In this document: piece after piece, positions 1 through 42,265 of the stretch
Layout: every line of letters starts with the position of its first letter
Numbering within the stretch: position 1 is the first letter of the stretch
Source: a virus
Direction: 5' to 3' (one strand)
DNA length: 42,265 nucleotides
IMG/VR virus record: IMGVR_UViG_3300032282_004143
Location: 1-42,265 of that record
Program-made: the position numbers and the translations under genes
The notes under the pieces: generated by a model
Told to the model about the DNA's origin: nothing
Databases searched by the model: none
Seen by the model: the letters and a program-made list of their open reading frames with translations, nothing else

Positions 1-807
1 AAAATTAAGTCGCGTCTTGATACACTCAAGAACAACACAACAAAGTCCACTGCACTGTGGAAACCGCAAGGTAAACAAACGATCCGTATTGTTCCTTACG
101 CTCACAATCCTGAAAATCCGTTCATCGAACTGCTTTTCCATTACAATATGAACGGCAAGACATATCTGTCTCCGTCTTCATTTGGTCGTCCTGATCCTAT
201 TGTTGAGTTTGCTAACAAGCTCAAGAAGACTGGAAACAAGGAAGAATGGAAGCAAGGTCGTGCATTGGAACCAAAGCTTCGTACATATGTTCCTATTCTT
301 GTTCGCGGACAAGAGAGTGAAGGTGTGAAGTTCTGGGGCATGGGTAAGCAAGTCTATCAAGAACTGCTCGCCATCATTGCTGATCCTGATTACGGTGATA
401 TCACTGACCTCAAGACTGGTCGCGACATCACTGTCGAGTTCAAGACTGCGGAGGAAACTGGCAAGAGCTTCCCTGAGACAACCATTCGTGTTAAGCCCAA
501 CCAAAGCGTTGCGTTTGACATCAATGATGCCGCAATCAAGGACAAGGTGAAGAACCAAAAGAACGTCACCGAGCTGTTCCCCGAGCTAACCTACGAGGAA
601 CTTGCCGCTGTTATGGATACTTGGCTCAATGCCTCGGAAGCAAATCCCGACGGCGAAGCTGCTCCAGAAACAACTGAAACGAGCGAAGCTGCCGCAGAAG
701 AACCTGCAGCAAAGCCTGCTCAGAGCGCAACGGCTAAGGCCGCTATCAAGCCTGCTGCATCCAGCAAGGCTATTGCAGAAGAGTTTAATGATCTTTTCAA
801 CTCGTAA
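1..807 (+). CDS. 32: gp32-like single-stranded DNA-binding protein (5' partial)
   Basis: Reading frame 1 is open from the window edge to the TAA at 805-807, so the true start lies upstream. The product resembles T4 gp32, which coats ssDNA during replication and recombination and recruits partners through an acidic C-terminal tail. Visible here are an N-terminal Lys/Thr-rich stretch followed by WKPQGKQTIRIVPY, an OB-like core, a low-complexity Ala/Glu/Pro/Thr linker (from about position 640) and a terminal acidic and aromatic tail (EEFNDLFNS). No Cys residue is present in the visible part, so the zinc-binding subdomain of T4 gp32 is absent or replaced. It sits directly upstream of uvsX, its usual functional partner. 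Identity rests on pattern and context; the family is quite diverged. Confidence 0.8.
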   Translation, partial: KIKSRLDTLKNNTTKSTALWKPQGKQTIRIVPYAHNPENPFIELLFHYNMNGKTYLSPSSFGRPDPIVEFANKLKKTGNKEEWKQGRALEPKLRTYVPILVRGQESEGVKFWGMGKQVYQELLAIIADPDYGDITDLKTGRDITVEFKTAEETGKSFPETTIRVKPNQSVAFDINDAAIKDKVKNQKNVTELFPELTYEELAAVMDTWLNASEANPDGEAAPETTETSEAAAEEPAAKPAQSATAKAAIKPAASSKAIAEEFNDLFNS

Positions 808-829
808 GGGTTGAACGTCAGTAAACATA

Positions 830-872
830 ATTAAGTGGGGTGTGCTCTGCACACGCGGAACACACCCTTAAT
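830..872 (+). promoter_or_regulatory. uvsX leader with two mutually exclusive hairpins
   Basis: The segment GGGTGTG (838-844) can pair with CACACCC (861-867), extended by ATTAA (830-834) with TTAAT (868-872). Alternatively GTGTG (840-844) can pair with CACAC (850-854). Both use the same left strand, so only one can form. It ends 16 bases before the uvsX ATG and has no U-tract, so a translational control element is more likely than a terminator. The function is inferred. Confidence 0.4.
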
Positions 873-888
873 CTTTAACAACCATATT

Positions 889-2115
889 ATGGAAAAAGAA
901 AAAAAGAAGAAATCTGTGGAGGTAGAACTATCTTCTGGCAGAGATGAGTTGGCAGAAGCACTTGCCGAGTCAATCAACAAGAGCAGCGATGGTAAAGTCG
1001 CATTCTTTCTTGATGCCGAAGACGATCCCTCTCAAATCACAGATTGGGTTTCCACAGGAAACAGCCTCGTTGATTTGACCATTGCCAACCGCCCAAATGG
1101 TGGATTGCCCGTTGGTCGTATCACTGAGTTGACAGGACTTGAAGCGTCTGGTAAGAGCCTTATGGGTGCACACTTGCTTGCGGAAACGCAGCGCAAAGGT
1201 GGATTGGCGGTATTCATTGATACAGAAACATCCGTATCCACGGACTTTCTGACGGCGATTGGTGTAGACGTTCCAAAGATGCTATACATCAATGTGGACA
1301 CGGTTGAGGATGTCTTTGACAAAGTTGAAGAAATCATCACGCTTGTTCGCAAGAGCAGCAAGAACAGATTGGTCACAATCCTTGTTGACTCTGTTGCCGC
1401 CGCTTCAACAAAGAAGGAAATTGCAAGCGATCATGGTGCTGATGGATTTGCCACAGGCAAGGCCATTGCGATCAGCAAAGCCATGAGAAAGATCACAGGA
1501 CTTATTGCCAAGCAGCGTGTATGCTTGTGCTTTACAAACCAACTTCGTCAGAAGGTGGGATTTGTTGGGTTGGGTGATCCTTGGACAACCAGCGGTGGTA
1601 AAGCCATTGCGTTTCATGCTTCGCTTCGCCTACGCTTAAAGCAGATGAACCAAATCAAGAATGCAGACAAACAGACAGTTGGTATTCGTACCAAATGCAC
1701 TGTGGTCAAGAACCGTATGGGTCCGCCGATGCGTTCAGTTGAATTTGACATCTACTTTGATCGAGGTATTGACAACTTCAGCAATTGGTTGGAACATCTC
1801 ATTGAATGGGATATTGTTACTAATGCCAAGAAGGTCAAGACAGATGCAAAGAAGACAAAGAAGCAGATGGAAGATGAAAAGGAAGAAGATAAAAAAGCAA
1901 AGAGCCTTCAGTTCATCATGCCTGTTGAAGGAAAAGATCCTGAGACAGTCGTGTTTGAGAAGAAGGATTTGCCAAAGCTGCTCAAAGATAGACCAGAATG
2001 CAGAGACTATCTTTATAACAAGTTGTGTGAAAACTTTGTTATGAAGTATAAGGCTCCCAATTCTGAGATTGCCGATGATGTCGAATATGACGATGCATCG
2101 GAAGGAGCAGAGTAA
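889..2115 (+). CDS. uvsX: UvsX-like RecA-family recombinase
   Basis: This is an ATP-dependent strand-exchange protein of the RecA/UvsX family that forms filaments on ssDNA displaced from gp32. A Walker A motif GLEASGKS lies at about residues 83-90, a Walker B-like strand VTILVDS near residue 170, and the L2-like segment CFTNQLRQKVG follows. A Lys/Asp/Glu-rich insert precedes an acidic C-terminus. The length of 408 residues is close to T4 UvsX (391). The ATG at 889 is preferred over the upstream in-frame ATG at 835 because the extra 18 residues overlap the leader hairpin and do not match the family. No Shine-Dalgarno sequence is visible. Partner genes in the window are SSB upstream and the helicase and exonuclease downstream. 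Confidence 0.92.
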   Translation: MEKEKKKKSVEVELSSGRDELAEALAESINKSSDGKVAFFLDAEDDPSQITDWVSTGNSLVDLTIANRPNGGLPVGRITELTGLEASGKSLMGAHLLAETQRKGGLAVFIDTETSVSTDFLTAIGVDVPKMLYINVDTVEDVFDKVEEIITLVRKSSKNRLVTILVDSVAAASTKKEIASDHGADGFATGKAIAISKAMRKITGLIAKQRVCLCFTNQLRQKVGFVGLGDPWTTSGGKAIAFHASLRLRLKQMNQIKNADKQTVGIRTKCTVVKNRMGPPMRSVEFDIYFDRGIDNFSNWLEHLIEWDIVTNAKKVKTDAKKTKKQMEDEKEEDKKAKSLQFIMPVEGKDPETVVFEKKDLPKLLKDRPECRDYLYNKLCENFVMKYKAPNSEIADDVEYDDASEGAE

Positions 2116-2124
2116 TAAAATGAT

Positions 2125-2150
2125 CGTGTGGAGTGAAATACCTCCACACG
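2125..2150 (+). promoter_or_regulatory. Intercistronic hairpin A (conserved loop TGAAATAC)
   Basis: A perfect 9-bp stem, CGTGTGGAG paired with CTCCACACG, closes the 8-base loop TGAAATAC. It starts 9 bases after the uvsX stop and ends 24 bases before the next start. A second copy at 2482-2507 has the same loop with compensatory stem changes. There is no U-tract. It is probably a protein-binding or mRNA-processing site. Confidence 0.6.
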
Positions 2151-2174
2151 GTTATCACTTTGAGAAGGAAACAT

Positions 2175-2471
2175 ATGAGCGAAGAACAAAATACAAAACA
2201 ACAAATGACAGCAGCGGAATTCATCAAGAAATTCCACGAAGACATCAGAGATACCGCCGATAGTCAATGGCGTGATGACAAAGAAGGTGATTATGGGCAC
2301 AAGGGCATTCCTGCTTGGATTGGATTGGAATGGACTGCAAATGATCACGAAGAGATAAAGATAACCGATCTGCATGAAGCAAAGCGTGCAATGGTCGATG
2401 ATCCAGACGATCCTCTAGTCAAGGCTATCTGGCGTAAACCAAGAAAGCCAAAGGCTCCAAAGTCAGAATAA
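2175..2471 (+). CDS. Hypothetical protein, 98 aa
   Basis: I do not recognise this protein. It is small, charged and soluble in appearance, with a predicted helical N-terminal half (TAAEFIKKFHEDIRD), an aromatic middle (PAWIGLEW) and a basic proline-rich C-terminus (RKPRKPKAPKSE). The ATG at 2175 is chosen over 2133 because it has a good Shine-Dalgarno sequence (GAGAAGGA, 2162-2169), unusual in this window, and because the longer form would run through hairpin A. It lies between two copies of the same hairpin, so it may form a small regulated cassette. Its position between uvsX and the exonuclease suggests a replication or recombination accessory role, which is inference only. Confidence 0.7.
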   Translation: MSEEQNTKQQMTAAEFIKKFHEDIRDTADSQWRDDKEGDYGHKGIPAWIGLEWTANDHEEIKITDLHEAKRAMVDDPDDPLVKAIWRKPRKPKAPKSE

Positions 2472-2481
2472 TATAAATGAT

Positions 2482-2507
2482 CATATGGAGTGAAATACCT
2501 CAATATG
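2482..2507 (+). promoter_or_regulatory. Intercistronic hairpin B (second copy, compensatory stem changes)
   Basis: CATATGGAG pairs with CTCAATATG (8 of 9 positions) around the same TGAAATAC loop as hairpin A at 2125-2150. Three G-C or C-G pairs of copy A are A-T or T-A pairs here, so the stem is conserved while its sequence changed. It starts 11 bases after the stop of the 98-aa gene. Confidence 0.6.
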
Positions 2508-2530
2508 GTTTTTATTAACACAAAATACTT

Positions 2531-2977
2531 ATGCATCAAGTATTCATATCATTTCCTTTCGCTGTCAAACACGACAAGAAGCAAGAATTTGCCGAATTCT
2601 GCAAAAAGAAGAAGATCCAAATTATCGACAGAGTTCGTAATCAAAAAATGGAGGTTTGGAACCCAAAGGGATATGGTAACACCGTATCTGTGAGATTTAA
2701 GGACACCGCCAAATTTGATTTAAGAACAGATCAAGAGTTTTATCAGTTTACAGACGCAAGTCGAATTCTGTTCATTAGGTTGTTCATCAGCGGAAAATAC
2801 ACCAAATATATTGAAATTTGGCAGATGGATTTGTATGGAAAGTTCACGTGTCTCACAGACCGTATGCATAGCGTCAATCATTCCACACTACTTGATGTTG
2901 GCTGGATAGTAAATCAGACTTGCCATTTTGGTATAGAGGATCTATATATTCCAGAAGCCAAACCAACAACCACATAA
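2531..2977 (+). CDS. Hypothetical protein, 148 aa
   Basis: I do not recognise a family. The sequence has a plausible mixed alpha/beta pattern with aromatic-rich strands (VFISFPFAV, RILFIRLFISG, YIEIWQMDLYG) and a Lys-rich N-terminal helix (KHDKKQEFAEFCKKKK). There is no signal peptide or clear membrane segment. Its TAA overlaps the ATG of the downstream exonuclease gene by one base (TAATG), which suggests translational coupling and a shared transcript. The start at 2531 has no clear ribosome-binding site, which is common in this window. A role in replication is suggested only by position. Confidence 0.65.
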   Translation: MHQVFISFPFAVKHDKKQEFAEFCKKKKIQIIDRVRNQKMEVWNPKGYGNTVSVRFKDTAKFDLRTDQEFYQFTDASRILFIRLFISGKYTKYIEIWQMDLYGKFTCLTDRMHSVNHSTLLDVGWIVNQTCHFGIEDLYIPEAKPTTT

Positions 2978-4041
2978 TGCAAGAAGAAACCAAAAAGAAA
3001 TTCGCATCTATCTTCTCACAGATCAAGAGTGAGCATGCAAGTCTTCCTATAAACACAAAGAAAGACAAGAATAGTGATATTCTTGTTGTGGATGGAACCA
3101 ACAACTTTATTCGTTGTTGGACCGTTGTACCGACTTTGAGTGATAATGGAGAGCATGTTGGTGGAGTTTCTGGGTTTTTAAGCAGTCTTGGATATGCTAT
3201 CAAGTTGCTACGTCCGACTAGAGTAATCATTGTATTTGACGGCAAGGGTGGTAGCGAGCGTCGTAGAAAGTTATATCCTCAATATAAAGAGGGTAGAAAG
3301 GTAATGAAACGCCTTAATCGCGCATATGAAGATATGAGCGACACGGACACAGAGCAAAAAGCGATGTATGATCAGATGGGTAAGCTTGTAAGCTTCTTGC
3401 AGGAGCTTCCTGTTAGTGTTATATCCATTGATTACATCGAAGCCGATGACACCATTGGATATATTGCTACGCAGATGTATAAAGATAGCCGCATCACAAT
3501 CATGAGTGGCGACAAGGACTTTATGCAACTGATCAATGATCGTGTACAAATTTGGAGTCCTATCAAGAAAAAGATATATGGTGTGCAGGATGTTATCAAC
3601 CAATACGGAGTACATCCTACCAATTTCATTTATTATCGCATTCTTGAAGGAGATACATCGGATAATATTGATGGTGTAAAGGGAGTAGGATTGAAAACTG
3701 CTATCAAAAGCTTTCCTATGCTGACAGAAAGCACGGAAACGTCTGTTGATCAGATACTTGCCCGTGCAAAAGATTGTGTGAATGAAAAGAAAGTATATAG
3801 CAATGTGGTTGAGCACGCAGAAATTGTTCAACGCAATTATATGCTTATGCAACTCAAGGATCCAAACTTCTCTCCTTCATTGCAGATGAAGATCGAGGAA
3901 AGTGTTGAGCGGATCTATGCCTTCAATAAATTTCATTTTATTCAGAAGCTGACCACATACGGAATGCATTCTAGCATCCCAAATTTTCATGTGTGGTTAC
4001 AAGAAGTGTTTTACCCATTATCGGTGTTGGCAACTTCTTAA
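2977..4041 (+). CDS. rnh: RNase H / 5'-3' exonuclease, FEN family (T4 Rnh-like)
   Basis: This is a structure-specific 5' nuclease of the FEN/T4 RNase H family that removes RNA primers from Okazaki fragments. The metal-binding architecture is visible: an N-terminal DILVVDGTN (first Asp), VIIVFDGKGG, the Glu/Asp cluster YIEADDTIGY, the SGDKDFMQL strand, and the helix-3-turn-helix GDTSDNIDGVKGVGLKTA. The length is about 354 residues against 305 for T4 Rnh. The start at 2977 overlaps the preceding stop. The alternative start at 2920 adds 19 residues that read through the upstream gene's end in another frame. The neighbours are replication and recombination genes, which fits lagging-strand processing. 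Confidence 0.9.
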   Translation: MQEETKKKFASIFSQIKSEHASLPINTKKDKNSDILVVDGTNNFIRCWTVVPTLSDNGEHVGGVSGFLSSLGYAIKLLRPTRVIIVFDGKGGSERRRKLYPQYKEGRKVMKRLNRAYEDMSDTDTEQKAMYDQMGKLVSFLQELPVSVISIDYIEADDTIGYIATQMYKDSRITIMSGDKDFMQLINDRVQIWSPIKKKIYGVQDVINQYGVHPTNFIYYRILEGDTSDNIDGVKGVGLKTAIKSFPMLTESTETSVDQILARAKDCVNEKKVYSNVVEHAEIVQRNYMLMQLKDPNFSPSLQMKIEESVERIYAFNKFHFIQKLTTYGMHSSIPNFHVWLQEVFYPLSVLATS

Positions 4042-4061
4042 CTTTACTTTTCACTTAACAA

Positions 4062-4093
4062 TTGACTAAATGACAAATACCAAATAAGGTATT
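4062..4093 (+). promoter_or_regulatory. Possible promoter and hairpin before the helicase gene
   Basis: TTGACT (4062-4067), a 17-base spacer and TAAGGT (4085-4090) form a weak sigma70-like promoter. AATACC (4076-4081) can pair with GGTATT (4088-4093) around AAATAA. The start codon is 12 bases further on. The -10 match is poor, so the promoter call is tentative. Confidence 0.35.
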
Positions 4094-4105
4094 AAATACT
4101 TAATT

Positions 4106-5503
4106 ATGGCACCAGTAATCATCGATAACCTTCACAAGTTTGGCTTGGAGTTCCAAGTCAAAATCATTGCGAGCATCTTAACAGACAAAGTGTTCTTGGA
4201 ACGCATTGTTGATATCATTGAAGTAGAGGCATTTGAGAATGCCGCCCATCAATGGATTATTAAAGAGATCATCGCATATCATGTTGAATATAAGGATCTT
4301 CCTACCATGCAGGTATTCAAGATCCGAATTGACACCATTGAAAATCAAGAATTCAAGGCGTTGGTAGTGGATCAGCTGAAGCATGTGTATATGAAGATCA
4401 GCGAGAAGGATCTTCAGTTCGTGCGTGAACAATTCCTTGAGTTCTGTAAGAACCAAAAGCTAAAGAATGCCATCATCGAGTCTGTTGACCATCTAAAGTC
4501 TGGTGATTATGACAAGATCAAGGGACTTGTTGACAAGGCAATGAAGGCTGGTATGGAACGCAATCTTGGTCATAACTACCACAAGGAAATTGCTGGTCGT
4601 ATGAGTGAGATGTGCCGTAAGACCATTTCCACTGGTTGGGAAGTTGTTGATAGCCTCATGGACGGCGGTCTTGGACCCGGTGAACTCGGTATCGTCGTTG
4701 CCCCTGCTGGTATTGGCAAGTCTTGGCTGCTTTGCAGTCTTGGTGCCAAGGCAATGAAACAGGGTAAGAACATTGCCCATTTCACATTGGAACTTAACGA
4801 AAACTATGTTGGTCTGCGATATGACTGCTGCTTTACTGGAATTGACTTTCAACAGATCAAACATGAGCAGGAGAAGGTTGAGGAAATCATCAAGAAGATT
4901 GAAGGCAAACTGTATGTAAAGTATTTTCCCTTAAAGACTGTCAGTGCACAATCTCTCAAGTTCCACATCGAGCGCATTCAAGCGTTGGAAGGAATTAAGA
5001 TTGATGAAATGGTCGTTGACTATGCTGACATTCTTCGTCCGTTGGAGAAAGACAGCAACAGCAATAGCTATAGTGAAGCTGGTGGTATCTATGAAGAACT
5101 GCGTCAAGCGGCTGGCGAACTACAAATTCCTGTATGGACTGCTTCACAGACCAACCGCAGTGGTGGACAGGAGGATGTTGTGCAAGCTCATAACATTGCC
5201 GACTCATACCGAAAGATCATGACTGCTGACTTTGTAATCAGCGTTTCTCGTAATACTCAAGACAAAGCAAACAACACTGCTCGCTGTCACGTTATCAAGA
5301 ACCGATTTGGTCCAGACGGCATCACACTTTATGCCAAGATGGACACCAGTCGCGGTCAAATTGAGTTGTATGACTCAAAGTCCAAGGAGTCTATGGAGAT
5401 CCAAGCGGGCATGCAAGATGCTGATAATAGCGTGAAAAATATGTTGAAGAATAAATGGAATAGTTCTCGCCAAAAGGAAAACGGCGAAAACACCGATTTG
5501 TAA
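4106..5503 (+). CDS. 41: gp41-like replicative DNA helicase (DnaB family)
   Basis: This is the hexameric 5'-3' replicative helicase that unwinds DNA ahead of the fork and carries the primase. The N-terminal half (1-155) is a helical domain as in T4 gp41. The RecA-like core begins near residue 175 with GLGPGELGIVVAP, with Walker A PAGIGKS at about 200-206. Further motifs are HFTLELNENY (motif 1a, with the catalytic Glu), MVVDYADIL (Walker B) and WTASQTNRSG (motif H3), and a basic VIKNRFGPDG segment follows. The C-terminus is polar and asparagine-rich. Its 465 residues match T4 gp41 (475). It follows the exonuclease gene after 64 bases. No separate gp61-type primase gene is seen in this window. 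Confidence 0.93.
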   Translation: MAPVIIDNLHKFGLEFQVKIIASILTDKVFLERIVDIIEVEAFENAAHQWIIKEIIAYHVEYKDLPTMQVFKIRIDTIENQEFKALVVDQLKHVYMKISEKDLQFVREQFLEFCKNQKLKNAIIESVDHLKSGDYDKIKGLVDKAMKAGMERNLGHNYHKEIAGRMSEMCRKTISTGWEVVDSLMDGGLGPGELGIVVAPAGIGKSWLLCSLGAKAMKQGKNIAHFTLELNENYVGLRYDCCFTGIDFQQIKHEQEKVEEIIKKIEGKLYVKYFPLKTVSAQSLKFHIERIQALEGIKIDEMVVDYADILRPLEKDSNSNSYSEAGGIYEELRQAAGELQIPVWTASQTNRSGGQEDVVQAHNIADSYRKIMTADFVISVSRNTQDKANNTARCHVIKNRFGPDGITLYAKMDTSRGQIELYDSKSKESMEIQAGMQDADNSVKNMLKNKWNSSRQKENGENTDL

Positions 5504-5577
5504 GAAAATTTTCTAAAATTTTTTTTCATAATTTATTTTTTATAAAACGTATTTATTCTCCACACAACAACCTTAAC

Positions 5578-5590
5578 AGGAGGAACTTTT
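5578..5590 (+). promoter_or_regulatory. Strong Shine-Dalgarno of nrdB
   Basis: AGGAGG at 5578-5583, seven bases before the ATG at 5591, is the best ribosome-binding site in the window. It is notable because most other genes have none. The 75 bases upstream are very AT-rich with runs of T, and I see no strong hairpin there. Confidence 0.8.
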
Positions 5591-6565
5591 ATGACCATTT
5601 TCGACGAACAAATTGCACGTAAGCCAAACAGATATCCTTGGGCACAAGAATATATTGATGCTATGTGGTCTGGACATTGGACTCCAAACGAGTTCACATT
5701 CACATCAGATTTGCAGCAATATAAGACAGAACTAACTTCCCAAGAACAAATCATTATCAAGAATGCATTGAGTGCTATTGGTCAGATCGAAATCTCCGTA
5801 AAGAAGTTCTGGGCTAAATTAGGCGATACACTTCCTCATCCAGCTATGAGTGACCTTGGTATTACTATGGCCAATATTGAAGTTATTCACAACAATGCCT
5901 ATGAAAAACTATTGGACGTTCTTCAGATGCAGGATGTGTTTGAGGAAAACCTTAAACTTGATATTATTCAGGGGCGTGTTAAATATCTTCGCAAATATCT
6001 CGACAAGAATTATACAGATAATCGTAAGCAGTATATATACTCGCTCATTCTTTTTACATTGTATGTAGAGAACGTGTCTCTATTTAGTCAGTTTTATATC
6101 ATTAATTGGTTTAATCGTTACAAGGGGTTGCTCAAGGACACTGCTCAACAGGTTGCATACACAGCCAAAGAAGAGACGTTGCACGCCCTCGCTGGGGTCA
6201 GAATTGTAAATACAATCCGCCAAGAACTGCCAGAATTGTTTGATGATGAACTTGAAGCTCGTATTCTTCATGAAGCGGCTGAGTCTTATAAGGCCGAAGC
6301 CAAGCTCATTGATTGGATGATTGGCGATTATAAAGATGAAAAGATCAGCGCCGATATTCTCAAAGGATATGTACAGAAGAGATTAGACGACTCTCTTGAG
6401 ATGATTGGCTTCAAGAAAATATTTAATGTATCGCAAGAGATTATTGATTTGACTATGTGGATGGATGAAGATGTAATGGGTAATACTATGACTGATTTCT
6501 TCCACAAGCGTCCTGTAGAGTACGCCAAGAAGACACAGTCTATTCAAGCAGACGACTTATTTTAA
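5591..6565 (+). CDS. nrdB: Ribonucleotide reductase class I beta subunit (NrdB)
   Basis: The beta subunit carries the diiron-tyrosyl radical cofactor that starts ribonucleotide reduction by NrdA. Ferritin-like motifs are visible: a first carboxylate in QIEIS, then IEVIHNNAY (Glu, His and the presumptive radical Tyr spaced as E-x2-H-x3-Y), the second-half Glu in YVENVSLF and AKEETLHALAG (E-x2-H). The C-terminal tail (KKTQSIQADDLF) is the type of flexible acidic peptide that docks on NrdA. The length of 324 residues is near the family norm. It is followed after five bases by nrdA, giving the beta-alpha order rather than the alpha-beta order common in bacteria. Confidence 0.93.
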   Translation: MTIFDEQIARKPNRYPWAQEYIDAMWSGHWTPNEFTFTSDLQQYKTELTSQEQIIIKNALSAIGQIEISVKKFWAKLGDTLPHPAMSDLGITMANIEVIHNNAYEKLLDVLQMQDVFEENLKLDIIQGRVKYLRKYLDKNYTDNRKQYIYSLILFTLYVENVSLFSQFYIINWFNRYKGLLKDTAQQVAYTAKEETLHALAGVRIVNTIRQELPELFDDELEARILHEAAESYKAEAKLIDWMIGDYKDEKISADILKGYVQKRLDDSLEMIGFKKIFNVSQEIIDLTMWMDEDVMGNTMTDFFHKRPVEYAKKTQSIQADDLF

Positions 6566-6570
6566 TATAT

Positions 6571-8220
6571 ATGAGCAAAGAGATTTATTGGCTGAACAAG
6601 GACAGCATCACATTCCTTGAGCGAGGATATCTTCCCAAAGGCCAAACCGCCGAGGAAAGAATTCATGAAATTGCCAAAGCGGCAGAAAAGATCCTAAAGA
6701 AAAAAGGCTTTGCTGAAAAGTTTGAGTCTTATATGCACAAGGGATGGTATAGTCTATCATCTCCTGTTTGGGCAAACTTTGGTAATGGTCGTGGTCTAGC
6801 TATTTCATGCAATGGTTCATATGTGTCAGATACTATGAATGCCATTCTGGAAAAGACTGCCGAAGTCGGTATGCTTACAAAGTATGGCGCGGGCACATCT
6901 GGATACTTTGGTGATCTTCGTAGCAGAGGAACGCCAATCAGTGTCGGTGGCACAAGTTCTGGTCCTGTGCATTTCATGGAAATGTTTGATGCCGTGACAC
7001 GAGTTGTGTCGCAGTCAAATGTGCGCCGTGGATCGTTCGCCGCATATCTTCCTATTGAACATCCAGATATCATGGAATTTCTTGGTATTCGTGAAGAAGG
7101 TCATGCTATTCAAGACTTGAGCATCGGCGTTTGTGTTGGCAACAAGTTCATGAAGAAGATGATCGAGGGTGACAAGGACGCTCGTGCTGTTTGGGCCAAA
7201 GTGCTAAAGAAGCGTTTCGAGTCTGGTTATCCATACATTTTCTTTAGTGATAATGTAAATGATAATGCTCCTCAAGTATACAAGGACAAGAAGATGAAGA
7301 TCCACGCTTCCAATCTATGTTCTGAAATCTGCTTGAGTTCTTCAGCCGATGAAACATTTGTCTGCAATCTATCATCAATGAACCTTCTTCATTATGATGA
7401 TTGGAAGACAACAGATGCAGTTGAGACATTAACATACTTCCTTGACGCTGTGATGGAAGATTATATTCAGACAACTGAAAATATTCCATTCCTCAAAGCT
7501 GCTCATAACTTTGCCAAGAACCAAAGAGCACTTGGTATTGGTGTTCTTGGTTGGCATTCATATCTGCAAAGCAAGATGATTGCCTTTGAGAGCATGGAAG
7601 CCAAACTTATCAATACACAAATCCATCGCATTATTCGTGATAAGAGCTATGCTGCTAGCAAGGAAATGGCGAAGGAATATGGTGAACCACCTCTGTTGAA
7701 GGGGTATGGTATGCGCAATGTCACAACAATGGCAATCGCGCCAACCACAAGCAGTTCATTTATTCTTGGACAGGTATCTCCTTCTGTAGAACCGTTAAAC
7801 AGCAACTATTATACAAAGGATCTTGCCAAGGGCAAGTTCACATATCGCAATCCATATCTAGAAGCTGTTCTTGAAAAGCATGGAAAGAATAACGCAGATA
7901 CATGGAAGACAATCCTAATCAAGGGCGGTAGTGTTCAGCATCTTGAATTCTTGAGCGACCATGAAAAGGAAGTGTTCAAGACGTTTGGTGAGATTTCTCA
8001 AAAGGAAATCATCATTCAAGCCGCCGCTCGTCAGAAGTTCATTGATCAAGGTCAAAGCATCAATTTGATGATCCATCCAAAGGTTCCAGTAAAGGATGTA
8101 AATCAACTTATGATCTTTGCTTGGGAACAGGGCGTAAAGTGTCTTTACTATCAACGAGGCACCAATCCTGCCCAAGAACTAGGCAGAAGCATTCTAGATT
8201 GTAAGAGTTGCGAAGCTTAA
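6571..8220 (+). CDS. nrdA: Ribonucleotide reductase class I alpha subunit (NrdA), short form
   Basis: The catalytic subunit reduces ribonucleoside diphosphates to deoxy forms for phage DNA synthesis. Key residues are present: the redox Cys in LAISCNGS, the NLCSEICLSS active-site loop (Asn-x-Cys-x-Glu), the radical-path tyrosines in CLYYQRGTN, and the C-terminal CKSC pair that re-reduces the active site. At 549 residues it is much shorter than E. coli or T4 NrdA (about 750-760). The protein starts almost at the barrel region, so the N-terminal ATP-cone that mediates dATP inhibition is missing. A phage enzyme without that brake would keep working at high dATP; that is inference from the missing domain. 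Confidence 0.93.
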   Translation: MSKEIYWLNKDSITFLERGYLPKGQTAEERIHEIAKAAEKILKKKGFAEKFESYMHKGWYSLSSPVWANFGNGRGLAISCNGSYVSDTMNAILEKTAEVGMLTKYGAGTSGYFGDLRSRGTPISVGGTSSGPVHFMEMFDAVTRVVSQSNVRRGSFAAYLPIEHPDIMEFLGIREEGHAIQDLSIGVCVGNKFMKKMIEGDKDARAVWAKVLKKRFESGYPYIFFSDNVNDNAPQVYKDKKMKIHASNLCSEICLSSSADETFVCNLSSMNLLHYDDWKTTDAVETLTYFLDAVMEDYIQTTENIPFLKAAHNFAKNQRALGIGVLGWHSYLQSKMIAFESMEAKLINTQIHRIIRDKSYAASKEMAKEYGEPPLLKGYGMRNVTTMAIAPTTSSSFILGQVSPSVEPLNSNYYTKDLAKGKFTYRNPYLEAVLEKHGKNNADTWKTILIKGGSVQHLEFLSDHEKEVFKTFGEISQKEIIIQAAARQKFIDQGQSINLMIHPKVPVKDVNQLMIFAWEQGVKCLYYQRGTNPAQELGRSILDCKSCEA

Positions 8221-8238
8221 GATTATAAAAACATACCA

Positions 8239-8264
8239 AACCGCCGATAATACGGCGGTTTTTT
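8239..8264 (+). terminator. Intrinsic terminator after nrdA
   Basis: AACCGCCG (8239-8246) pairs with CGGCGGTT (8253-8260) around ATAATA and is followed by a run of T. It closes the uvsX-nrdA block. Confidence 0.9.
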
Positions 8265-8306
8265 ATTGCTCCGTACTATTTATATATTAAACATATATAT
8301 TATTTT

Positions 8307-9020
8307 ATGAATAGAGACCTTCTAAAAAAAGCCATCAAGAAACTAGTATTGCAAGAAATTACCAACAATCAGTTTGGTACGCCTATTCAAAATCCAGACA
8401 AGGAAATGAACCTCGATGCCGAGAAGAAACTCAAGGCAGCTATGGGTAAAGACGCAGATGTTCATTGTCCAACAGGCACAGGAAAGATTTCTGGTATCAA
8501 TGAAAAGCAGAAGGTGACATTGAGCAAGAATGCTGATGATTGCTATGACGTTGTTTCAATCGTAAATGGTTCAGAAAGAAAGATATCTCGCGGTGTTTCA
8601 CTTGAAGCTGCTTTGGAATTGGTAAAGAAGCACGCCAATGACGGAGAAAAGACATATGTCCAAAAGGCATATGACAAGACATCCCAAGGTCATGGTCTGA
8701 AGGCTGAAAAGGAAGAAGCTGAAGAAGCAGACAAAATGGATGACGCGGATGAAGAAACACAACTAAAGATTGCCGACGATACTACCGAAAAAGCAGATGT
8801 AAAAGTTGACAAAGAACTTGCACCAATCAACAAGGAAGTATCTGCTCCATTGGGTGGTGAACTTGTAGATAAAATTGAAAAGATCATCGACCGCGTTCTA
8901 AAAGATAAAAACAAAGCAGAACCAAAGAGTGCATACTTGAAACACGACAAGGACACAGAAAGTCCAGACAATCTATCTGTTAAGCTCAAAGACACACCAG
9001 CATTGAAGGAAAAGAAGTAA
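8307..9020 (+). CDS. Hypothetical protein, 237 aa, acidic Lys/Glu-rich
   Basis: I do not recognise this protein. The N-terminal 15 residues form a basic helix (LLKKAIKKLVLQEI). A small region with two Cys residues follows, with a pattern of strands and a helix up to about residue 110 (EAALELVKKHANDG). The rest is highly charged and probably disordered or coiled (AEKEEAEEADKMDDADEE), with a helix near residues 185-200 (VDKIEKIIDRVLKDKNK). It starts 43 bases after the nrdA terminator and its stop is one base from the next gene, so the two are surely co-transcribed. The short basic N-terminal helix recalls phage structural or prohead leader peptides, but that is only an impression. Confidence 0.7.
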   Translation: MNRDLLKKAIKKLVLQEITNNQFGTPIQNPDKEMNLDAEKKLKAAMGKDADVHCPTGTGKISGINEKQKVTLSKNADDCYDVVSIVNGSERKISRGVSLEAALELVKKHANDGEKTYVQKAYDKTSQGHGLKAEKEEAEEADKMDDADEETQLKIADDTTEKADVKVDKELAPINKEVSAPLGGELVDKIEKIIDRVLKDKNKAEPKSAYLKHDKDTESPDNLSVKLKDTPALKEKK

Positions 9021-9021
9021 A

Positions 9022-9453
9022 ATGAATATATTCGAGTCTACTTTCAATAGGCATAAGAAGCTCGTATTAGAAAGTATTGGTGTTGTGCAAGAAAGTGACA
9101 TCAATGCTGTTGCTGCAAACATAAACTTTCTACCAACAAGAAAGAAAGCAATCAAATATCAGTTTGTCAAGGACGGAAAAGCTGGTGAGATGCCTCCATT
9201 GTCATATACACAGGCGGCTGAACAGCAAAGGGTAGTAACCACCACCGCAGACGGAAAAGAGACAGAGAACACTGCAAATGTGGGCGATATCATCATGAGT
9301 GGTCCAAGCAAAGAAAATTATGTTGTAAAAGCGGACAAGTTTCCAAAGTTATATAATGGAAAGATTGGAGATATTGTTGTTCCTGACCAAACACCAAGAA
9401 ATGTTGCTGTGTATAATGGAACGGATACAATACATTTCAAGGCATCTTGGTGA
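9022..9453 (+). CDS. Hypothetical protein, 143 aa, with GDxI-xSGP module
   Basis: The family is unknown. The N-terminal helix (FESTFNRHKKLVLESI) resembles that of the preceding gene in style. The C-terminal half contains GDIIMSGPSKENYVVKADKF, a small beta module that recurs in short form in the next ORF (9460-9564). A purine-rich ribosome-binding stretch lies inside the end of the upstream gene. It may be a small virion or scaffold-related protein; I have no direct evidence. Confidence 0.65.
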   Translation: MNIFESTFNRHKKLVLESIGVVQESDINAVAANINFLPTRKKAIKYQFVKDGKAGEMPPLSYTQAAEQQRVVTTTADGKETENTANVGDIIMSGPSKENYVVKADKFPKLYNGKIGDIVVPDQTPRNVAVYNGTDTIHFKASW

Positions 9454-9459
9454 GAAGAC

Positions 9460-9564
9460 ATGGTATTGAAACCGGGCGATTATCTTGTGAACTCTGGGCC
9501 AGACAAATATTATCGCATAGCTAAGAAAGAGTACGAAGAAACATATAACGAGCCAGGAAAGTGA
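9460..9564 (+). CDS. Mini-ORF, 34 aa, copy of the GDxx-SGP module
   Basis: This tiny ORF reads MVLKPGDYLVNSGPDKYYRI at its start and continues for 14 more residues. The pattern (Gly-Asp, hydrophobic pair, Ser-Gly-Pro, Lys, two aromatics or hydrophobics, Lys) matches the C-terminal module of the 143-aa protein just upstream (GDIIMSGPSKENYVVK). GAGAAG at 9452-9457 overlaps the upstream stop and is too close to be an ideal ribosome-binding site. It ends 16 bases before an intrinsic terminator. It could be a real microprotein or the remnant of a duplicated domain. Confidence 0.5.
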   Translation: MVLKPGDYLVNSGPDKYYRIAKKEYEETYNEPGK

Positions 9565-9580
9565 TAATCAACAACTTACA

Positions 9581-9606
9581 AAACCCCGCAGAAAGCGGGG
9601 TTTTTT
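9581..9606 (+). terminator. Intrinsic terminator
   Basis: AAACCCCGC (9581-9589) pairs with GCGGGGTTT (9595-9603) around AGAAA, followed by a T run. It ends the 8307-9564 unit just before a new promoter. Confidence 0.9.
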
Positions 9607-9607
9607 A

Positions 9608-9636
9608 TTGACTCGGTATAATAAGTAGTACATAGT
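9608..9636 (+). promoter_or_regulatory. Sigma70-like promoter of the MoxR-type gene
   Basis: TTGACT (9608-9613), a 17-base spacer and CATAGT (9631-9636). The ATG is only 8 bases after the -10 box, so transcription should begin at or next to the start codon (leaderless mRNA). Confidence 0.65.
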
Positions 9637-9644
9637 CTAGTTAT

Positions 9645-10595
9645 ATGAATAAGACCAAGAAGCCTATTATGACCTCCGATATCAAGAACACGGTTGACAA
9701 TGCCATTGATTTTAAGCCGTCCAAGCTCTTTATGAAGGAGCTTAAGTGGAAGTATTTGGTTCGTAGTGTACTTCGCGGCAAGAATATTCTCATTGTTGGT
9801 GCATCTGGATCTGGCAAGACATATGCCGTTCAGTCTGTCGTTGATGCGCTTGGTCGTCGCGATAATTACTTTTACATCAACATGGGTGCCACGCAAGATC
9901 CTCGTGCTGCTCTGATCGGCAATACCCATTTCAACAAGGAGTCTGGTACATTGTTTGATGAGTCTCCGTTTGTGAAGGCTCTTCGTACTCCCAATAGCAT
10001 CATTCATCTCGACGAGCTTTCTCGTGCGCATCCTGACGCTTGGAATATTCTTCTCACTCCTCTTGATTATATTCAGCGTTATCTTCGTCTTGATGAGAAG
10101 CTTGGAAGCGAAAAGGTTCATGTCGCTGAAGGCGTGTGCTTTGTTGCGACCGCCAATGTTGGTAATGAATATACTGCCACTCGCGTGATGGACAAGGCGT
10201 TGCTTGATCGCTTCACGGTCAAGATTGAGATGGACATTCTGCCACAAAATCTTGAAATGCAACTTGTCAAGGAACATTGTCCTGACGCGGATCTCAAGAC
10301 AATGCTTGCGGTCACTGAAATTGCAGCAGCCACCCGTGAGTTTGCTTCGCAAGGTAAACTTTCCAAGTTCCTTTCCACTCGCAGCGTGAAGGAAATGGCC
10401 GAGCTTACAATTGATGGGTTCAAGTTGGTTGAGCTTGCCGAAACTATTATTTACCCCGACTATCCTGATGATGGTGGCGTTGACAGTGAACGCACGATGG
10501 TTAAGCAAATTGTTCAGAAATATGTTGCAAACGAAGGTGGGTCTGACAATCTGTATGCCAATACCACCGCTACTACCGAAACTCCTCCCTTCTGA
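9645..10595 (+). CDS. MoxR/CobS-like AAA+ ATPase
   Basis: This is a AAA+ ATPase of the MoxR/CobS class, enzymes that remodel or load cofactors onto partner proteins, usually with a VWA-domain partner. Walker A GASGSGKT lies at residues 52-59, Walker B IIHLDELSR near 118, the sensor region FVATANVGNEY near 165 and an Arg-finger segment DKALLDRF near 185. The C-terminal lid domain ends in a Thr-rich tail. The next gene, three bases downstream, encodes exactly such a VWA partner. CobS-like ATPases are known in T4-like marine phages, where they have been linked by name only to cobalamin synthesis. Here no cobalamin gene is near, so a protein-remodelling role is more likely. Confidence 0.85.
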   Translation: MNKTKKPIMTSDIKNTVDNAIDFKPSKLFMKELKWKYLVRSVLRGKNILIVGASGSGKTYAVQSVVDALGRRDNYFYINMGATQDPRAALIGNTHFNKESGTLFDESPFVKALRTPNSIIHLDELSRAHPDAWNILLTPLDYIQRYLRLDEKLGSEKVHVAEGVCFVATANVGNEYTATRVMDKALLDRFTVKIEMDILPQNLEMQLVKEHCPDADLKTMLAVTEIAAATREFASQGKLSKFLSTRSVKEMAELTIDGFKLVELAETIIYPDYPDDGGVDSERTMVKQIVQKYVANEGGSDNLYANTTATTETPPF

Positions 10596-10598
10596 TAA

Positions 10599-12590
10599 AT
10601 GAAAACTCAATACACAGAGTATTCCAAGTTCTGGCTTGGTGACGAATTCACCACGGAAAAGCTTGATACTGACGATACATATGGCCTTCTAAAGCTGGCG
10701 GCGTACCGCCGAGCCATTGGAAACTTTGTGTATATTCTTACGGGAAAAAGCATTCCCGTTAGATTTGCCGAGAAGACCACTTCCATGACCGATGGAAAGG
10801 TTGTATACATTGGTGGCGAACTGGCAAAGGGTCAGTTCGACCCCACCGTCGGTCTTGCTCTGCATGAGGCTTCACATATCGTAAAGTCCGACTTTGATCT
10901 CATCAAGACCATTTGGGGAAAGCTACCTAAAAATATCACGGCTGCTGCCAAGGGAAAATTCAATCAAAATGAATTGAGTGAACTTTGTAAGTATATCCTC
11001 AATGTTGTTGAAGACAGATATATCGACGCATGGGCGTATACCACTGCACCGGGCTATCGTGGATATTACGAGGCGCTGTACAATCGCTATTTCAACTTGC
11101 CTGAAATCAATAAGGCATTGAAGTCGAATGCGTATCGCACTCCCACGATCAAGAATTACAAGTTTCGTTTTACTAATCTTACAAACAAGAACACGGATCT
11201 TGATGCACTTCCGAGCTTTCGCAAGATTGCCGAAATGGTGGATCTTCATAATATTCTGAGAACCGAAATGTCTTCTCCCAAAAATCGTCTCGATTTGGCG
11301 TTCAAGATCGTGGAAGAGATTATCAAGAACGTTGTTGACGCCAAGACGGACGATAATAAGGACAAACAGGAAAAAGACGAAAGCGAAAACTCCGAAGGAG
11401 ATGACTCGGATGGTTCTCAAGATTTGTCCGATGCATTGGATGATATTCTTGGTGGTACCGATGGTGCGCCCACTTCTGTAAACGAAAGTGAAGAAAAAGA
11501 GTCCAAGGAAAAAGAAAGCGCATCGGATCTTTCTGAAAAGAAGATGCAGAAGATTGATAAGATTATTAAAAAGCAGGAGGACATTGTTAATCGCACCAAT
11601 GTCAAGGCGCCGTTCGATGCCAAGACTTTGAGCAAGCTTCAAGTTCTTGAGAAGAGTGGCGTTAGTATTGTGAACGTTGGAAATGAAGAAGGCGTTCCTC
11701 TGATTGATTGCATCGTTGTTAAAAATCTTACCAAAGAATTGATGGATGGTGAGGAGTTTCCATATAAATCTGGATATAGAACGGTTTCTGAAAATCCTCT
11801 GTCTGCTCGTGGTGTTCGTGAAGGTATCACGCTCGGCACCATGCTTGGTCGTCGTCTGCAAATTCGTTCCGAAGTCAAGACAACGAAGTTCACTCGCCTT
11901 GATAGGGGAAAGATTGATCGTAGGTTGATTTCCATGCTTGGTTATGAAGGAGAAAATCTTTTCTATCAGACCGCCGTTGACAAATATAAGAATGTTCATC
12001 TTCACATTTCTGTTGACGCATCTTCTTCTATGGCCAGCAAATGGGAAAAGACCATGACTACTCTTGTTGCCATTGCCAAGGCAGCAAGCATGATCAACAA
12101 TGTTCACATCAGTATTTCCTTCAGAAGCGGTGTGTATCTGTCGCGCCGTAACAAGGAAACTCCTTATGTCGTCATTGCTTATGACTCGCGCAAAGACAAG
12201 TTCAACAAAATTACTCAATTGTTTCCTATGCTATATCCCAACGGCTCTACGCCCGAAGGACTGGCGTTTCAAGCGATTTTGGATCAGATCCCTCAATCCA
12301 CATATGAAATGGATAGCTACTTTGTCAATCTTTCGGACGGAGAACCCGCATTTAATCCCGGTTACATGGGCATTGTTGCCTCTCGTCATACTCGCAAGCA
12401 GGTCAGAAAGATGATGGAAAATGGCGTGGAAATCATCAGTTATTATATCGAAGACGAACGATATAATGCTCATGTTAATGTACAGAATTTCAAGATCATG
12501 TATGGTAATGATGCGCAATTCATTGATGTAAAGAACGTTATACAAGTTGCTCATAGCCTTAATAAAAAGTTTTTGTCTAAGGCAAAGTAA
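10599..12590 (+). CDS. VWA-domain protein with N-terminal metallopeptidase-like domain (MoxR partner)
   Basis: The N-terminal region carries HEASH at residues 89-93, a zinc-binding HExxH motif as in the metallopeptidase-like domains found on some VWA proteins. An acidic Asp/Glu/Ser linker (about 250-310) follows. The C-terminal region is a VWA-like domain with the metal-adhesion motif DASSS near residue 472 (HISVDASSSMASKW) and the later NLSDGEP acidic site. Such proteins act with MoxR ATPases, as CobT with CobS or ViaA with RavA. The gene starts three bases after the ATPase stop, so the pair is one operon. The substrate is unknown. Catalytic activity of the HExxH site is not certain because a third zinc ligand cannot be fixed by eye. 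Confidence 0.8.
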   Translation: MKTQYTEYSKFWLGDEFTTEKLDTDDTYGLLKLAAYRRAIGNFVYILTGKSIPVRFAEKTTSMTDGKVVYIGGELAKGQFDPTVGLALHEASHIVKSDFDLIKTIWGKLPKNITAAAKGKFNQNELSELCKYILNVVEDRYIDAWAYTTAPGYRGYYEALYNRYFNLPEINKALKSNAYRTPTIKNYKFRFTNLTNKNTDLDALPSFRKIAEMVDLHNILRTEMSSPKNRLDLAFKIVEEIIKNVVDAKTDDNKDKQEKDESENSEGDDSDGSQDLSDALDDILGGTDGAPTSVNESEEKESKEKESASDLSEKKMQKIDKIIKKQEDIVNRTNVKAPFDAKTLSKLQVLEKSGVSIVNVGNEEGVPLIDCIVVKNLTKELMDGEEFPYKSGYRTVSENPLSARGVREGITLGTMLGRRLQIRSEVKTTKFTRLDRGKIDRRLISMLGYEGENLFYQTAVDKYKNVHLHISVDASSSMASKWEKTMTTLVAIAKAASMINNVHISISFRSGVYLSRRNKETPYVVIAYDSRKDKFNKITQLFPMLYPNGSTPEGLAFQAILDQIPQSTYEMDSYFVNLSDGEPAFNPGYMGIVASRHTRKQVRKMMENGVEIISYYIEDERYNAHVNVQNFKIMYGNDAQFIDVKNVIQVAHSLNKKFLSKAK

Positions 12591-12611
12591 CACCTTTTTT
12601 GATAAAAAGGG

Positions 12612-12639
12612 TTGACATATTATATTCCACCTGTATAGT
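12612..12639 (+). promoter_or_regulatory. Strong sigma70-like promoter of rIIA
   Basis: TTGACA (12612-12617), a 16-base spacer and TATAGT (12634-12639). The predicted start site lies about 18 bases upstream of the rIIA ATG. The same -35, spacing and -10 recur before rIIB. Confidence 0.8.
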
Positions 12640-12664
12640 GGTGGCATATTAATCAACTACCGAT

Positions 12665-14845
12665 ATGATTATCAACGAAACCGTCTCCTCCCCTGTTCTG
12701 AGTAATGTCGCTGCGGCTCCTACTCGCTTTAAGATCAAGGCTAGTGCCAAGGCGTTTAAGATCCTCTCTGGCTTCTATTCTGAGCCTATTCTGGCTATTC
12801 CGCGTGAACTTGGTGCCAATGCTTGGGATAGTCATGTAAAGGCTTGTAATACGGCTAAGATGTTCGAGGTTCATGCTCCTAATACTCTTGAACCTTGGTT
12901 TGCTATTCGTGACTTTGGCACGGGTCTGACCCCCGAGGCTATTGATACTATTTATACTACTTATTTTGAGTCTACCAAGACTGCTGATAATGACAGCGAT
13001 GGCTGCATGGGTCTTGGTAGCAAGACGCCGTTTAATTATACGGAGAACTTCAATGTCACTTCTTTCCATAATGGAAACAAGTATGTTTACAACTGCTTTA
13101 TTGATGAGCAGGGTGCACCCAACATCATGCACATTGCTACTCAGGATACTACTGAGCACAACGGATTGGAGATCAAGTTTGGCGTGAAGATTTCCGATGT
13201 CAGCATGTGGGTTGATAAGATTTCTCGTGCTTATGAGCCGTTCCGATATCGTCCCACGATTGTTGGTGCCAAGATCGAATACAAGCCGCGTGAGTATATT
13301 TATCAGGGCAAGAACTGGGCTATTCGCAAGGACAATGGTTATTATACTGGTTGCAATGCCTTCATGGGAAATTATTGCTATCCCATCAATGTTAATGCCA
13401 TGCGTTCTGCTCTTAATACAATGGGGCATGCCGATGCATATACTATCGAGAGGGCGCTGAATAGCGGTGGCTTTGATTTATTTTTCGAGATTGGTCAGTT
13501 GGATGTTGCTCCCAACAAGGAACAGCTTCAGTACGGCGACAATAATTTGACCACTTTGGCCGTCATCAATGCAACCAAGAGTGCAATTGCTGAACTCAAG
13601 GACCAAGTGATGCAGAAGATTGAAAAGCCCAATACGCTTTGGGAAGCTATGAAGTTGTACTCCAAGTACAATGGATATGAAAGTTCGCATAAACATATCC
13701 GACACATCATTGGTGGAGATATTCCCATCTACTTTAATAATGTTAAAGTCAATAATGGAAATGAGAGTGTGATTAACACTCACAAGAACGCCAAGTGTTT
13801 GGCTTCCGATGGTACACTTCCGACGTATCGTTTGTATATCTTGAATAAGCTTGATGGTAAGATCAAGGCTACGACTAGTTATATTTCACACTTTACTAAC
13901 GATGTTCATGTGTTTTATACACACCACGCTGCGATCAAGAAGGCTCGTCTGCGCCATCATCTGAAGCAGAAGTATAGCGGAAAGGAAATGCTGATTTGTT
14001 ATATCGTGGTCGATGAGTCCGCGCATACCGATACATTTTGGAAGCACGCCAAATATTTCGGTTGGAATGACAGCATGATTACCGACATCGACACTCTTCC
14101 TAAGCCTCCTGCGACTCCGCGCCAGAAGAAGGTTGTTGGAACGGATGAGATTTTCTACGCCGATATTAGTGGTTATTTCAATCCTAGTTCGAGAAAATAT
14201 CTCGGTTCTGATATCCGTTGGCGCAAGAAGTCTGCCACGTTTGATAGCAATAACACATATTATTATCTTGATTTTTATTACAGCGACCCTGTTTACAATG
14301 ATACTAATCTGTCGGAAGTTTTGCATAGCGCCGTCGCTTTGATTGCTGATAACAAGCTGATTGATGATGTTACCATCTATGGTATCAATATGAAGAACAA
14401 GTCCATCCTCAAGGTTGGAAAGTGGGTTAATGTCATGGATATTGTGAAGCAGTCTATTGTGTCCAACAAAGTTAAGTACGAGCAGGAGCTTTATGTCTCC
14501 TCTCAGTATCAGAATTACCGCACGCTTGAACTTCAGCGTGTATATGGAAGACTGACATCTTCTCCCAGTATCATCTCAAACATTAAGAATGAAAATACTC
14601 GCAACATGCTTACTGCCTTTATCAAGGCATACAAGGCCACAGAAAAAGAAACCAGCGTTGATGTTAAGCTTCTTAATCTGCTTGGAGTTAACGCGGTGAA
14701 GCATGCTAATTTGGATATTGATGCTTCCGCCTTACTGAAATATCTTGATACCAAGTATTTCGGTTTGTTCAATGTCATTGACACATACAATCGTGAAGTG
14801 TCCGCAATTTATAAGATTATCAACTTTATCGACGAAAAGTCATAA
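12665..14845 (+). CDS. rIIA: rIIA-like protein (GHKL ATPase fold)
   Basis: T4 rIIA is a membrane-associated early protein with a GHKL (HSP90/histidine-kinase type) ATP-binding domain. It is needed to overcome lambda RexAB exclusion and affects lysis timing. The N-terminal domain shows the N-box AIPRELGANAWDSH (residues 45-57), RDFGTGL (82-88) and GLGSKTPF (116-123), in the same order and spacing as in T4 rIIA. The length of 726 residues is nearly identical to T4 rIIA (725). It lies directly upstream of a rIIB-like gene, as in T4. The start codon lacks a Shine-Dalgarno sequence. The C-terminal two thirds are diverged and I cannot assign subdomains there. Confidence 0.9.
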   Translation: MIINETVSSPVLSNVAAAPTRFKIKASAKAFKILSGFYSEPILAIPRELGANAWDSHVKACNTAKMFEVHAPNTLEPWFAIRDFGTGLTPEAIDTIYTTYFESTKTADNDSDGCMGLGSKTPFNYTENFNVTSFHNGNKYVYNCFIDEQGAPNIMHIATQDTTEHNGLEIKFGVKISDVSMWVDKISRAYEPFRYRPTIVGAKIEYKPREYIYQGKNWAIRKDNGYYTGCNAFMGNYCYPINVNAMRSALNTMGHADAYTIERALNSGGFDLFFEIGQLDVAPNKEQLQYGDNNLTTLAVINATKSAIAELKDQVMQKIEKPNTLWEAMKLYSKYNGYESSHKHIRHIIGGDIPIYFNNVKVNNGNESVINTHKNAKCLASDGTLPTYRLYILNKLDGKIKATTSYISHFTNDVHVFYTHHAAIKKARLRHHLKQKYSGKEMLICYIVVDESAHTDTFWKHAKYFGWNDSMITDIDTLPKPPATPRQKKVVGTDEIFYADISGYFNPSSRKYLGSDIRWRKKSATFDSNNTYYYLDFYYSDPVYNDTNLSEVLHSAVALIADNKLIDDVTIYGINMKNKSILKVGKWVNVMDIVKQSIVSNKVKYEQELYVSSQYQNYRTLELQRVYGRLTSSPSIISNIKNENTRNMLTAFIKAYKATEKETSVDVKLLNLLGVNAVKHANLDIDASALLKYLDTKYFGLFNVIDTYNREVSAIYKIINFIDEKS

Positions 14846-14850
14846 TATAG

Positions 14851-14878
14851 TTGACAGCAGATAAAATATCAGTATAGT
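14851..14878 (+). promoter_or_regulatory. Strong sigma70-like promoter of rIIB
   Basis: TTGACA (14851-14856), a 16-base spacer and TATAGT (14873-14878), identical in both boxes and spacing to the rIIA promoter. A leader of about 30 bases with repeated TTAA and AACTAA elements precedes the ATG. Confidence 0.8.
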
Positions 14879-14915
14879 TGGTCTTACATTAATCAAATTA
14901 ACTAATTAAAACTTT

Positions 14916-15977
14916 ATGAGTACTACTAACATTCCCTATGTCGTAAAGACAAATGGTTCCATCACACTCTACCTGAATGGCGAGTGTCTTACCGTGGCGG
15001 TTGATCATCCTAATTATAATAAGATCTTTGATGCTATCAAGGTCGGTGACTTCTCTAATATCGAGAACCTTGTTAATGTCGCCAAGGCTGTCACAAAGTA
15101 CACCGATAGCCGTGTGACCATCGATAATGGTCAGATTTATTATGGCGGTATTCTTATCCATAATACTCTCACTGAGCGCATTATCAAGATGATGACTGAG
15201 GGTTTCAAGTTTGATCATATGATCAAGTTCCTTAAGAATATCATGGAAAACCCCAGCAAGCGTGCTGTGGACGAGACTTATTGGTTCCTTGAGAACTATG
15301 GTCTGCCCATCACTGACGATGGTTGCTTCCTTGCCTATAAGGCCGTTCGTAATAATTATACTGATATTTATAGCGGCAAGTTCAACAATGCCATCGGCGC
15401 TGTTGTTTCCATGCCTCGCAACATGGTCGATGACAACTATGGCATTGATTGCAGCAATGGTCTGCACGTTGGTGCCCTTGACTACGTTGTTGGTTATGGT
15501 CACTTTGTCAAGGGTCAGGCTCCTACTGCAGACGGCAATCGTCTTCTGCTTGTCAAGGTCAATCCCAAGGACGTTGTGAGCGTTCCCAAGTATGAGGGTC
15601 ATACCAAGATGCGCGTGTGTGAATATACCATAGTCAGCGAAGTTAAGGATGTCATCAAGGAACTCGACAAGGTTGTGTATTCTAGCAATGCGCAGGAAAT
15701 CCAACCCGATGACACCCATTGGACCTCCCTCGGAGATATCATTGATCGTGATGAACTTGACGATGAATGCTCCGATGATGATTGCTGCTGTCATGACGGC
15801 TGCAACTCAGAAGAGTACAATATTGATAATGGCGATGAAGATGCTGAATATAATGCTGGATACCAGCAAGGTAAGCATGATCGCAACTTTGGATTGGAGT
15901 ATATGACCAATCTTGATCACGATGCCAGCGATGCTTTCCGCGATGGATATGCCGAGGGATATCGTTACAACGAATAA
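14916..15977 (+). CDS. rIIB: rIIB-like protein
   Basis: It is the rIIB partner of the rIIA-like protein. The central region contains the rIIB-type segment: ENPSKRAVDETYWFLEN, then DDGCFLAYKAVR, DIYSGKFNNAIG, MPRNMVDDN and SNGLHVGALDYV, and later VNPKDVVSVP. The 353-residue length exceeds T4 rIIB (312). The extra part is a C-terminal tail rich in Asp, Glu and Cys (DDDCCCHDGCNSEE) followed by a Gly/Tyr/Asp-rich repeat-like end. In T4, rIIA and rIIB act together at the membrane and are needed on rex+ lysogens. The exact biochemical role is not known. The Cys-rich acidic stretch near residue 290 may bind metal, which is inference. Confidence 0.82.
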   Translation: MSTTNIPYVVKTNGSITLYLNGECLTVAVDHPNYNKIFDAIKVGDFSNIENLVNVAKAVTKYTDSRVTIDNGQIYYGGILIHNTLTERIIKMMTEGFKFDHMIKFLKNIMENPSKRAVDETYWFLENYGLPITDDGCFLAYKAVRNNYTDIYSGKFNNAIGAVVSMPRNMVDDNYGIDCSNGLHVGALDYVVGYGHFVKGQAPTADGNRLLLVKVNPKDVVSVPKYEGHTKMRVCEYTIVSEVKDVIKELDKVVYSSNAQEIQPDDTHWTSLGDIIDRDELDDECSDDDCCCHDGCNSEEYNIDNGDEDAEYNAGYQQGKHDRNFGLEYMTNLDHDASDAFRDGYAEGYRYNE

Positions 15978-16040
15978 AACTTTAGTGAGACAAACTAACT
16001 AAAAACAAAATAAACATTAACTAATAAACTGAATAAATAT

Positions 16041-16424
16041 ATGAGTAATACAAACAAGACAAGCAAGAAGAGCATCGTCACTATTGATTGGCCCACAAGC
16101 CATTTCACAATCGACGACGTACAGAGTAAGTATCCCAATGTGGTTAATATCACGCTGCGTTTTCGCGTGAAGAAAGCCACAGAAAACAAGGAGATTGTCA
16201 CCATTGGCAAGATCAAGCCCGCTATTGGTCGCCCGAAGCTGGTGTTTGCTCGTGCCAATCCTTCCAAGGAACTACTTGAAGCCGCCAAGGCCGCTGGAGT
16301 TATCGCGGTCGAAACCAGAGCCGCTGTTGCTGTTGCCGAGGTTAAGGCTGAGAAGCCTAGCAAGGTGACCATTCCTACCAACAAGGATGTTGCCACTCAC
16401 AACACAACTGTCACTAACAGTTAA
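16041..16424 (+). CDS. Hypothetical small protein, 127 aa, possible winged-helix N-terminus
   Basis: The N-terminal half (IDWPTSHFTIDDVQSKYPNV, then NITLRFRVKKA) has the length and helix-then-strand pattern of a small DNA-binding winged helix, in which a recognition helix precedes a two-strand wing. The C-terminal half is Ala/Val/Lys-rich, then Thr-rich and probably flexible. It follows rIIB after 63 bases and is closed by an intrinsic terminator, so it may belong to the rII transcript. The leader shares the CATTAAC-x-AATAAAC motif seen upstream of the clamp gene. The function is unknown and the DNA-binding idea is tentative. Confidence 0.6.
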   Translation: MSNTNKTSKKSIVTIDWPTSHFTIDDVQSKYPNVVNITLRFRVKKATENKEIVTIGKIKPAIGRPKLVFARANPSKELLEAAKAAGVIAVETRAAVAVAEVKAEKPSKVTIPTNKDVATHNTTVTNS

Positions 16425-16450
16425 TATATAGAACATATTGTTCTACAACA

Positions 16451-16481
16451 AAAACCGCCAGAGCAAAACTCTGGCGGTTTT
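16451..16481 (+). terminator. Intrinsic terminator after the rII block
   Basis: A 13-bp stem, AAAACCGCCAGAG with CTCTGGCGGTTTT, around CAAAA. The downstream T run is short, but A-tract and T-tract flank a strong GC stem and could work in both directions. Confidence 0.85.
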
Positions 16482-16495
16482 CTATTTATGTATGT

Positions 16496-17164
16496 ATGAA
16501 CCCATCAGGCTTTAGACCAAAAAGAAAAATACCTTTGGAAAAAACAGAGGGAAGATTTTATTGGTTTTCATACGATACAAATATAAATTTTTTGTATAAT
16601 GCTAATATGGGGGAACCGTTGGCATTTGGCCCAGTAAATAACATAGATAGCTATTTAAGCGGGGCAAATAATTTAAAGATATGTTTGAAAGAACAAAAAA
16701 ATTTTTTGTTGTATTATTACAAACATGACGAGAGTACCAAAGGAGGATGGAAGAAAACAGACCTTGTCCCACTTAAAGGTTATAAGTTAAATGTTGCAGA
16801 AAAACAAGCATCCAACGTTGATAGATTTGAGCTTATACCTACTCTAAAAAAGACAGACTACGATATTGATGAAACTATACTTTTCTACTTTGAGTTATCC
16901 AGTTCAAATTGCCTGCTGTATGATCACAGAATGGGAACGCCGATAACAAGATGCAATAGATCCACAATGATAATGAATGTGAACAAAATTTCTGAAAAGT
17001 TAACAAAGATACCAACCGTATGTTACTTTAAATTGGATACAAAAAATAGTTGGAAATGTTTTTCTGTGTATAAACCCATCAATAACGGAACAAAACATAT
17101 AACCGCAGAAGCAGAAAAATCTGATTTAAAATATAAAAAAGACCAAGACGAAATCAAGACTTGA
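16496..17164 (+). CDS. Hypothetical protein, 222 aa, with Tyr-x-Lys...Trp-Lys modules
   Basis: I do not recognise a named family. The protein is aromatic-rich and contains at least two copies of a short module in which a hydrophobic strand ending in Tyr or Phe and Lys is followed after about ten residues by (Gly)-Trp-Lys: YYYKHDESTKGGWKK near residues 80-95 and CYFKLDTKNSWKCF near 182-195. The 251-aa protein downstream (17460) has the same module twice. There is no signal peptide. Base composition shifts here to AT-rich with many ATA codons, unlike the replication genes. A surface or carbohydrate-contacting virion component is possible given the neighbouring glycosyltransferases. Confidence 0.6.
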   Translation: MNPSGFRPKRKIPLEKTEGRFYWFSYDTNINFLYNANMGEPLAFGPVNNIDSYLSGANNLKICLKEQKNFLLYYYKHDESTKGGWKKTDLVPLKGYKLNVAEKQASNVDRFELIPTLKKTDYDIDETILFYFELSSSNCLLYDHRMGTPITRCNRSTMIMNVNKISEKLTKIPTVCYFKLDTKNSWKCFSVYKPINNGTKHITAEAEKSDLKYKKDQDEIKT

Positions 17165-17188
17165 CGGATTGTTATGATTGTTTATAGT
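17161..17188 (+). promoter_or_regulatory. Sigma70-like promoter
   Basis: TTGACG (17161-17166), a 16-base spacer and TATAGT (17183-17188). The next ATG (17198) is nine bases after the -10 box, predicting a leaderless transcript. The -35 overlaps the stop of the upstream gene. Confidence 0.65.
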
Positions 17189-17197
17189 ATCATACAT

Positions 17198-17401
17198 ATG
17201 TTACAACAAATTCTTGACATGGTTAGAGCATGGGATATATGGGGACAAGTGCTGTTTGTTATTATAACAGCAAGCCTTGGAACAGTTTTGGGTATGACTA
17301 TAGCGGGCATAATCGGTCAGTTTATAAACCATACGTTGCCCATATTGATCAGAGGACATTCATCTTCTAACACAAAAGCCTCGGACGATAAAGAGGAATA
17401 A
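17198..17401 (+). CDS. Small single-pass membrane protein, 67 aa
   Basis: The protein has a short amphipathic N-terminus (MLQQILDMVRAWDIW), one strong hydrophobic segment (VLFVIITASLGTVLGMTIAG, about residues 18-37) that may continue to the Ile/Leu-rich stretch after it, and a polar charged tail (NTKASDDKEE). I place the start at 17198 rather than the in-frame ATG at 17174, because the promoter -10 box lies between the two and a transcript from it would begin at about 17196. It could be a holin- or spanin-like membrane protein or an accessory of the glycan island. There is no family match I can defend. Confidence 0.6.
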   Translation: MLQQILDMVRAWDIWGQVLFVIITASLGTVLGMTIAGIIGQFINHTLPILIRGHSSSNTKASDDKEE

Positions 17402-17459
17402 TTATTATAATAACTGGTGTTTATCACTGGGATTTTATAGTATCTTATAATTATAATAG

Positions 17460-18215
17460 ATGGATATTACCTTTTACGCAAATCCACCATACGATGGAAA
17501 CCCAGAGGGCATTATAGATGCACCCAAGGGTGCGCTGTTCTATAAAGAAGGTACTAAATATACCATAAACTATACAGGATCCGCTTCTACAGAATGGAAG
17601 CCTGTAACATTTGTACCATATCGCCAATCAAATTATGTATTGACTAATGAAGACATTTCATTGTTAAACTATAATTCTGGATCTTATTTGTACGAAAAAA
17701 CCACAAATGTTGGAAGCAAGACAGGGTGGAAAAGTATTGCACAGAAAAAACCAATCATACGTGTAACACTCACGCCAACCACAACGCCAACAAGTACCGT
17801 TACTCCTACACCAACTGTAACAGTTACTCCGACGGTCACGCGAACAATTACACCCACCCCAACTGTAACAACGACAACAACGGTCACTCCAACTGTAACA
17901 AGAACGCCGAAGCCGTCATTTACCCCCACTAGAACTTCGACGCCGACACCAACAGTCACTCCAACCGTAACAATAACTCCGACGGTTACACCTACGATTA
18001 CAACAACTCCAACAATTACCCCATCAGTAACGATAACTTCAACTAGCACGGCTACTCCGACTACAACGCCGACTCCAACAGTTACTGTCACTGTAACAAC
18101 TACACAAACTCCGACCGTTACTCCAACAATCACTCCAAGTATAACCCCATCTCCTGAGCCATATTATATATTTGCTATGGTTCCTCCGCCGGGTGGAAAC
18201 GAGAATTTCCCATAA
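17460..18215 (+). CDS. Surface-type protein with Thr/Pro mucin-like repeat tail, 251 aa
   Basis: The N-terminal 100 residues contain two copies of the Tyr-x-Lys...Trp-Lys module also seen in the 222-aa protein upstream (FYKEGTKYTINYTGSASTEWK and LYEKTTNVGSKTGWKS). From about residue 102 to 237 the protein is an irregular array of TPTVT, TPTIT and TPTPTVTPT units, almost only Thr, Pro, Val, Ile and Ser, which is an extended mucin-like stalk. A short hydrophobic end (YYIFAMVPPPGG) follows. Such tails are typical of stalks or O-glycosylation platforms. Two glycosyltransferase genes follow directly, so glycosylation of this tail is a natural hypothesis. There is no signal peptide, which fits a virion protein better than a secreted one. 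Confidence 0.65.
   Translation: MDITFYANPPYDGNPEGIIDAPKGALFYKEGTKYTINYTGSASTEWKPVTFVPYRQSNYVLTNEDISLLNYNSGSYLYEKTTNVGSKTGWKSIAQKKPIIRVTLTPTTTPTSTVTPTPTVTVTPTVTRTITPTPTVTTTTTVTPTVTRTPKPSFTPTRTSTPTPTVTPTVTITPTVTPTITTTPTITPSVTITSTSTATPTTTPTPTVTVTVTTTQTPTVTPTITPSITPSPEPYYIFAMVPPPGGNENFP
17764..18156 (+). repeat. Thr/Pro codon repeat tract
   Basis: About 390 bases of irregular repeats built on ACT-CCA, ACA-CCA, ACG-CCG and GTA/GTT/ATT-ACA codons, coding the Thr/Pro tail of the 251-aa protein. Synonymous third positions vary strongly, so the protein repeat is selected rather than being a recent DNA slippage product. Confidence 0.85.
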
Positions 18216-18226
18216 TTTAAAAATAA

Positions 18227-20542
18227 ATGGTTATGATTTCTCCAAGCGATATTACATTTGTAATACCGGCATACAATCTAAAGGCACACAGAATAAACAA
18301 CCTTAAGTTTATTCTTCCATTTATAATAGGTACCAACAGTAAAGTATTGTTGGTAGAGCAAGTAAAAGAAAATAAATCGGAGTTGAGTGGATTGTTGTCT
18401 GAAATAATAAATAACGAATGGGCATCAAACTTTTCACACTTGTTGTATATACACGATAGTGATTTGATACATAAACCGGGAATAATCAATTGGGCGACTA
18501 AAAATCATGTAGATACCAAATATGTGTGGGTAAATGATGTGGATTTTTACATGAAATATGCACAGGCGTTTCAAACCGAATGGACGGAAGATTTTATCCA
18601 ACCATATTCTGTAGGAAAGAAGTTATCAGAGAATGATACAAATAGAATAATAAATGGAGAAAAAATATCAGTGTCGTATGACGATATGGACTCGCGATAT
18701 ATTTCCATGTATGGCGCATTGTCTTTTATATTTGACAAAGAACGTTTTCTATCAATTGGTGGAATGGATGAAAGTTTATATGGATGGGGGAAAGAAGACG
18801 TGGAATTATCTAGAAGAGTAGAAGAAAATCACACAGTTCAAAAAATAGAACTGAAAGGAATTCATTTGTATCATCCAATAGAAACCTATTTGAAAAATAA
18901 TAATTCCACGAATGTGGATATGGCTGTGGTGACTTGTCATTTTAATTGGGGAGAATTTATAAATCCAGTCAGAAATTTGCATCGGTTCATAATGCAGATG
19001 AAAATAGATAACATACCCTTGTATGGAGTTGAATTATCATTGACTGAAAAATTTGAAACAGCTGGAATGGATGGTTGGAAACAAATAAAAGTCGATAAGG
19101 AGAATATTTTCTTTCAAAAGGAAGCGTGCATAAACTTGGCGGAAAAAATAGTTCCGAGCAAATATACGAAGATTGCTTGGATCGACCACGATTTGCATTT
19201 TACGAACAAGAATTGGTACAGTGACGCATCAAAAAAACTTGACGAATACAAAGTAGTTCAATTATTTTCACACGGAATAAAGACTGATAGATATGGAAAA
19301 CAGACAACAAAATCGCCAGGCGCCATATTTTCATATATCAATGCTCCAAAAAAATCAAAGTTGGATTGGATTATGAGCGCGGGAGATATTGGATATCCCG
19401 GTGGAGCACTAGCGGCGAGAAGAGAATTGTGGCAATATGGAGGATTGTATCCATATAGGGTAATGGGAGGCGGAGATACCGCTTTTATTATGGCCATGCT
19501 CAAACCAAAAATGGGATTACAAACCAACGAATTATTCACAGAAAGACACAACACGTGGAAGAAACAAATATTGGAATATGTAGGAGGTAGTGTTTCTTAT
19601 ATAGATGGTGAATTTATACATGAATGGCATGGTGACGTTGTTAATAGAAAATATGTGGATAGATATTCAATAATAAAACAATTAAATACAAAGAATATAG
19701 AACTTAATGAGCATGGAATAGTTCACAACTATGGCGATAGGACAATAAATCAAAATACGTTGATCTATTTTAAAAATAGAAACGAAGATGGTATTGTAGA
19801 AGAACATCCTATCCAAATACCAAACTTGGTTGTATACACATGCATAGTTGGAAAATATGATGTATTAAAAGAAGTTGCAGCCCCTGAAAAAAATATTGAA
19901 TATATTTGTTTCACTGATCAAATTGTGGAAAGTAAGACATGGAAAATAAAACCAATACCCGCTTTTCTGAAATCGATGGAACCTGCAAAAATAGCAAGAT
20001 GTGTGAAAATACTACCTCACTTGTTTTTGCAAGAGTACAATATATCTGTGTGGGTTGATGGAAGCATACAAATCCTTGGAGGAATACAAGAGTTTGTAGA
20101 TAACAATTTAAAGAACTATTTTGCAATACCGAAGCATCCAGATAGAGTATGTGTGTACGAAGAAGCTAAAGCAATAGTAAGACTGAATAAAGATAGTGTG
20201 GAAGTTATAGATAAGCAAATATTTGAATATAAGAAAAAAAATTATCCCGCAGACAATGGAATGGTGCAAAGTGGAATAATGATAAGAAAACACAACGATA
20301 AGCGGTGTATAACCATAGCAGAGCTTTGGTGGAAAGAGGTGCGAGAATACTCAAAGCGAGATCAGATGTCATTCAACTATTCCATTTGGAAGAAAAATGT
20401 GGTCATAGACGTTTTAAATCCAAATATAATTGTAGGAAAAAATTTTCAAATATGGACGCATATAGATAAAGGGTATAAGAAAGTTGTTCTTAAAGATGGA
20501 TATGGAGATATGAAAAATTACATGAACGGAGTTGAAGTATGA
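18227..20542 (+). CDS. Multidomain glycosyltransferase (two GT-A domains plus DUF616-like domain)
   Basis: Three regions can be seen. Residues 1-215 are a GT2/GT7-type domain: DITFVIPAYNL at the start, VWVNDVDFY as the Asp-x-Asp region, and GGMDESLYGWGKEDVELSRR, the signature of the galactosyltransferase C-terminal region. Residues about 225-480 are a second GT-A-like unit with IAWIDHDLHF (Asp-x-Asp), GYPGGALAARRELW and VMGGGDTAFIMAM. Residues about 530-765 resemble the DUF616 (TOD1/MUCI70-type) glycosyltransferase domain: VVYTCIVGKYD, ICFTDQ, PHLFLQEYNISVWVDGSIQI and DNGMVQSGIMIRKHN. There are no membrane segments. The TGA overlaps the next ATG. It probably acts on phage or host surface glycans, but substrates cannot be read from the sequence. 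Confidence 0.82.
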   Translation: MVMISPSDITFVIPAYNLKAHRINNLKFILPFIIGTNSKVLLVEQVKENKSELSGLLSEIINNEWASNFSHLLYIHDSDLIHKPGIINWATKNHVDTKYVWVNDVDFYMKYAQAFQTEWTEDFIQPYSVGKKLSENDTNRIINGEKISVSYDDMDSRYISMYGALSFIFDKERFLSIGGMDESLYGWGKEDVELSRRVEENHTVQKIELKGIHLYHPIETYLKNNNSTNVDMAVVTCHFNWGEFINPVRNLHRFIMQMKIDNIPLYGVELSLTEKFETAGMDGWKQIKVDKENIFFQKEACINLAEKIVPSKYTKIAWIDHDLHFTNKNWYSDASKKLDEYKVVQLFSHGIKTDRYGKQTTKSPGAIFSYINAPKKSKLDWIMSAGDIGYPGGALAARRELWQYGGLYPYRVMGGGDTAFIMAMLKPKMGLQTNELFTERHNTWKKQILEYVGGSVSYIDGEFIHEWHGDVVNRKYVDRYSIIKQLNTKNIELNEHGIVHNYGDRTINQNTLIYFKNRNEDGIVEEHPIQIPNLVVYTCIVGKYDVLKEVAAPEKNIEYICFTDQIVESKTWKIKPIPAFLKSMEPAKIARCVKILPHLFLQEYNISVWVDGSIQILGGIQEFVDNNLKNYFAIPKHPDRVCVYEEAKAIVRLNKDSVEVIDKQIFEYKKKNYPADNGMVQSGIMIRKHNDKRCITIAELWWKEVREYSKRDQMSFNYSIWKKNVVIDVLNPNIIVGKNFQIWTHIDKGYKKVVLKDGYGDMKNYMNGVEV

Positions 20543-21102
20543 TATACTACTCAATACCATACAGCATAGAAAAAAATCTTGCTGACTATTATAACAAATT
20601 CATGGAGGCGGTGCCGTCGGATGATGATTATGCATGTTTCGTTGATGGCGATACTATCTTCACAACCTCAGATTATGGGCATACCATACACAATGCGATA
20701 ACAGCATATCCAGATATAAATTGTTTTACATGCTATACAAACAGAGTATTTAATAAAAAGCAAGTCGTAGAAGGAATAGATTATGACTCCAATGATGTGA
20801 TATATCACAGAAAGATAGGAAGTACACTTCAAACTATATATGGATCAACATGCGTAGATATAACAGAACCTTTGATAGAGAAAGGAAAGCCAAGATATCT
20901 CAGCGGATGTTTGATACTTATCAAAAAATCATTGTGGCGAAAAATAAATGGATTTAAAAATTTAAATGCCATGTTGGGTGTTGACAATGAACTTCATAAA
21001 GATATTATTTCGGTAAATGAAAAATTATACTTGATGAAGGGAGTATATATCTATCATTGGTATAGATGGCCCGATATTAAAAACGTTTCTCACTTATTAT
21101 GA
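20539..21102 (+). CDS. Small GT-A-type glycosyltransferase, 187 aa
   Basis: A short GT-A-like protein. YACFVDGDTIFT (about residues 31-42) carries the metal-binding Asp-x-Asp, GKPRYLSGCLILIKKSLWRK matches the acceptor-side segment that usually follows, and MLGVDNELHKDI is the catalytic region. The segment order matches GT2 enzymes, although it lacks the N-terminal Rossmann strand and may depend on the upstream protein. It overlaps that gene by four bases (ATGA) and overlaps the next gene by four, which points to translational coupling of the whole glycan cluster. Confidence 0.75.
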   Translation: MIYYSIPYSIEKNLADYYNKFMEAVPSDDDYACFVDGDTIFTTSDYGHTIHNAITAYPDINCFTCYTNRVFNKKQVVEGIDYDSNDVIYHRKIGSTLQTIYGSTCVDITEPLIEKGKPRYLSGCLILIKKSLWRKINGFKNLNAMLGVDNELHKDIISVNEKLYLMKGVYIYHWYRWPDIKNVSHLL

Positions 21103-21701
21103 TGCAATACAAATTCTTGGATGTGGGATGTAAATTAGGAAGCTCTTTCTTGGGAATATCAAAAAGATACAAATATTTGCAAGAGCAGGGCATTGGCATT
21201 GATATAAACAAAAAGCACGTCGATGACTTCATAAAGTCGGGCAATCATGCGCTTGTTGCAAGTGCCGATGATATACCATTTGTTGATAACTCGTTTGAAT
21301 TGGTGATTTTCAATCACGTGTTGGAGCATATGCCAAATGAAAAGGTGGGATTTCAAGCTTTACGCGAATGCATCAGAGTATCATCAAACATAGTAATCGT
21401 TGGTCTTCCTTTCTTTGATGAAGATGAATACCTGAGAAGTTTAAAGTTAAAAACGTTTTATTCTGATTGGTCCGGTCATAAAAATATGGTTCATTTGAAA
21501 ACAATCATAAACTTTCTTGGCAACACTCCGTATAAAGTGACCATGAAGAAAAAGATAGAAAATAGTTTTGCGGATGAAATTTTGCCATTGTCTGCTCCGA
21601 AGAATTCTCACGAATATAATCAAGAAATTCATGGATTGAAAGATTATATTGAATTTGATAGAGATGTATGGAGAGAGTACGAGATTGCGATAACAAAGTA
21701 A
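21099..21701 (+). CDS. Class I SAM-dependent methyltransferase
   Basis: A Rossmann-fold methyltransferase of the Methyltransf_11 type. Motif I is FLDVGCKLGSS near residue 6, the acidic loop GIGIDIN binds the ribose of SAM, ADDIPFVDNSFELVIFNH is motif II/III and VLEHMPN motif IV. The SAM-binding core starts at the very N-terminus, so the enzyme is minimal. Its place between glycosyltransferases and a deacetylase-like gene suggests a glycan methylase rather than a DNA or RNA methylase, but the acceptor is unknown. Either ATG at 21099 or 21102 could be used. The first overlaps the upstream stop. Confidence 0.83.
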   Translation: MMQYKFLDVGCKLGSSFLGISKRYKYLQEQGIGIDINKKHVDDFIKSGNHALVASADDIPFVDNSFELVIFNHVLEHMPNEKVGFQALRECIRVSSNIVIVGLPFFDEDEYLRSLKLKTFYSDWSGHKNMVHLKTIINFLGNTPYKVTMKKKIENSFADEILPLSAPKNSHEYNQEIHGLKDYIEFDRDVWREYEIAITK

Positions 21702-21706
21702 TGTAG

Positions 21707-22303
21707 ATGAAGCAGAAAGACCCACAGCATGTAATTTTCAGAGATGATGATGTGGGGAGACCAACTCCAATCTCTAATATTGCAAACCTTCATAAAATGT
21801 TCGTGGAAGCGCATGAATTATATAACAAATATAATGTTATACATGAGATTGGATATATAACAAACGGACCAAAGGAACATATGTCCGATACAATAAAATA
21901 TATATTAGAACAAAAAAATATAGTAGTTCAACTCCACGGCCATGACCATTATGATTTTAGCAAACTTTCCGAAAAGGAACTTAGATATCAATTTGAAAAT
22001 GGTATAAAATCTATTCAAGACATTTTTGGAACGGCGCCAACTAGATGGTATCCCCCGTGGCATAAAACTAGTGAATTGGCAATACAGATTGCGTCTGAAT
22101 ATGGATTACGTTCTACACCAATCCAAGCCGGATCAATCGGACACTTCGTAACAAATTACAGAAAATATATTAAACAAACCCCAGTAAAAATTGTATGTCA
22201 TCATTTTTGGAGCGACCATCAGCAAGCAGAATTGGAAAATGGGTTCAAGATATATATCAATATATTAAAAGAGCATTATGATATTGAACTTATGCAATTC
22301 TAG
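21707..22303 (+). CDS. Polysaccharide deacetylase-like (NodB-type) protein
   Basis: The NodB/CE4 fold is suggested by its motif order: VIFRDDDVG (motif 1, catalytic and metal Asp), VQLHGHDHYDF (motif 2, His-x-His-type metal site), RWYPPWHKTS (motif 3) and VCHHFWSDHQQ (late His motif). These enzymes remove acetyl groups from N-acetylated sugars. The protein is 198 residues, about the size of a bare catalytic domain, and has no signal peptide, so it would act in the cytoplasm or in the virion. It closes the glycan cluster and could trim the sugar made by the upstream glycosyltransferases. Activity on a lipid-linked sugar or a nucleotide sugar is equally possible. Confidence 0.75.
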   Translation: MKQKDPQHVIFRDDDVGRPTPISNIANLHKMFVEAHELYNKYNVIHEIGYITNGPKEHMSDTIKYILEQKNIVVQLHGHDHYDFSKLSEKELRYQFENGIKSIQDIFGTAPTRWYPPWHKTSELAIQIASEYGLRSTPIQAGSIGHFVTNYRKYIKQTPVKIVCHHFWSDHQQAELENGFKIYINILKEHYDIELMQF

Positions 22304-22343
22304 GCATCATCGCAATGATAAAAATATTGATGGTCGATTTGTC

Positions 22344-22373
22344 TTGAAAATAATGCATCTACTGTGCTATCAT
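22344..22373 (+). promoter_or_regulatory. Weak sigma70-like promoter of the kinase gene
   Basis: TTGAAA (22344-22349), an 18-base spacer and TATCAT (22368-22373), five bases before the kinase ATG. The boxes are weaker than elsewhere, but the near-leaderless arrangement matches several other promoters in the window. Confidence 0.4.
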
Positions 22374-22378
22374 AAATT

Positions 22379-22825
22379 ATGAAACCTATATTGGCAGTTA
22401 TGATCGGCATTAGTGGCTCTGGCAAGAGCACATATGCAAATGGATTAAAGACATCCCTCAACGCGCAACTTGTTGAGACTGATGCCATTAGACAAGAATT
22501 GACGGGTAATGCGGAAGATCAAAGCAAGAATGCCGAGGTATTCAATATTGCCAAAAAGCGTGTAAATGATTATCTATCACAAGGTAAGAATACCATCATT
22601 GATGCCACGAGCCTTACCGTTAGGGATAGAAGGGATTGGATCAAAATTGGTAAAGAAAACAACGCGGAAGTGCGTGCATATTTCATTGATACTCCTATAG
22701 ATACATGCAAGATACAGAATAAAAAGCGTCGGAGGAAAGTGCCGGAAGAAGTCATTGATAGGCAAGCGTCCAAGTTGTATCCCCCTGTAAAAGACGAAGG
22801 CTTTGACAGTGTCACGACTGTCTGA
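22379..22825 (+). CDS. P-loop kinase (polynucleotide kinase-like)
   Basis: A single-domain kinase of the AAA_33/polynucleotide kinase type. Walker A GISGSGKS lies at residues 9-16, LVETDAIRQEL holds the acidic catalytic region as in T4 Pnkp (Asp-x-x-Arg), KNTIIDATSLTVRDRRDW is the Walker B-like strand with the following Arg-rich helix, and KRRRKVPEEVIDRQ is the lid. At 148 residues it lacks the phosphatase half of T4 Pnkp. A 5'-OH polynucleotide kinase would supply 5'-phosphate ends for the RNA ligase at 29374. A nucleotide or sugar kinase remains possible. It lies 38 bases before the DNA polymerase gene. Confidence 0.82.
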   Translation: MKPILAVMIGISGSGKSTYANGLKTSLNAQLVETDAIRQELTGNAEDQSKNAEVFNIAKKRVNDYLSQGKNTIIDATSLTVRDRRDWIKIGKENNAEVRAYFIDTPIDTCKIQNKKRRRKVPEEVIDRQASKLYPPVKDEGFDSVTTV

Positions 22826-22829
22826 GTAC

Positions 22830-22857
22830 TTGACAAACGATATTCTTCTGCTAGGAT
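22830..22857 (+). promoter_or_regulatory. Sigma70-like promoter of the DNA polymerase gene
   Basis: TTGACA (22830-22835), a 16-base spacer and TAGGAT (22852-22857). The polymerase ATG is six bases downstream, so the transcript would start at the A of the start codon or one base from it. Confidence 0.65.
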
Positions 22858-22863
22858 ACTTGT

Positions 22864-25377
22864 ATGTATCAGGCTGTCTACACGGATAAAAAGACCAATC
22901 TTGTTCATTTATGGGATGATGAGAATGGGTATGTGAATTTCAAGTTCAAGCCATACGCCTTTAGAAAGGCGCGAGATGGTAAGTATACTTCCATCTATGG
23001 CGACAAGCTTGAGCGCATTGAAAGATATAATCCTCGCGATCCCAAGCTATTTGAGTCTGATGTGCCTTGGGATACGAGAGTACTCATTGATGCATATGGA
23101 GACAGTGATGAAGTTTCAATCAAGCATCGTGTAACGGTGCTTGACATCGAGGTTGACTCTACTGGTGGATATCCCAACATCCAAGATCCAAAGCAGAAGA
23201 TCACCGCCATTGCATTGTATGATGGTACAAAGAGCATTTATCATTGTTTTGTATTGGACGAGGACGGGCTTGTGCAGAATGAAACTAAGAATGATCAGGT
23301 CATAACTTCGTATCTTACCGAAGAAGACCTATTGATTGACTTCCTCAAGAAGTGGGATGAGATCAAGCCAACCATCTGTACTGGTTGGAACATTGACGGA
23401 TTTGACTTTCCGTATCTACACGCTCGTCTTGTGCGTGTACTTGGAGAAGAAACCGCCAACGATTTGTCGTCCATCAAGATTTGCTATTGGAACAAGTATA
23501 AGAACAAGATGACCATTGCTGGGGTCAATTGTCTTGACTATCTATTACTGTATAAGAAATACAGCGGCAAGAGTCTTACCAACTATCGACTAGACACGGT
23601 AGCCAAGGAAGAACTCAAGATCGGTAAGGTCGATTTCGAAGGTTCGCTTGATAATCTAAAGAAGACAGATATCAAGAAGTTCATCGAATACAACTTGCAC
23701 GACGTTATCTTGGTCAAGAAGATGAATGACCAACTGCAGTTCATTGAACTCGCACAAAGCATTTGTCACGTTTGTCATACTGGATACGAGGAGTTCAGCG
23801 TGTCCAGCAAGATCCTTGAAGGAGCGTTGCTTACATATCTTCGCCGCAAGAAGATGGTCGCCCCCAACAAGAAGGTTGAGGTCGAGACCGATAAAGATGA
23901 CGATGATTTGGACGATGATGTTGGATTTGAGGGTGCGTATGTCAAAGACCCTATTCCCGGCCGATATGATTGGATTTGCAGCGCCGATATCAACTCGCTG
24001 TATCCGTCTGTGATCATGAGTCTAAACATCAGCCCAGAGACCAAGATTGCAGTCATCAAGGATTGGGATAGTGAAAAACTCGTAAAGAAGAGTGCGGATA
24101 AGATCGTCTTTGACAACGAGCTATATACATATGAAGACTTTGCCAATCTATTGGTTGAATATAATCTATCTGTCAGTGCAAATGGAGTTGTATATGATCA
24201 GAAGAAAGTGGGCTGTGTGCCTGACATTCTGAAGAAGTGGTTCTCAGAGCGTGTTGAATTCAAGAACAAGATGAAGGAGTGCTCTGACAAAGGAGACAAG
24301 GAAGGAACCACGTTTTGGAAGCGCCGTCAGCAAGTGCAGAAGATCTTGCTCAATTCTCTATATGGTGTGCTCGGACTAAGCATCTTCAGATTTTATGATT
24401 TGGATAATGCCGCCGCTGTTACATTGACTGGTCAGGAAATCATCAAGACCAGCGCCAAATATGTGAACAGCAAGTTCAACAAGCGTTGTAATACAAAGGA
24501 CAAGGACTATGTGGTGTATATCGACACGGACTCTTTGTATCTAGACATCAACTCTCTTGCCATCCACGAGAAAGTGGAGGACATAAAGCCGTTCGCAATC
24601 AAGACGATTGGAGATGTATCAGACGATCTGAACAATTTCTATAAGGTCATGATGGTGCGTATGTTCAATAGTACAGACAATCGCATCAAGATTGCTTCCG
24701 ACGTTGTTGCCAAGAGTGCATTTTGGGTAGTCAAGAAGCGGTATGCCATGTTGAAGGTATATAACATGGAATTGAACAAAGACGTTGATGACATTGAGAT
24801 CAAGGGGTTGGACGTTGTGCGTTCATCGTATCCAAAGAAGTTCAGAGACTTCATGAAGAGTGTTCTGACTGACATTCTCAAGGGAGTGCCAAATACAGAA
24901 GTAAATGCGAAGGTTGTTGAGTTCAAGAGCAAGATGGGAGACTTTGCACTTGAAGACATTGCCAAGAATACTTCTGTCAAGTTTATTTCCAATACGGAGG
25001 CACAGACCAACTTCAATCCCAATTCTCGTGAAATGTTCAATTTCATGGATGGTTCTACTGCCCAATGCAAAGCCGCTCTTGCATACAATGATATGCTTAA
25101 GAAGTATGAATTAACAGAGACAGAGCCAATCATGCACGGTGGTAAGATCAAGTGGGTATATCTCAAGGAAAACCCATATGGCTTGAATGGCATGGCGTTC
25201 AAGGATGACGGTAAAGATCCCAAGGTAATCATGGACTTTATCAATCAATATATTGATCGAAACAAGATCTGGGACTCTGAGCTTGAAGGTAAGCTTACCG
25301 ACTTTTATACCGCGCTGCGTTGGAACATGTATAGTGAAAATGCGGCAGCTATTGAGCAGTTTTTTAGTTTTGAATAA
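22864..25377 (+). CDS. 43: Family B DNA polymerase (gp43-like)
   Basis: The replicative polymerase with 3'-5' proofreading. Exonuclease motifs are TVLDIEVDS (Exo I, Asp and Glu at residues 94 and 96), TGWNIDGFDFPYL (Exo II) and YNLHDVILV (Exo III). Polymerase motifs are SADINSLYPSVI (motif A, near residue 375), KILLNSLYGVLG (motif B) and VYIDTDSLYL (motif C, near 552). The 837-residue length compares with 898 for T4 gp43. The C-terminal end (IEQFFSFE) resembles a clamp-binding peptide. The clamp and clamp loader genes follow. No second catalytic gene or intron is seen in the frame. Confidence 0.96.
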   Translation: MYQAVYTDKKTNLVHLWDDENGYVNFKFKPYAFRKARDGKYTSIYGDKLERIERYNPRDPKLFESDVPWDTRVLIDAYGDSDEVSIKHRVTVLDIEVDSTGGYPNIQDPKQKITAIALYDGTKSIYHCFVLDEDGLVQNETKNDQVITSYLTEEDLLIDFLKKWDEIKPTICTGWNIDGFDFPYLHARLVRVLGEETANDLSSIKICYWNKYKNKMTIAGVNCLDYLLLYKKYSGKSLTNYRLDTVAKEELKIGKVDFEGSLDNLKKTDIKKFIEYNLHDVILVKKMNDQLQFIELAQSICHVCHTGYEEFSVSSKILEGALLTYLRRKKMVAPNKKVEVETDKDDDDLDDDVGFEGAYVKDPIPGRYDWICSADINSLYPSVIMSLNISPETKIAVIKDWDSEKLVKKSADKIVFDNELYTYEDFANLLVEYNLSVSANGVVYDQKKVGCVPDILKKWFSERVEFKNKMKECSDKGDKEGTTFWKRRQQVQKILLNSLYGVLGLSIFRFYDLDNAAAVTLTGQEIIKTSAKYVNSKFNKRCNTKDKDYVVYIDTDSLYLDINSLAIHEKVEDIKPFAIKTIGDVSDDLNNFYKVMMVRMFNSTDNRIKIASDVVAKSAFWVVKKRYAMLKVYNMELNKDVDDIEIKGLDVVRSSYPKKFRDFMKSVLTDILKGVPNTEVNAKVVEFKSKMGDFALEDIAKNTSVKFISNTEAQTNFNPNSREMFNFMDGSTAQCKAALAYNDMLKKYELTETEPIMHGGKIKWVYLKENPYGLNGMAFKDDGKDPKVIMDFINQYIDRNKIWDSELEGKLTDFYTALRWNMYSENAAAIEQFFSFE

Positions 25378-25419
25378 CAATTGACATTAACGAATAAACC
25401 TAACAACATAATAACTTAT

Positions 25420-26148
25420 ATGAATAAATCAAATCTCATTAAATTCATTGAACTGTACAACCTGAATGGTACAGTTGAGCGTGTAAAGTTGGAGTCTGAC
25501 GGCAAGTCTGTGAAGACTGGTATTGTTGCAGACGACCGCACAATGGCAGGCAGCGTCAAGTTCAACGACCTCAAGGTGGATAAAGGTGAGTATGGTATTC
25601 ACGACACTGCTCAATTCAAGAAGATGTTGAGCATCTTGGATGAAGAGGTTGAGATTGCGGTAAACAAGCTGGATGATGACCGAGCAATCAGCCTCGCAGT
25701 GTCAGACAAGAATACAGAGTCGCTCATTATTCTTGCCGACATGTCTGTTATTCCCAAGGTTCCAAATGTCAATAATGTTGGCAACTTTGACCTTGAGATT
25801 GAGTTGACTGAAGACTTTGTTGATAGGTTTGTGAAAGCCAAGAATGCTCTTCCAGATGTTACTGCATTTACACTTGGCTTGAACAAGAAGGGGGATAAGG
25901 TTGAGCTTGTGATTGGAGATGGCGATACAAACACCAACCGCATCAAGTTGGAAGTAAAGCCGATTGCAGGCAAAGACAAGCCAGCCAAGGAAGTTAGCTT
26001 TAATGCCAACTACTTCAAGGAAATCTTGCTCAAGAACCGTGGCGCAACTGGAGCGGTGCTGAAGGTCAATAGTGCAGGTCTTGCAAATGTTGCCTTCAAG
26101 ACTGCCGAATATGATGCCAACTATTATCTCATTAAGATCAACAAATAA
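25420..26148 (+). CDS. 45: Sliding clamp (gp45-like)
   Basis: The protein matches the T4-type trimeric sliding clamp in size (242 against 228 residues) and in pattern: two related halves of strands and helices, with DYGIHD-like and NYFKEILLKNRG segments and a C-terminal YYLIKINK strand. T4 gp45 tethers the polymerase and activates late transcription. The ATG at 25420 is preferred over the upstream in-frame TTG at 25381. The leader contains CATTAAC-x-AATAAAC, similar to the leader of the gene at 16041. It lies between the polymerase and the clamp loader, and the order 43-45-44 is not the T4 order. Confidence 0.85.
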   Translation: MNKSNLIKFIELYNLNGTVERVKLESDGKSVKTGIVADDRTMAGSVKFNDLKVDKGEYGIHDTAQFKKMLSILDEEVEIAVNKLDDDRAISLAVSDKNTESLIILADMSVIPKVPNVNNVGNFDLEIELTEDFVDRFVKAKNALPDVTAFTLGLNKKGDKVELVIGDGDTNTNRIKLEVKPIAGKDKPAKEVSFNANYFKEILLKNRGATGAVLKVNSAGLANVAFKTAEYDANYYLIKINK

Positions 26149-26153
26149 GATAT

Positions 26154-27107
26154 ATGAACTTTCTAACTGAAGAGCCTATCGAACAAGAAGTTCGCAACCA
26201 CACTATTTGGGCAGAACGATACAGACCTAGCAAGCTTGAGGATTATGTTGGTAATGAGACACTCAAAGCCAAGGTAAAGCAATATATTGAGACTAATGAT
26301 ATTCCACACCTGCTATTGTACGGCAGTGCAGGAACTGGTAAGACTACTTTGGCCAAGCTTATCACAAGCAGTATCAAGTGTGATATGCTTTATATCAATG
26401 CGTCTGATGAAAATGGTATTGATACTATCCGAGTAAAGATCAAGAACTTTGCTTGTAACATCGGTTTCAATCCACTCAAGGTTATTATTCTTGACGAGGC
26501 CGATTATTTCACACCTGCTGCTCAGGCAGGATTGCGTAATATGATGGAGACATACAGTGAGCATACTCGCTTCATTCTTACTTGCAACTATCATGAACGT
26601 ATCATTGAGCCTATTCATTCTCGATGTCAGTCGTTTGGAGTGATGCCACCGACAAAGAAGGATGTTGCTGCTAATCTTGTAAGCATTCTTAAGAAAGAGA
26701 ATGTATCCTTTGACAAGGACGGTGTGGTATTGATTGTCAACACTCATTATCCTGATATTCGTGCCGTGATCAACACCGCTCAACGCAATGTTGTTGATGG
26801 CGTAATGAAACTTGCCAAAGAGGATGTATTAGAAGGCGATGTAAAAGCAAAGATCGTTGAATTCCTTAAAATGGATGATAAGAAGGAAGCGTTTGCAGCT
26901 ATTCGCCAACTACTGGCAGATAATGGCATTCGTAACTTCGCAGACTTCTATACGGTATTGTTTGAGAAAGTGGATGAATATGCCCCAAATAATGTCGCAG
27001 ATGTTATAATTATACTTGCAGATGGTCAATTCCAAGACTCTTCTGTGGTAGACAAGGAGATTTGCTTCATGTCTACAATTATAAAAATCCTACGATCAAC
27101 CAAATAA
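26154..27107 (+). CDS. 44: Clamp-loader ATPase subunit (gp44-like)
   Basis: A AAA+ ATPase of the RFC/gp44 class that opens the sliding clamp and places it on primed DNA. It starts with the RFC box WAERYRPSKLEDYVGN. Walker A is GSAGTGKT (residues 57-64), Walker B VIILDEADYF near 112, sensor I RFILTCNY, and the SRC motif HSRCQSF near 157. The length of 317 residues equals T4 gp44 (319). A gp62-type small subunit is not obvious in this window. The two short genes that follow do not resemble gp62, so it is elsewhere or very diverged. The gene starts five bases after the clamp stop. Confidence 0.94.
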   Translation: MNFLTEEPIEQEVRNHTIWAERYRPSKLEDYVGNETLKAKVKQYIETNDIPHLLLYGSAGTGKTTLAKLITSSIKCDMLYINASDENGIDTIRVKIKNFACNIGFNPLKVIILDEADYFTPAAQAGLRNMMETYSEHTRFILTCNYHERIIEPIHSRCQSFGVMPPTKKDVAANLVSILKKENVSFDKDGVVLIVNTHYPDIRAVINTAQRNVVDGVMKLAKEDVLEGDVKAKIVEFLKMDDKKEAFAAIRQLLADNGIRNFADFYTVLFEKVDEYAPNNVADVIIILADGQFQDSSVVDKEICFMSTIIKILRSTK

Positions 27108-27111
27108 AATT

Positions 27112-27510
27112 ATGTACTCCGCAGTATTATTGGATGAAAAGTCCCAACTAAAGTTGGAGAAGCTAGCTGAAGACATCAAGGTAAATGGTGTACGAGTTCC
27201 TATGCTCGTGCGCGATAGCGGATGGAAGATGTATTGTCATCATATGACTATTTGCATGGGTCCATTGCCAGAGCATCTTAAACAGTATCTTGGTACTCCA
27301 CAGAAGTTGGAAGTTACGCATATTGGTGTAAGCGACAAGGCAGTTGCAGTTCGTGTTATAGGATTTGACAGCAAGAATAAGATCCCACATGTCACGGTGG
27401 CAGTAAATACTGCAGGTGGCGGAAAGCCATTTGATAGCAACAAGATAACTGAATGGACTGCTATTGAAACCGCTATCAAGCTAAATGGCGAAGTGAAAGA
27501 ATTGGAATGA
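27112..27510 (+). CDS. 2H phosphoesterase, similar to the CPD domain of Trl1-type tRNA ligase
   Basis: Two His-x-Thr motifs typical of the 2H phosphoesterase superfamily are present: CHHMTICMG (about residues 43-51) and IPHVTVAVN (about 89-97). After the second comes GGGKPFDSNKITEW, which resembles the Lys-Pro-x-x-Ser-Asn segment I recall from the cyclic phosphodiesterase domain of fungal and plant tRNA ligase. Such domains open 2',3'-cyclic phosphates before sealing. Another 2H option is an Acb1-like anti-CBASS enzyme that cuts cyclic nucleotides. The gene follows the clamp loader after four bases and overlaps the next by four. With the kinase (22379) and RNA ligase (29374) it would complete a heal-and-seal set. 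The substrate is unproven. Confidence 0.75.
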   Translation: MYSAVLLDEKSQLKLEKLAEDIKVNGVRVPMLVRDSGWKMYCHHMTICMGPLPEHLKQYLGTPQKLEVTHIGVSDKAVAVRVIGFDSKNKIPHVTVAVNTAGGGKPFDSNKITEWTAIETAIKLNGEVKELE

Positions 27511-27725
27511 AAATCCACGACGCTGTATTTTTCACAGACAACAAGACTGTTCGTCTTGAATGTGGAGACAAGTCATACTATCTCACAGAAGACAAGAAGG
27601 TCTATACCATGCATCCTATCAATGTAATGGCAGAAGAGATCAAGGGCGATGAGCTAAAGAAAATCAAAGCCGCTGCCAAAGAGGGTGGATACAAGAACGA
27701 CAAAGAAGTAAAGAAGTGGCTGTGA
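27507..27725 (+). CDS. Hypothetical protein, 72 aa
   Basis: A small charged protein with a beta-rich N-terminal half (AVFFTDNKTVRLECGDKSYYL) and a Lys-rich helical C-terminus (GDELKKIKAAAKEGGYKND). The start overlaps the stop of the 2H gene (ATGA), so it is translationally coupled to it. I do not recognise the family. It ends six bases from the stop of the convergent minus-strand gene without an obvious terminator. Confidence 0.6.
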   Translation: MKIHDAVFFTDNKTVRLECGDKSYYLTEDKKVYTMHPINVMAEEIKGDELKKIKAAAKEGGYKNDKEVKKWL

Positions 27726-27731
27726 TATAGC

Positions 27732-29303
27732 TTATGGCTTGTTATACGCCATAATCCAATCCAACGCTTGCTTTAGAACATCACGCCTATCTATACCAGA
27801 AATGGTGTGGATAGGTTTTTTCTTTGATACACTAAGGTCATATACATCTGCGCCAGTATCATTCTTCATACCAATCTTGATCTTGGTATAATCAACATTT
27901 GGCTTTTCTTTCTTTGGCTTGGCGATCTTCGGTGGAAGATAGTACACATTTTCATATCTGCCTGCATTCTCAATTGTGTCAACCACCTGCTGTGGATTAG
28001 TAAACTTGAACCTTGGACCAGATGACAGTATTGTGATAGTACGCATTACCGAGTTAACATTAGGATCTATTGCCATTACTGTTTCTGCAGCGTCTTTTGC
28101 GTATTGCATGACATCCTCAAACTTGGCAAACTTGGCGGCTGGCTCATCATATCTTTCACGAATGTTTACCCAAGCAAGTGCCTGCAATTGATATGATGTA
28201 AGTCCAATCTTGTTTGCTTCTTCGTGTAATACTTTGACTAGATTTTGGCGAATGATGTCGTCACCGAACAATTTCATCACCACGCTGTTTACAACTTTGT
28301 CTTTCTTTGATTGAAGTGCCTTTTTCTTCTTTGCCAACATTTTTTCTTCTGGCGAAAGCTTTGGTTTCTTTTCTTTCTTCTCGTTCACATTTTCTTCGCC
28401 ATCTTCTTCATCGTCATCTGGCAAATGCTCGATCCAATCTGTGATATCATTTTCAACCATATGCTTCAATGGTTCATCAAAGAATACACGTATCATCCAA
28501 CGGTCAATTGTTGCTGGGTCGATCTTTCCTGCCCACTTTTTGCCGGGAAATATAAGATTGATAAGAAACGAATTGATCTTGGTACCGCTGATGGTAAATA
28601 CACCAGACTCAAGATCCTTGTATAGTTCTTCCTTTGTTACATTGCCATTGTGTTGTAGATAATACTTCACATATGTATTGAAGTTTGGTATCTTGGCATT
28701 TGATACAGTGATTTCACTAAAGATGTCATCTTGCCCCGCCTTCTTTCCTTTCTGTATCTTTCCTTTATAATCCTTCTTAGGAAACAACAAATTAGCATAT
28801 GCGCTGTTTGGATATCTTTGGAGAAATGCCAGATCTGTGTTCTTTAGATTACTCTTTACATTAGCGGCGATATCCGCAAGTGCTTGTTTGCCTTCCGATG
28901 ATGCAAAGTCATTCTTTACTGCTGTAAACAACTTTGCCGCCTCAAGGATGTTTTGATCGAGTGCAGTGTTGGCAGAGCAATAACCACACGCCGCCAAGAA
29001 CAAACAGGCATCACTTTCTCCCATGTTTTGGAACACAAGCTTGTTGAAATTATCATACCAATAAGCGTATGTGTCCAACTTCTGTTTAATTTCTGGAGGA
29101 GCTTTCAAGTATTGATCAACCTCTCTCTTTAGGTTGTTCATGGTGATCTGAACAGGTATGACTATCTGAATTTTCTTATCGTCTATGACAAAGTCCAACT
29201 TTACAGGAAATGTGTCTTGTGACTTGAATGATGGCGAAACAAGTTTGTCATAAAATCCCTTGCCGCTCATTGCTTCATTGAATAAAGAAAGTAGTGAAAT
29301 CAT
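27732..29303 (-). CDS. Hypothetical protein, 523 aa, the only clear minus-strand gene
   Basis: I cannot assign a function. The N-terminus (MISLLSLFNEAMSGKGFYDK) and the middle are helical. Residues about 215-275 contain KINSFLINLIFPGKKWAGKI followed by PATIDRWMIRVFF, a Lys, Asp and Trp-Met pattern that I associate with helix-hairpin-helix glycosylase-like phage proteins, although this is weak. A long Asp/Glu stretch then Lys-rich linker (about 295-335) separates this from a helical domain (INIRERYDEPAAKF-type) and a C-terminal Lys-rich strand region. The opposite orientation, acidic-basic linker and isolation between two convergent or divergent units suggest separate regulation. A virion-packaged protein is one possibility. 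Confidence 0.75.
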   Translation of the reverse strand: MISLLSLFNEAMSGKGFYDKLVSPSFKSQDTFPVKLDFVIDDKKIQIVIPVQITMNNLKREVDQYLKAPPEIKQKLDTYAYWYDNFNKLVFQNMGESDACLFLAACGYCSANTALDQNILEAAKLFTAVKNDFASSEGKQALADIAANVKSNLKNTDLAFLQRYPNSAYANLLFPKKDYKGKIQKGKKAGQDDIFSEITVSNAKIPNFNTYVKYYLQHNGNVTKEELYKDLESGVFTISGTKINSFLINLIFPGKKWAGKIDPATIDRWMIRVFFDEPLKHMVENDITDWIEHLPDDDEEDGEENVNEKKEKKPKLSPEEKMLAKKKKALQSKKDKVVNSVVMKLFGDDIIRQNLVKVLHEEANKIGLTSYQLQALAWVNIRERYDEPAAKFAKFEDVMQYAKDAAETVMAIDPNVNSVMRTITILSSGPRFKFTNPQQVVDTIENAGRYENVYYLPPKIAKPKKEKPNVDYTKIKIGMKNDTGADVYDLSVSKKKPIHTISGIDRRDVLKQALDWIMAYNKP

Positions 29304-29337
29304 ACTATAATAAATATATACAAACTCACAAAAGGTG

Positions 29338-29365
29338 TTGACAAACGGTTATTATAGTGTAATGT
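29338..29365 (+). promoter_or_regulatory. Sigma70-like promoter of the RNA ligase gene
   Basis: TTGACA (29338-29343), a 16-base spacer and TAATGT (29360-29365), eight bases before the ATG. It lies in the 70-base divergent region shared with the minus-strand gene. Confidence 0.6.
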
Positions 29366-29373
29366 GATAGGTT

Positions 29374-30390
29374 ATGGAACGCAAACTTGCATCAATCCAG
29401 AAAATAACGGAAATCCTGCCAATTGAAGGTGCGGACAAGATTGTTTGTGTAAAAATCCTTGGGTGGCAATGCGTGGCATTGAAAACGGAATTTTCCGTGA
29501 ATGACAAATGTGTATTTTTCGAGATTGATAGTGTTTTACCAATCGCGAGTTGGAACGACCATTTGCTTAAAGAACCAAATAAGCCATTGAGAATACGTAG
29601 TATAAGATTGAAAGGAACATTGAGTCAAGGTCTTGCATTGCCACTTTCTATTCTGCCACAAGGTGAATATGAAGTCGGCCAAGATGTTACACAACTAATT
29701 GGTGTTGAGAAATACGAGCCGCAAATTCCGGCAGAATTAAATGGAAAAGTAAAAGGAACTCGTCCAAGTTGGATTCCGAAAACGGATGAACCCCGAATTC
29801 AATCTTTTCCGGAGACATTGTCTGAACTCATAATGGCTGGTGATGTTGTTGGAACCATGAAAATGGATGGAAGTAGTATCACCTGTTATATAAAAAATGA
29901 TATTTTTGGAGTAACATCCAGAAATATGGAACTTATTGAAACTGACGGTAATGCATACTGGAAAGCCGTTAGAGAAAATAAAATTGAGGAAAAAATGCGT
30001 AAATATTTTGAAGGAAAAAATATTGCGGCTCAAGGTGAGTTATGCGGAAATTCTATTCAAGGAAATCGTATGGGAGAAAAGATGTTAGTTATTTATTTCT
30101 ATAATCTGTATGATATTGACGCTTGTAGATATTTGTCGGACGAGACATTGAATAATTTTACTTCTGCGTGTAATTTGAAGCGGGTTCCTATTGTGTTCAT
30201 CGGAAAATTATCAAGTGATACAACGATGAATGATTTACTTGAGAAGGCCAACAATCTCAATTATCCAAATGGGACTCCCGCAGAGGGTATTGTATGGAGA
30301 CCCAAGTCCGAGACACGAAGTAACGTATTGAATGGACGACTTTCTATAAAAACAATATCTAACAAATATTTAGAAAAGTATAAAGAATAA
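29374..30390 (+). CDS. RNA ligase (DraRnl/Rnl5-like, N-terminal OB domain)
   Basis: An ATP-dependent RNA ligase with an N-terminal OB-like domain (about 1-110), as in the Deinococcus DraRnl (Rnl5) family. The nucleotidyltransferase motifs are in order: KMDGSS (motif I, the adenylated Lys near residue 164), AAQGELCGNSIQG (motif III with the conserved Glu), EGIVWRP (motif IV) and LSIKTISNKYL (motif V). The length of 338 residues is close to DraRnl (342). Such enzymes seal 3'-OH to 5'-phosphate RNA ends. The gene has its own near-leaderless promoter. Together with the kinase and 2H phosphoesterase it could repair cleaved tRNA. Confidence 0.88.
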   Translation: MERKLASIQKITEILPIEGADKIVCVKILGWQCVALKTEFSVNDKCVFFEIDSVLPIASWNDHLLKEPNKPLRIRSIRLKGTLSQGLALPLSILPQGEYEVGQDVTQLIGVEKYEPQIPAELNGKVKGTRPSWIPKTDEPRIQSFPETLSELIMAGDVVGTMKMDGSSITCYIKNDIFGVTSRNMELIETDGNAYWKAVRENKIEEKMRKYFEGKNIAAQGELCGNSIQGNRMGEKMLVIYFYNLYDIDACRYLSDETLNNFTSACNLKRVPIVFIGKLSSDTTMNDLLEKANNLNYPNGTPAEGIVWRPKSETRSNVLNGRLSIKTISNKYLEKYKE

Positions 30391-30501
30391 TTAGAGTTTG
30401 TCAGATGGGTAAATAGCAATGGAACAAAATGTTCAAGAATAGCAATCAAGCGTAGGCTTATGGAATGGAATGTAGTTGACAAAAACAAATGGAAGGTGTA
30501 A
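30391..30501 (+). other. Open frame continuing past the RNA ligase stop
   Basis: After the TAA of the ligase the same frame stays open for 36 codons to a second TAA at 30499. The peptide would contain FVRWVNSNGTKCSRIAIKRR and MEWNVVDKNKWKV, which is not random-looking. It may be an eroded small gene, a former extension, or chance. Confidence 0.3.
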
Positions 30502-30504
30502 TCA
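30476..30504 (+). promoter_or_regulatory. Possible sigma70-like promoter
   Basis: TTGACA (30476-30481), a 17-base spacer and TAATCA (30499-30504), six bases before the ATG at 30511. The -10 is weak but the placement matches the leaderless pattern of other genes here. Confidence 0.45.
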
Positions 30505-30510
30505 TAAAGA

Positions 30511-30723
30511 ATGAACAACGACGACCGCATTCGTGGATATGTTGCCGCCGACATTCTGATTGAAGAGATGTTGAATGATGCTAGGCAAAAACTTGAGCCT
30601 TATGCCAAGTGGGAAGGGGAAAATAAAGAATGGTGGGATGGATATTTCCAAGGACTCGTTGTTGCACATTCTTATATGACTCTTGGCAAATCTCCAGACC
30701 AACCAGACAATAAAAAAAGATAG
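30511..30723 (+). CDS. Hypothetical protein, 70 aa
   Basis: A small, mostly helical acidic protein with an aromatic-rich centre (AKWEGENKEWWDGYFQGL) and a polar C-terminus (PDQPDNKKR). There is no signal peptide or membrane segment. It lies between the RNA ligase gene and the control region of the curli-like operon and appears to have its own weak promoter. I do not recognise it. Confidence 0.6.
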   Translation: MNNDDRIRGYVAADILIEEMLNDARQKLEPYAKWEGENKEWWDGYFQGLVVAHSYMTLGKSPDQPDNKKR

Positions 30724-30766
30724 ACGAGTTGTTTACTCCAGAAACTTGATAGTATATACGCAATAA

Positions 30767-30844
30767 TACGTACACGGTAAGTAATACTACGTAAGATAGT
30801 ATTTTTACGTATATAGAATTTTTTTCGCGATATACCTCGTATAT
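30767..30844 (+). promoter_or_regulatory. Control region of the curli-like operon with repeated TACGTA palindromes
   Basis: TACGTA occurs three times (30767, 30788 and 30806), spaced 21 and 18 bases, about two helical turns. AATACTA (30783-30789) can pair with TAGTATT (30797-30803), and ATATAC (30830-30835) mirrors GTATAT (30839-30844). No TTGACA box is seen. The region is much richer in palindromes than other intergenic stretches and may bind a dimeric regulator. Confidence 0.4.
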
Positions 30845-30868
30845 ATTATATCTATTGTATACAAGAAA

Positions 30869-31327
30869 ATGTATATAATATGTGTCATATTACTCTTATC
30901 ATTAGTTTGCAACCTGCAAGCCAGTGATATGGTGCATTCATTCAAGTCGTCTTCGTTTAGCGGCGCTAACTTTTCTGCTACACAAATGACCATAGAAAAT
31001 TTGGCACGCACGCGAAAGCAAGGTATAAGAGACCTCGCCAAATCAGAAGCACAACAGGCAGCATTACAGGCACAAAACACACCACTGAACACATTTGTCA
31101 ACAATCTACAAGCCAGAATATATTCGCAATTGGCTTCACAGGTTACTGACCAACTATTCAACTCTACTGGTCAGACATTTGGTATCATAAACCTGCAAGG
31201 CGGAGCAACTGTAACTTGGCAGAGGAATGGAGATTTTGCAACGTTGTATATAATAGATCCTGTAAGCGGCAATACTACACAGATTACCGTGCCTATAGGA
31301 TCTCTGACCCCACCACCAAACGGATGA
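30869..31327 (+). CDS. csgF: CsgF-like curli assembly factor
   Basis: In bacteria CsgF is a small secreted protein that plugs into the CsgG channel and helps nucleate curli at the cell surface. The product has a signal peptide (ICVILLLSLVCNLQA, cleavage after about residue 18), then a short extended Phe/Ser/Asn-rich N-terminus (SFKSSSFSGANFSATQ) like the CsgG-binding region of CsgF. A helix follows (LNTFVNNLQARIYSQLASQV) and a C-terminal strand region (FATLYIIDPVSGNTTQITVP) that matches the CsgF C-terminus. The length of 152 residues is close to E. coli CsgF (138). The stop overlaps the csgG start (ATGA), which supports the call. Confidence 0.85.
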   Translation: MYIICVILLLSLVCNLQASDMVHSFKSSSFSGANFSATQMTIENLARTRKQGIRDLAKSEAQQAALQAQNTPLNTFVNNLQARIYSQLASQVTDQLFNSTGQTFGIINLQGGATVTWQRNGDFATLYIIDPVSGNTTQITVPIGSLTPPPNG

Positions 31328-32127
31328 AAAAACATGTATTCCTCATTCTATCAATGTTATTTCTGGGTGGATGTGCTTCAATCAAAAGTAAGCCAAGCAT
31401 CCTAGAAGTACCAAAGACCCAAACTTCTCCATTGGAGAAAGAACTGTTGTCGTTGCCAAACATAAACGGTCCAAGAATAACAATCGGCGTTTATGGATTT
31501 GCAGACAAAACGGGAGCAAGAAAAACAGCAGATAACTATGCTTCATTCTCTGCGGCTGTAACACAAGGTGCGGAAAGTTGGCTGATAGATGCTTTGCGAA
31601 TGGCTGGCAATGGAAACTGGTTCCAAGTTCTTGAACGTGCAAGTCTTGATAATATCATCAAGGAACGCCAGCTGATCGCACAAACAAGAGAAAGCTTCCA
31701 AGGAAAGAATTCTGAAAAACTGGCACCAATGCTATTTGCAGGTATACTTGCTGAAGGCGGTATCATAGGATACGACAGCAATATTATCACGGGTGGAGCA
31801 GGGGCAAATATTCTTGGCATATCTGCAAATACACAATATCGCAAGGATGTGGTAACAATATCACTGCGCCTTGTCAGTGTGCAGACAGGAGAAATACTAA
31901 TCAGTACCGCAGTAACAAAAACAATTTCCAGCGTGGCGGTTTCAGGTAACCTATTCAAGTTCTATGAGCACGGTACAGTGCCTATGGAGTCTGAACTTGG
32001 ACTGACCGCCAATGAACCCAATACCATTGCAGTACGCAGTGCTATTGAAAAAGCCGTGGTAGACATCATCTATCAGGGTGAAAAGATGAACCTCTGGAAG
32101 TTCAAGCAAGAAAGTAAAAAACCATGA
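31324..32127 (+). CDS. csgG: CsgG-like outer-membrane secretion channel lipoprotein
   Basis: CsgG is an outer-membrane lipoprotein that forms a nonameric pore through which curli subunits leave the cell. A lipobox LGGC gives a lipidated Cys at residue 17. Family features follow: RITIGVYGFADKTGARK, the FSAAVTQGAESWLIDAL helix, WFQVLERASLDNIIKERQLI, the LLFAGILAEGGIIGYDSN-type segment and the beta region VVTISLRLVSVQTGEILIS. The 267-residue length is close to E. coli CsgG (277). The start at 31324 is chosen because it gives the lipoprotein signal and overlaps the csgF stop. I recall CsgG-type genes being annotated in some marine T4-like phages, so the gene alone may not be unique. Confidence 0.93.
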   Translation: MKKHVFLILSMLFLGGCASIKSKPSILEVPKTQTSPLEKELLSLPNINGPRITIGVYGFADKTGARKTADNYASFSAAVTQGAESWLIDALRMAGNGNWFQVLERASLDNIIKERQLIAQTRESFQGKNSEKLAPMLFAGILAEGGIIGYDSNIITGGAGANILGISANTQYRKDVVTISLRLVSVQTGEILISTAVTKTISSVAVSGNLFKFYEHGTVPMESELGLTANEPNTIAVRSAIEKAVVDIIYQGEKMNLWKFKQESKKP

Positions 32128-32984
32128 ATACACAAAACATAGTAAAGTTTATATTCTTTACAGCAGTCGTTGGATTGCTTTCAACGGCTATGGCCCAAAC
32201 AAGTGGACCTCTCGCGGCAACCGCAGGAAACTCACTGGGCAATCAAATATATGTAAATCAAATCACAACAGGTGGAGACACCACGTTCATTCAGAGCGGA
32301 GGATCAAACAGAGTCGGTTCATTTGCACTACCAAGCAACATCACTGGAGATAATATCTTCTTGGAGTTTAGACAGATTGGTAATGGAAACTCAACTGATT
32401 TCTCGATGGTCGGAGCCAACAATCTTAAATTGCTGTCTGCATTTGCAGGAAACAACAACGAACAAAGATTGTACTTCAACGGTGCCAACAATAATATGAA
32501 CTTCAAGTTTGACGGAAACGGAAACAAACTTTGGATCAACGGTGACACTACAGTATATCGTGATGCAGGAGAAAGCACAGCTACTGATAAAGCTACTATC
32601 TCTGACTCTGATATGCAAATCAAGTTTGCTGGAAACAACAACTTGTTTGCATATGCCACAACCAATGGCTTGAACAACTATCTGAAATATGATGTTACTG
32701 GAAACAGTAACAATATTAAGACAACACAGATCGGCAGTGCTGGCACAGGAAACCGCCAATCTGGTCATTATCAAGATATCGCCATCACTGGCGGCAGCAA
32801 TGATATCATGATATATCAACAAGGCACTGTTCAACAATACTTCCAATATAGTTTGATCGGAAGTAACAACGTTGTTCGTATATCACAAACAGCAACAGCA
32901 GCACCAACATTCACAGTTAACAACAATAATATGCTGGCTCCACAAGGTCCAGCAAGCGCAACAACACTCATAAGCAACCTATAA
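32124..32984 (+). CDS. Secreted Asn/Gly-rich repeat protein, curlin-like amyloid candidate
   Basis: A signal peptide (IVKFIFFTAVVGLLSTAMA) is followed by about 260 residues of imperfect repeats built on Gly-x-x-Asn turns (GSNRVG, GNGNST, GANNLK, GNNNEQ, GANNNM, GNGNKL, GNNNLF, GNSNNI, GSNDIM, GSNNVV) with alternating hydrophobic strands and Gln between them. This beta-solenoid style resembles curlin subunits (CsgA/CsgB), which have a repeating Ser-x5-Gln-x-Gly-x2-Asn pattern, but the repeats are looser and longer, so it is not a canonical curlin. It overlaps the csgG stop by four bases, so it is the probable cargo of that channel. There are no Cys residues. Amyloid formation is inferred. Confidence 0.78.
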   Translation: MNTQNIVKFIFFTAVVGLLSTAMAQTSGPLAATAGNSLGNQIYVNQITTGGDTTFIQSGGSNRVGSFALPSNITGDNIFLEFRQIGNGNSTDFSMVGANNLKLLSAFAGNNNEQRLYFNGANNNMNFKFDGNGNKLWINGDTTVYRDAGESTATDKATISDSDMQIKFAGNNNLFAYATTNGLNNYLKYDVTGNSNNIKTTQIGSAGTGNRQSGHYQDIAITGGSNDIMIYQQGTVQQYFQYSLIGSNNVVRISQTATAAPTFTVNNNNMLAPQGPASATTLISNL

Positions 32985-32985
32985 G

Positions 32986-34098
32986 ATGTATAAAAATGTT
33001 ATATTGTTTTTTGTACTATATGGAAACTTGCTTGGATTTGCGGGTAAGCTGACGGAGGTGACTGGTCCTACACAAGTTAGTAGGGCCAGCACCAAAATAG
33101 AAGGCAAGGTGGATGTTGGTGTTGAAATGAATGACACCATAGAGACCCTCAAGGCAAGAGCAGGCATAACATTTGAAGATGGTACACGAGTACAATGTAC
33201 AGAGTTCAGCAAACTGGTTATAGATGAGTTTGTGTATGATCCAAGCAGCGGCAAAGGAAAGCTTGGAATGAAAGCAACGATGGGTACGGTCAGATATGCA
33301 TCTGGATTGATCGCCAAAAATAACAAAGAAGAAGTTAGAGTAAAGACACCCACGGCATCAATATCTGTACGTGGAACAGACTTTAGCATGACGGTGGATG
33401 AACTTGGTAGAAGTCTTGTGATATTGCTACCATCTCTGCCACAATTTGGTCCTCCTGTGGTAGGAGCCATCACAGTAAGCAATGGAATGGGCACGGTTGT
33501 ATTGACCAAGGCATTTCAAGCAACAATGGTAGCATCAACGGCGGTTGTACCATCTGCACCAGTATTATTGAACTTTGAGGACGAAACAAAAGTTAATAAT
33601 ATGCTATTGATAGATACACCAAAGAACGTCACGGAGTCTGCTAAAGAAGCCAAGAAAGCATCTCCGCAGACAACAAAGGGTGACGACGAAGGATCAAATA
33701 AGAAGAAACCAGAAAGCAAGACCGCAGTAGCACAAGCCACAGCCACTCCGTCCGAAGCAACAACCGCCGCAACAACTGCTCAAACACAAGAACAGCCGCA
33801 ACAAGTAGAAACAAAGCTTGATATCAATGCCATAAAACCAGAAACAAATAAAGCTGTGATGGAGAGTATTGCAAAGAAGACAGAGACAACTATATCTGTT
33901 CCAACGACGACAACAAATAACGGCTTTACAACGGATGGAACACGAGCTATCTTATATGTATCTAATGGTAACAATGTTGTTTGGTATACACTCAAATATG
34001 ATACCAATGCCATCATTACCATATCAAACGGATCAAATGCTACGGAATATCCTCTTAACTTTGGCGGTAAACTAAAAATCAACATTATTCAGAAATGA
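32986..34098 (+). CDS. Secreted FecR-domain protein
   Basis: A signal peptide (NVILFFVLYGNLLGFAG) precedes a FecR-type domain (about residues 20-175): ITFEDGTRVQCTEFSKL, LGMKATMGTVRYASGLIAK and the hallmark VKTPTASISVRGTDFS. A Ser/Thr/Lys/Gln-rich disordered linker (about 205-285) and a C-terminal beta repeat (ILYVSNGNNVVWYTLKYD, then TISNGSNATEYPLNF) follow. FecR domains occur in signal-transfer proteins and in exported surface proteins. The protein lies in the periplasm or outside. The C-terminal Asn/Gly strands resemble the upstream repeat protein. It shares a four-base overlap with the cyclase gene. FecR next to CHASE2 cyclase is a recurrent bacterial pair. Confidence 0.85.
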   Translation: MYKNVILFFVLYGNLLGFAGKLTEVTGPTQVSRASTKIEGKVDVGVEMNDTIETLKARAGITFEDGTRVQCTEFSKLVIDEFVYDPSSGKGKLGMKATMGTVRYASGLIAKNNKEEVRVKTPTASISVRGTDFSMTVDELGRSLVILLPSLPQFGPPVVGAITVSNGMGTVVLTKAFQATMVASTAVVPSAPVLLNFEDETKVNNMLLIDTPKNVTESAKEAKKASPQTTKGDDEGSNKKKPESKTAVAQATATPSEATTAATTAQTQEQPQQVETKLDINAIKPETNKAVMESIAKKTETTISVPTTTTNNGFTTDGTRAILYVSNGNNVVWYTLKYDTNAIITISNGSNATEYPLNFGGKLKINIIQK

Positions 34099-36155
34099 AG
34101 TCTCATATACTCAAAATCTTTGGAGTTGGATTATTGATACTAACAGCACTTGTTGTTCTACGAATAAAGGATCCATATCCAATAGAAGTATTGAGACTAA
34201 AGGGACTGGACTACTATCAGCGTAAACAAGATAAGGTAAAAGGTGAGAATGTTGTAGTCGTTGAGATTGATGAAAACAGCCTTGATGCTAAAGGACAATG
34301 GCCTTGGCCAAGAAACGAACTGGCAGATGGTATCAAGAAAGCATTTGATGCTGAAGCCGCAGCTGTTGTATTGCCAGTCATATTTGCAGAGAAGGATAGA
34401 ATGAACGGCGATGCTGCCTTTGTTGAAACACTTCAGAAGTATCCTGTTATTACGGCGCAATCAGCAGCGGTCAAAGGCAAGGGTGTCCCTGTTCCAAGAG
34501 GATTGGCAACCATAGGTGGTAATGCAGATGGTTGGCTATATGATTATCCAAATGCGATTGGACCTGTAAAAGAGATAGGTGAAAATAGTGCTGGTGTAGG
34601 AATGCTACTAACAGCACCTGAACTTGATGGTGTGGTAAGAAGATTGCCGCTTGTTATACAAGTAAACAAGGAAACATATCCTACAATGCCGCTTGAAATA
34701 CTTCGTGTATTTGGAAATGAACAAAGTTATCAAGCCAAGATAAATGATGGCGGAGTGCAGGCAGTAAGAGTCAAAGGATCAAACCCAATCAACACAGACA
34801 GCAATGGACGAGTATGGATCAACTTCAAGTACAAGTTTGATAGCATATCATATACAAGCAATGATTGGAGCAAAGTAAAAGGAAAGATCGCTGTTATTGC
34901 TCTTACAGCAGAAGGCTTGGCCAACACCGTAGCAACGCCTGTTGGTACAGCATATGGACACGAAGTTAGTATGCAGACATTACAGATGCTTGTTGATGGC
35001 AATAGATTAGAAAGAAAAGCAGAGTTTGATTTGTATGAACTGGCAAGTGGAATAGTTGCCGCTTTGCTTCTTATAACAATAGCAGCATATCTTGGTTATG
35101 TTTATAATGGAGTTATTGTAGCAATACTAGTATCTGCTCCATATGCCATCGGGTTTTATCTATATAACAAAAATGGATATCTAGTTGATTATACTTGGCC
35201 AACGCTTGGATTGTTCCTTCCTTGGGTAGGTGCTATCTTTATGAGATTTGTGATGGAGTTTAAGCTCAAGCAGCAGATCAAGAAGCAGTTTGGAACATAT
35301 CTATCTCCTGCTATGGTAGAAAAACTACAACAGAACCCAGATCTGCTCAAACTTGGCGGCGATGAAAGAGAACTATCCATCATGTTCACAGATGTTCGTG
35401 GCTTTACATCCATTTCAGAACACTATGGCAAGAATGTTCAAGGTCTTACAATGATCATGAACAGATATATGACAGCAATGACCCAAGCAATTTTGGATAA
35501 CAGTGGAACATTGGACAAATACATTGGTGACGCCCAAATGGCATTTTGGAACGCGCCGCTTGATGATAAAGATCATGCCAAGAATGCCGTTAAGACCGCA
35601 CTCAAGATGTTGAAGGATCTTGATACATTCAATGCCGAGATAGCCAAGGAAGGTGTACCAGCATTTGGCATGGGACTGGGTATCAACACTGCAACAGTCG
35701 TTGTGGGTAATATGGGAAGCACGCAGCGATTTGATTACACCTGCCTTGGTGACGGTGTTAATCTGGCATCAAGACTTGAAGGTCAAAGCAAGCCATATGG
35801 AACAAGAATAGTCATTGGTCCAAAAACACACGAGTATATAAAAAATGACTACCAATGTTTTGAACTTGATTGCATAGCGGTCAAGGGCAAGAAAGAAGGT
35901 GTACATATCTATACGCTTCTTGAAAAACAACTATCGGATAGCGACTATTTCATAGTTCTGGCAGGTCATGCAGCAATGCTCAATGACTACAGAATGCAGC
36001 GTTGGGATAATGCTGTATTTCATGCTGAAGAATTGAAGCGCCAAAACAAGGAGTTGAAAAAGTACTACGAAATGATGATTGAAAGAATAGCGGAACTTCG
36101 TACACAGAATCTTGACAAAGATTGGGATGGCGTATATAGAGCAACAAGCAAGTAA
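34095..36155 (+). CDS. CHASE2-domain class III adenylate cyclase
   Basis: Residues 5-22 are a membrane anchor. Residues about 35-305 are an extracytoplasmic CHASE2 sensor (VVVVEIDENSLDAKGQWPWP, KYKFDSISY). Three hydrophobic segments follow (about 315-385), then a class III cyclase domain (about 425-610). Catalytic residues are present: FTDVRGF (first metal Asp near 432), YIGDAQMAF (second metal Asp near 479) with the Lys before it for adenine selection, DYTCLGDGVNLASRLEG with the Thr expected for adenylate cyclases, and the transition-state Asn and Arg. A C-terminal helical tail (KRQNKELKKYYEMMIERIAEL) follows. The enzyme should make cAMP in response to an outside signal. It is the fifth gene of the operon. 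Confidence 0.92.
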   Translation: MKSHILKIFGVGLLILTALVVLRIKDPYPIEVLRLKGLDYYQRKQDKVKGENVVVVEIDENSLDAKGQWPWPRNELADGIKKAFDAEAAAVVLPVIFAEKDRMNGDAAFVETLQKYPVITAQSAAVKGKGVPVPRGLATIGGNADGWLYDYPNAIGPVKEIGENSAGVGMLLTAPELDGVVRRLPLVIQVNKETYPTMPLEILRVFGNEQSYQAKINDGGVQAVRVKGSNPINTDSNGRVWINFKYKFDSISYTSNDWSKVKGKIAVIALTAEGLANTVATPVGTAYGHEVSMQTLQMLVDGNRLERKAEFDLYELASGIVAALLLITIAAYLGYVYNGVIVAILVSAPYAIGFYLYNKNGYLVDYTWPTLGLFLPWVGAIFMRFVMEFKLKQQIKKQFGTYLSPAMVEKLQQNPDLLKLGGDERELSIMFTDVRGFTSISEHYGKNVQGLTMIMNRYMTAMTQAILDNSGTLDKYIGDAQMAFWNAPLDDKDHAKNAVKTALKMLKDLDTFNAEIAKEGVPAFGMGLGINTATVVVGNMGSTQRFDYTCLGDGVNLASRLEGQSKPYGTRIVIGPKTHEYIKNDYQCFELDCIAVKGKKEGVHIYTLLEKQLSDSDYFIVLAGHAAMLNDYRMQRWDNAVFHAEELKRQNKELKKYYEMMIERIAELRTQNLDKDWDGVYRATSK

Positions 36156-36228
36156 CAACCTTACAAAATCTTAATATATCTTTCTCTTTTTTTAACCTAA
36201 AAACAAATAGTTATAAACATAGACTCAT

Positions 36229-36681
36229 ATGAAAACAAAAATACTAATATCAATACTATCGATGACGCTACTGTCATCTTGTGCAAGTGGTCAGGCAAAC
36301 ACAGCAGCTGGTGCAGCCGTTGGAGCCGTGGCAGGTGCGGCAATTGGCGCAAATAATCATGTTCCTGTGGCTGGTGTTATCACAGGTGCGATTGTGGGTG
36401 GTCTAATTGGTAATGCAATGGATCAGAATTATGGAACGCCAGTACCTACTCCTTTACCACCATCTTCTCAAATTCCATCGCCAGATATTGTAGTGAAGGA
36501 AGCACCTGTAGTGATAGTTGAAACACCTGTTATAATTGATGAGCGAATCTGGGTAGGAAATGATCTATGGATATATTCATATCATGGTTTTCGTGATGCA
36601 CATGGCCACATTCGTTACCAAAACCGTGTTCCATTCCATCGTGTGTTTGTAAGAGGCGGCATGGGATACAGAAGACATTAA
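36229..36681 (+). CDS. Glycine-zipper lipoprotein
   Basis: A lipoprotein signal with lipobox LLSSC gives a lipidated Cys at residue 18. Residues about 24-68 form a glycine zipper of Ala/Gly/Val (AAGAAVGAVAGAAIGANN, then ITGAIVGGLIGNAMDQN), as in outer-membrane proteins that insert or oligomerise in membranes. A proline-rich linker (VPTPLPPSSQIPSP) and a Tyr/His/Arg-rich C-terminal domain (WIYSYHGFRDAHGHIRYQNR) follow. It is 73 bases from the cyclase stop and may be the last gene of the export operon or its own unit. It could stabilise the CsgG channel or help perturb the envelope. The function is not established. Confidence 0.8.
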   Translation: MKTKILISILSMTLLSSCASGQANTAAGAAVGAVAGAAIGANNHVPVAGVITGAIVGGLIGNAMDQNYGTPVPTPLPPSSQIPSPDIVVKEAPVVIVETPVIIDERIWVGNDLWIYSYHGFRDAHGHIRYQNRVPFHRVFVRGGMGYRRH

Positions 36682-36701
36682 GAAAAAATGCAAAAAAGTG
36701 T

Positions 36702-36730
36702 TTGACTTTTGATTATTTTGCACCCATAGT
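36702..36730 (+). promoter_or_regulatory. Sigma70-like promoter
   Basis: TTGACT (36702-36707), a 17-base spacer and CATAGT (36725-36730), identical in boxes and spacing to the promoter at 9608-9636. It precedes the small ORF at 36752. Confidence 0.6.
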
Positions 36731-36751
36731 ACTATTTATTCAGTAACAACT

Positions 36752-36865
36752 ATGAATTCGTATTCACACAAATCGCTAAATCTGACCTCCAAGTGGAGTG
36801 TGCGCTTTATTGCACAACCTACATGCGGAGCCAATGAAGGCGATAACATGGAGGGTGTGGCATAG
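36752..36865 (+). CDS. Possible microprotein, 37 aa
   Basis: A short frame (MNSYSHKSLNLTSKW at its start, then 22 more residues with one Cys) lies between the promoter at 36702 and the terminator at 36893, giving a complete small transcription unit of about 190 bases. It has no Shine-Dalgarno sequence, as is usual here. It is also possible that this unit makes a small RNA instead of a protein. I do not recognise the peptide. Confidence 0.4.
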   Translation: MNSYSHKSLNLTSKWSVRFIAQPTCGANEGDNMEGVA

Positions 36866-36892
36866 GAGTAAAGTATAAAAACTTTCAAACCT

Positions 36893-36924
36893 AAAGCCCC
36901 ACCTTCAAAAGAGGTGGGGTTTTT
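36893..36924 (+). terminator. Intrinsic terminator
   Basis: CCCCACCT (36897-36904) pairs with AGGTGGGG (36912-36919) around TCAAAAG and is followed by TTTTT. Confidence 0.88.
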
Positions 36925-36959
36925 ATTTGGGCAGTTTTGAAAAAAAGTTAGAAAAAGTA

Positions 36960-36987
36960 TTGACAGAAGATAAAAAAAGTGTAGAGT
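36960..36987 (+). promoter_or_regulatory. Sigma70-like promoter upstream of the tRNA region
   Basis: TTGACA (36960-36965), a 16-base spacer and TAGAGT (36982-36987). No start codon is near, so it probably drives the non-coding leader, the holin-like gene and perhaps the tRNA array. Confidence 0.65.
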
Positions 36988-37357
36988 AGGCAAAGTTAGT
37001 TCAAGTTCTTTAGAAAAATCAATTTTGTTAGTGTTAGAGATAGGTAAACGCACACCTTGTAAGTGCTAAAATAGCCACCGGCTCGATAGAGACCGTTGTG
37101 TGGGACGCAAAATCAATAAGTTCAGGTAGGGTTAGGTTAGAGTGAGTAACTTATTGTGAGCACGAAGTGTATAATGTTATTTATAAGGTTGAAGAAAGAG
37201 ACAATAAGACACGCCTTTAGCATGTTGAGTTTCTTTCTTCATATGTTCTGCATATATACAACCTCCACGTGGTGCAGAATGGGACAAACAAAAAAAGTTT
37301 GTGCGAATGTATATGAAAAGAATTATTATAATATATTTATTATCACCAAGATAATAT
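36988..37357 (+). other. 370-base stretch without a gene, probably transcribed leader or small RNA
   Basis: No convincing reading frame is seen. TTCTGCA can pair with TGCAGAA across a loop that itself holds the palindrome CCACGTGG (region about 37243-37281), and GCTA-AAA-TAGC forms a small hairpin near 37065. The stretch lies between a promoter (36960) and the holin-like gene (37358). It may be a long 5' leader, a small RNA or a processing target. Confidence 0.4.
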
Positions 37358-37678
37358 ATGGCAGACGAAAAAGACCTCTTCAAAGAATTTATAACTGGCG
37401 GATGGATTGTTGCAGCCGTTGGTGCATTAGGAATGCTTGCTCGCAGTTTACTTGATAATGTCGAAAGAAGTCATAAAGAGCACGCAAAGAGAATATTTGC
37501 TGCCGCCATATGCTCATCTATAGCATGGTTTATTCTTGAACAAGTTGAAGTTAGTAGCTTGACAAAAGCAATAAGTTATGGTGTAGTAGGTGTAGTCAGT
37601 CCAGAAATCTTACAAGGTGTTACGACATTGGCAAAGAGATTTGCCAAGAAGCCGCAAGACTTTGTGAAGAAGAAATAA
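37358..37678 (+). CDS. Holin-like small membrane protein (LydA-like), 106 aa
   Basis: A short membrane protein with a hydrophobic N-terminal segment (GGWIVAAVGALGMLARSLL, residues 14-32), a basic amphipathic loop (ERSHKEHAKR), a second segment (IFAAAICSSIAWFILEQV) and a third (AISYGVVGVVSPEILQGV), ending in a Lys-rich tail. The size, topology and ASxIAWFxLEQ-type pattern recall phage holins of the LydA type, which make lethal membrane lesions to start lysis. It lies just before the tRNA array with no endolysin gene nearby in this window, so the lysis role is inferred from structure only. Confidence 0.6.
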   Translation: MADEKDLFKEFITGGWIVAAVGALGMLARSLLDNVERSHKEHAKRIFAAAICSSIAWFILEQVEVSSLTKAISYGVVGVVSPEILQGVTTLAKRFAKKPQDFVKKK

Positions 37679-37682
37679 TTTT

Positions 37683-37758
37683 GCGGTAGTAGCTCAGTTG
37701 GTAGAGCGCAATCCTTCCAAGCTTGATGTCGCAGGTTCGAGCCCTGTCTACCGCACCA
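37683..37758 (+). tRNA. tRNA-Gly (UCC)
   Basis: Seven-base acceptor GCGGTAG-type stem, D-loop with GG, anticodon loop CTTCCAA, canonical T-loop TTCGAGC and encoded CCA. One mismatch (T-C) in the anticodon stem. Confidence 0.92.
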
Positions 37759-37762
37759 ATTT

Positions 37763-37826
37763 GCACTAGGTTTGGTTTCCAACCATTCCGAAGATCCATG
37801 AGAAAAGGCTTGGACGGAGTGCACCA
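37763..37826 (+). ncRNA. Non-tRNA cassette 1 in the array
   Basis: A 64-base segment between two tRNAs, starting after the usual ATTT spacer and ending in CCA. GCACT pairs with AGTGC at its ends and a hairpin GGTT(T)GG-TTT-CCAACC follows the 5' end. It has no T-arm consensus and cannot be folded as a tRNA by eye. Confidence 0.4.
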
Positions 37827-37831
37827 TTTTT

Positions 37832-37918
37832 GGTGTCGTCGCGTAGTGGCAATCGCGGGAGACTGTAAATCTCCTGACCTAACGGTCTACATTGGTTCGA
37901 GTCCAATCGGCACCACCA
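37832..37918 (+). tRNA. tRNA-Tyr (GUA), class II
   Basis: Acceptor GGTGTCG with CGGCACC, anticodon loop CTGTAAA, a long variable arm and the canonical T-loop TTCGAGT. CCA is encoded. Confidence 0.92.
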
Positions 37919-37925
37919 TTTTTTT

Positions 37926-38000
37926 GCCGCGTAAACATAGATAGCGATGTGATAGTCTTGTAAACTATATAGGAGGGTGCATATCCCTCACGTGGCTCCA
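37926..38000 (+). tRNA. tRNA-Thr (UGU), rewired elbow
   Basis: All stems are complete (GCCGCGT with ACGTGGC; ACAT with ATGT; ATAGT with ACTAT; GAGGG with CCCTC). Anticodon loop CTTGTAA. The T-loop is TGCATAT (G55, C56) and the D-loop is AGATAGCG, with A18-G19 instead of G18-G19. Encoded CCA, U73. Confidence 0.85.
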
Positions 38001-38004
38001 TTTT

Positions 38005-38078
38005 GCGGGATTAGTTTAGGGGTAAAACGGGACTTTGCCAAGGTTCAGTCGGGGGCTCGACTCCCCCATCCCGCACCA
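38005..38078 (+). tRNA. tRNA-Gly (GCC)
   Basis: Acceptor GCGGGAT with ATCCCGC, anticodon loop TTGCCAA, T-loop CTCGACT (C54), encoded CCA. The second Gly isoacceptor of the array. Confidence 0.92.
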
Positions 38079-38084
38079 ATTTAT

Positions 38085-38162
38085 GTATGTGTGTGCCCGA
38101 AATAGATAGGGCGGTCTCTGCAAAAGACATTTATGCTGGTGCAAATCCAGTCACATACTCCA
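38085..38162 (+). tRNA. tRNA-Cys (GCA), rewired elbow
   Basis: Perfect acceptor GTATGTG with CACATAC, U73 as expected for Cys, anticodon loop CTGCAAA. T-loop TGCAAAT (G55) and D-loop with TAG in place of GG. Encoded CCA. Confidence 0.85.
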
Positions 38163-38165
38163 TTT

Positions 38166-38269
38166 CGTCGTGTAGTTCAGTGGGTAGATCGGTGCCTCAC
38201 TATGATGGCAAATGACGCCGCAAAAGGGTGATAAAGCACAGGCCGATGGTTCGAGTCCATCCACGGCGA
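38166..38269 (+). tRNA. tRNA-like gene with an insertion in the anticodon region
   Basis: Acceptor CGTCGTG with CACGGCG, a D-arm with GGG and a canonical T-arm (GATGG-TTCGAGT-CCATC) are intact, but the middle is about 33 bases too long. GTGC and GCAC close the anticodon arm and TCAC/GTGA form an inner 4-bp helix inside it. The anticodon cannot be fixed. No CCA is encoded, only A73. Confidence 0.6.
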
Positions 38270-38279
38270 ATTTATTTAT

Positions 38280-38355
38280 GGAGGTTTGGTGAAGCTAGTG
38301 CTCACGTGCCGCTGAAGACGGCGAGAAGATAGTGCAATCCTATCAGCCTCCACCA
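38280..38355 (+). tRNA. tRNA-Phe (GAA), rewired elbow
   Basis: All four arms fold cleanly. Anticodon loop CTGAAGA. T-loop TGCAATC (G55) and D-loop AGCTAGTGC (A18-G19). Encoded CCA. Confidence 0.88.
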
Positions 38356-38360
38356 TTTAA

Positions 38361-38442
38361 AGAGAGTTAAGGGTACAGCCATTGGAATATCGCAATGGGT
38401 TCATGTAGCGTAATAAGCACTCTATACCAAACACTCTCTACA
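38361..38442 (+). ncRNA. Non-tRNA cassette 2 in the array
   Basis: AGAGAGT pairs perfectly with ACTCTCT at the ends, like an acceptor stem, and CCATTG with CAATGG forms an inner hairpin with an 8-base loop. There is no T-arm consensus and the 3' end is ACA rather than CCA. It could be a very diverged tRNA or a stable RNA. Confidence 0.4.
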
Positions 38443-38448
38443 TTTTAT

Positions 38449-38525
38449 TCCCGTCGAGGAAGCTGGCGCAACCGGTGGTCTGTTAAACCATGTCGAGCTT
38501 GGATCGTAACCAAGGGCGGGAGCCA
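38449..38525 (+). tRNA. tRNA-Asn (GUU), reversed 54/58 pair
   Basis: Acceptor TCCCGTC with GGCGGGA, G73, anticodon loop CTGTTAA. T-loop ATCGTAA: U55 and C56 are kept and the D-loop keeps GG, but A54-U58 replaces U54-A58. The D-stem is weak. Encoded CCA. Confidence 0.85.
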
Positions 38526-38529
38526 ATTT

Positions 38530-38613
38530 CATTGTAACAAATGAACGTGAGGGATACGATACACCCCTGTATGTCAGGGTGCGGACGAATCTTGTGGAGA
38601 AGCCACGGCACCA
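38530..38613 (+). ncRNA. Non-tRNA cassette 3 in the array
   Basis: It contains a hairpin CACCC(C)TG-TATGT-CAGGGTG and a 3' hairpin GTGG-AGAAG-CCAC just before GGCACCA. No acceptor partner for the 3' end is present at the 5' end. It is bounded by the usual ATTT spacers. Confidence 0.4.
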
Positions 38614-38624
38614 TTTTAATTTAT

Positions 38625-38702
38625 GGCGGTCAGAGTGTGGGTAGTCAAGCACACGAACCTGTGAAGTTCGGAGGACGGGAGCAAAGCCCGTTGACCGCCC
38701 CA
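38625..38702 (+). tRNA. tRNA-His (GUG), rewired elbow
   Basis: Acceptor GCGGTCA with TGACCGC, extra G at -1 opposite C73 as is specific for His, anticodon loop CTGTGAA. T-loop AGCAAAG (A54, G55, C56) and D-loop GGGTAGTCAA with A18-G19. Encoded CCA, followed by a stray TTCCCACCA. Confidence 0.9.
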
Positions 38703-38717
38703 TTCCCACCATTTTAT

Positions 38718-38792
38718 ATAGGCGTGGTATATTGGTAGTGCAGCAGTCTCCAAAACTGCCTTATGCAGGTTCGATTCCTGCCGCCTATGCCA
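38718..38792 (+). tRNA. tRNA-Trp (CCA)
   Basis: Acceptor ATAGGCG with CGCCTAT, G73, anticodon loop CTCCAAA and canonical T-loop TTCGATT. Encoded CCA. Confidence 0.93.
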
Positions 38793-38795
38793 TTT

Positions 38796-38860
38796 CGTAA
38801 CCGACATATAGTTGGCCAAGCACAGTTAAGAGGTCTGTGTAATAAAAGCCTCGTTAATTT
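38796..38860 (+). ncRNA. Non-tRNA cassette 4 in the array
   Basis: Two small hairpins, CCGAC-ATATA-GTTGG and CACAG-(9 bases)-CTGTG, lie between tRNA-Trp and tRNA-Lys. There is no T-arm and no CCA end. It may be an independent RNA or spacer. Confidence 0.3.
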
Positions 38861-38864
38861 TAAT

Positions 38865-38943
38865 GGAAGTCAAGCTACAGTGGACGGGCACTCGACTCTT
38901 AATCGAACTATTCGTGTGGGTTCAACTCCCACGGCTTCCACCA
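38865..38943 (+). tRNA. tRNA-Lys (CUU)
   Basis: Acceptor GGAAGTC with GGCTTCC, anticodon loop CTCTTAA, a long D-loop and canonical T-loop TTCAACT. Encoded CCA. Confidence 0.9.
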
Positions 38944-38949
38944 ATTTAT

Positions 38950-39025
38950 GGTGCTTTGGCAGAGCGGATTATGCAGCGGTCTTTTAAACCGTACAAGGTG
39001 GGTTCGACTCCCACAGGCACCACCA
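38950..39025 (+). tRNA. tRNA-Lys (UUU)
   Basis: Acceptor GGTGCTT with AGGCACC, anticodon loop CTTTTAA, canonical T-loop TTCGACT. Encoded CCA. The second Lys tRNA of the pair. Confidence 0.93.
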
Positions 39026-39190
39026 TTTTTTAGCCAGAAAGTCTACCCAAAGCATATTACTTAGCGGTTTTATGTGAGGCAATTTCGAAGTCTGCCTGAT
39101 AAGTAGATTAGTATCCACTAACCAGCCGCGCCGGTTTTAAATGCGGTAAAAGTAGTCTTGTATGTAGTAGTCAAGGCGGCTAAAAATTTT
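39026..39190 (+). ncRNA. Structured cassette of about 165 bases
   Basis: TTTTTAGCC at the 5' end pairs with GGCTAAAAA at the 3' end, closing the whole segment. Inside are TTAGT-ATCC-ACTAA and CCGC-(13 bases)-GCGG. It is not a tRNA and has no reading frame. It may be a stable phage RNA comparable in position to the T4 species 1 and 2 RNAs. Confidence 0.45.
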
Positions 39191-39192
39191 AT

Positions 39193-39298
39193 CAGTGTGT
39201 GGTGAAAATATTAGACACGGGGGTCGGCAAAACCTCTGATGAAGAATGTTCTAGACAAAAACTTCATCGTATTGGTGAAAATCCTTTCGTGCTGACCA
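39193..39298 (+). tRNA. Aberrant class II tRNA-like gene
   Basis: A 7-base acceptor with three wobbles (CAGTGTG with CGTGCTG), D-arm GTG-CAC with TAG in the loop, an anticodon-like arm GGGGT-CGGCAAA-ACCTC (position 33 is G), a perfect 7-bp variable arm GATGAAG/CTTCATC and a weak T-arm with loop TGAAAAT. CCA is encoded. It may be a pseudogene or a specialised RNA. Confidence 0.5.
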
Positions 39299-39306
39299 AT
39301 TTTTAT

Positions 39307-39383
39307 AGGGTGTTAGCTCAGTTGGTTAGAGCGTCGCACTGTCACTGCGAAGGCCGCGAGTTCGAGTCTCGTACATCCTGCCA
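39307..39383 (+). tRNA. tRNA-Asp (GUC)
   Basis: Acceptor AGGGTGT with ACATCCT, G73, anticodon loop CTGTCAC and canonical T-loop TTCGAGT. Encoded CCA. Confidence 0.93.
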
Positions 39384-39387
39384 TTTT

Positions 39388-39478
39388 CTACGTTAGATAA
39401 CTGCCCTTAAGTGCGGCTAGCTGAGTGCCAGTGATTGCAAGTCTAGTAGAGGATAAGAGCGCACCTCCTTATCCATCA
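39388..39478 (+). ncRNA. Non-tRNA cassette 5, flanking the HNH gene
   Basis: GGATAAG pairs perfectly with CTTATCC around a 10-base loop near its 3' end. The rest does not fold as a tRNA. It lies just upstream of the HNH endonuclease gene and may be part of its leader or the left side of the insertion site. Confidence 0.35.
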
Positions 39479-39553
39479 ATTTATAAAAACTACATCAACT
39501 GGATATGTAAATTTGTTTACGAAAAACTCAATCCAATTGATATTTATTTGTAT

Positions 39554-40447
39554 ATGAATAAAATGATAATTACACAATTTAGTAAAGACGAAATACAATC
39601 TATAGCCAATCGTTCCAATACTTGGTATTCTTTTATGAATAATTTGGGTTATAAAAAATCTAATGGGTTATCTCGTACACTTGTAAAAAAATGGGTTGTT
39701 GAAAACGGGATTATTTTTAATCCTTCTAGAACAACCAGCCAGCCTCTATCTAAAGAAGAAGCAATCGTGAAATATTTCACAAATAAACCGTTATTTGGAA
39801 ATCCTAAAGGTCGAGTAAAATTTTATATAAAAAAATACAATTTGTTAGAAGAAAAATGTAATATATGCGGGCAAGGAACGATGTGGAATAATTTACCATT
39901 GACGTTGGAATTGGACCACATAAACGGAGAACCGACAGATAATAGATTGGAAAATTTAAGAATTCTTTGTCCCAATTGCCATCAGCAACAACCGACTACA
40001 AATAGAGTAAGAAAAGGAAGAAAACCAACCGATGATGTGGTAATGAAAATCTTTAAAGATAAAAATCCAAAAAATGTAAGACAACTTCTTAATTTTATTG
40101 GAATAGCCGATTGTAAACCAAACTACGATTGGGTATATTCAGTTTTGTATAGAAATGGTGTGGAAACTTGGAACGAAGTGTATGAAAGAAACATAAGTAT
40201 TTTAAAATTAAAATTAGCGGAAAAGAAAAAACGATACATTCACCCATCAAAAGAGGAATTGATTGGCTTGGTTGAAAAATATCCTCTGCTTGAAATAGCA
40301 AAGAATTATAATGTTAGTTCAGTTGCTGTCGCTAAACTTTGCAAAAAGTACAACATACCAACAAAACCGAGAGGATATTGGGCAAAGGTCCGATCAAAAA
40401 ATTTAAGTCCGCGTAATGGCACTGGCTACGAACCAGATTGTGCATAA
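39554..40447 (+). CDS. HNH homing-type endonuclease inserted in the tRNA array
   Basis: A free-standing HNH endonuclease. The nuclease core is CNICGQGTMWNN followed by LELDHINGEPTDNRLEN and ILCPNCHQQQPT (Cys-x2-Cys, Asp-His, Asn and Cys-x2-Cys-His), about residues 105-165. Helix-turn-helix-like DNA-binding segments flank it: an N-terminal TQFSKDEIQSIANRSNTWYS and a C-terminal KEELIGLVEKYPLLEIAKNY with VSSVAVAKLCKKYNIP. The start at 39554 follows the TATATATG context common here and avoids the structured upstream cassette. The last 14 or so codons (LSPRNGTGYEPDCA) are read from inside the next tRNA gene, whose anticodon region holds the stop. The usual family end is near PRGYWAK, so the extension is accidental. 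AT-rich composition fits a mobile gene. Confidence 0.88.
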   Translation: MNKMIITQFSKDEIQSIANRSNTWYSFMNNLGYKKSNGLSRTLVKKWVVENGIIFNPSRTTSQPLSKEEAIVKYFTNKPLFGNPKGRVKFYIKKYNLLEEKCNICGQGTMWNNLPLTLELDHINGEPTDNRLENLRILCPNCHQQQPTTNRVRKGRKPTDDVVMKIFKDKNPKNVRQLLNFIGIADCKPNYDWVYSVLYRNGVETWNEVYERNISILKLKLAEKKKRYIHPSKEELIGLVEKYPLLEIAKNYNVSSVAVAKLCKKYNIPTKPRGYWAKVRSKNLSPRNGTGYEPDCA

Positions 40448-40484
40448 CTGGATTATGAGAGTTCGACTCTCTCCGTGGACACCA
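40407..40484 (+). tRNA. tRNA-like gene overlapped by the HNH gene end
   Basis: Acceptor GTCCGCG with CGTGGAC, A73, encoded CCA and a canonical T-arm GAGAG-TTCGACT-CTCTC. The anticodon arm is irregular: CAGAT with AACTG (one A-A mismatch) around TGTGCAT, which would give UGC (Ala) with G33. It may be degenerate on the HNH side. Confidence 0.6.
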
Positions 40485-40487
40485 TTT

Positions 40488-40518
40488 TGAGTCGCAATAT
40501 GGCGACGATATATCAATT
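40488..40518 (+). ncRNA. Short hairpin cassette
   Basis: GTCGC-AATATG-GCGAC stands alone between two ATTTT spacers. It is too short for a tRNA and may be a remnant or processing signal. Confidence 0.3.
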
Positions 40519-40522
40519 TTAT

Positions 40523-40598
40523 GGCCCTATAGAATAATGGTTGAGTTCGCCGCTCTTTCAAAGCGGAGAGATGGGATCGTGACCCATTGGGGCTACCA
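40523..40598 (+). tRNA. tRNA-Glu (UUC), reversed 54/58 pair
   Basis: Acceptor GGCCCTA with TGGGGCT (two wobbles), anticodon loop CTTTCAA in a perfect stem. T-loop ATCGTGA: A54 and U58 are swapped relative to the norm while U55-C56 and the D-loop GG are kept. Encoded CCA. Confidence 0.87.
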
Positions 40599-40604
40599 AT
40601 TTGT

Positions 40605-40632
40605 TTGACAATATGCTAATTATGTGTACTGT
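40605..40632 (+). promoter_or_regulatory. Internal promoter in the tRNA array
   Basis: TTGACA (40605-40610), a 16-base spacer and TACTGT (40627-40632), just before tRNA-Gln. It restarts transcription downstream of the HNH insertion. Confidence 0.65.
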
Positions 40633-40646
40633 CAGAGCTTAATTGT

Positions 40647-40720
40647 TGACCCTTGGTGTAACGGTAGCACAGCGCACTTTGACTGCGCTTGTCATGGTTC
40701 GAATCCATGAGGGTCAGCCA
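40647..40720 (+). tRNA. tRNA-Gln (UUG)
   Basis: Perfect acceptor TGACCCT with AGGGTCA, G73, anticodon loop CTTTGAC and canonical T-loop TTCGAAT. Encoded CCA. Confidence 0.94.
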
Positions 40721-40726
40721 TTTCAT

Positions 40727-40804
40727 GGTCGTTTAGTTCATCTGGTTGAAGACACTTGCTCGACATGCAAGATTAGGTGAGTTCGATTCTCACAGCGACT
40801 ACCA
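40727..40804 (+). tRNA. tRNA-Val (GAC), with C33
   Basis: Acceptor GGTCGTT with AGCGACT, perfect anticodon stem CTTGC with GCAAG and loop TCGACAT. Read as a 7-base loop the anticodon is GAC, but position 33 is C instead of the near-invariant U. T-loop TTCGATT. Encoded CCA. Confidence 0.75.
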
Positions 40805-40807
40805 TTT

Positions 40808-40879
40808 CATTGCCACTTCAATAGGAGAGTTGAAAAAATATAGTGCAGACTGGTGTTTCCCTCAAGTCAGTCCAATGAT
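40808..40879 (+). ncRNA. Non-tRNA cassette 6 in the array
   Basis: CATTG near the 5' end pairs with CAATG at the 3' end. Inside are TTCAA-TAGGAGAG-TTGAA and GACTG with CAGTC. It ends near CCA but has no tRNA T-arm. It lies between tRNA-Val and a small ORF. Confidence 0.35.
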
Positions 40880-40891
40880 ATATTTATCAAT

Positions 40892-41077
40892 ATGATCGTC
40901 ATACGCAGAGCAGTTGATAAAAACAGAGCATACACTGTTATATTCCTAAAAGGTGAAGAACCTAAATGGATACCTACCAGTGATTATGAACATGCTCGCA
41001 TATTACAGATATATAAGCAGGACAAATATTACGAAGGCATAGAAAACGATTTTACTGATTTTGATATGGTCCAGTAG
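40892..41077 (+). CDS. Hypothetical protein, 61 aa, ending inside tRNA-Ile
   Basis: A small basic and aromatic protein with a likely beta-hairpin start (MIVIRRAVDKNRAYTVIFLK), a Trp-Ile-Pro turn and a helical middle (SDYEHARILQIYKQDKYY). The TAG stop lies at positions 8-10 of the tRNA-Ile gene, so coding and tRNA sequences overlap by ten bases. The ATG at 40892 is preferred over 40853, whose extra codons overlap a structured cassette. No family is recognised. Confidence 0.55.
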   Translation: MIVIRRAVDKNRAYTVIFLKGEEPKWIPTSDYEHARILQIYKQDKYYEGIENDFTDFDMVQ

Positions 41078-41142
41078 CTCAATAGTCAGAGCCTTCGACT
41101 GATAATCGAAAGACCACGGAGCGTAACCGTGCTGGACCACCA
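41068..41142 (+). tRNA. tRNA-Ile (GAU), rewired elbow
   Basis: Perfect acceptor GGTCCAG with CTGGACC, anticodon loop CTGATAA in a perfect stem. T-loop AGCGTAA combines A54-U58 with G55, and the D-loop AATAGTCA has A18-G19. Encoded CCA. Confidence 0.9.
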
Positions 41143-41150
41143 ATTTCTTA

Positions 41151-41178
41151 TTGACATTTCGATAAATTACTACATAGT
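41151..41178 (+). promoter_or_regulatory. Internal promoter in the tRNA array
   Basis: TTGACA (41151-41156), a 16-base spacer and CATAGT (41173-41178), about 22 bases before tRNA-Ala. Confidence 0.65.
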
Positions 41179-41200
41179 TATTCTTGTTAAGGTAAATTAC

Positions 41201-41276
41201 GGGCATATAGCTCAGTTGATAGAGCACCTGATTTGCATTCAGGGGGTCTGGGGTTTGAGTCCCCATATGTCCACCA
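41201..41276 (+). tRNA. tRNA-Ala (UGC), A19-U56 elbow
   Basis: Acceptor GGGCATA with TATGTCC, anticodon loop TTTGCAT in a perfect stem. D-loop AGTTGATA has A19 and the T-loop TTTGAGT has U56, so the usual G19-C56 pair is replaced by A19-U56. Encoded CCA. Confidence 0.9.
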
Positions 41277-41280
41277 TTTT

Positions 41281-41547
41281 CGTTCTTTTATAACATCTTT
41301 GTGGCGGAAAAAGCCTTATCAAATGGGGCTAACGCATTATCTATATGAAGAGTATAGGTAAGTTTCCGCTCTGCGGAGTAGGTAAGGTACTATGCTGAAG
41401 CTTAGGTCGGCCAACCGAAGCTACCAGAGGTATGGTTTGTAAGCCTGAATAACAATGACATTGCGAACCATTACGGTGTGACGACACCATCTGACTGAAT
41501 AACCGAAAGCGCAGAGTTAAGAATGGAGGTAATCATTATTCCTCCCA
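41281..41547 (+). ncRNA. Structured non-coding segment of about 265 bases
   Basis: There is no reading frame of note. Several stems are visible: TCCGC-TCT-GCGGA, GGTGT-GACG-ACACC, ATGGTT with AACCAT over about 35 bases, GCTT-CGG with CCG-AAGC around CCAA, and a 3' GGAGG with CCTCC followed by T-rich sequence. GCGGAAA near the 5' end can also pair with TTTCCGC. It does not match tmRNA or RNase P signatures that I know. Confidence 0.5.
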
Positions 41548-41555
41548 ATTTTTAT

Positions 41556-41631
41556 GCTGGGGTAGCATAGTGGCTAATGCAGTGCGTTTACATCGCACCT
41601 ATCAGGGGTTCGAGTCCCTTCTCCAGTACCA
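41556..41631 (+). tRNA. tRNA-Val (UAC)
   Basis: Acceptor GCTGGGG with CTCCAGT (two wobbles), anticodon loop TTTACAT in a perfect stem, canonical T-loop TTCGAGT. Encoded CCA. Last tRNA in the window. Confidence 0.92.
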
Positions 41632-41708
41632 TTTCACACGTAACTAGGGTGGTCCCTTCGTGGAGTCGCATACGATATAAACGACATATTTTCATGTTTT
41701 TCAATATA

Positions 41709-41743
41709 GTTATTGGTGTGTAGTATAAACAACAACCAATAAC
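41709..41743 (+). promoter_or_regulatory. Leader hairpin before the Ala/Val-rich ORF
   Basis: GTTATTGG (41709-41716) pairs with CCAATAAC (41736-41743) around a 19-base loop. The start codon is four bases after the stem, so folding would affect access to it. Confidence 0.45.
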
Positions 41744-41746
41744 CAT

Positions 41747-42265
41747 ATGAGTAAAATCACTATAGAAAATCTAGCCGCCAGATTGTCGGCTGTTGAAGCT
41801 AAGTTAGCCACGTTGGATGCCATTCAAGCTCCAAGCGTTGATGCATCAAGCATCCAAGAAATAAACATTCGCCTATCCATTGTTGAAACGGCAGTCGATG
41901 GATTGCTTGCAAAGCCTGCTGAAGAAGCAGTCGCCGCATTAGTCGCTGCTCCAGCAGATCAACCGCCTGTTCCAGTCGAGGAAGTGGTGGCATTGAGCCC
42001 TGCCGCAGATGTACCAGCAGCCGCCGCAATTGTAACAGACGTTGTTGAAGCACAAGCAGCAGCCGAAGCACCATCTGCTCCAGAAGTTGCTGAAGTAGTA
42101 GCAGCCGCAGTTGCAGCAGTAGTTAATGCTCCAGCCGATGTGGTCACAAACCCAGAAGCTCTCACAGAAGCAATTGCGGAAGCAGTTGCAGAAGTTGCTA
42201 CCATAGAAGATCCAGTAGTTGCTCAAGCAGCAGCCGATGCTGTTGCTCAGATTATTGAAACAGCA
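41747..42265 (+). CDS. Ala/Val/Glu/Pro-rich protein (3' partial)
   Basis: The frame is open from the ATG to the window edge (173 codons). The first 55 residues look like a coiled coil (ENLAARLSAVEAKLATLDA, then INIRLSIVETAVDGLL). From about residue 58 the protein is low-complexity Ala, Val, Glu and Pro (AAPADQPPVPVEEVVA, AAAVAAVVNAPADVV), with short hydrophobic helices separated by Pro and Asp. This could be a structural, linker or stalk protein. The composition resembles phage tail or head decoration linkers but I cannot assign it. The C-terminus is outside the window. Confidence 0.65.
   Translation, partial: MSKITIENLAARLSAVEAKLATLDAIQAPSVDASSIQEINIRLSIVETAVDGLLAKPAEEAVAALVAAPADQPPVPVEEVVALSPAADVPAAAAIVTDVVEAQAAAEAPSAPEVAEVVAAAVAAVVNAPADVVTNPEALTEAIAEAVAEVATIEDPVVAQAAADAVAQIIETA

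Follow-up and report, generated by a model that had tools for sequence, protein, structure and literature searches.

A curli-type export operon with a FecR-domain protein and a CHASE2 adenylate cyclase in a T4-like phage

Gene content and phage setting of the operon

The window analyzed here is the whole stretch of 42,265 nucleotides, which is covered by the virus record IMGVR_UViG_3300032282_004143. Its genes include those for UvsX, a DnaB-like helicase, ribonucleotide reductase, DNA polymerase and clamp loader, as well as rIIA/rIIB-like proteins and 13 tRNA genes, indicating that the window derives from a T4-like phage. The nearest relative of its DNA polymerase was that of Microcystis phage Mel-JY01, with 41% identity. 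Inside this genuine phage sequence lies a tightly packed operon with the order csgF-csgG-curlin-FecR-CHASE2/adenylate cyclase. A preliminary description, made from the DNA letters, had named six reading frames at this locus, and all six are present there:

30869..31327, + strand: csgF-like gene, 152 aa, signal peptide (Pfam CsgF, E 2.4e-14, above the curated cut-off)
31324..32127, + strand: csgG-like outer-membrane channel lipoprotein, 267 aa from the ATG at 31324 (Pfam CsgG, E 4e-49)
32124..32984, + strand: curlin-type repeat protein, presumed cargo, 286 aa, signal peptide (curlin homology, Q-x-G-x-x-N columns, AF2 model)
32986..34098, + strand: secreted FecR-domain protein, 370 aa (Pfam FecR, E 2e-9)
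33034..33555, + strand: FecR domain, approximately residues 17-190 (confident beta domain in AF2)
33919..34092, + strand: curlin-like C-terminal beta module of FecR, residues 312-369 (motif, invariant Gln369, AF2 fold)
34095..36155, + strand: CHASE2-class III adenylate cyclase, 686 aa (Pfam, catalytic residues)
34143..35060, + strand: CHASE2 domain, residues 17-322 (Pfam CHASE2, E 1e-40)
35370..35918, + strand: class III cyclase domain, residues 426-608 (Pfam Guanylate_cyc, E 2e-20)
36229..36681, + strand: glycine-zipper lipoprotein, 150 aa (Pfam, E 7e-7)
37358..37678, + strand: holin-like neighbour (PHROG holin, E 2.5e-5; synteny)
41747..42265, + strand: ORF cut by the window end, marker of a stretch syntenic with relatives G401, G415, G419 and G426

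ATGA overlaps were found at three junctions, as had been described (csgF/csgG, csgG/curlin and fecR/cyclase), and the curlin and fecR genes are separated by a 1-base gap. The export genes had been called fused to the FecR/CHASE2 module, a term that holds for the adjacency of the genes and in no other sense. The glycine-zipper lipoprotein does follow the cyclase, but its start lies 73 bases further on, which makes its membership in the operon less clear; a related gene comes after the cyclase in loci L004, L009, L013 and L014 and not in L005 or L010, and the lipoprotein is probably accessory.

Phage genes lie on either side of the operon, and the order RNA ligase-csgF...cyclase-holin was seen again in independent contigs, which rules out an assembly join with a bacterial contig and agrees with the phage context first proposed. 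A T4-like late promoter, TATAAATA, had no plus-strand match at the operon, and its matches overall did not exceed chance expectation.

The profile searches that had been suggested as a check supported both export genes (CsgF, E 2e-14, as rounded; CsgG, E 4e-49). The CsgF of the window shares 32-36% identity with those of the phages HTVC008M and Melnitz, its CsgG homologue has a lipobox, and the profile of the phage CsgG proteins matched the E. coli CsgG structures (E 1e-61). A gene for the CsgE gate, which is usual but not essential in type VIII secretion, was not found in any of the 15 records searched, fragments included.

The presumed curlin-type cargo

Direct search of the 286-aa repeat protein against Pfam gave no match. 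The protein aligned with cur1 of Melnitz (E 2e-10), which in turn matches Curlin_rpt (E 9e-6), and when a profile of its orthologues was compared with the PDB the single relative below E 0.001 was 8c50 (E 7e-6), a solved structure with the title 'Curlin associated repeat-containing protein'. The Gly-x-x-Asn repeats noticed at the outset occur 12 times, more than in any of 2000 shuffled sequences (mean 4.5, maximum 11), and the phage orthologues retain Q-x-G-x-x-N columns. Assignment as a curlin-repeat subunit comes through the profile and the orthologues, and not through a direct Pfam match.

Structure prediction, also proposed in the preliminary description, gave a strand-turn-strand ladder of moderate confidence (AF2, mean pLDDT 73); GenBank-phage rows were left out of the alignments used for these predictions. 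Foldseek comparison of the model with solved structures returned nothing significant, so the fold provides no proof of a curlin. On sequence homology, the 286-aa protein is a curlin homologue and a putative amyloid, as the idea of a curlin-style cargo had anticipated, and it would be the substrate of the CsgG channel.

A curlin-like tail in the phage FecR proteins

The phage FecR proteins comprise a FecR-fold domain, followed by a disordered linker and, at the C-terminus, by a beta module that is folded in the AF2 model. The Pfam match to FecR (E 2e-9) bears out the secreted FecR protein of the preliminary description; Foldseek matched the FecR domain to PupR 6ovk and 4m0n, while a sequence search of the PDB with FecR gave no match. 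After the linker, the protein ends in a curlin-like strand, I-x-I-x-Q, in which Gln369 is invariant; the linker itself is not conserved.

A C-terminal motif of the form hydrophobic-x-hydrophobic-x-Q plus 0-3 residues was present in 74/74 distinct phage FecRs, a count that does not represent 74 independent events, since these sequences are related. The same ending was found in 59 of 98 curlin frames and in 12 of the 1112 other ORFs of these loci (~1%), and in none of 16 FecR-domain frames from bacterial loci, some of them cut by the locus end. Profile comparison aligned the FecR tail module to the last two curlin repeats with moderate strength (P 1.3e-4, probability 54%). This resemblance leads us to propose a contact of FecR with curlin or with the export channel.

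The CHASE2 cyclase and its pairing with FecR

All catalytic residues of the window cyclase are present (D433, K475, D479, N556 and R560), and with two metal-binding Asp, Lys plus Thr/Asp, Asn and Arg it has the residue set of a class III adenylate cyclase; the CHASE2 cyclase with intact catalytic residues foreseen from the sequence was thus found (CHASE2, E 1e-40; cyclase, E 2e-20). Both metal-binding Asp, the Lys and the Arg are kept in 78/78 phage cyclases, and the canonical Asn in 53 of them, including that of the window (missing in 25/78). One hydrophobic segment is N-terminal and three follow CHASE2. A periplasmic CHASE2 domain implies a signal from the envelope, and the cyclase would respond to it by producing cAMP. 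In some jumbo contigs the cyclase gene lies apart, on the opposite strand; in contig G426 it is interrupted, and an Rfam search there for a self-splicing intron gave no match.

The secreted FecR-domain protein adjoins the CHASE2 receptor, as in FecR-CHASE2 sensor pairs. CHASE2 cyclases are common in the sampled bacterial class (that of a Rhodobacteraceae MAG), and among the matches listed outside G001 a FecR match lies within 5 kb of 25/148 bacterial CHASE2 cyclases, against an expected proximity of ~1.5% by a crude estimate, indicating that the pair exists independently of curli. Such pairs occur in Alphaproteobacteria without curli, and the pair was presumably recruited by the phages.

Distribution and origin of the operon

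Phage curli clusters had been described before (PMC7029224), and according to PMC9599517 they occur widely in the ocean. Pelagibacter phage HTVC008M and Methylophilales phage Melnitz carry the annotated order csgF-csgG-curlin-FecR-curlin-cyclase; pelagiphage CsgF, CsgG, CsgA/B, FecR and adenylate cyclase were named, and superinfection defence and sibling capture discussed, in PMC9599517, while a role in lysis was proposed for the Melnitz cluster (PMC9004378). In the same paper, Melnitz-infected cells showed no clumping. A phage curli operon with FecR and cyclase is thus already known, described in 2020-2022, and the claim of the preliminary description that no described phage system joins export, cargo and cAMP signalling does not stand. 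The curlin-like FecR tail, the CHASE2 identity of the cyclase and the linked cNMP-binding protein go beyond these three reports; a word search for CHASE2 in PMC7029224, PMC9004378 and PMC9599517 found no mention, and cyclic-nucleotide-binding proteins do not figure in PMC9599517.

The suggested search for the same gene order in related phages recovered it in HTVC008M, Melnitz and more than 100 IMG/VR loci, and IMG/VR scans confirmed at least 566 CsgG and at least 531 FecR relatives. Gene order was nearly invariant in the phage loci analyzed. In the window's clade FecR and cyclase overlap and the second curlin gene, which is frequent but not universal in pelagiphage clusters, is absent. A small CsgG tree placed the phages apart from five alphaproteobacterial sequences (support 100/99) and divided them into three main groups, with HTVC008M and Melnitz in a different group from the window.

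PMC7029224 and PMC9599517 suggested that the pore might serve to take up nutrients or cofactors, and the lack of a CsgE gate in the 15 records would suit such a function, with the curlin and the sensor as remnants of an ancestral operon. Remnants would decay, and the gene set, order and catalytic residues are retained across divergent phage clades, so this explanation is very improbable.

Neither line of evidence on a bacterial source of the whole operon favoured one. The bacterial collection gave three strong full-length matches, all of which resemble phage contigs that were binned into MAGs, and ordinary alphaproteobacterial curli loci lack the sensor genes, with no FecR or cyclase near any of the five inspected. 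A CsgF match at E <= 0.001 was found in only 7/385 genomes of the sampled class.

A linked cNMP-binding membrane protein

Among 14 long or complete relatives searched for cNMP-binding domains, one record gave a match, with the gene next to csgF. Homologues lie immediately upstream of csgF and divergent from it in seven contigs. In six contigs of the window's closest relatives (G401, G415, G419, G420, G422 and G426) the gene is found ~13-15 kb downstream of the cyclase, and four of the six share the order cyclase, holin, window-end ORF, cNMP gene, with the cNMP gene starting 5.6-6.1 kb past the start of that ORF. No cNMP-binding gene is present within the window, which ends inside the same ORF, so that the gene would fall just beyond it (~6 kb).

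The protein has a canonical phosphate-binding cassette and is strongly similar to kinases and channels of solved structure in their cAMP/cGMP-binding domains; its C-terminal part contains one or two hydrophobic segments. These segments, and a Pfam match confined to the cNMP domain, rule out a CRP-type receptor. The gene is found in a minority of the phages with the operon: no phage of the GenBank collection has it, Melnitz and HTVC008M among them, and a 140-kb contig from the window's own group is likewise without it, which marks it as accessory. Most of the other cNMP-bearing contigs stop before the operon would appear, and the gene lies at the extreme end of a 184.8-kb contig that has neither csgG nor cyclase.

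Since most phages that carry the operon lack the cNMP gene, the curli fibre itself could be the working part, excluding other phages or capturing siblings, with a cyclase that acts through host cAMP receptors and a FecR that does not sense curlin. Surface modification is also the main reading in PMC9599517 and PMC7029224. We consider this simpler regulation rather doubtful, because it has no place for the conserved curlin-like FecR tail and because the periplasmic CHASE2 domain points to a signal from the envelope.

The hydrophobic segments of the cNMP protein also bear on lysis, the role proposed for Melnitz (PMC9004378). In that case CsgG/CsgF would work as a gated pore, with a second trigger supplied by the membrane protein that responds to cAMP, and the module would sense envelope state and set the timing together with the holin, whose gene lies 1.2 kb downstream of the cyclase and is conserved there in the window's clade. 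The holin gene is nevertheless outside the operon, and a lysis timer leaves the conserved curlin genes and the curlin-like FecR tail unexplained; such a function seems unlikely.

Proposed model

In the reading that we prefer, with a probability of about 0.42 on the sequence evidence, FecR would monitor the passage of curlin and the CHASE2 cyclase would answer with cAMP, to be read by a membrane receptor of the phage, where one is present, or by proteins of the host. The infected cell would build a type VIII (curli) export route from phage genes, in which an outer-membrane CsgG with CsgF at its mouth, and without a phage CsgE gate, would export the curlin-type protein to the surface. FecR would stay in the periplasm, its FecR domain partnering the periplasmic CHASE2 domain of the cyclase, while its flexible linker would carry the curlin-like strand to pair with curlin subunits in transit or at the fibre base. 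Curlin load or fibre assembly might in this way be reported to CHASE2 and converted into cAMP. In the window's clade the reader may be the phage cNMP-binding membrane protein expected just past the window end, and elsewhere host proteins. Counting against this reading are the moderate strength of the match between FecR tail and curlin, the lack of the cNMP gene in the window, Melnitz, HTVC008M and the 140-kb contig, the 25 cyclases without the canonical Asn, the jumbo contigs with a separate cyclase gene, and the unclumped cells of Melnitz infections.

Tentatively, the window's lineage may hold a self-contained cAMP circuit composed of the curlin-mimicking FecR tail, the CHASE2 cyclase and a cNMP-gated membrane protein acting on the envelope; the virus could then perhaps be measuring its own curli export and responding through cAMP. 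As for the outcome, where the preliminary description had suggested a changed host surface, blocked superinfection or timed lysis, the neighbouring holin slightly favours lysis and the conserved curlin favours a surface fibre; a fibre, with superinfection exclusion or aggregation as its effect, appears slightly favoured over a direct lysis trigger.

The purpose of the phage curli clusters found across the ocean divides into two questions under this model: whether FecR reads curlin, and whether cAMP acts on the envelope through a phage protein. Sensing of this kind may not be confined to phages, as the FecR-CHASE2 cyclase pairs of bacteria suggest, some of which include long FecR-domain proteins.

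Comparison with known systems

Likeness to Pycsar is at the domain level only, in the class III cyclase domain (PycC, E 1e-25) and in the cNMP domain, which resembles that of PycTIR (E 5e-13 to 9e-8). The window has no adjacent pair of PycC pyrimidine cyclase and cNMP-binding effector; its cyclase is instead a CHASE2 receptor with adenylate-type residues (the adenine-type Lys/Thr), the cNMP protein linked to it contains hydrophobic segments and lacks a TIR, and the carrier is the phage itself. In FecI/FecR iron signalling an anti-sigma FecR comes with a cognate ECF sigma factor and a TonB receptor encoded nearby. The FecR fold in the phage is like that of PupR; among the listed neighbours there is neither a sigma factor nor a receptor, and FecR starts with a signal peptide.

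The CsgG channel, CsgF and curlin-type cargo are shared with bacterial curli and type VIII secretion, whereas the phage operon lacks CsgE and adds FecR and a cyclase. In bacterial FecR-CHASE2 pairs a FecR-domain gene likewise adjoins a CHASE2 receptor, both in Alphaproteobacteria and in the Burkholderia biofilm operon (BiofilmReg), where FecR lies beside a CHASE2 kinase (PMC5192318). The phage FecR differs in its curlin-like tail, which several of the bacterial partners, long FecR-domain proteins, do not have.

The closest systems are the curli clusters of HTVC008M, Melnitz and other pelagiphages, which share with the window the gene order csgF, csgG, curlin, FecR, CHASE2-type cyclase. Unlike them, the window has neither a second curlin gene nor the short upstream 'histidine kinase' ORF; it has a glycine-zipper lipoprotein, its four larger proteins share 32-49% identity with theirs, and its relatives possess the cNMP-binding membrane protein.

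Cyclase gene and its place in the operon

In five loci (L112-L116, on contigs of 39-364 kb) the cyclase gene lies on the opposite strand, indicating that the cyclase is not always part of the operon; in L113 this opposite-strand gene is preceded by a desaturase-like ORF. The catalytic asparagine is replaced by serine in 25 of the 78 phage cyclases, namely that of locus L002 and 24 others, among them the cyclase of the Methylophilales phage Melnitz. In G426 (locus L313), a 297-kb contig, the cyclase gene is interrupted by ~0.8 kb (83190-83995), in which an Rfam search found no intron.

The interval between the FecR and cyclase genes holds a secreted protein of 600-1445 aa in L118, L120, L124, L138, L143, L144, L146, L147, L068 and L075. 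Its C-terminus is often outer-membrane-like, ending in phenylalanine ('...F'), and a Pfam search of three of these proteins gave no match. This protein is perhaps an autotransporter-like adhesin.

Four loci (L151, L152, L153 and L210) appear to be phage curli contigs binned into bacterial MAGs, an assignment that could give a false lead when a bacterial origin is sought.

Other genes of the window and its relatives

Outside the operon, the window contains the following features:

9645-12590, AAA ATPase-like ORF adjoining an ORF of 663 aa, part of which is VWA-like
17460-18215, Thr/Pro-rich repeat ORF (TPTPTVTPT...), preceded by a small membrane protein
18227-22303, AT-rich island whose ORFs include some resembling glycosyltransferase, methyltransferase and deacetylase genes

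The 663-aa ORF had no match in PHROG. Thirteen tRNA genes are present in the window; the relatives L277, L311 and L313 have 23-35 in the parts of their sequence that were read, on the downstream side of the operon.

In many loci, ORFs of 92-94 aa encoding short membrane proteins are located near csgF or FecR (for example, L113:11105-11386). One ORF of this type, searched against Pfam, showed no kinase match and falls in PHROG 18771, a family of unknown function. These ORFs may be the 'histidine kinases' described in the pelagiphage curli clusters (PMC9599517).

Follow-up and report, generated by a model that had tools for sequence, protein, structure and literature searches.

The tRNA array of this lake phage raises the question of how, and to what end, several of its tRNAs replace the contact between positions 18 and 55 in the elbow; to our knowledge, U55 (which becomes pseudouridine-55) paired to G18 has been described as universal. 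The window is the whole stretch analyzed, 42,265 nucleotides of viral DNA (IMG/VR record IMGVR_UViG_3300032282_004143, positions 1 to 42,265), and all features named here lie on its plus strand. Using a cloverleaf scan that left the letters of the D- and T-loops unconstrained and required U33, we found A18-G55 instead of G18-U55 in 5 of the 16 listed window tRNAs. These are tRNA-Thr(TGT) (37926-38000; D-loop AGATAGCG, T-loop TGCATAT), tRNA-Cys(GCA) (38085-38162; D-loop CGAAATAGATA, T-loop TGCAAAT), tRNA-Phe(GAA) (38280-38355; D-loop AGCTAGTGC, T-loop TGCAATC), tRNA-His(GTG) (38626-38702; D-loop GGGTAGTCAA, T-loop AGCAAAG), and tRNA-Ile(GAT) (41068-41142; D-loop AATAGTCA, T-loop AGCGTAA). The initial annotation had reported G55 together with a D-loop TAG in these five, and all of them are seen in intact cloverleaves. 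Each has A18-G19, combined with U54, C56, and U58 in Thr, A58 in Cys and Phe, A54 and A58 in His, and A54, C56, and U58 in Ile.

The other elbow contacts vary as well. G19-C56 is retained in 15 of the 16 listed tRNAs, the exception being tRNA-Ala(TGC) (41201-41276; D-loop AGTTGATA, T-loop TTTGAGT), in which G18, A19, and U56 can be read directly in the loops, as had been claimed for an A19-U56 swap. U54-A58 is replaced in six (Thr, Gly-GCC, Asn, His, Glu, and Ile). Among these, A54-U58 was confirmed in Ile and in tRNA-Asn(GTT) (38449-38525) and tRNA-Glu(TTC) (40523-40598), the latter two with GG retained; His is corrected to A54-A58 and Thr to U54-U58. The earlier description of the remaining array tRNAs as canonical stands for most of them but not for tRNA-Gly(GCC) (38005-38078), which keeps GG and has C54-A58. 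Canonical elbows are found in tRNA-Gly(TCC) (37683-37758), tRNA-Tyr(GTA) (37832-37918), tRNA-Trp(CCA) (38718-38792), tRNA-Lys(TTT) (38950-39025), tRNA-Asp(GTC) (39307-39383), tRNA-Gln(TTG) (40647-40720), and tRNA-Val(TAC) (41556-41631), all called by both ARAGORN and the cloverleaf scan. ARAGORN also called tRNA-Lys(CTT) (38865-38943; G18/U55) and tRNA-Val(GAC) (40727-40804; canonical T-loop). A low-scoring tRNA-like gene (26-27 bits; 40407-40484) has a canonical TTC T-loop, and parts of the array hold no recognizable tRNA.

Outside the elbow, the window tRNAs resemble canonical bacterial elongator tRNAs (RF00005), with a cloverleaf, U33, an encoded CCA, an anticodon, and identity features; they differ in A-G at 18-55 and, in some cases, in altered 54-58 or 19-56 positions. 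Stems are intact in the tRNAs with altered elbow letters. G3-U70 is retained in Ala, U73 in Cys, and C73 in His, where the G just 5' of the gene offers a possible G-1 opposite C73. RF00005 is matched in many cases, with tRNA-Thr and tRNA-Phe of the window listed in lax mode only. ARAGORN made no call in the window for Thr, Cys, Phe, Asn, or His. The covariance model R1 in default mode missed the window Cys and Asn, which were taken from other scans. Ile, Ala, Glu, and Gly(GCC) were found by both ARAGORN and the cloverleaf scan. When run on first-order Markov resampled sequence totaling 420,108 bases, the cloverleaf scan gave no match with CCA at a score of at least 46.

The two loops change together. 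Among relatives with 7-base T-loops (8 of 272 unique matches had other lengths and were left out), AG occurs in the D-loop of 41 of 42 unique G55 tRNAs, and the lone exception (12 of 21 pairs) is a misalignment. With U55, AG occurs in 2 of 186 unique tRNAs, both of which are really G18-A19 with U56. AG and G55 co-occur much more often than expected by chance. A larger table that includes a distant group gives 43/44 for G55 versus 2/220 for U55 (Fisher P = 7e-46, a value that ignores shared ancestry). Mutual information is 0.748 bits for 18-55 and 0.255 bits for 19-56, the top two of 49 D-loop/T-loop pairs, compared with a maximum of 0.066 bits in 200 shuffles; for one match set behind the counts, the best 150 of 178 were aligned and counted. 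The 18-55 covariation persists once all pattern-picked tRNAs are taken out, and of 297 non-ascertained G55 tRNAs, 18 lack the D-loop AG, 16 of which are also altered at 56. Single-change intermediates between the two elbow states are rare. Among the matches listed, a G18+G55 pattern gave such cloverleaves in 2 of 120 (one of which, L262, also reads TAG), and an A18+U55 pattern gave at most 1 in 123, with GG in 88 of the 89 cloverleaves of that control.

These data bear on whether the altered letters reflect pseudogenes or chance pairing. The stretches of the array that cannot be recognized as tRNAs would fit such decay or misreading, but the intact stems, the absence of matches in resampled sequence, and covariation over hundreds of tRNAs make it highly improbable, and decay of the elbow letters is rejected on the covariation. 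The original argument, that paired changes in two distant loops point to selection and not decay, is backed by the same covariation and intact stems.

Comparison of orthologs shows how closely the two states are related. Both 18-55 states are found in twelve anticodon families of the relatives, and among close relatives one anticodon can show both A18-G55 and G18-U55. The tRNA-Phe ortholog L053 has G18/U55, and its loops differ from those of the window Phe only at 18, 55, 57, and 60; on sequence comparison, this is a concerted switch between orthologs. An ortholog of tRNA-Glu (L058) also has A18-G55, whereas the window Glu keeps GG, and a relative of tRNA-Lys(CTT) (L075) has A18/G55, whereas the window copy has G18/U55. 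Such coexistence is what would be expected if the two pairs were near interchangeable and were exchanged without benefit by drift and horizontal transfer, through compensatory mutation in tRNAs under weaker or different constraint. Isolated swaps in bacteria, and G55 with AG in 24 of 727 tRNAs from loci picked for another pattern, also favor neutral exchange. We regard it as a serious rival, albeit a rather unlikely one.

A complete pattern scan of genome contigs returned 68 stretches, 35 of them cloverleaves, which rules out that the swap is confined to phages. It is not peculiar to the window phage: pattern scans found it in many other viral contigs among the matches listed, and the survey extended it to Verrucomicrobia and small bacteria. 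The swap was seen in no named phage; Microcystis phage Mel-JY01, the nearest named relative, has one annotated tRNA within the 42.5 kb examined. Isolated A18-G55 cases occur in bacterial genomes. In a patescibacterium, Daviesbacteria G045, the only tRNA-Cys, among 47 tRNAs, is A18-G55. Verrucomicrobia carry a dense tRNA array set apart from the housekeeping tRNAs; in two genomes, G55 is present in 41/41 array tRNAs, covering about 16 amino acids, whereas 35/35 sampled housekeeping tRNAs are canonical. Drift alone would not yield such a division, and the near absence of intermediates among the matches listed also weighs against neutral exchange.

The recurrence of the same swap in many viruses, Verrucomicrobia, and tiny bacteria looks like a genuine second tRNA design. 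We consider there to be an even chance that these are working tRNAs with alternative, coordinated elbow contacts, kept because they confer freedom from U55-directed modification and its readers. The support comes from sequence (intact cloverleaves, covariation, ortholog switches, and recurrence in unrelated viruses and bacteria), and function is suggested by the occurrence of the swap in other viruses, Verrucomicrobial arrays, and the sole tRNA-Cys of a patescibacterium. A18 with G55 would stand in for G18 with U55; 19-56 remains Watson-Crick, though it can be A-U or U-A, and 54-58 is at times A-U, G-G, C-A, or A-A. We infer that A18 intercalates next to G55, much like the adenines of riboswitch UGAAA T-loops, and that the L-shape could form without pseudouridine-55. 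The 19-56 pair faces outward and is contacted by the ribosome and RNase P; its pairing is kept. In accessory tRNAs, such as those of phage arrays and Verrucomicrobial spare arrays, the change may be kept for freedom from the host's TruB, TrmA, and TrmH, whose targets are U55, U54, and G18, and from readers of their product. The tRNAs from a burst might thereby be usable at once.

A requirement of TruB is 53-GUUYRANYC-61 (PMC7912444), in agreement with the earlier claim that pseudouridine-55 is not possible where position 55 is G; likewise, ribothymidine-54 is ruled out where 54 is not U. A TruB match is absent in 5/5 examined small-bacterial genomes with the swap. Across 80 patescibacterial genomes, the swap occurs in 3/50 without TruB versus 0/30 with it, an underpowered comparison (P of about 0.24). 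TruB is present in 9/10 array-bearing Verrucomicrobia, so a TruB bypass there is a guess, and because most window tRNAs are canonical, no general need for such a bypass is visible. Although the hint from small bacteria is statistically weak, independence from TruB fits the swap better than does escape from nucleases or toxins.

Under such an escape, the altered elbow would protect the spare tRNAs against whatever reads the ordinary elbow, be it a nuclease, a toxin, or a surveillance system of the host or of rivals. The Verrucomicrobial surroundings are suggestive, with RtcB at 5/10 fetched array loci (by tblastn) and Ro60 in 4/10 array-bearing genomes; Band_7 also lies near the arrays, as does AbiEii in one case. 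The window phage encodes a polynucleotide kinase-like protein (22379-22825; AAA_33, PHROG polynucleotide kinase) and an RNA ligase (29374-30390; PF09414), features noted as context only. It has been suggested that jumbo phages bring in tRNAs to counter attacks on tRNA (PMC7824862), but the attack named there targets the anticodon loop, which elbow changes leave unaltered. PF09414 is not enriched, being found in 6/19 viral contigs with the swap versus 8/15 without, and RtcB is found in 3/19 versus 1/15. These counts do not support a tie between the swap and RNA ligases in phages. Overall, we consider escape unlikely. A broader proposal, that A18-G55 marks a second natural tRNA repertoire, a spare translation kit in phages and at bacterial Ro60/RtcB repair loci that would be independent of the host machinery modifying and reading the elbow and invisible to it, is put forward tentatively.

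A natural and recurring replacement at 18-55 makes the role of pseudouridine-55 directly testable and offers tRNA engineering an elbow that should go unrecognized by the usual modification enzymes. For annotation, low-scoring "degenerate" tRNAs of phages and Verrucomicrobia, including the five missed by ARAGORN here, are real. We found no prior description of the A18-G55 swap in the open-licence literature; older work on elbow selection, reportedly by the Steinberg group, could contain it.

Several known RNAs share parts of this design. The non-proteinogenic tRNA-Gly of staphylococci, which serves cell wall synthesis, has a GUGC T-loop. Its D-loop GG is changed to UU or CU, and the altered loops accompany diversion from EF-Tu (PMC4052509). 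By analogy, the phage tRNAs might be decoys or dedicated amino acid donors outside translation. Both sets lack the D-loop GG, but here the letters are A18-G19 and the isotypes are many (Thr, Cys, Phe, His, and Ile), with no Gly bearing UU or CU at 18-19. Retained anticodon loops and identity features, and the sole tRNA-Cys of Daviesbacteria G045, also argue against a nontranslational role, which we consider very improbable. In insects and mammals, an A54/A58 tRNA-Ala is tied to R15/A48, a type said to be absent from bacterial or archaeal tRNAs (PMC7566577). The purine-purine 54-58 is shared by the window tRNA-His, the only one with A54-A58; the window Ala has U54-A58. In gene arrangement, the Verrucomicrobial arrays, with spare tRNAs away from housekeeping genes, resemble the Anabaena trn operon, whose 26 spare tRNAs are induced under translational stress and controlled together with rtcB (PMC10272220). 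FMN riboswitches have a UGAAA T-loop with an intercalated A (PMC3764141). A riboswitch is not a tRNA, and the likeness, a U-G-N-A-A loop accepting an adenine, is one of sequence logic. Thr (TGCAT), His, and Ile depart from UGNRA, and Cys and Phe combine such a loop (TGCAA) with A18.

The elbow features named in the initial annotation, which lie in the D- and T-loop contacts (canonically G18-U55, G19-C56 and U54-A58), are all present in the window according to a cloverleaf scan: A18-G19 with G55 in tRNA-Thr, -Cys, -Phe, -His and -Ile, A19-U56 in tRNA-Ala, and A54-U58 in tRNA-Asn, -Glu and -Ile. All five G55 tRNAs read TAG in the usual place of GG. Three details need correcting at 54-58: His has A54-A58 and Thr U54-U58, and the remaining array tRNAs, described as canonical, include a Gly-GCC with C54-A58. 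The same scan of 420,108 bases of resampled sequence gave zero matches.

The 42,265-base virus record is that of a T4-like phage, with a UvsX-like recombinase, DnaB-like helicase, DNA polymerase and clamp loader (PHROGs). Its polymerase shares 78 to 86% identity with those of ten IMG/VR contigs and 41% with the polymerase of Microcystis phage Mel-JY01. The tRNA array (37,683-41,631) is preceded by a small holin-like gene. ARAGORN finds 13 tRNAs in the window. Five more (Thr, Cys, Phe, Asn and His), each with an altered elbow, come from a cloverleaf scan blind to the sequence of the D- and T-loops. (A)TTT comes immediately after 15 of the 16 listed tRNAs, altered ones among them, compared with 37 of the 652 CCA trinucleotides on the plus strand of the window; based on this common feature, genes of both elbow types appear to belong to a single transcript. 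An HNH-endonuclease-like open reading frame (39425-40447; matches below Pfam cut-offs) interrupts the array. Upstream (31303-36155) lie together a CsgG curli-export family protein, a FecR-domain protein and one protein combining CHASE2 with adenylate/guanylate cyclase, an unusual cargo for a phage.

Relatives were reached via the gene upstream of the array, and their tRNAs were aligned with a covariance model; of the 464 matches in the alignment 272 are unique, and 264 of these have a T-loop of 7 bases. The reported co-occurrence of AG and G55 holds there: with a distant group excluded, 41 of 42 unique G55 tRNAs have AG, the sole exception being a misalignment, and the 186 unique U55 tRNAs have GG (176), another dinucleotide (8) or AG (2), the last two being actually G18-A19 with U56. 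Judged from these sequences, the AG/G55 pairing of the window tRNAs is not chance. A60 accompanies A54-U58 in 16/16 cases and G54-G58 in 5/6. Both elbow states occur within twelve anticodon families of the clade. The switches are concerted: between tRNA-Phe of the window and its ortholog in locus L053, the loops differ only at 18, 55, 57 and 60, and the sole further difference is a re-paired anticodon stem; Lys(CTT) shows the opposite, with GG and TTC in the window and AG and TGC in L075.

IMG/VR was also scanned with three patterns, and among the matches listed cloverleaves made up 72/123 for A18+G55, 2/120 for G18+G55 and 89/123 for A18+U55, with GG really present in 88 of these 89. From the loci then collected, mutual information was computed for 325 tRNAs with 7-base D-loops (one register) and less than 75% alike, a set partly picked by the survey patterns. 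Positions 18-55 read G-U 238, A-G 80, G-G 3, G-C 2, U-U 1, C-U 1 and A-U 0. The top two of 49 loop pairs were 18-55 (0.748 bits) and 19-56 (0.255 bits), against a maximum of 0.066 in 200 shuffles; the states seen at 19-56 were G-C, A-U and U-A. The 18-55 result stands without any pattern-matching tRNA (348 tRNAs of IMG/VR loci: G-U 290, A-G 54, G-C 2, C-U 1, G-G 1). After such removal, 18 of 297 G55 tRNAs are without AG, and position 56 is also changed in 16 of the 18. Loci chosen by the third pattern, A18+U55, contain 727 unique tRNAs, 24 of which combine G55 with AG. Near-identical initiator-like tRNA-Met genes (CGCGGGG...) with A18-G55 occur in many viral contigs (L128, L133, L143, L153, L156 and others).

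Departures from GG and TPsiC are described for tRNA-Pyl and mitochondrial tRNAs (PMC7609411), UU or CU at 18-19 for staphylococcal tRNA-Gly (PMC4052509), A54/A58 for eukaryotic tRNA-Ala (PMC7566577), and a stress-induced tRNA array in PMC10272220. We did not find a coordinated A18-G55 elbow common to whole tRNA sets in an open-licence library, which covers far less than all published work.

A complete scan of a genome collection, described as covering 84,980 species, with the A18+G55 pattern gave 68 stretches. Cloverleaves account for 35, and the bacteria concerned are Patescibacteria, Verrucomicrobia and a small number of other groups. In Verrucomicrobia, the swaps sit in dense arrays of 7 to 16 G55 tRNAs and no other tRNAs (L361, L377, L380, L391, L393, L401, L406). 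Two genomes have G55 in 41/41 array tRNAs, while the 30 loci that scored highest among 129 matches hold 35 tRNAs, all 35 canonical. The dense spare arrays cover nearly all isotypes (L391, L401, L406/L587, L380/L585-L586, L377, L393, L361). Since the sole tRNA-Cys among the 47 tRNAs of Daviesbacteria genome G045, a Patescibacterium, has A18-G55, such an elbow is probably able to support essential decoding.

Were the swap part of RNA repair, viral contigs carrying it should be richer in RNA ligases. RNA ligases were not more frequent in 19 viral contigs with the swap than in 15 controls (PF09414, 6/19 versus 8/15; RtcB, 3/19 versus 1/15), which speaks against a simple defence role. RtcB lies within bacterial loci L378, L380, L391, L405 and L406 (tblastn; Pfam), and Ro60/TROVE shares a contig with RtcB in 4/10 genomes; co-location of the swap with RtcB and Ro60 is shown only in Verrucomicrobia. 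The Verrucomicrobia loci also hold Band_7, and L391 an AbiEii nucleotidyltransferase.

In the ordinary elbow, residue 18 is intercalated between 57 and 58, with G18 bonded to Psi55; the 19-56 pair makes up the outer face contacted by ribosome and RNase P (PMC4810234). The UGAAA T-loops of FMN riboswitches take an intercalating adenine (PMC3764141). Because swapped tRNAs that have A18 and a UGCAA loop match these in composition, A18 probably intercalates likewise, an arrangement that would make pseudouridine unnecessary. TruB acts on GUUYRANYC (PMC7912444), so swapped tRNAs should not be its substrates, as the initial annotation had proposed for pseudouridine-55. TruB occurs in 14/14 control genomes, 9/10 array-bearing Verrucomicrobia and 94/145 genomes of the G045 phylum; it was not found in G045 or G046, both picked for carrying the swap, and 0/7 viral records tested encode it. 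Among 80 of the 145 genomes, the swap occurs in 3/50 without and 0/30 with TruB (p about 0.24; the three matches assigned to tRNA-Met by eye), a link that is suggestive only, and absent TruB may reflect incomplete genomes. A further departure at position 55, C55 (TCC T-loop) with GG, occurs in 6/46 tRNAs of G045 (L590, L591, L592, L594, L597, L603), itself without a TruB match.

Two other unusual RNAs were seen. A tRNA-like RNA at 38166-38269 of the window has a D-arm, T-arm and closing stem, is without CCA, and carries in place of the anticodon loop a conserved insert of about CTATGATGGYAAA.GACRCCG.AAAAG. It aligns with relatives in L047, L051, L052, L056, L059, L062, L065, L068, L077 and L540 (alignment A7, 11 sequences, mean column identity 79%) and is possibly an unrecognised non-coding RNA. 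A 121-base tRNA-Gln-like gene (L061:6036-6156, L065 and L066:13011-13131, L069:15583-15703) has a long anticodon-arm insert that, by eye, resembles part of a second tRNA.
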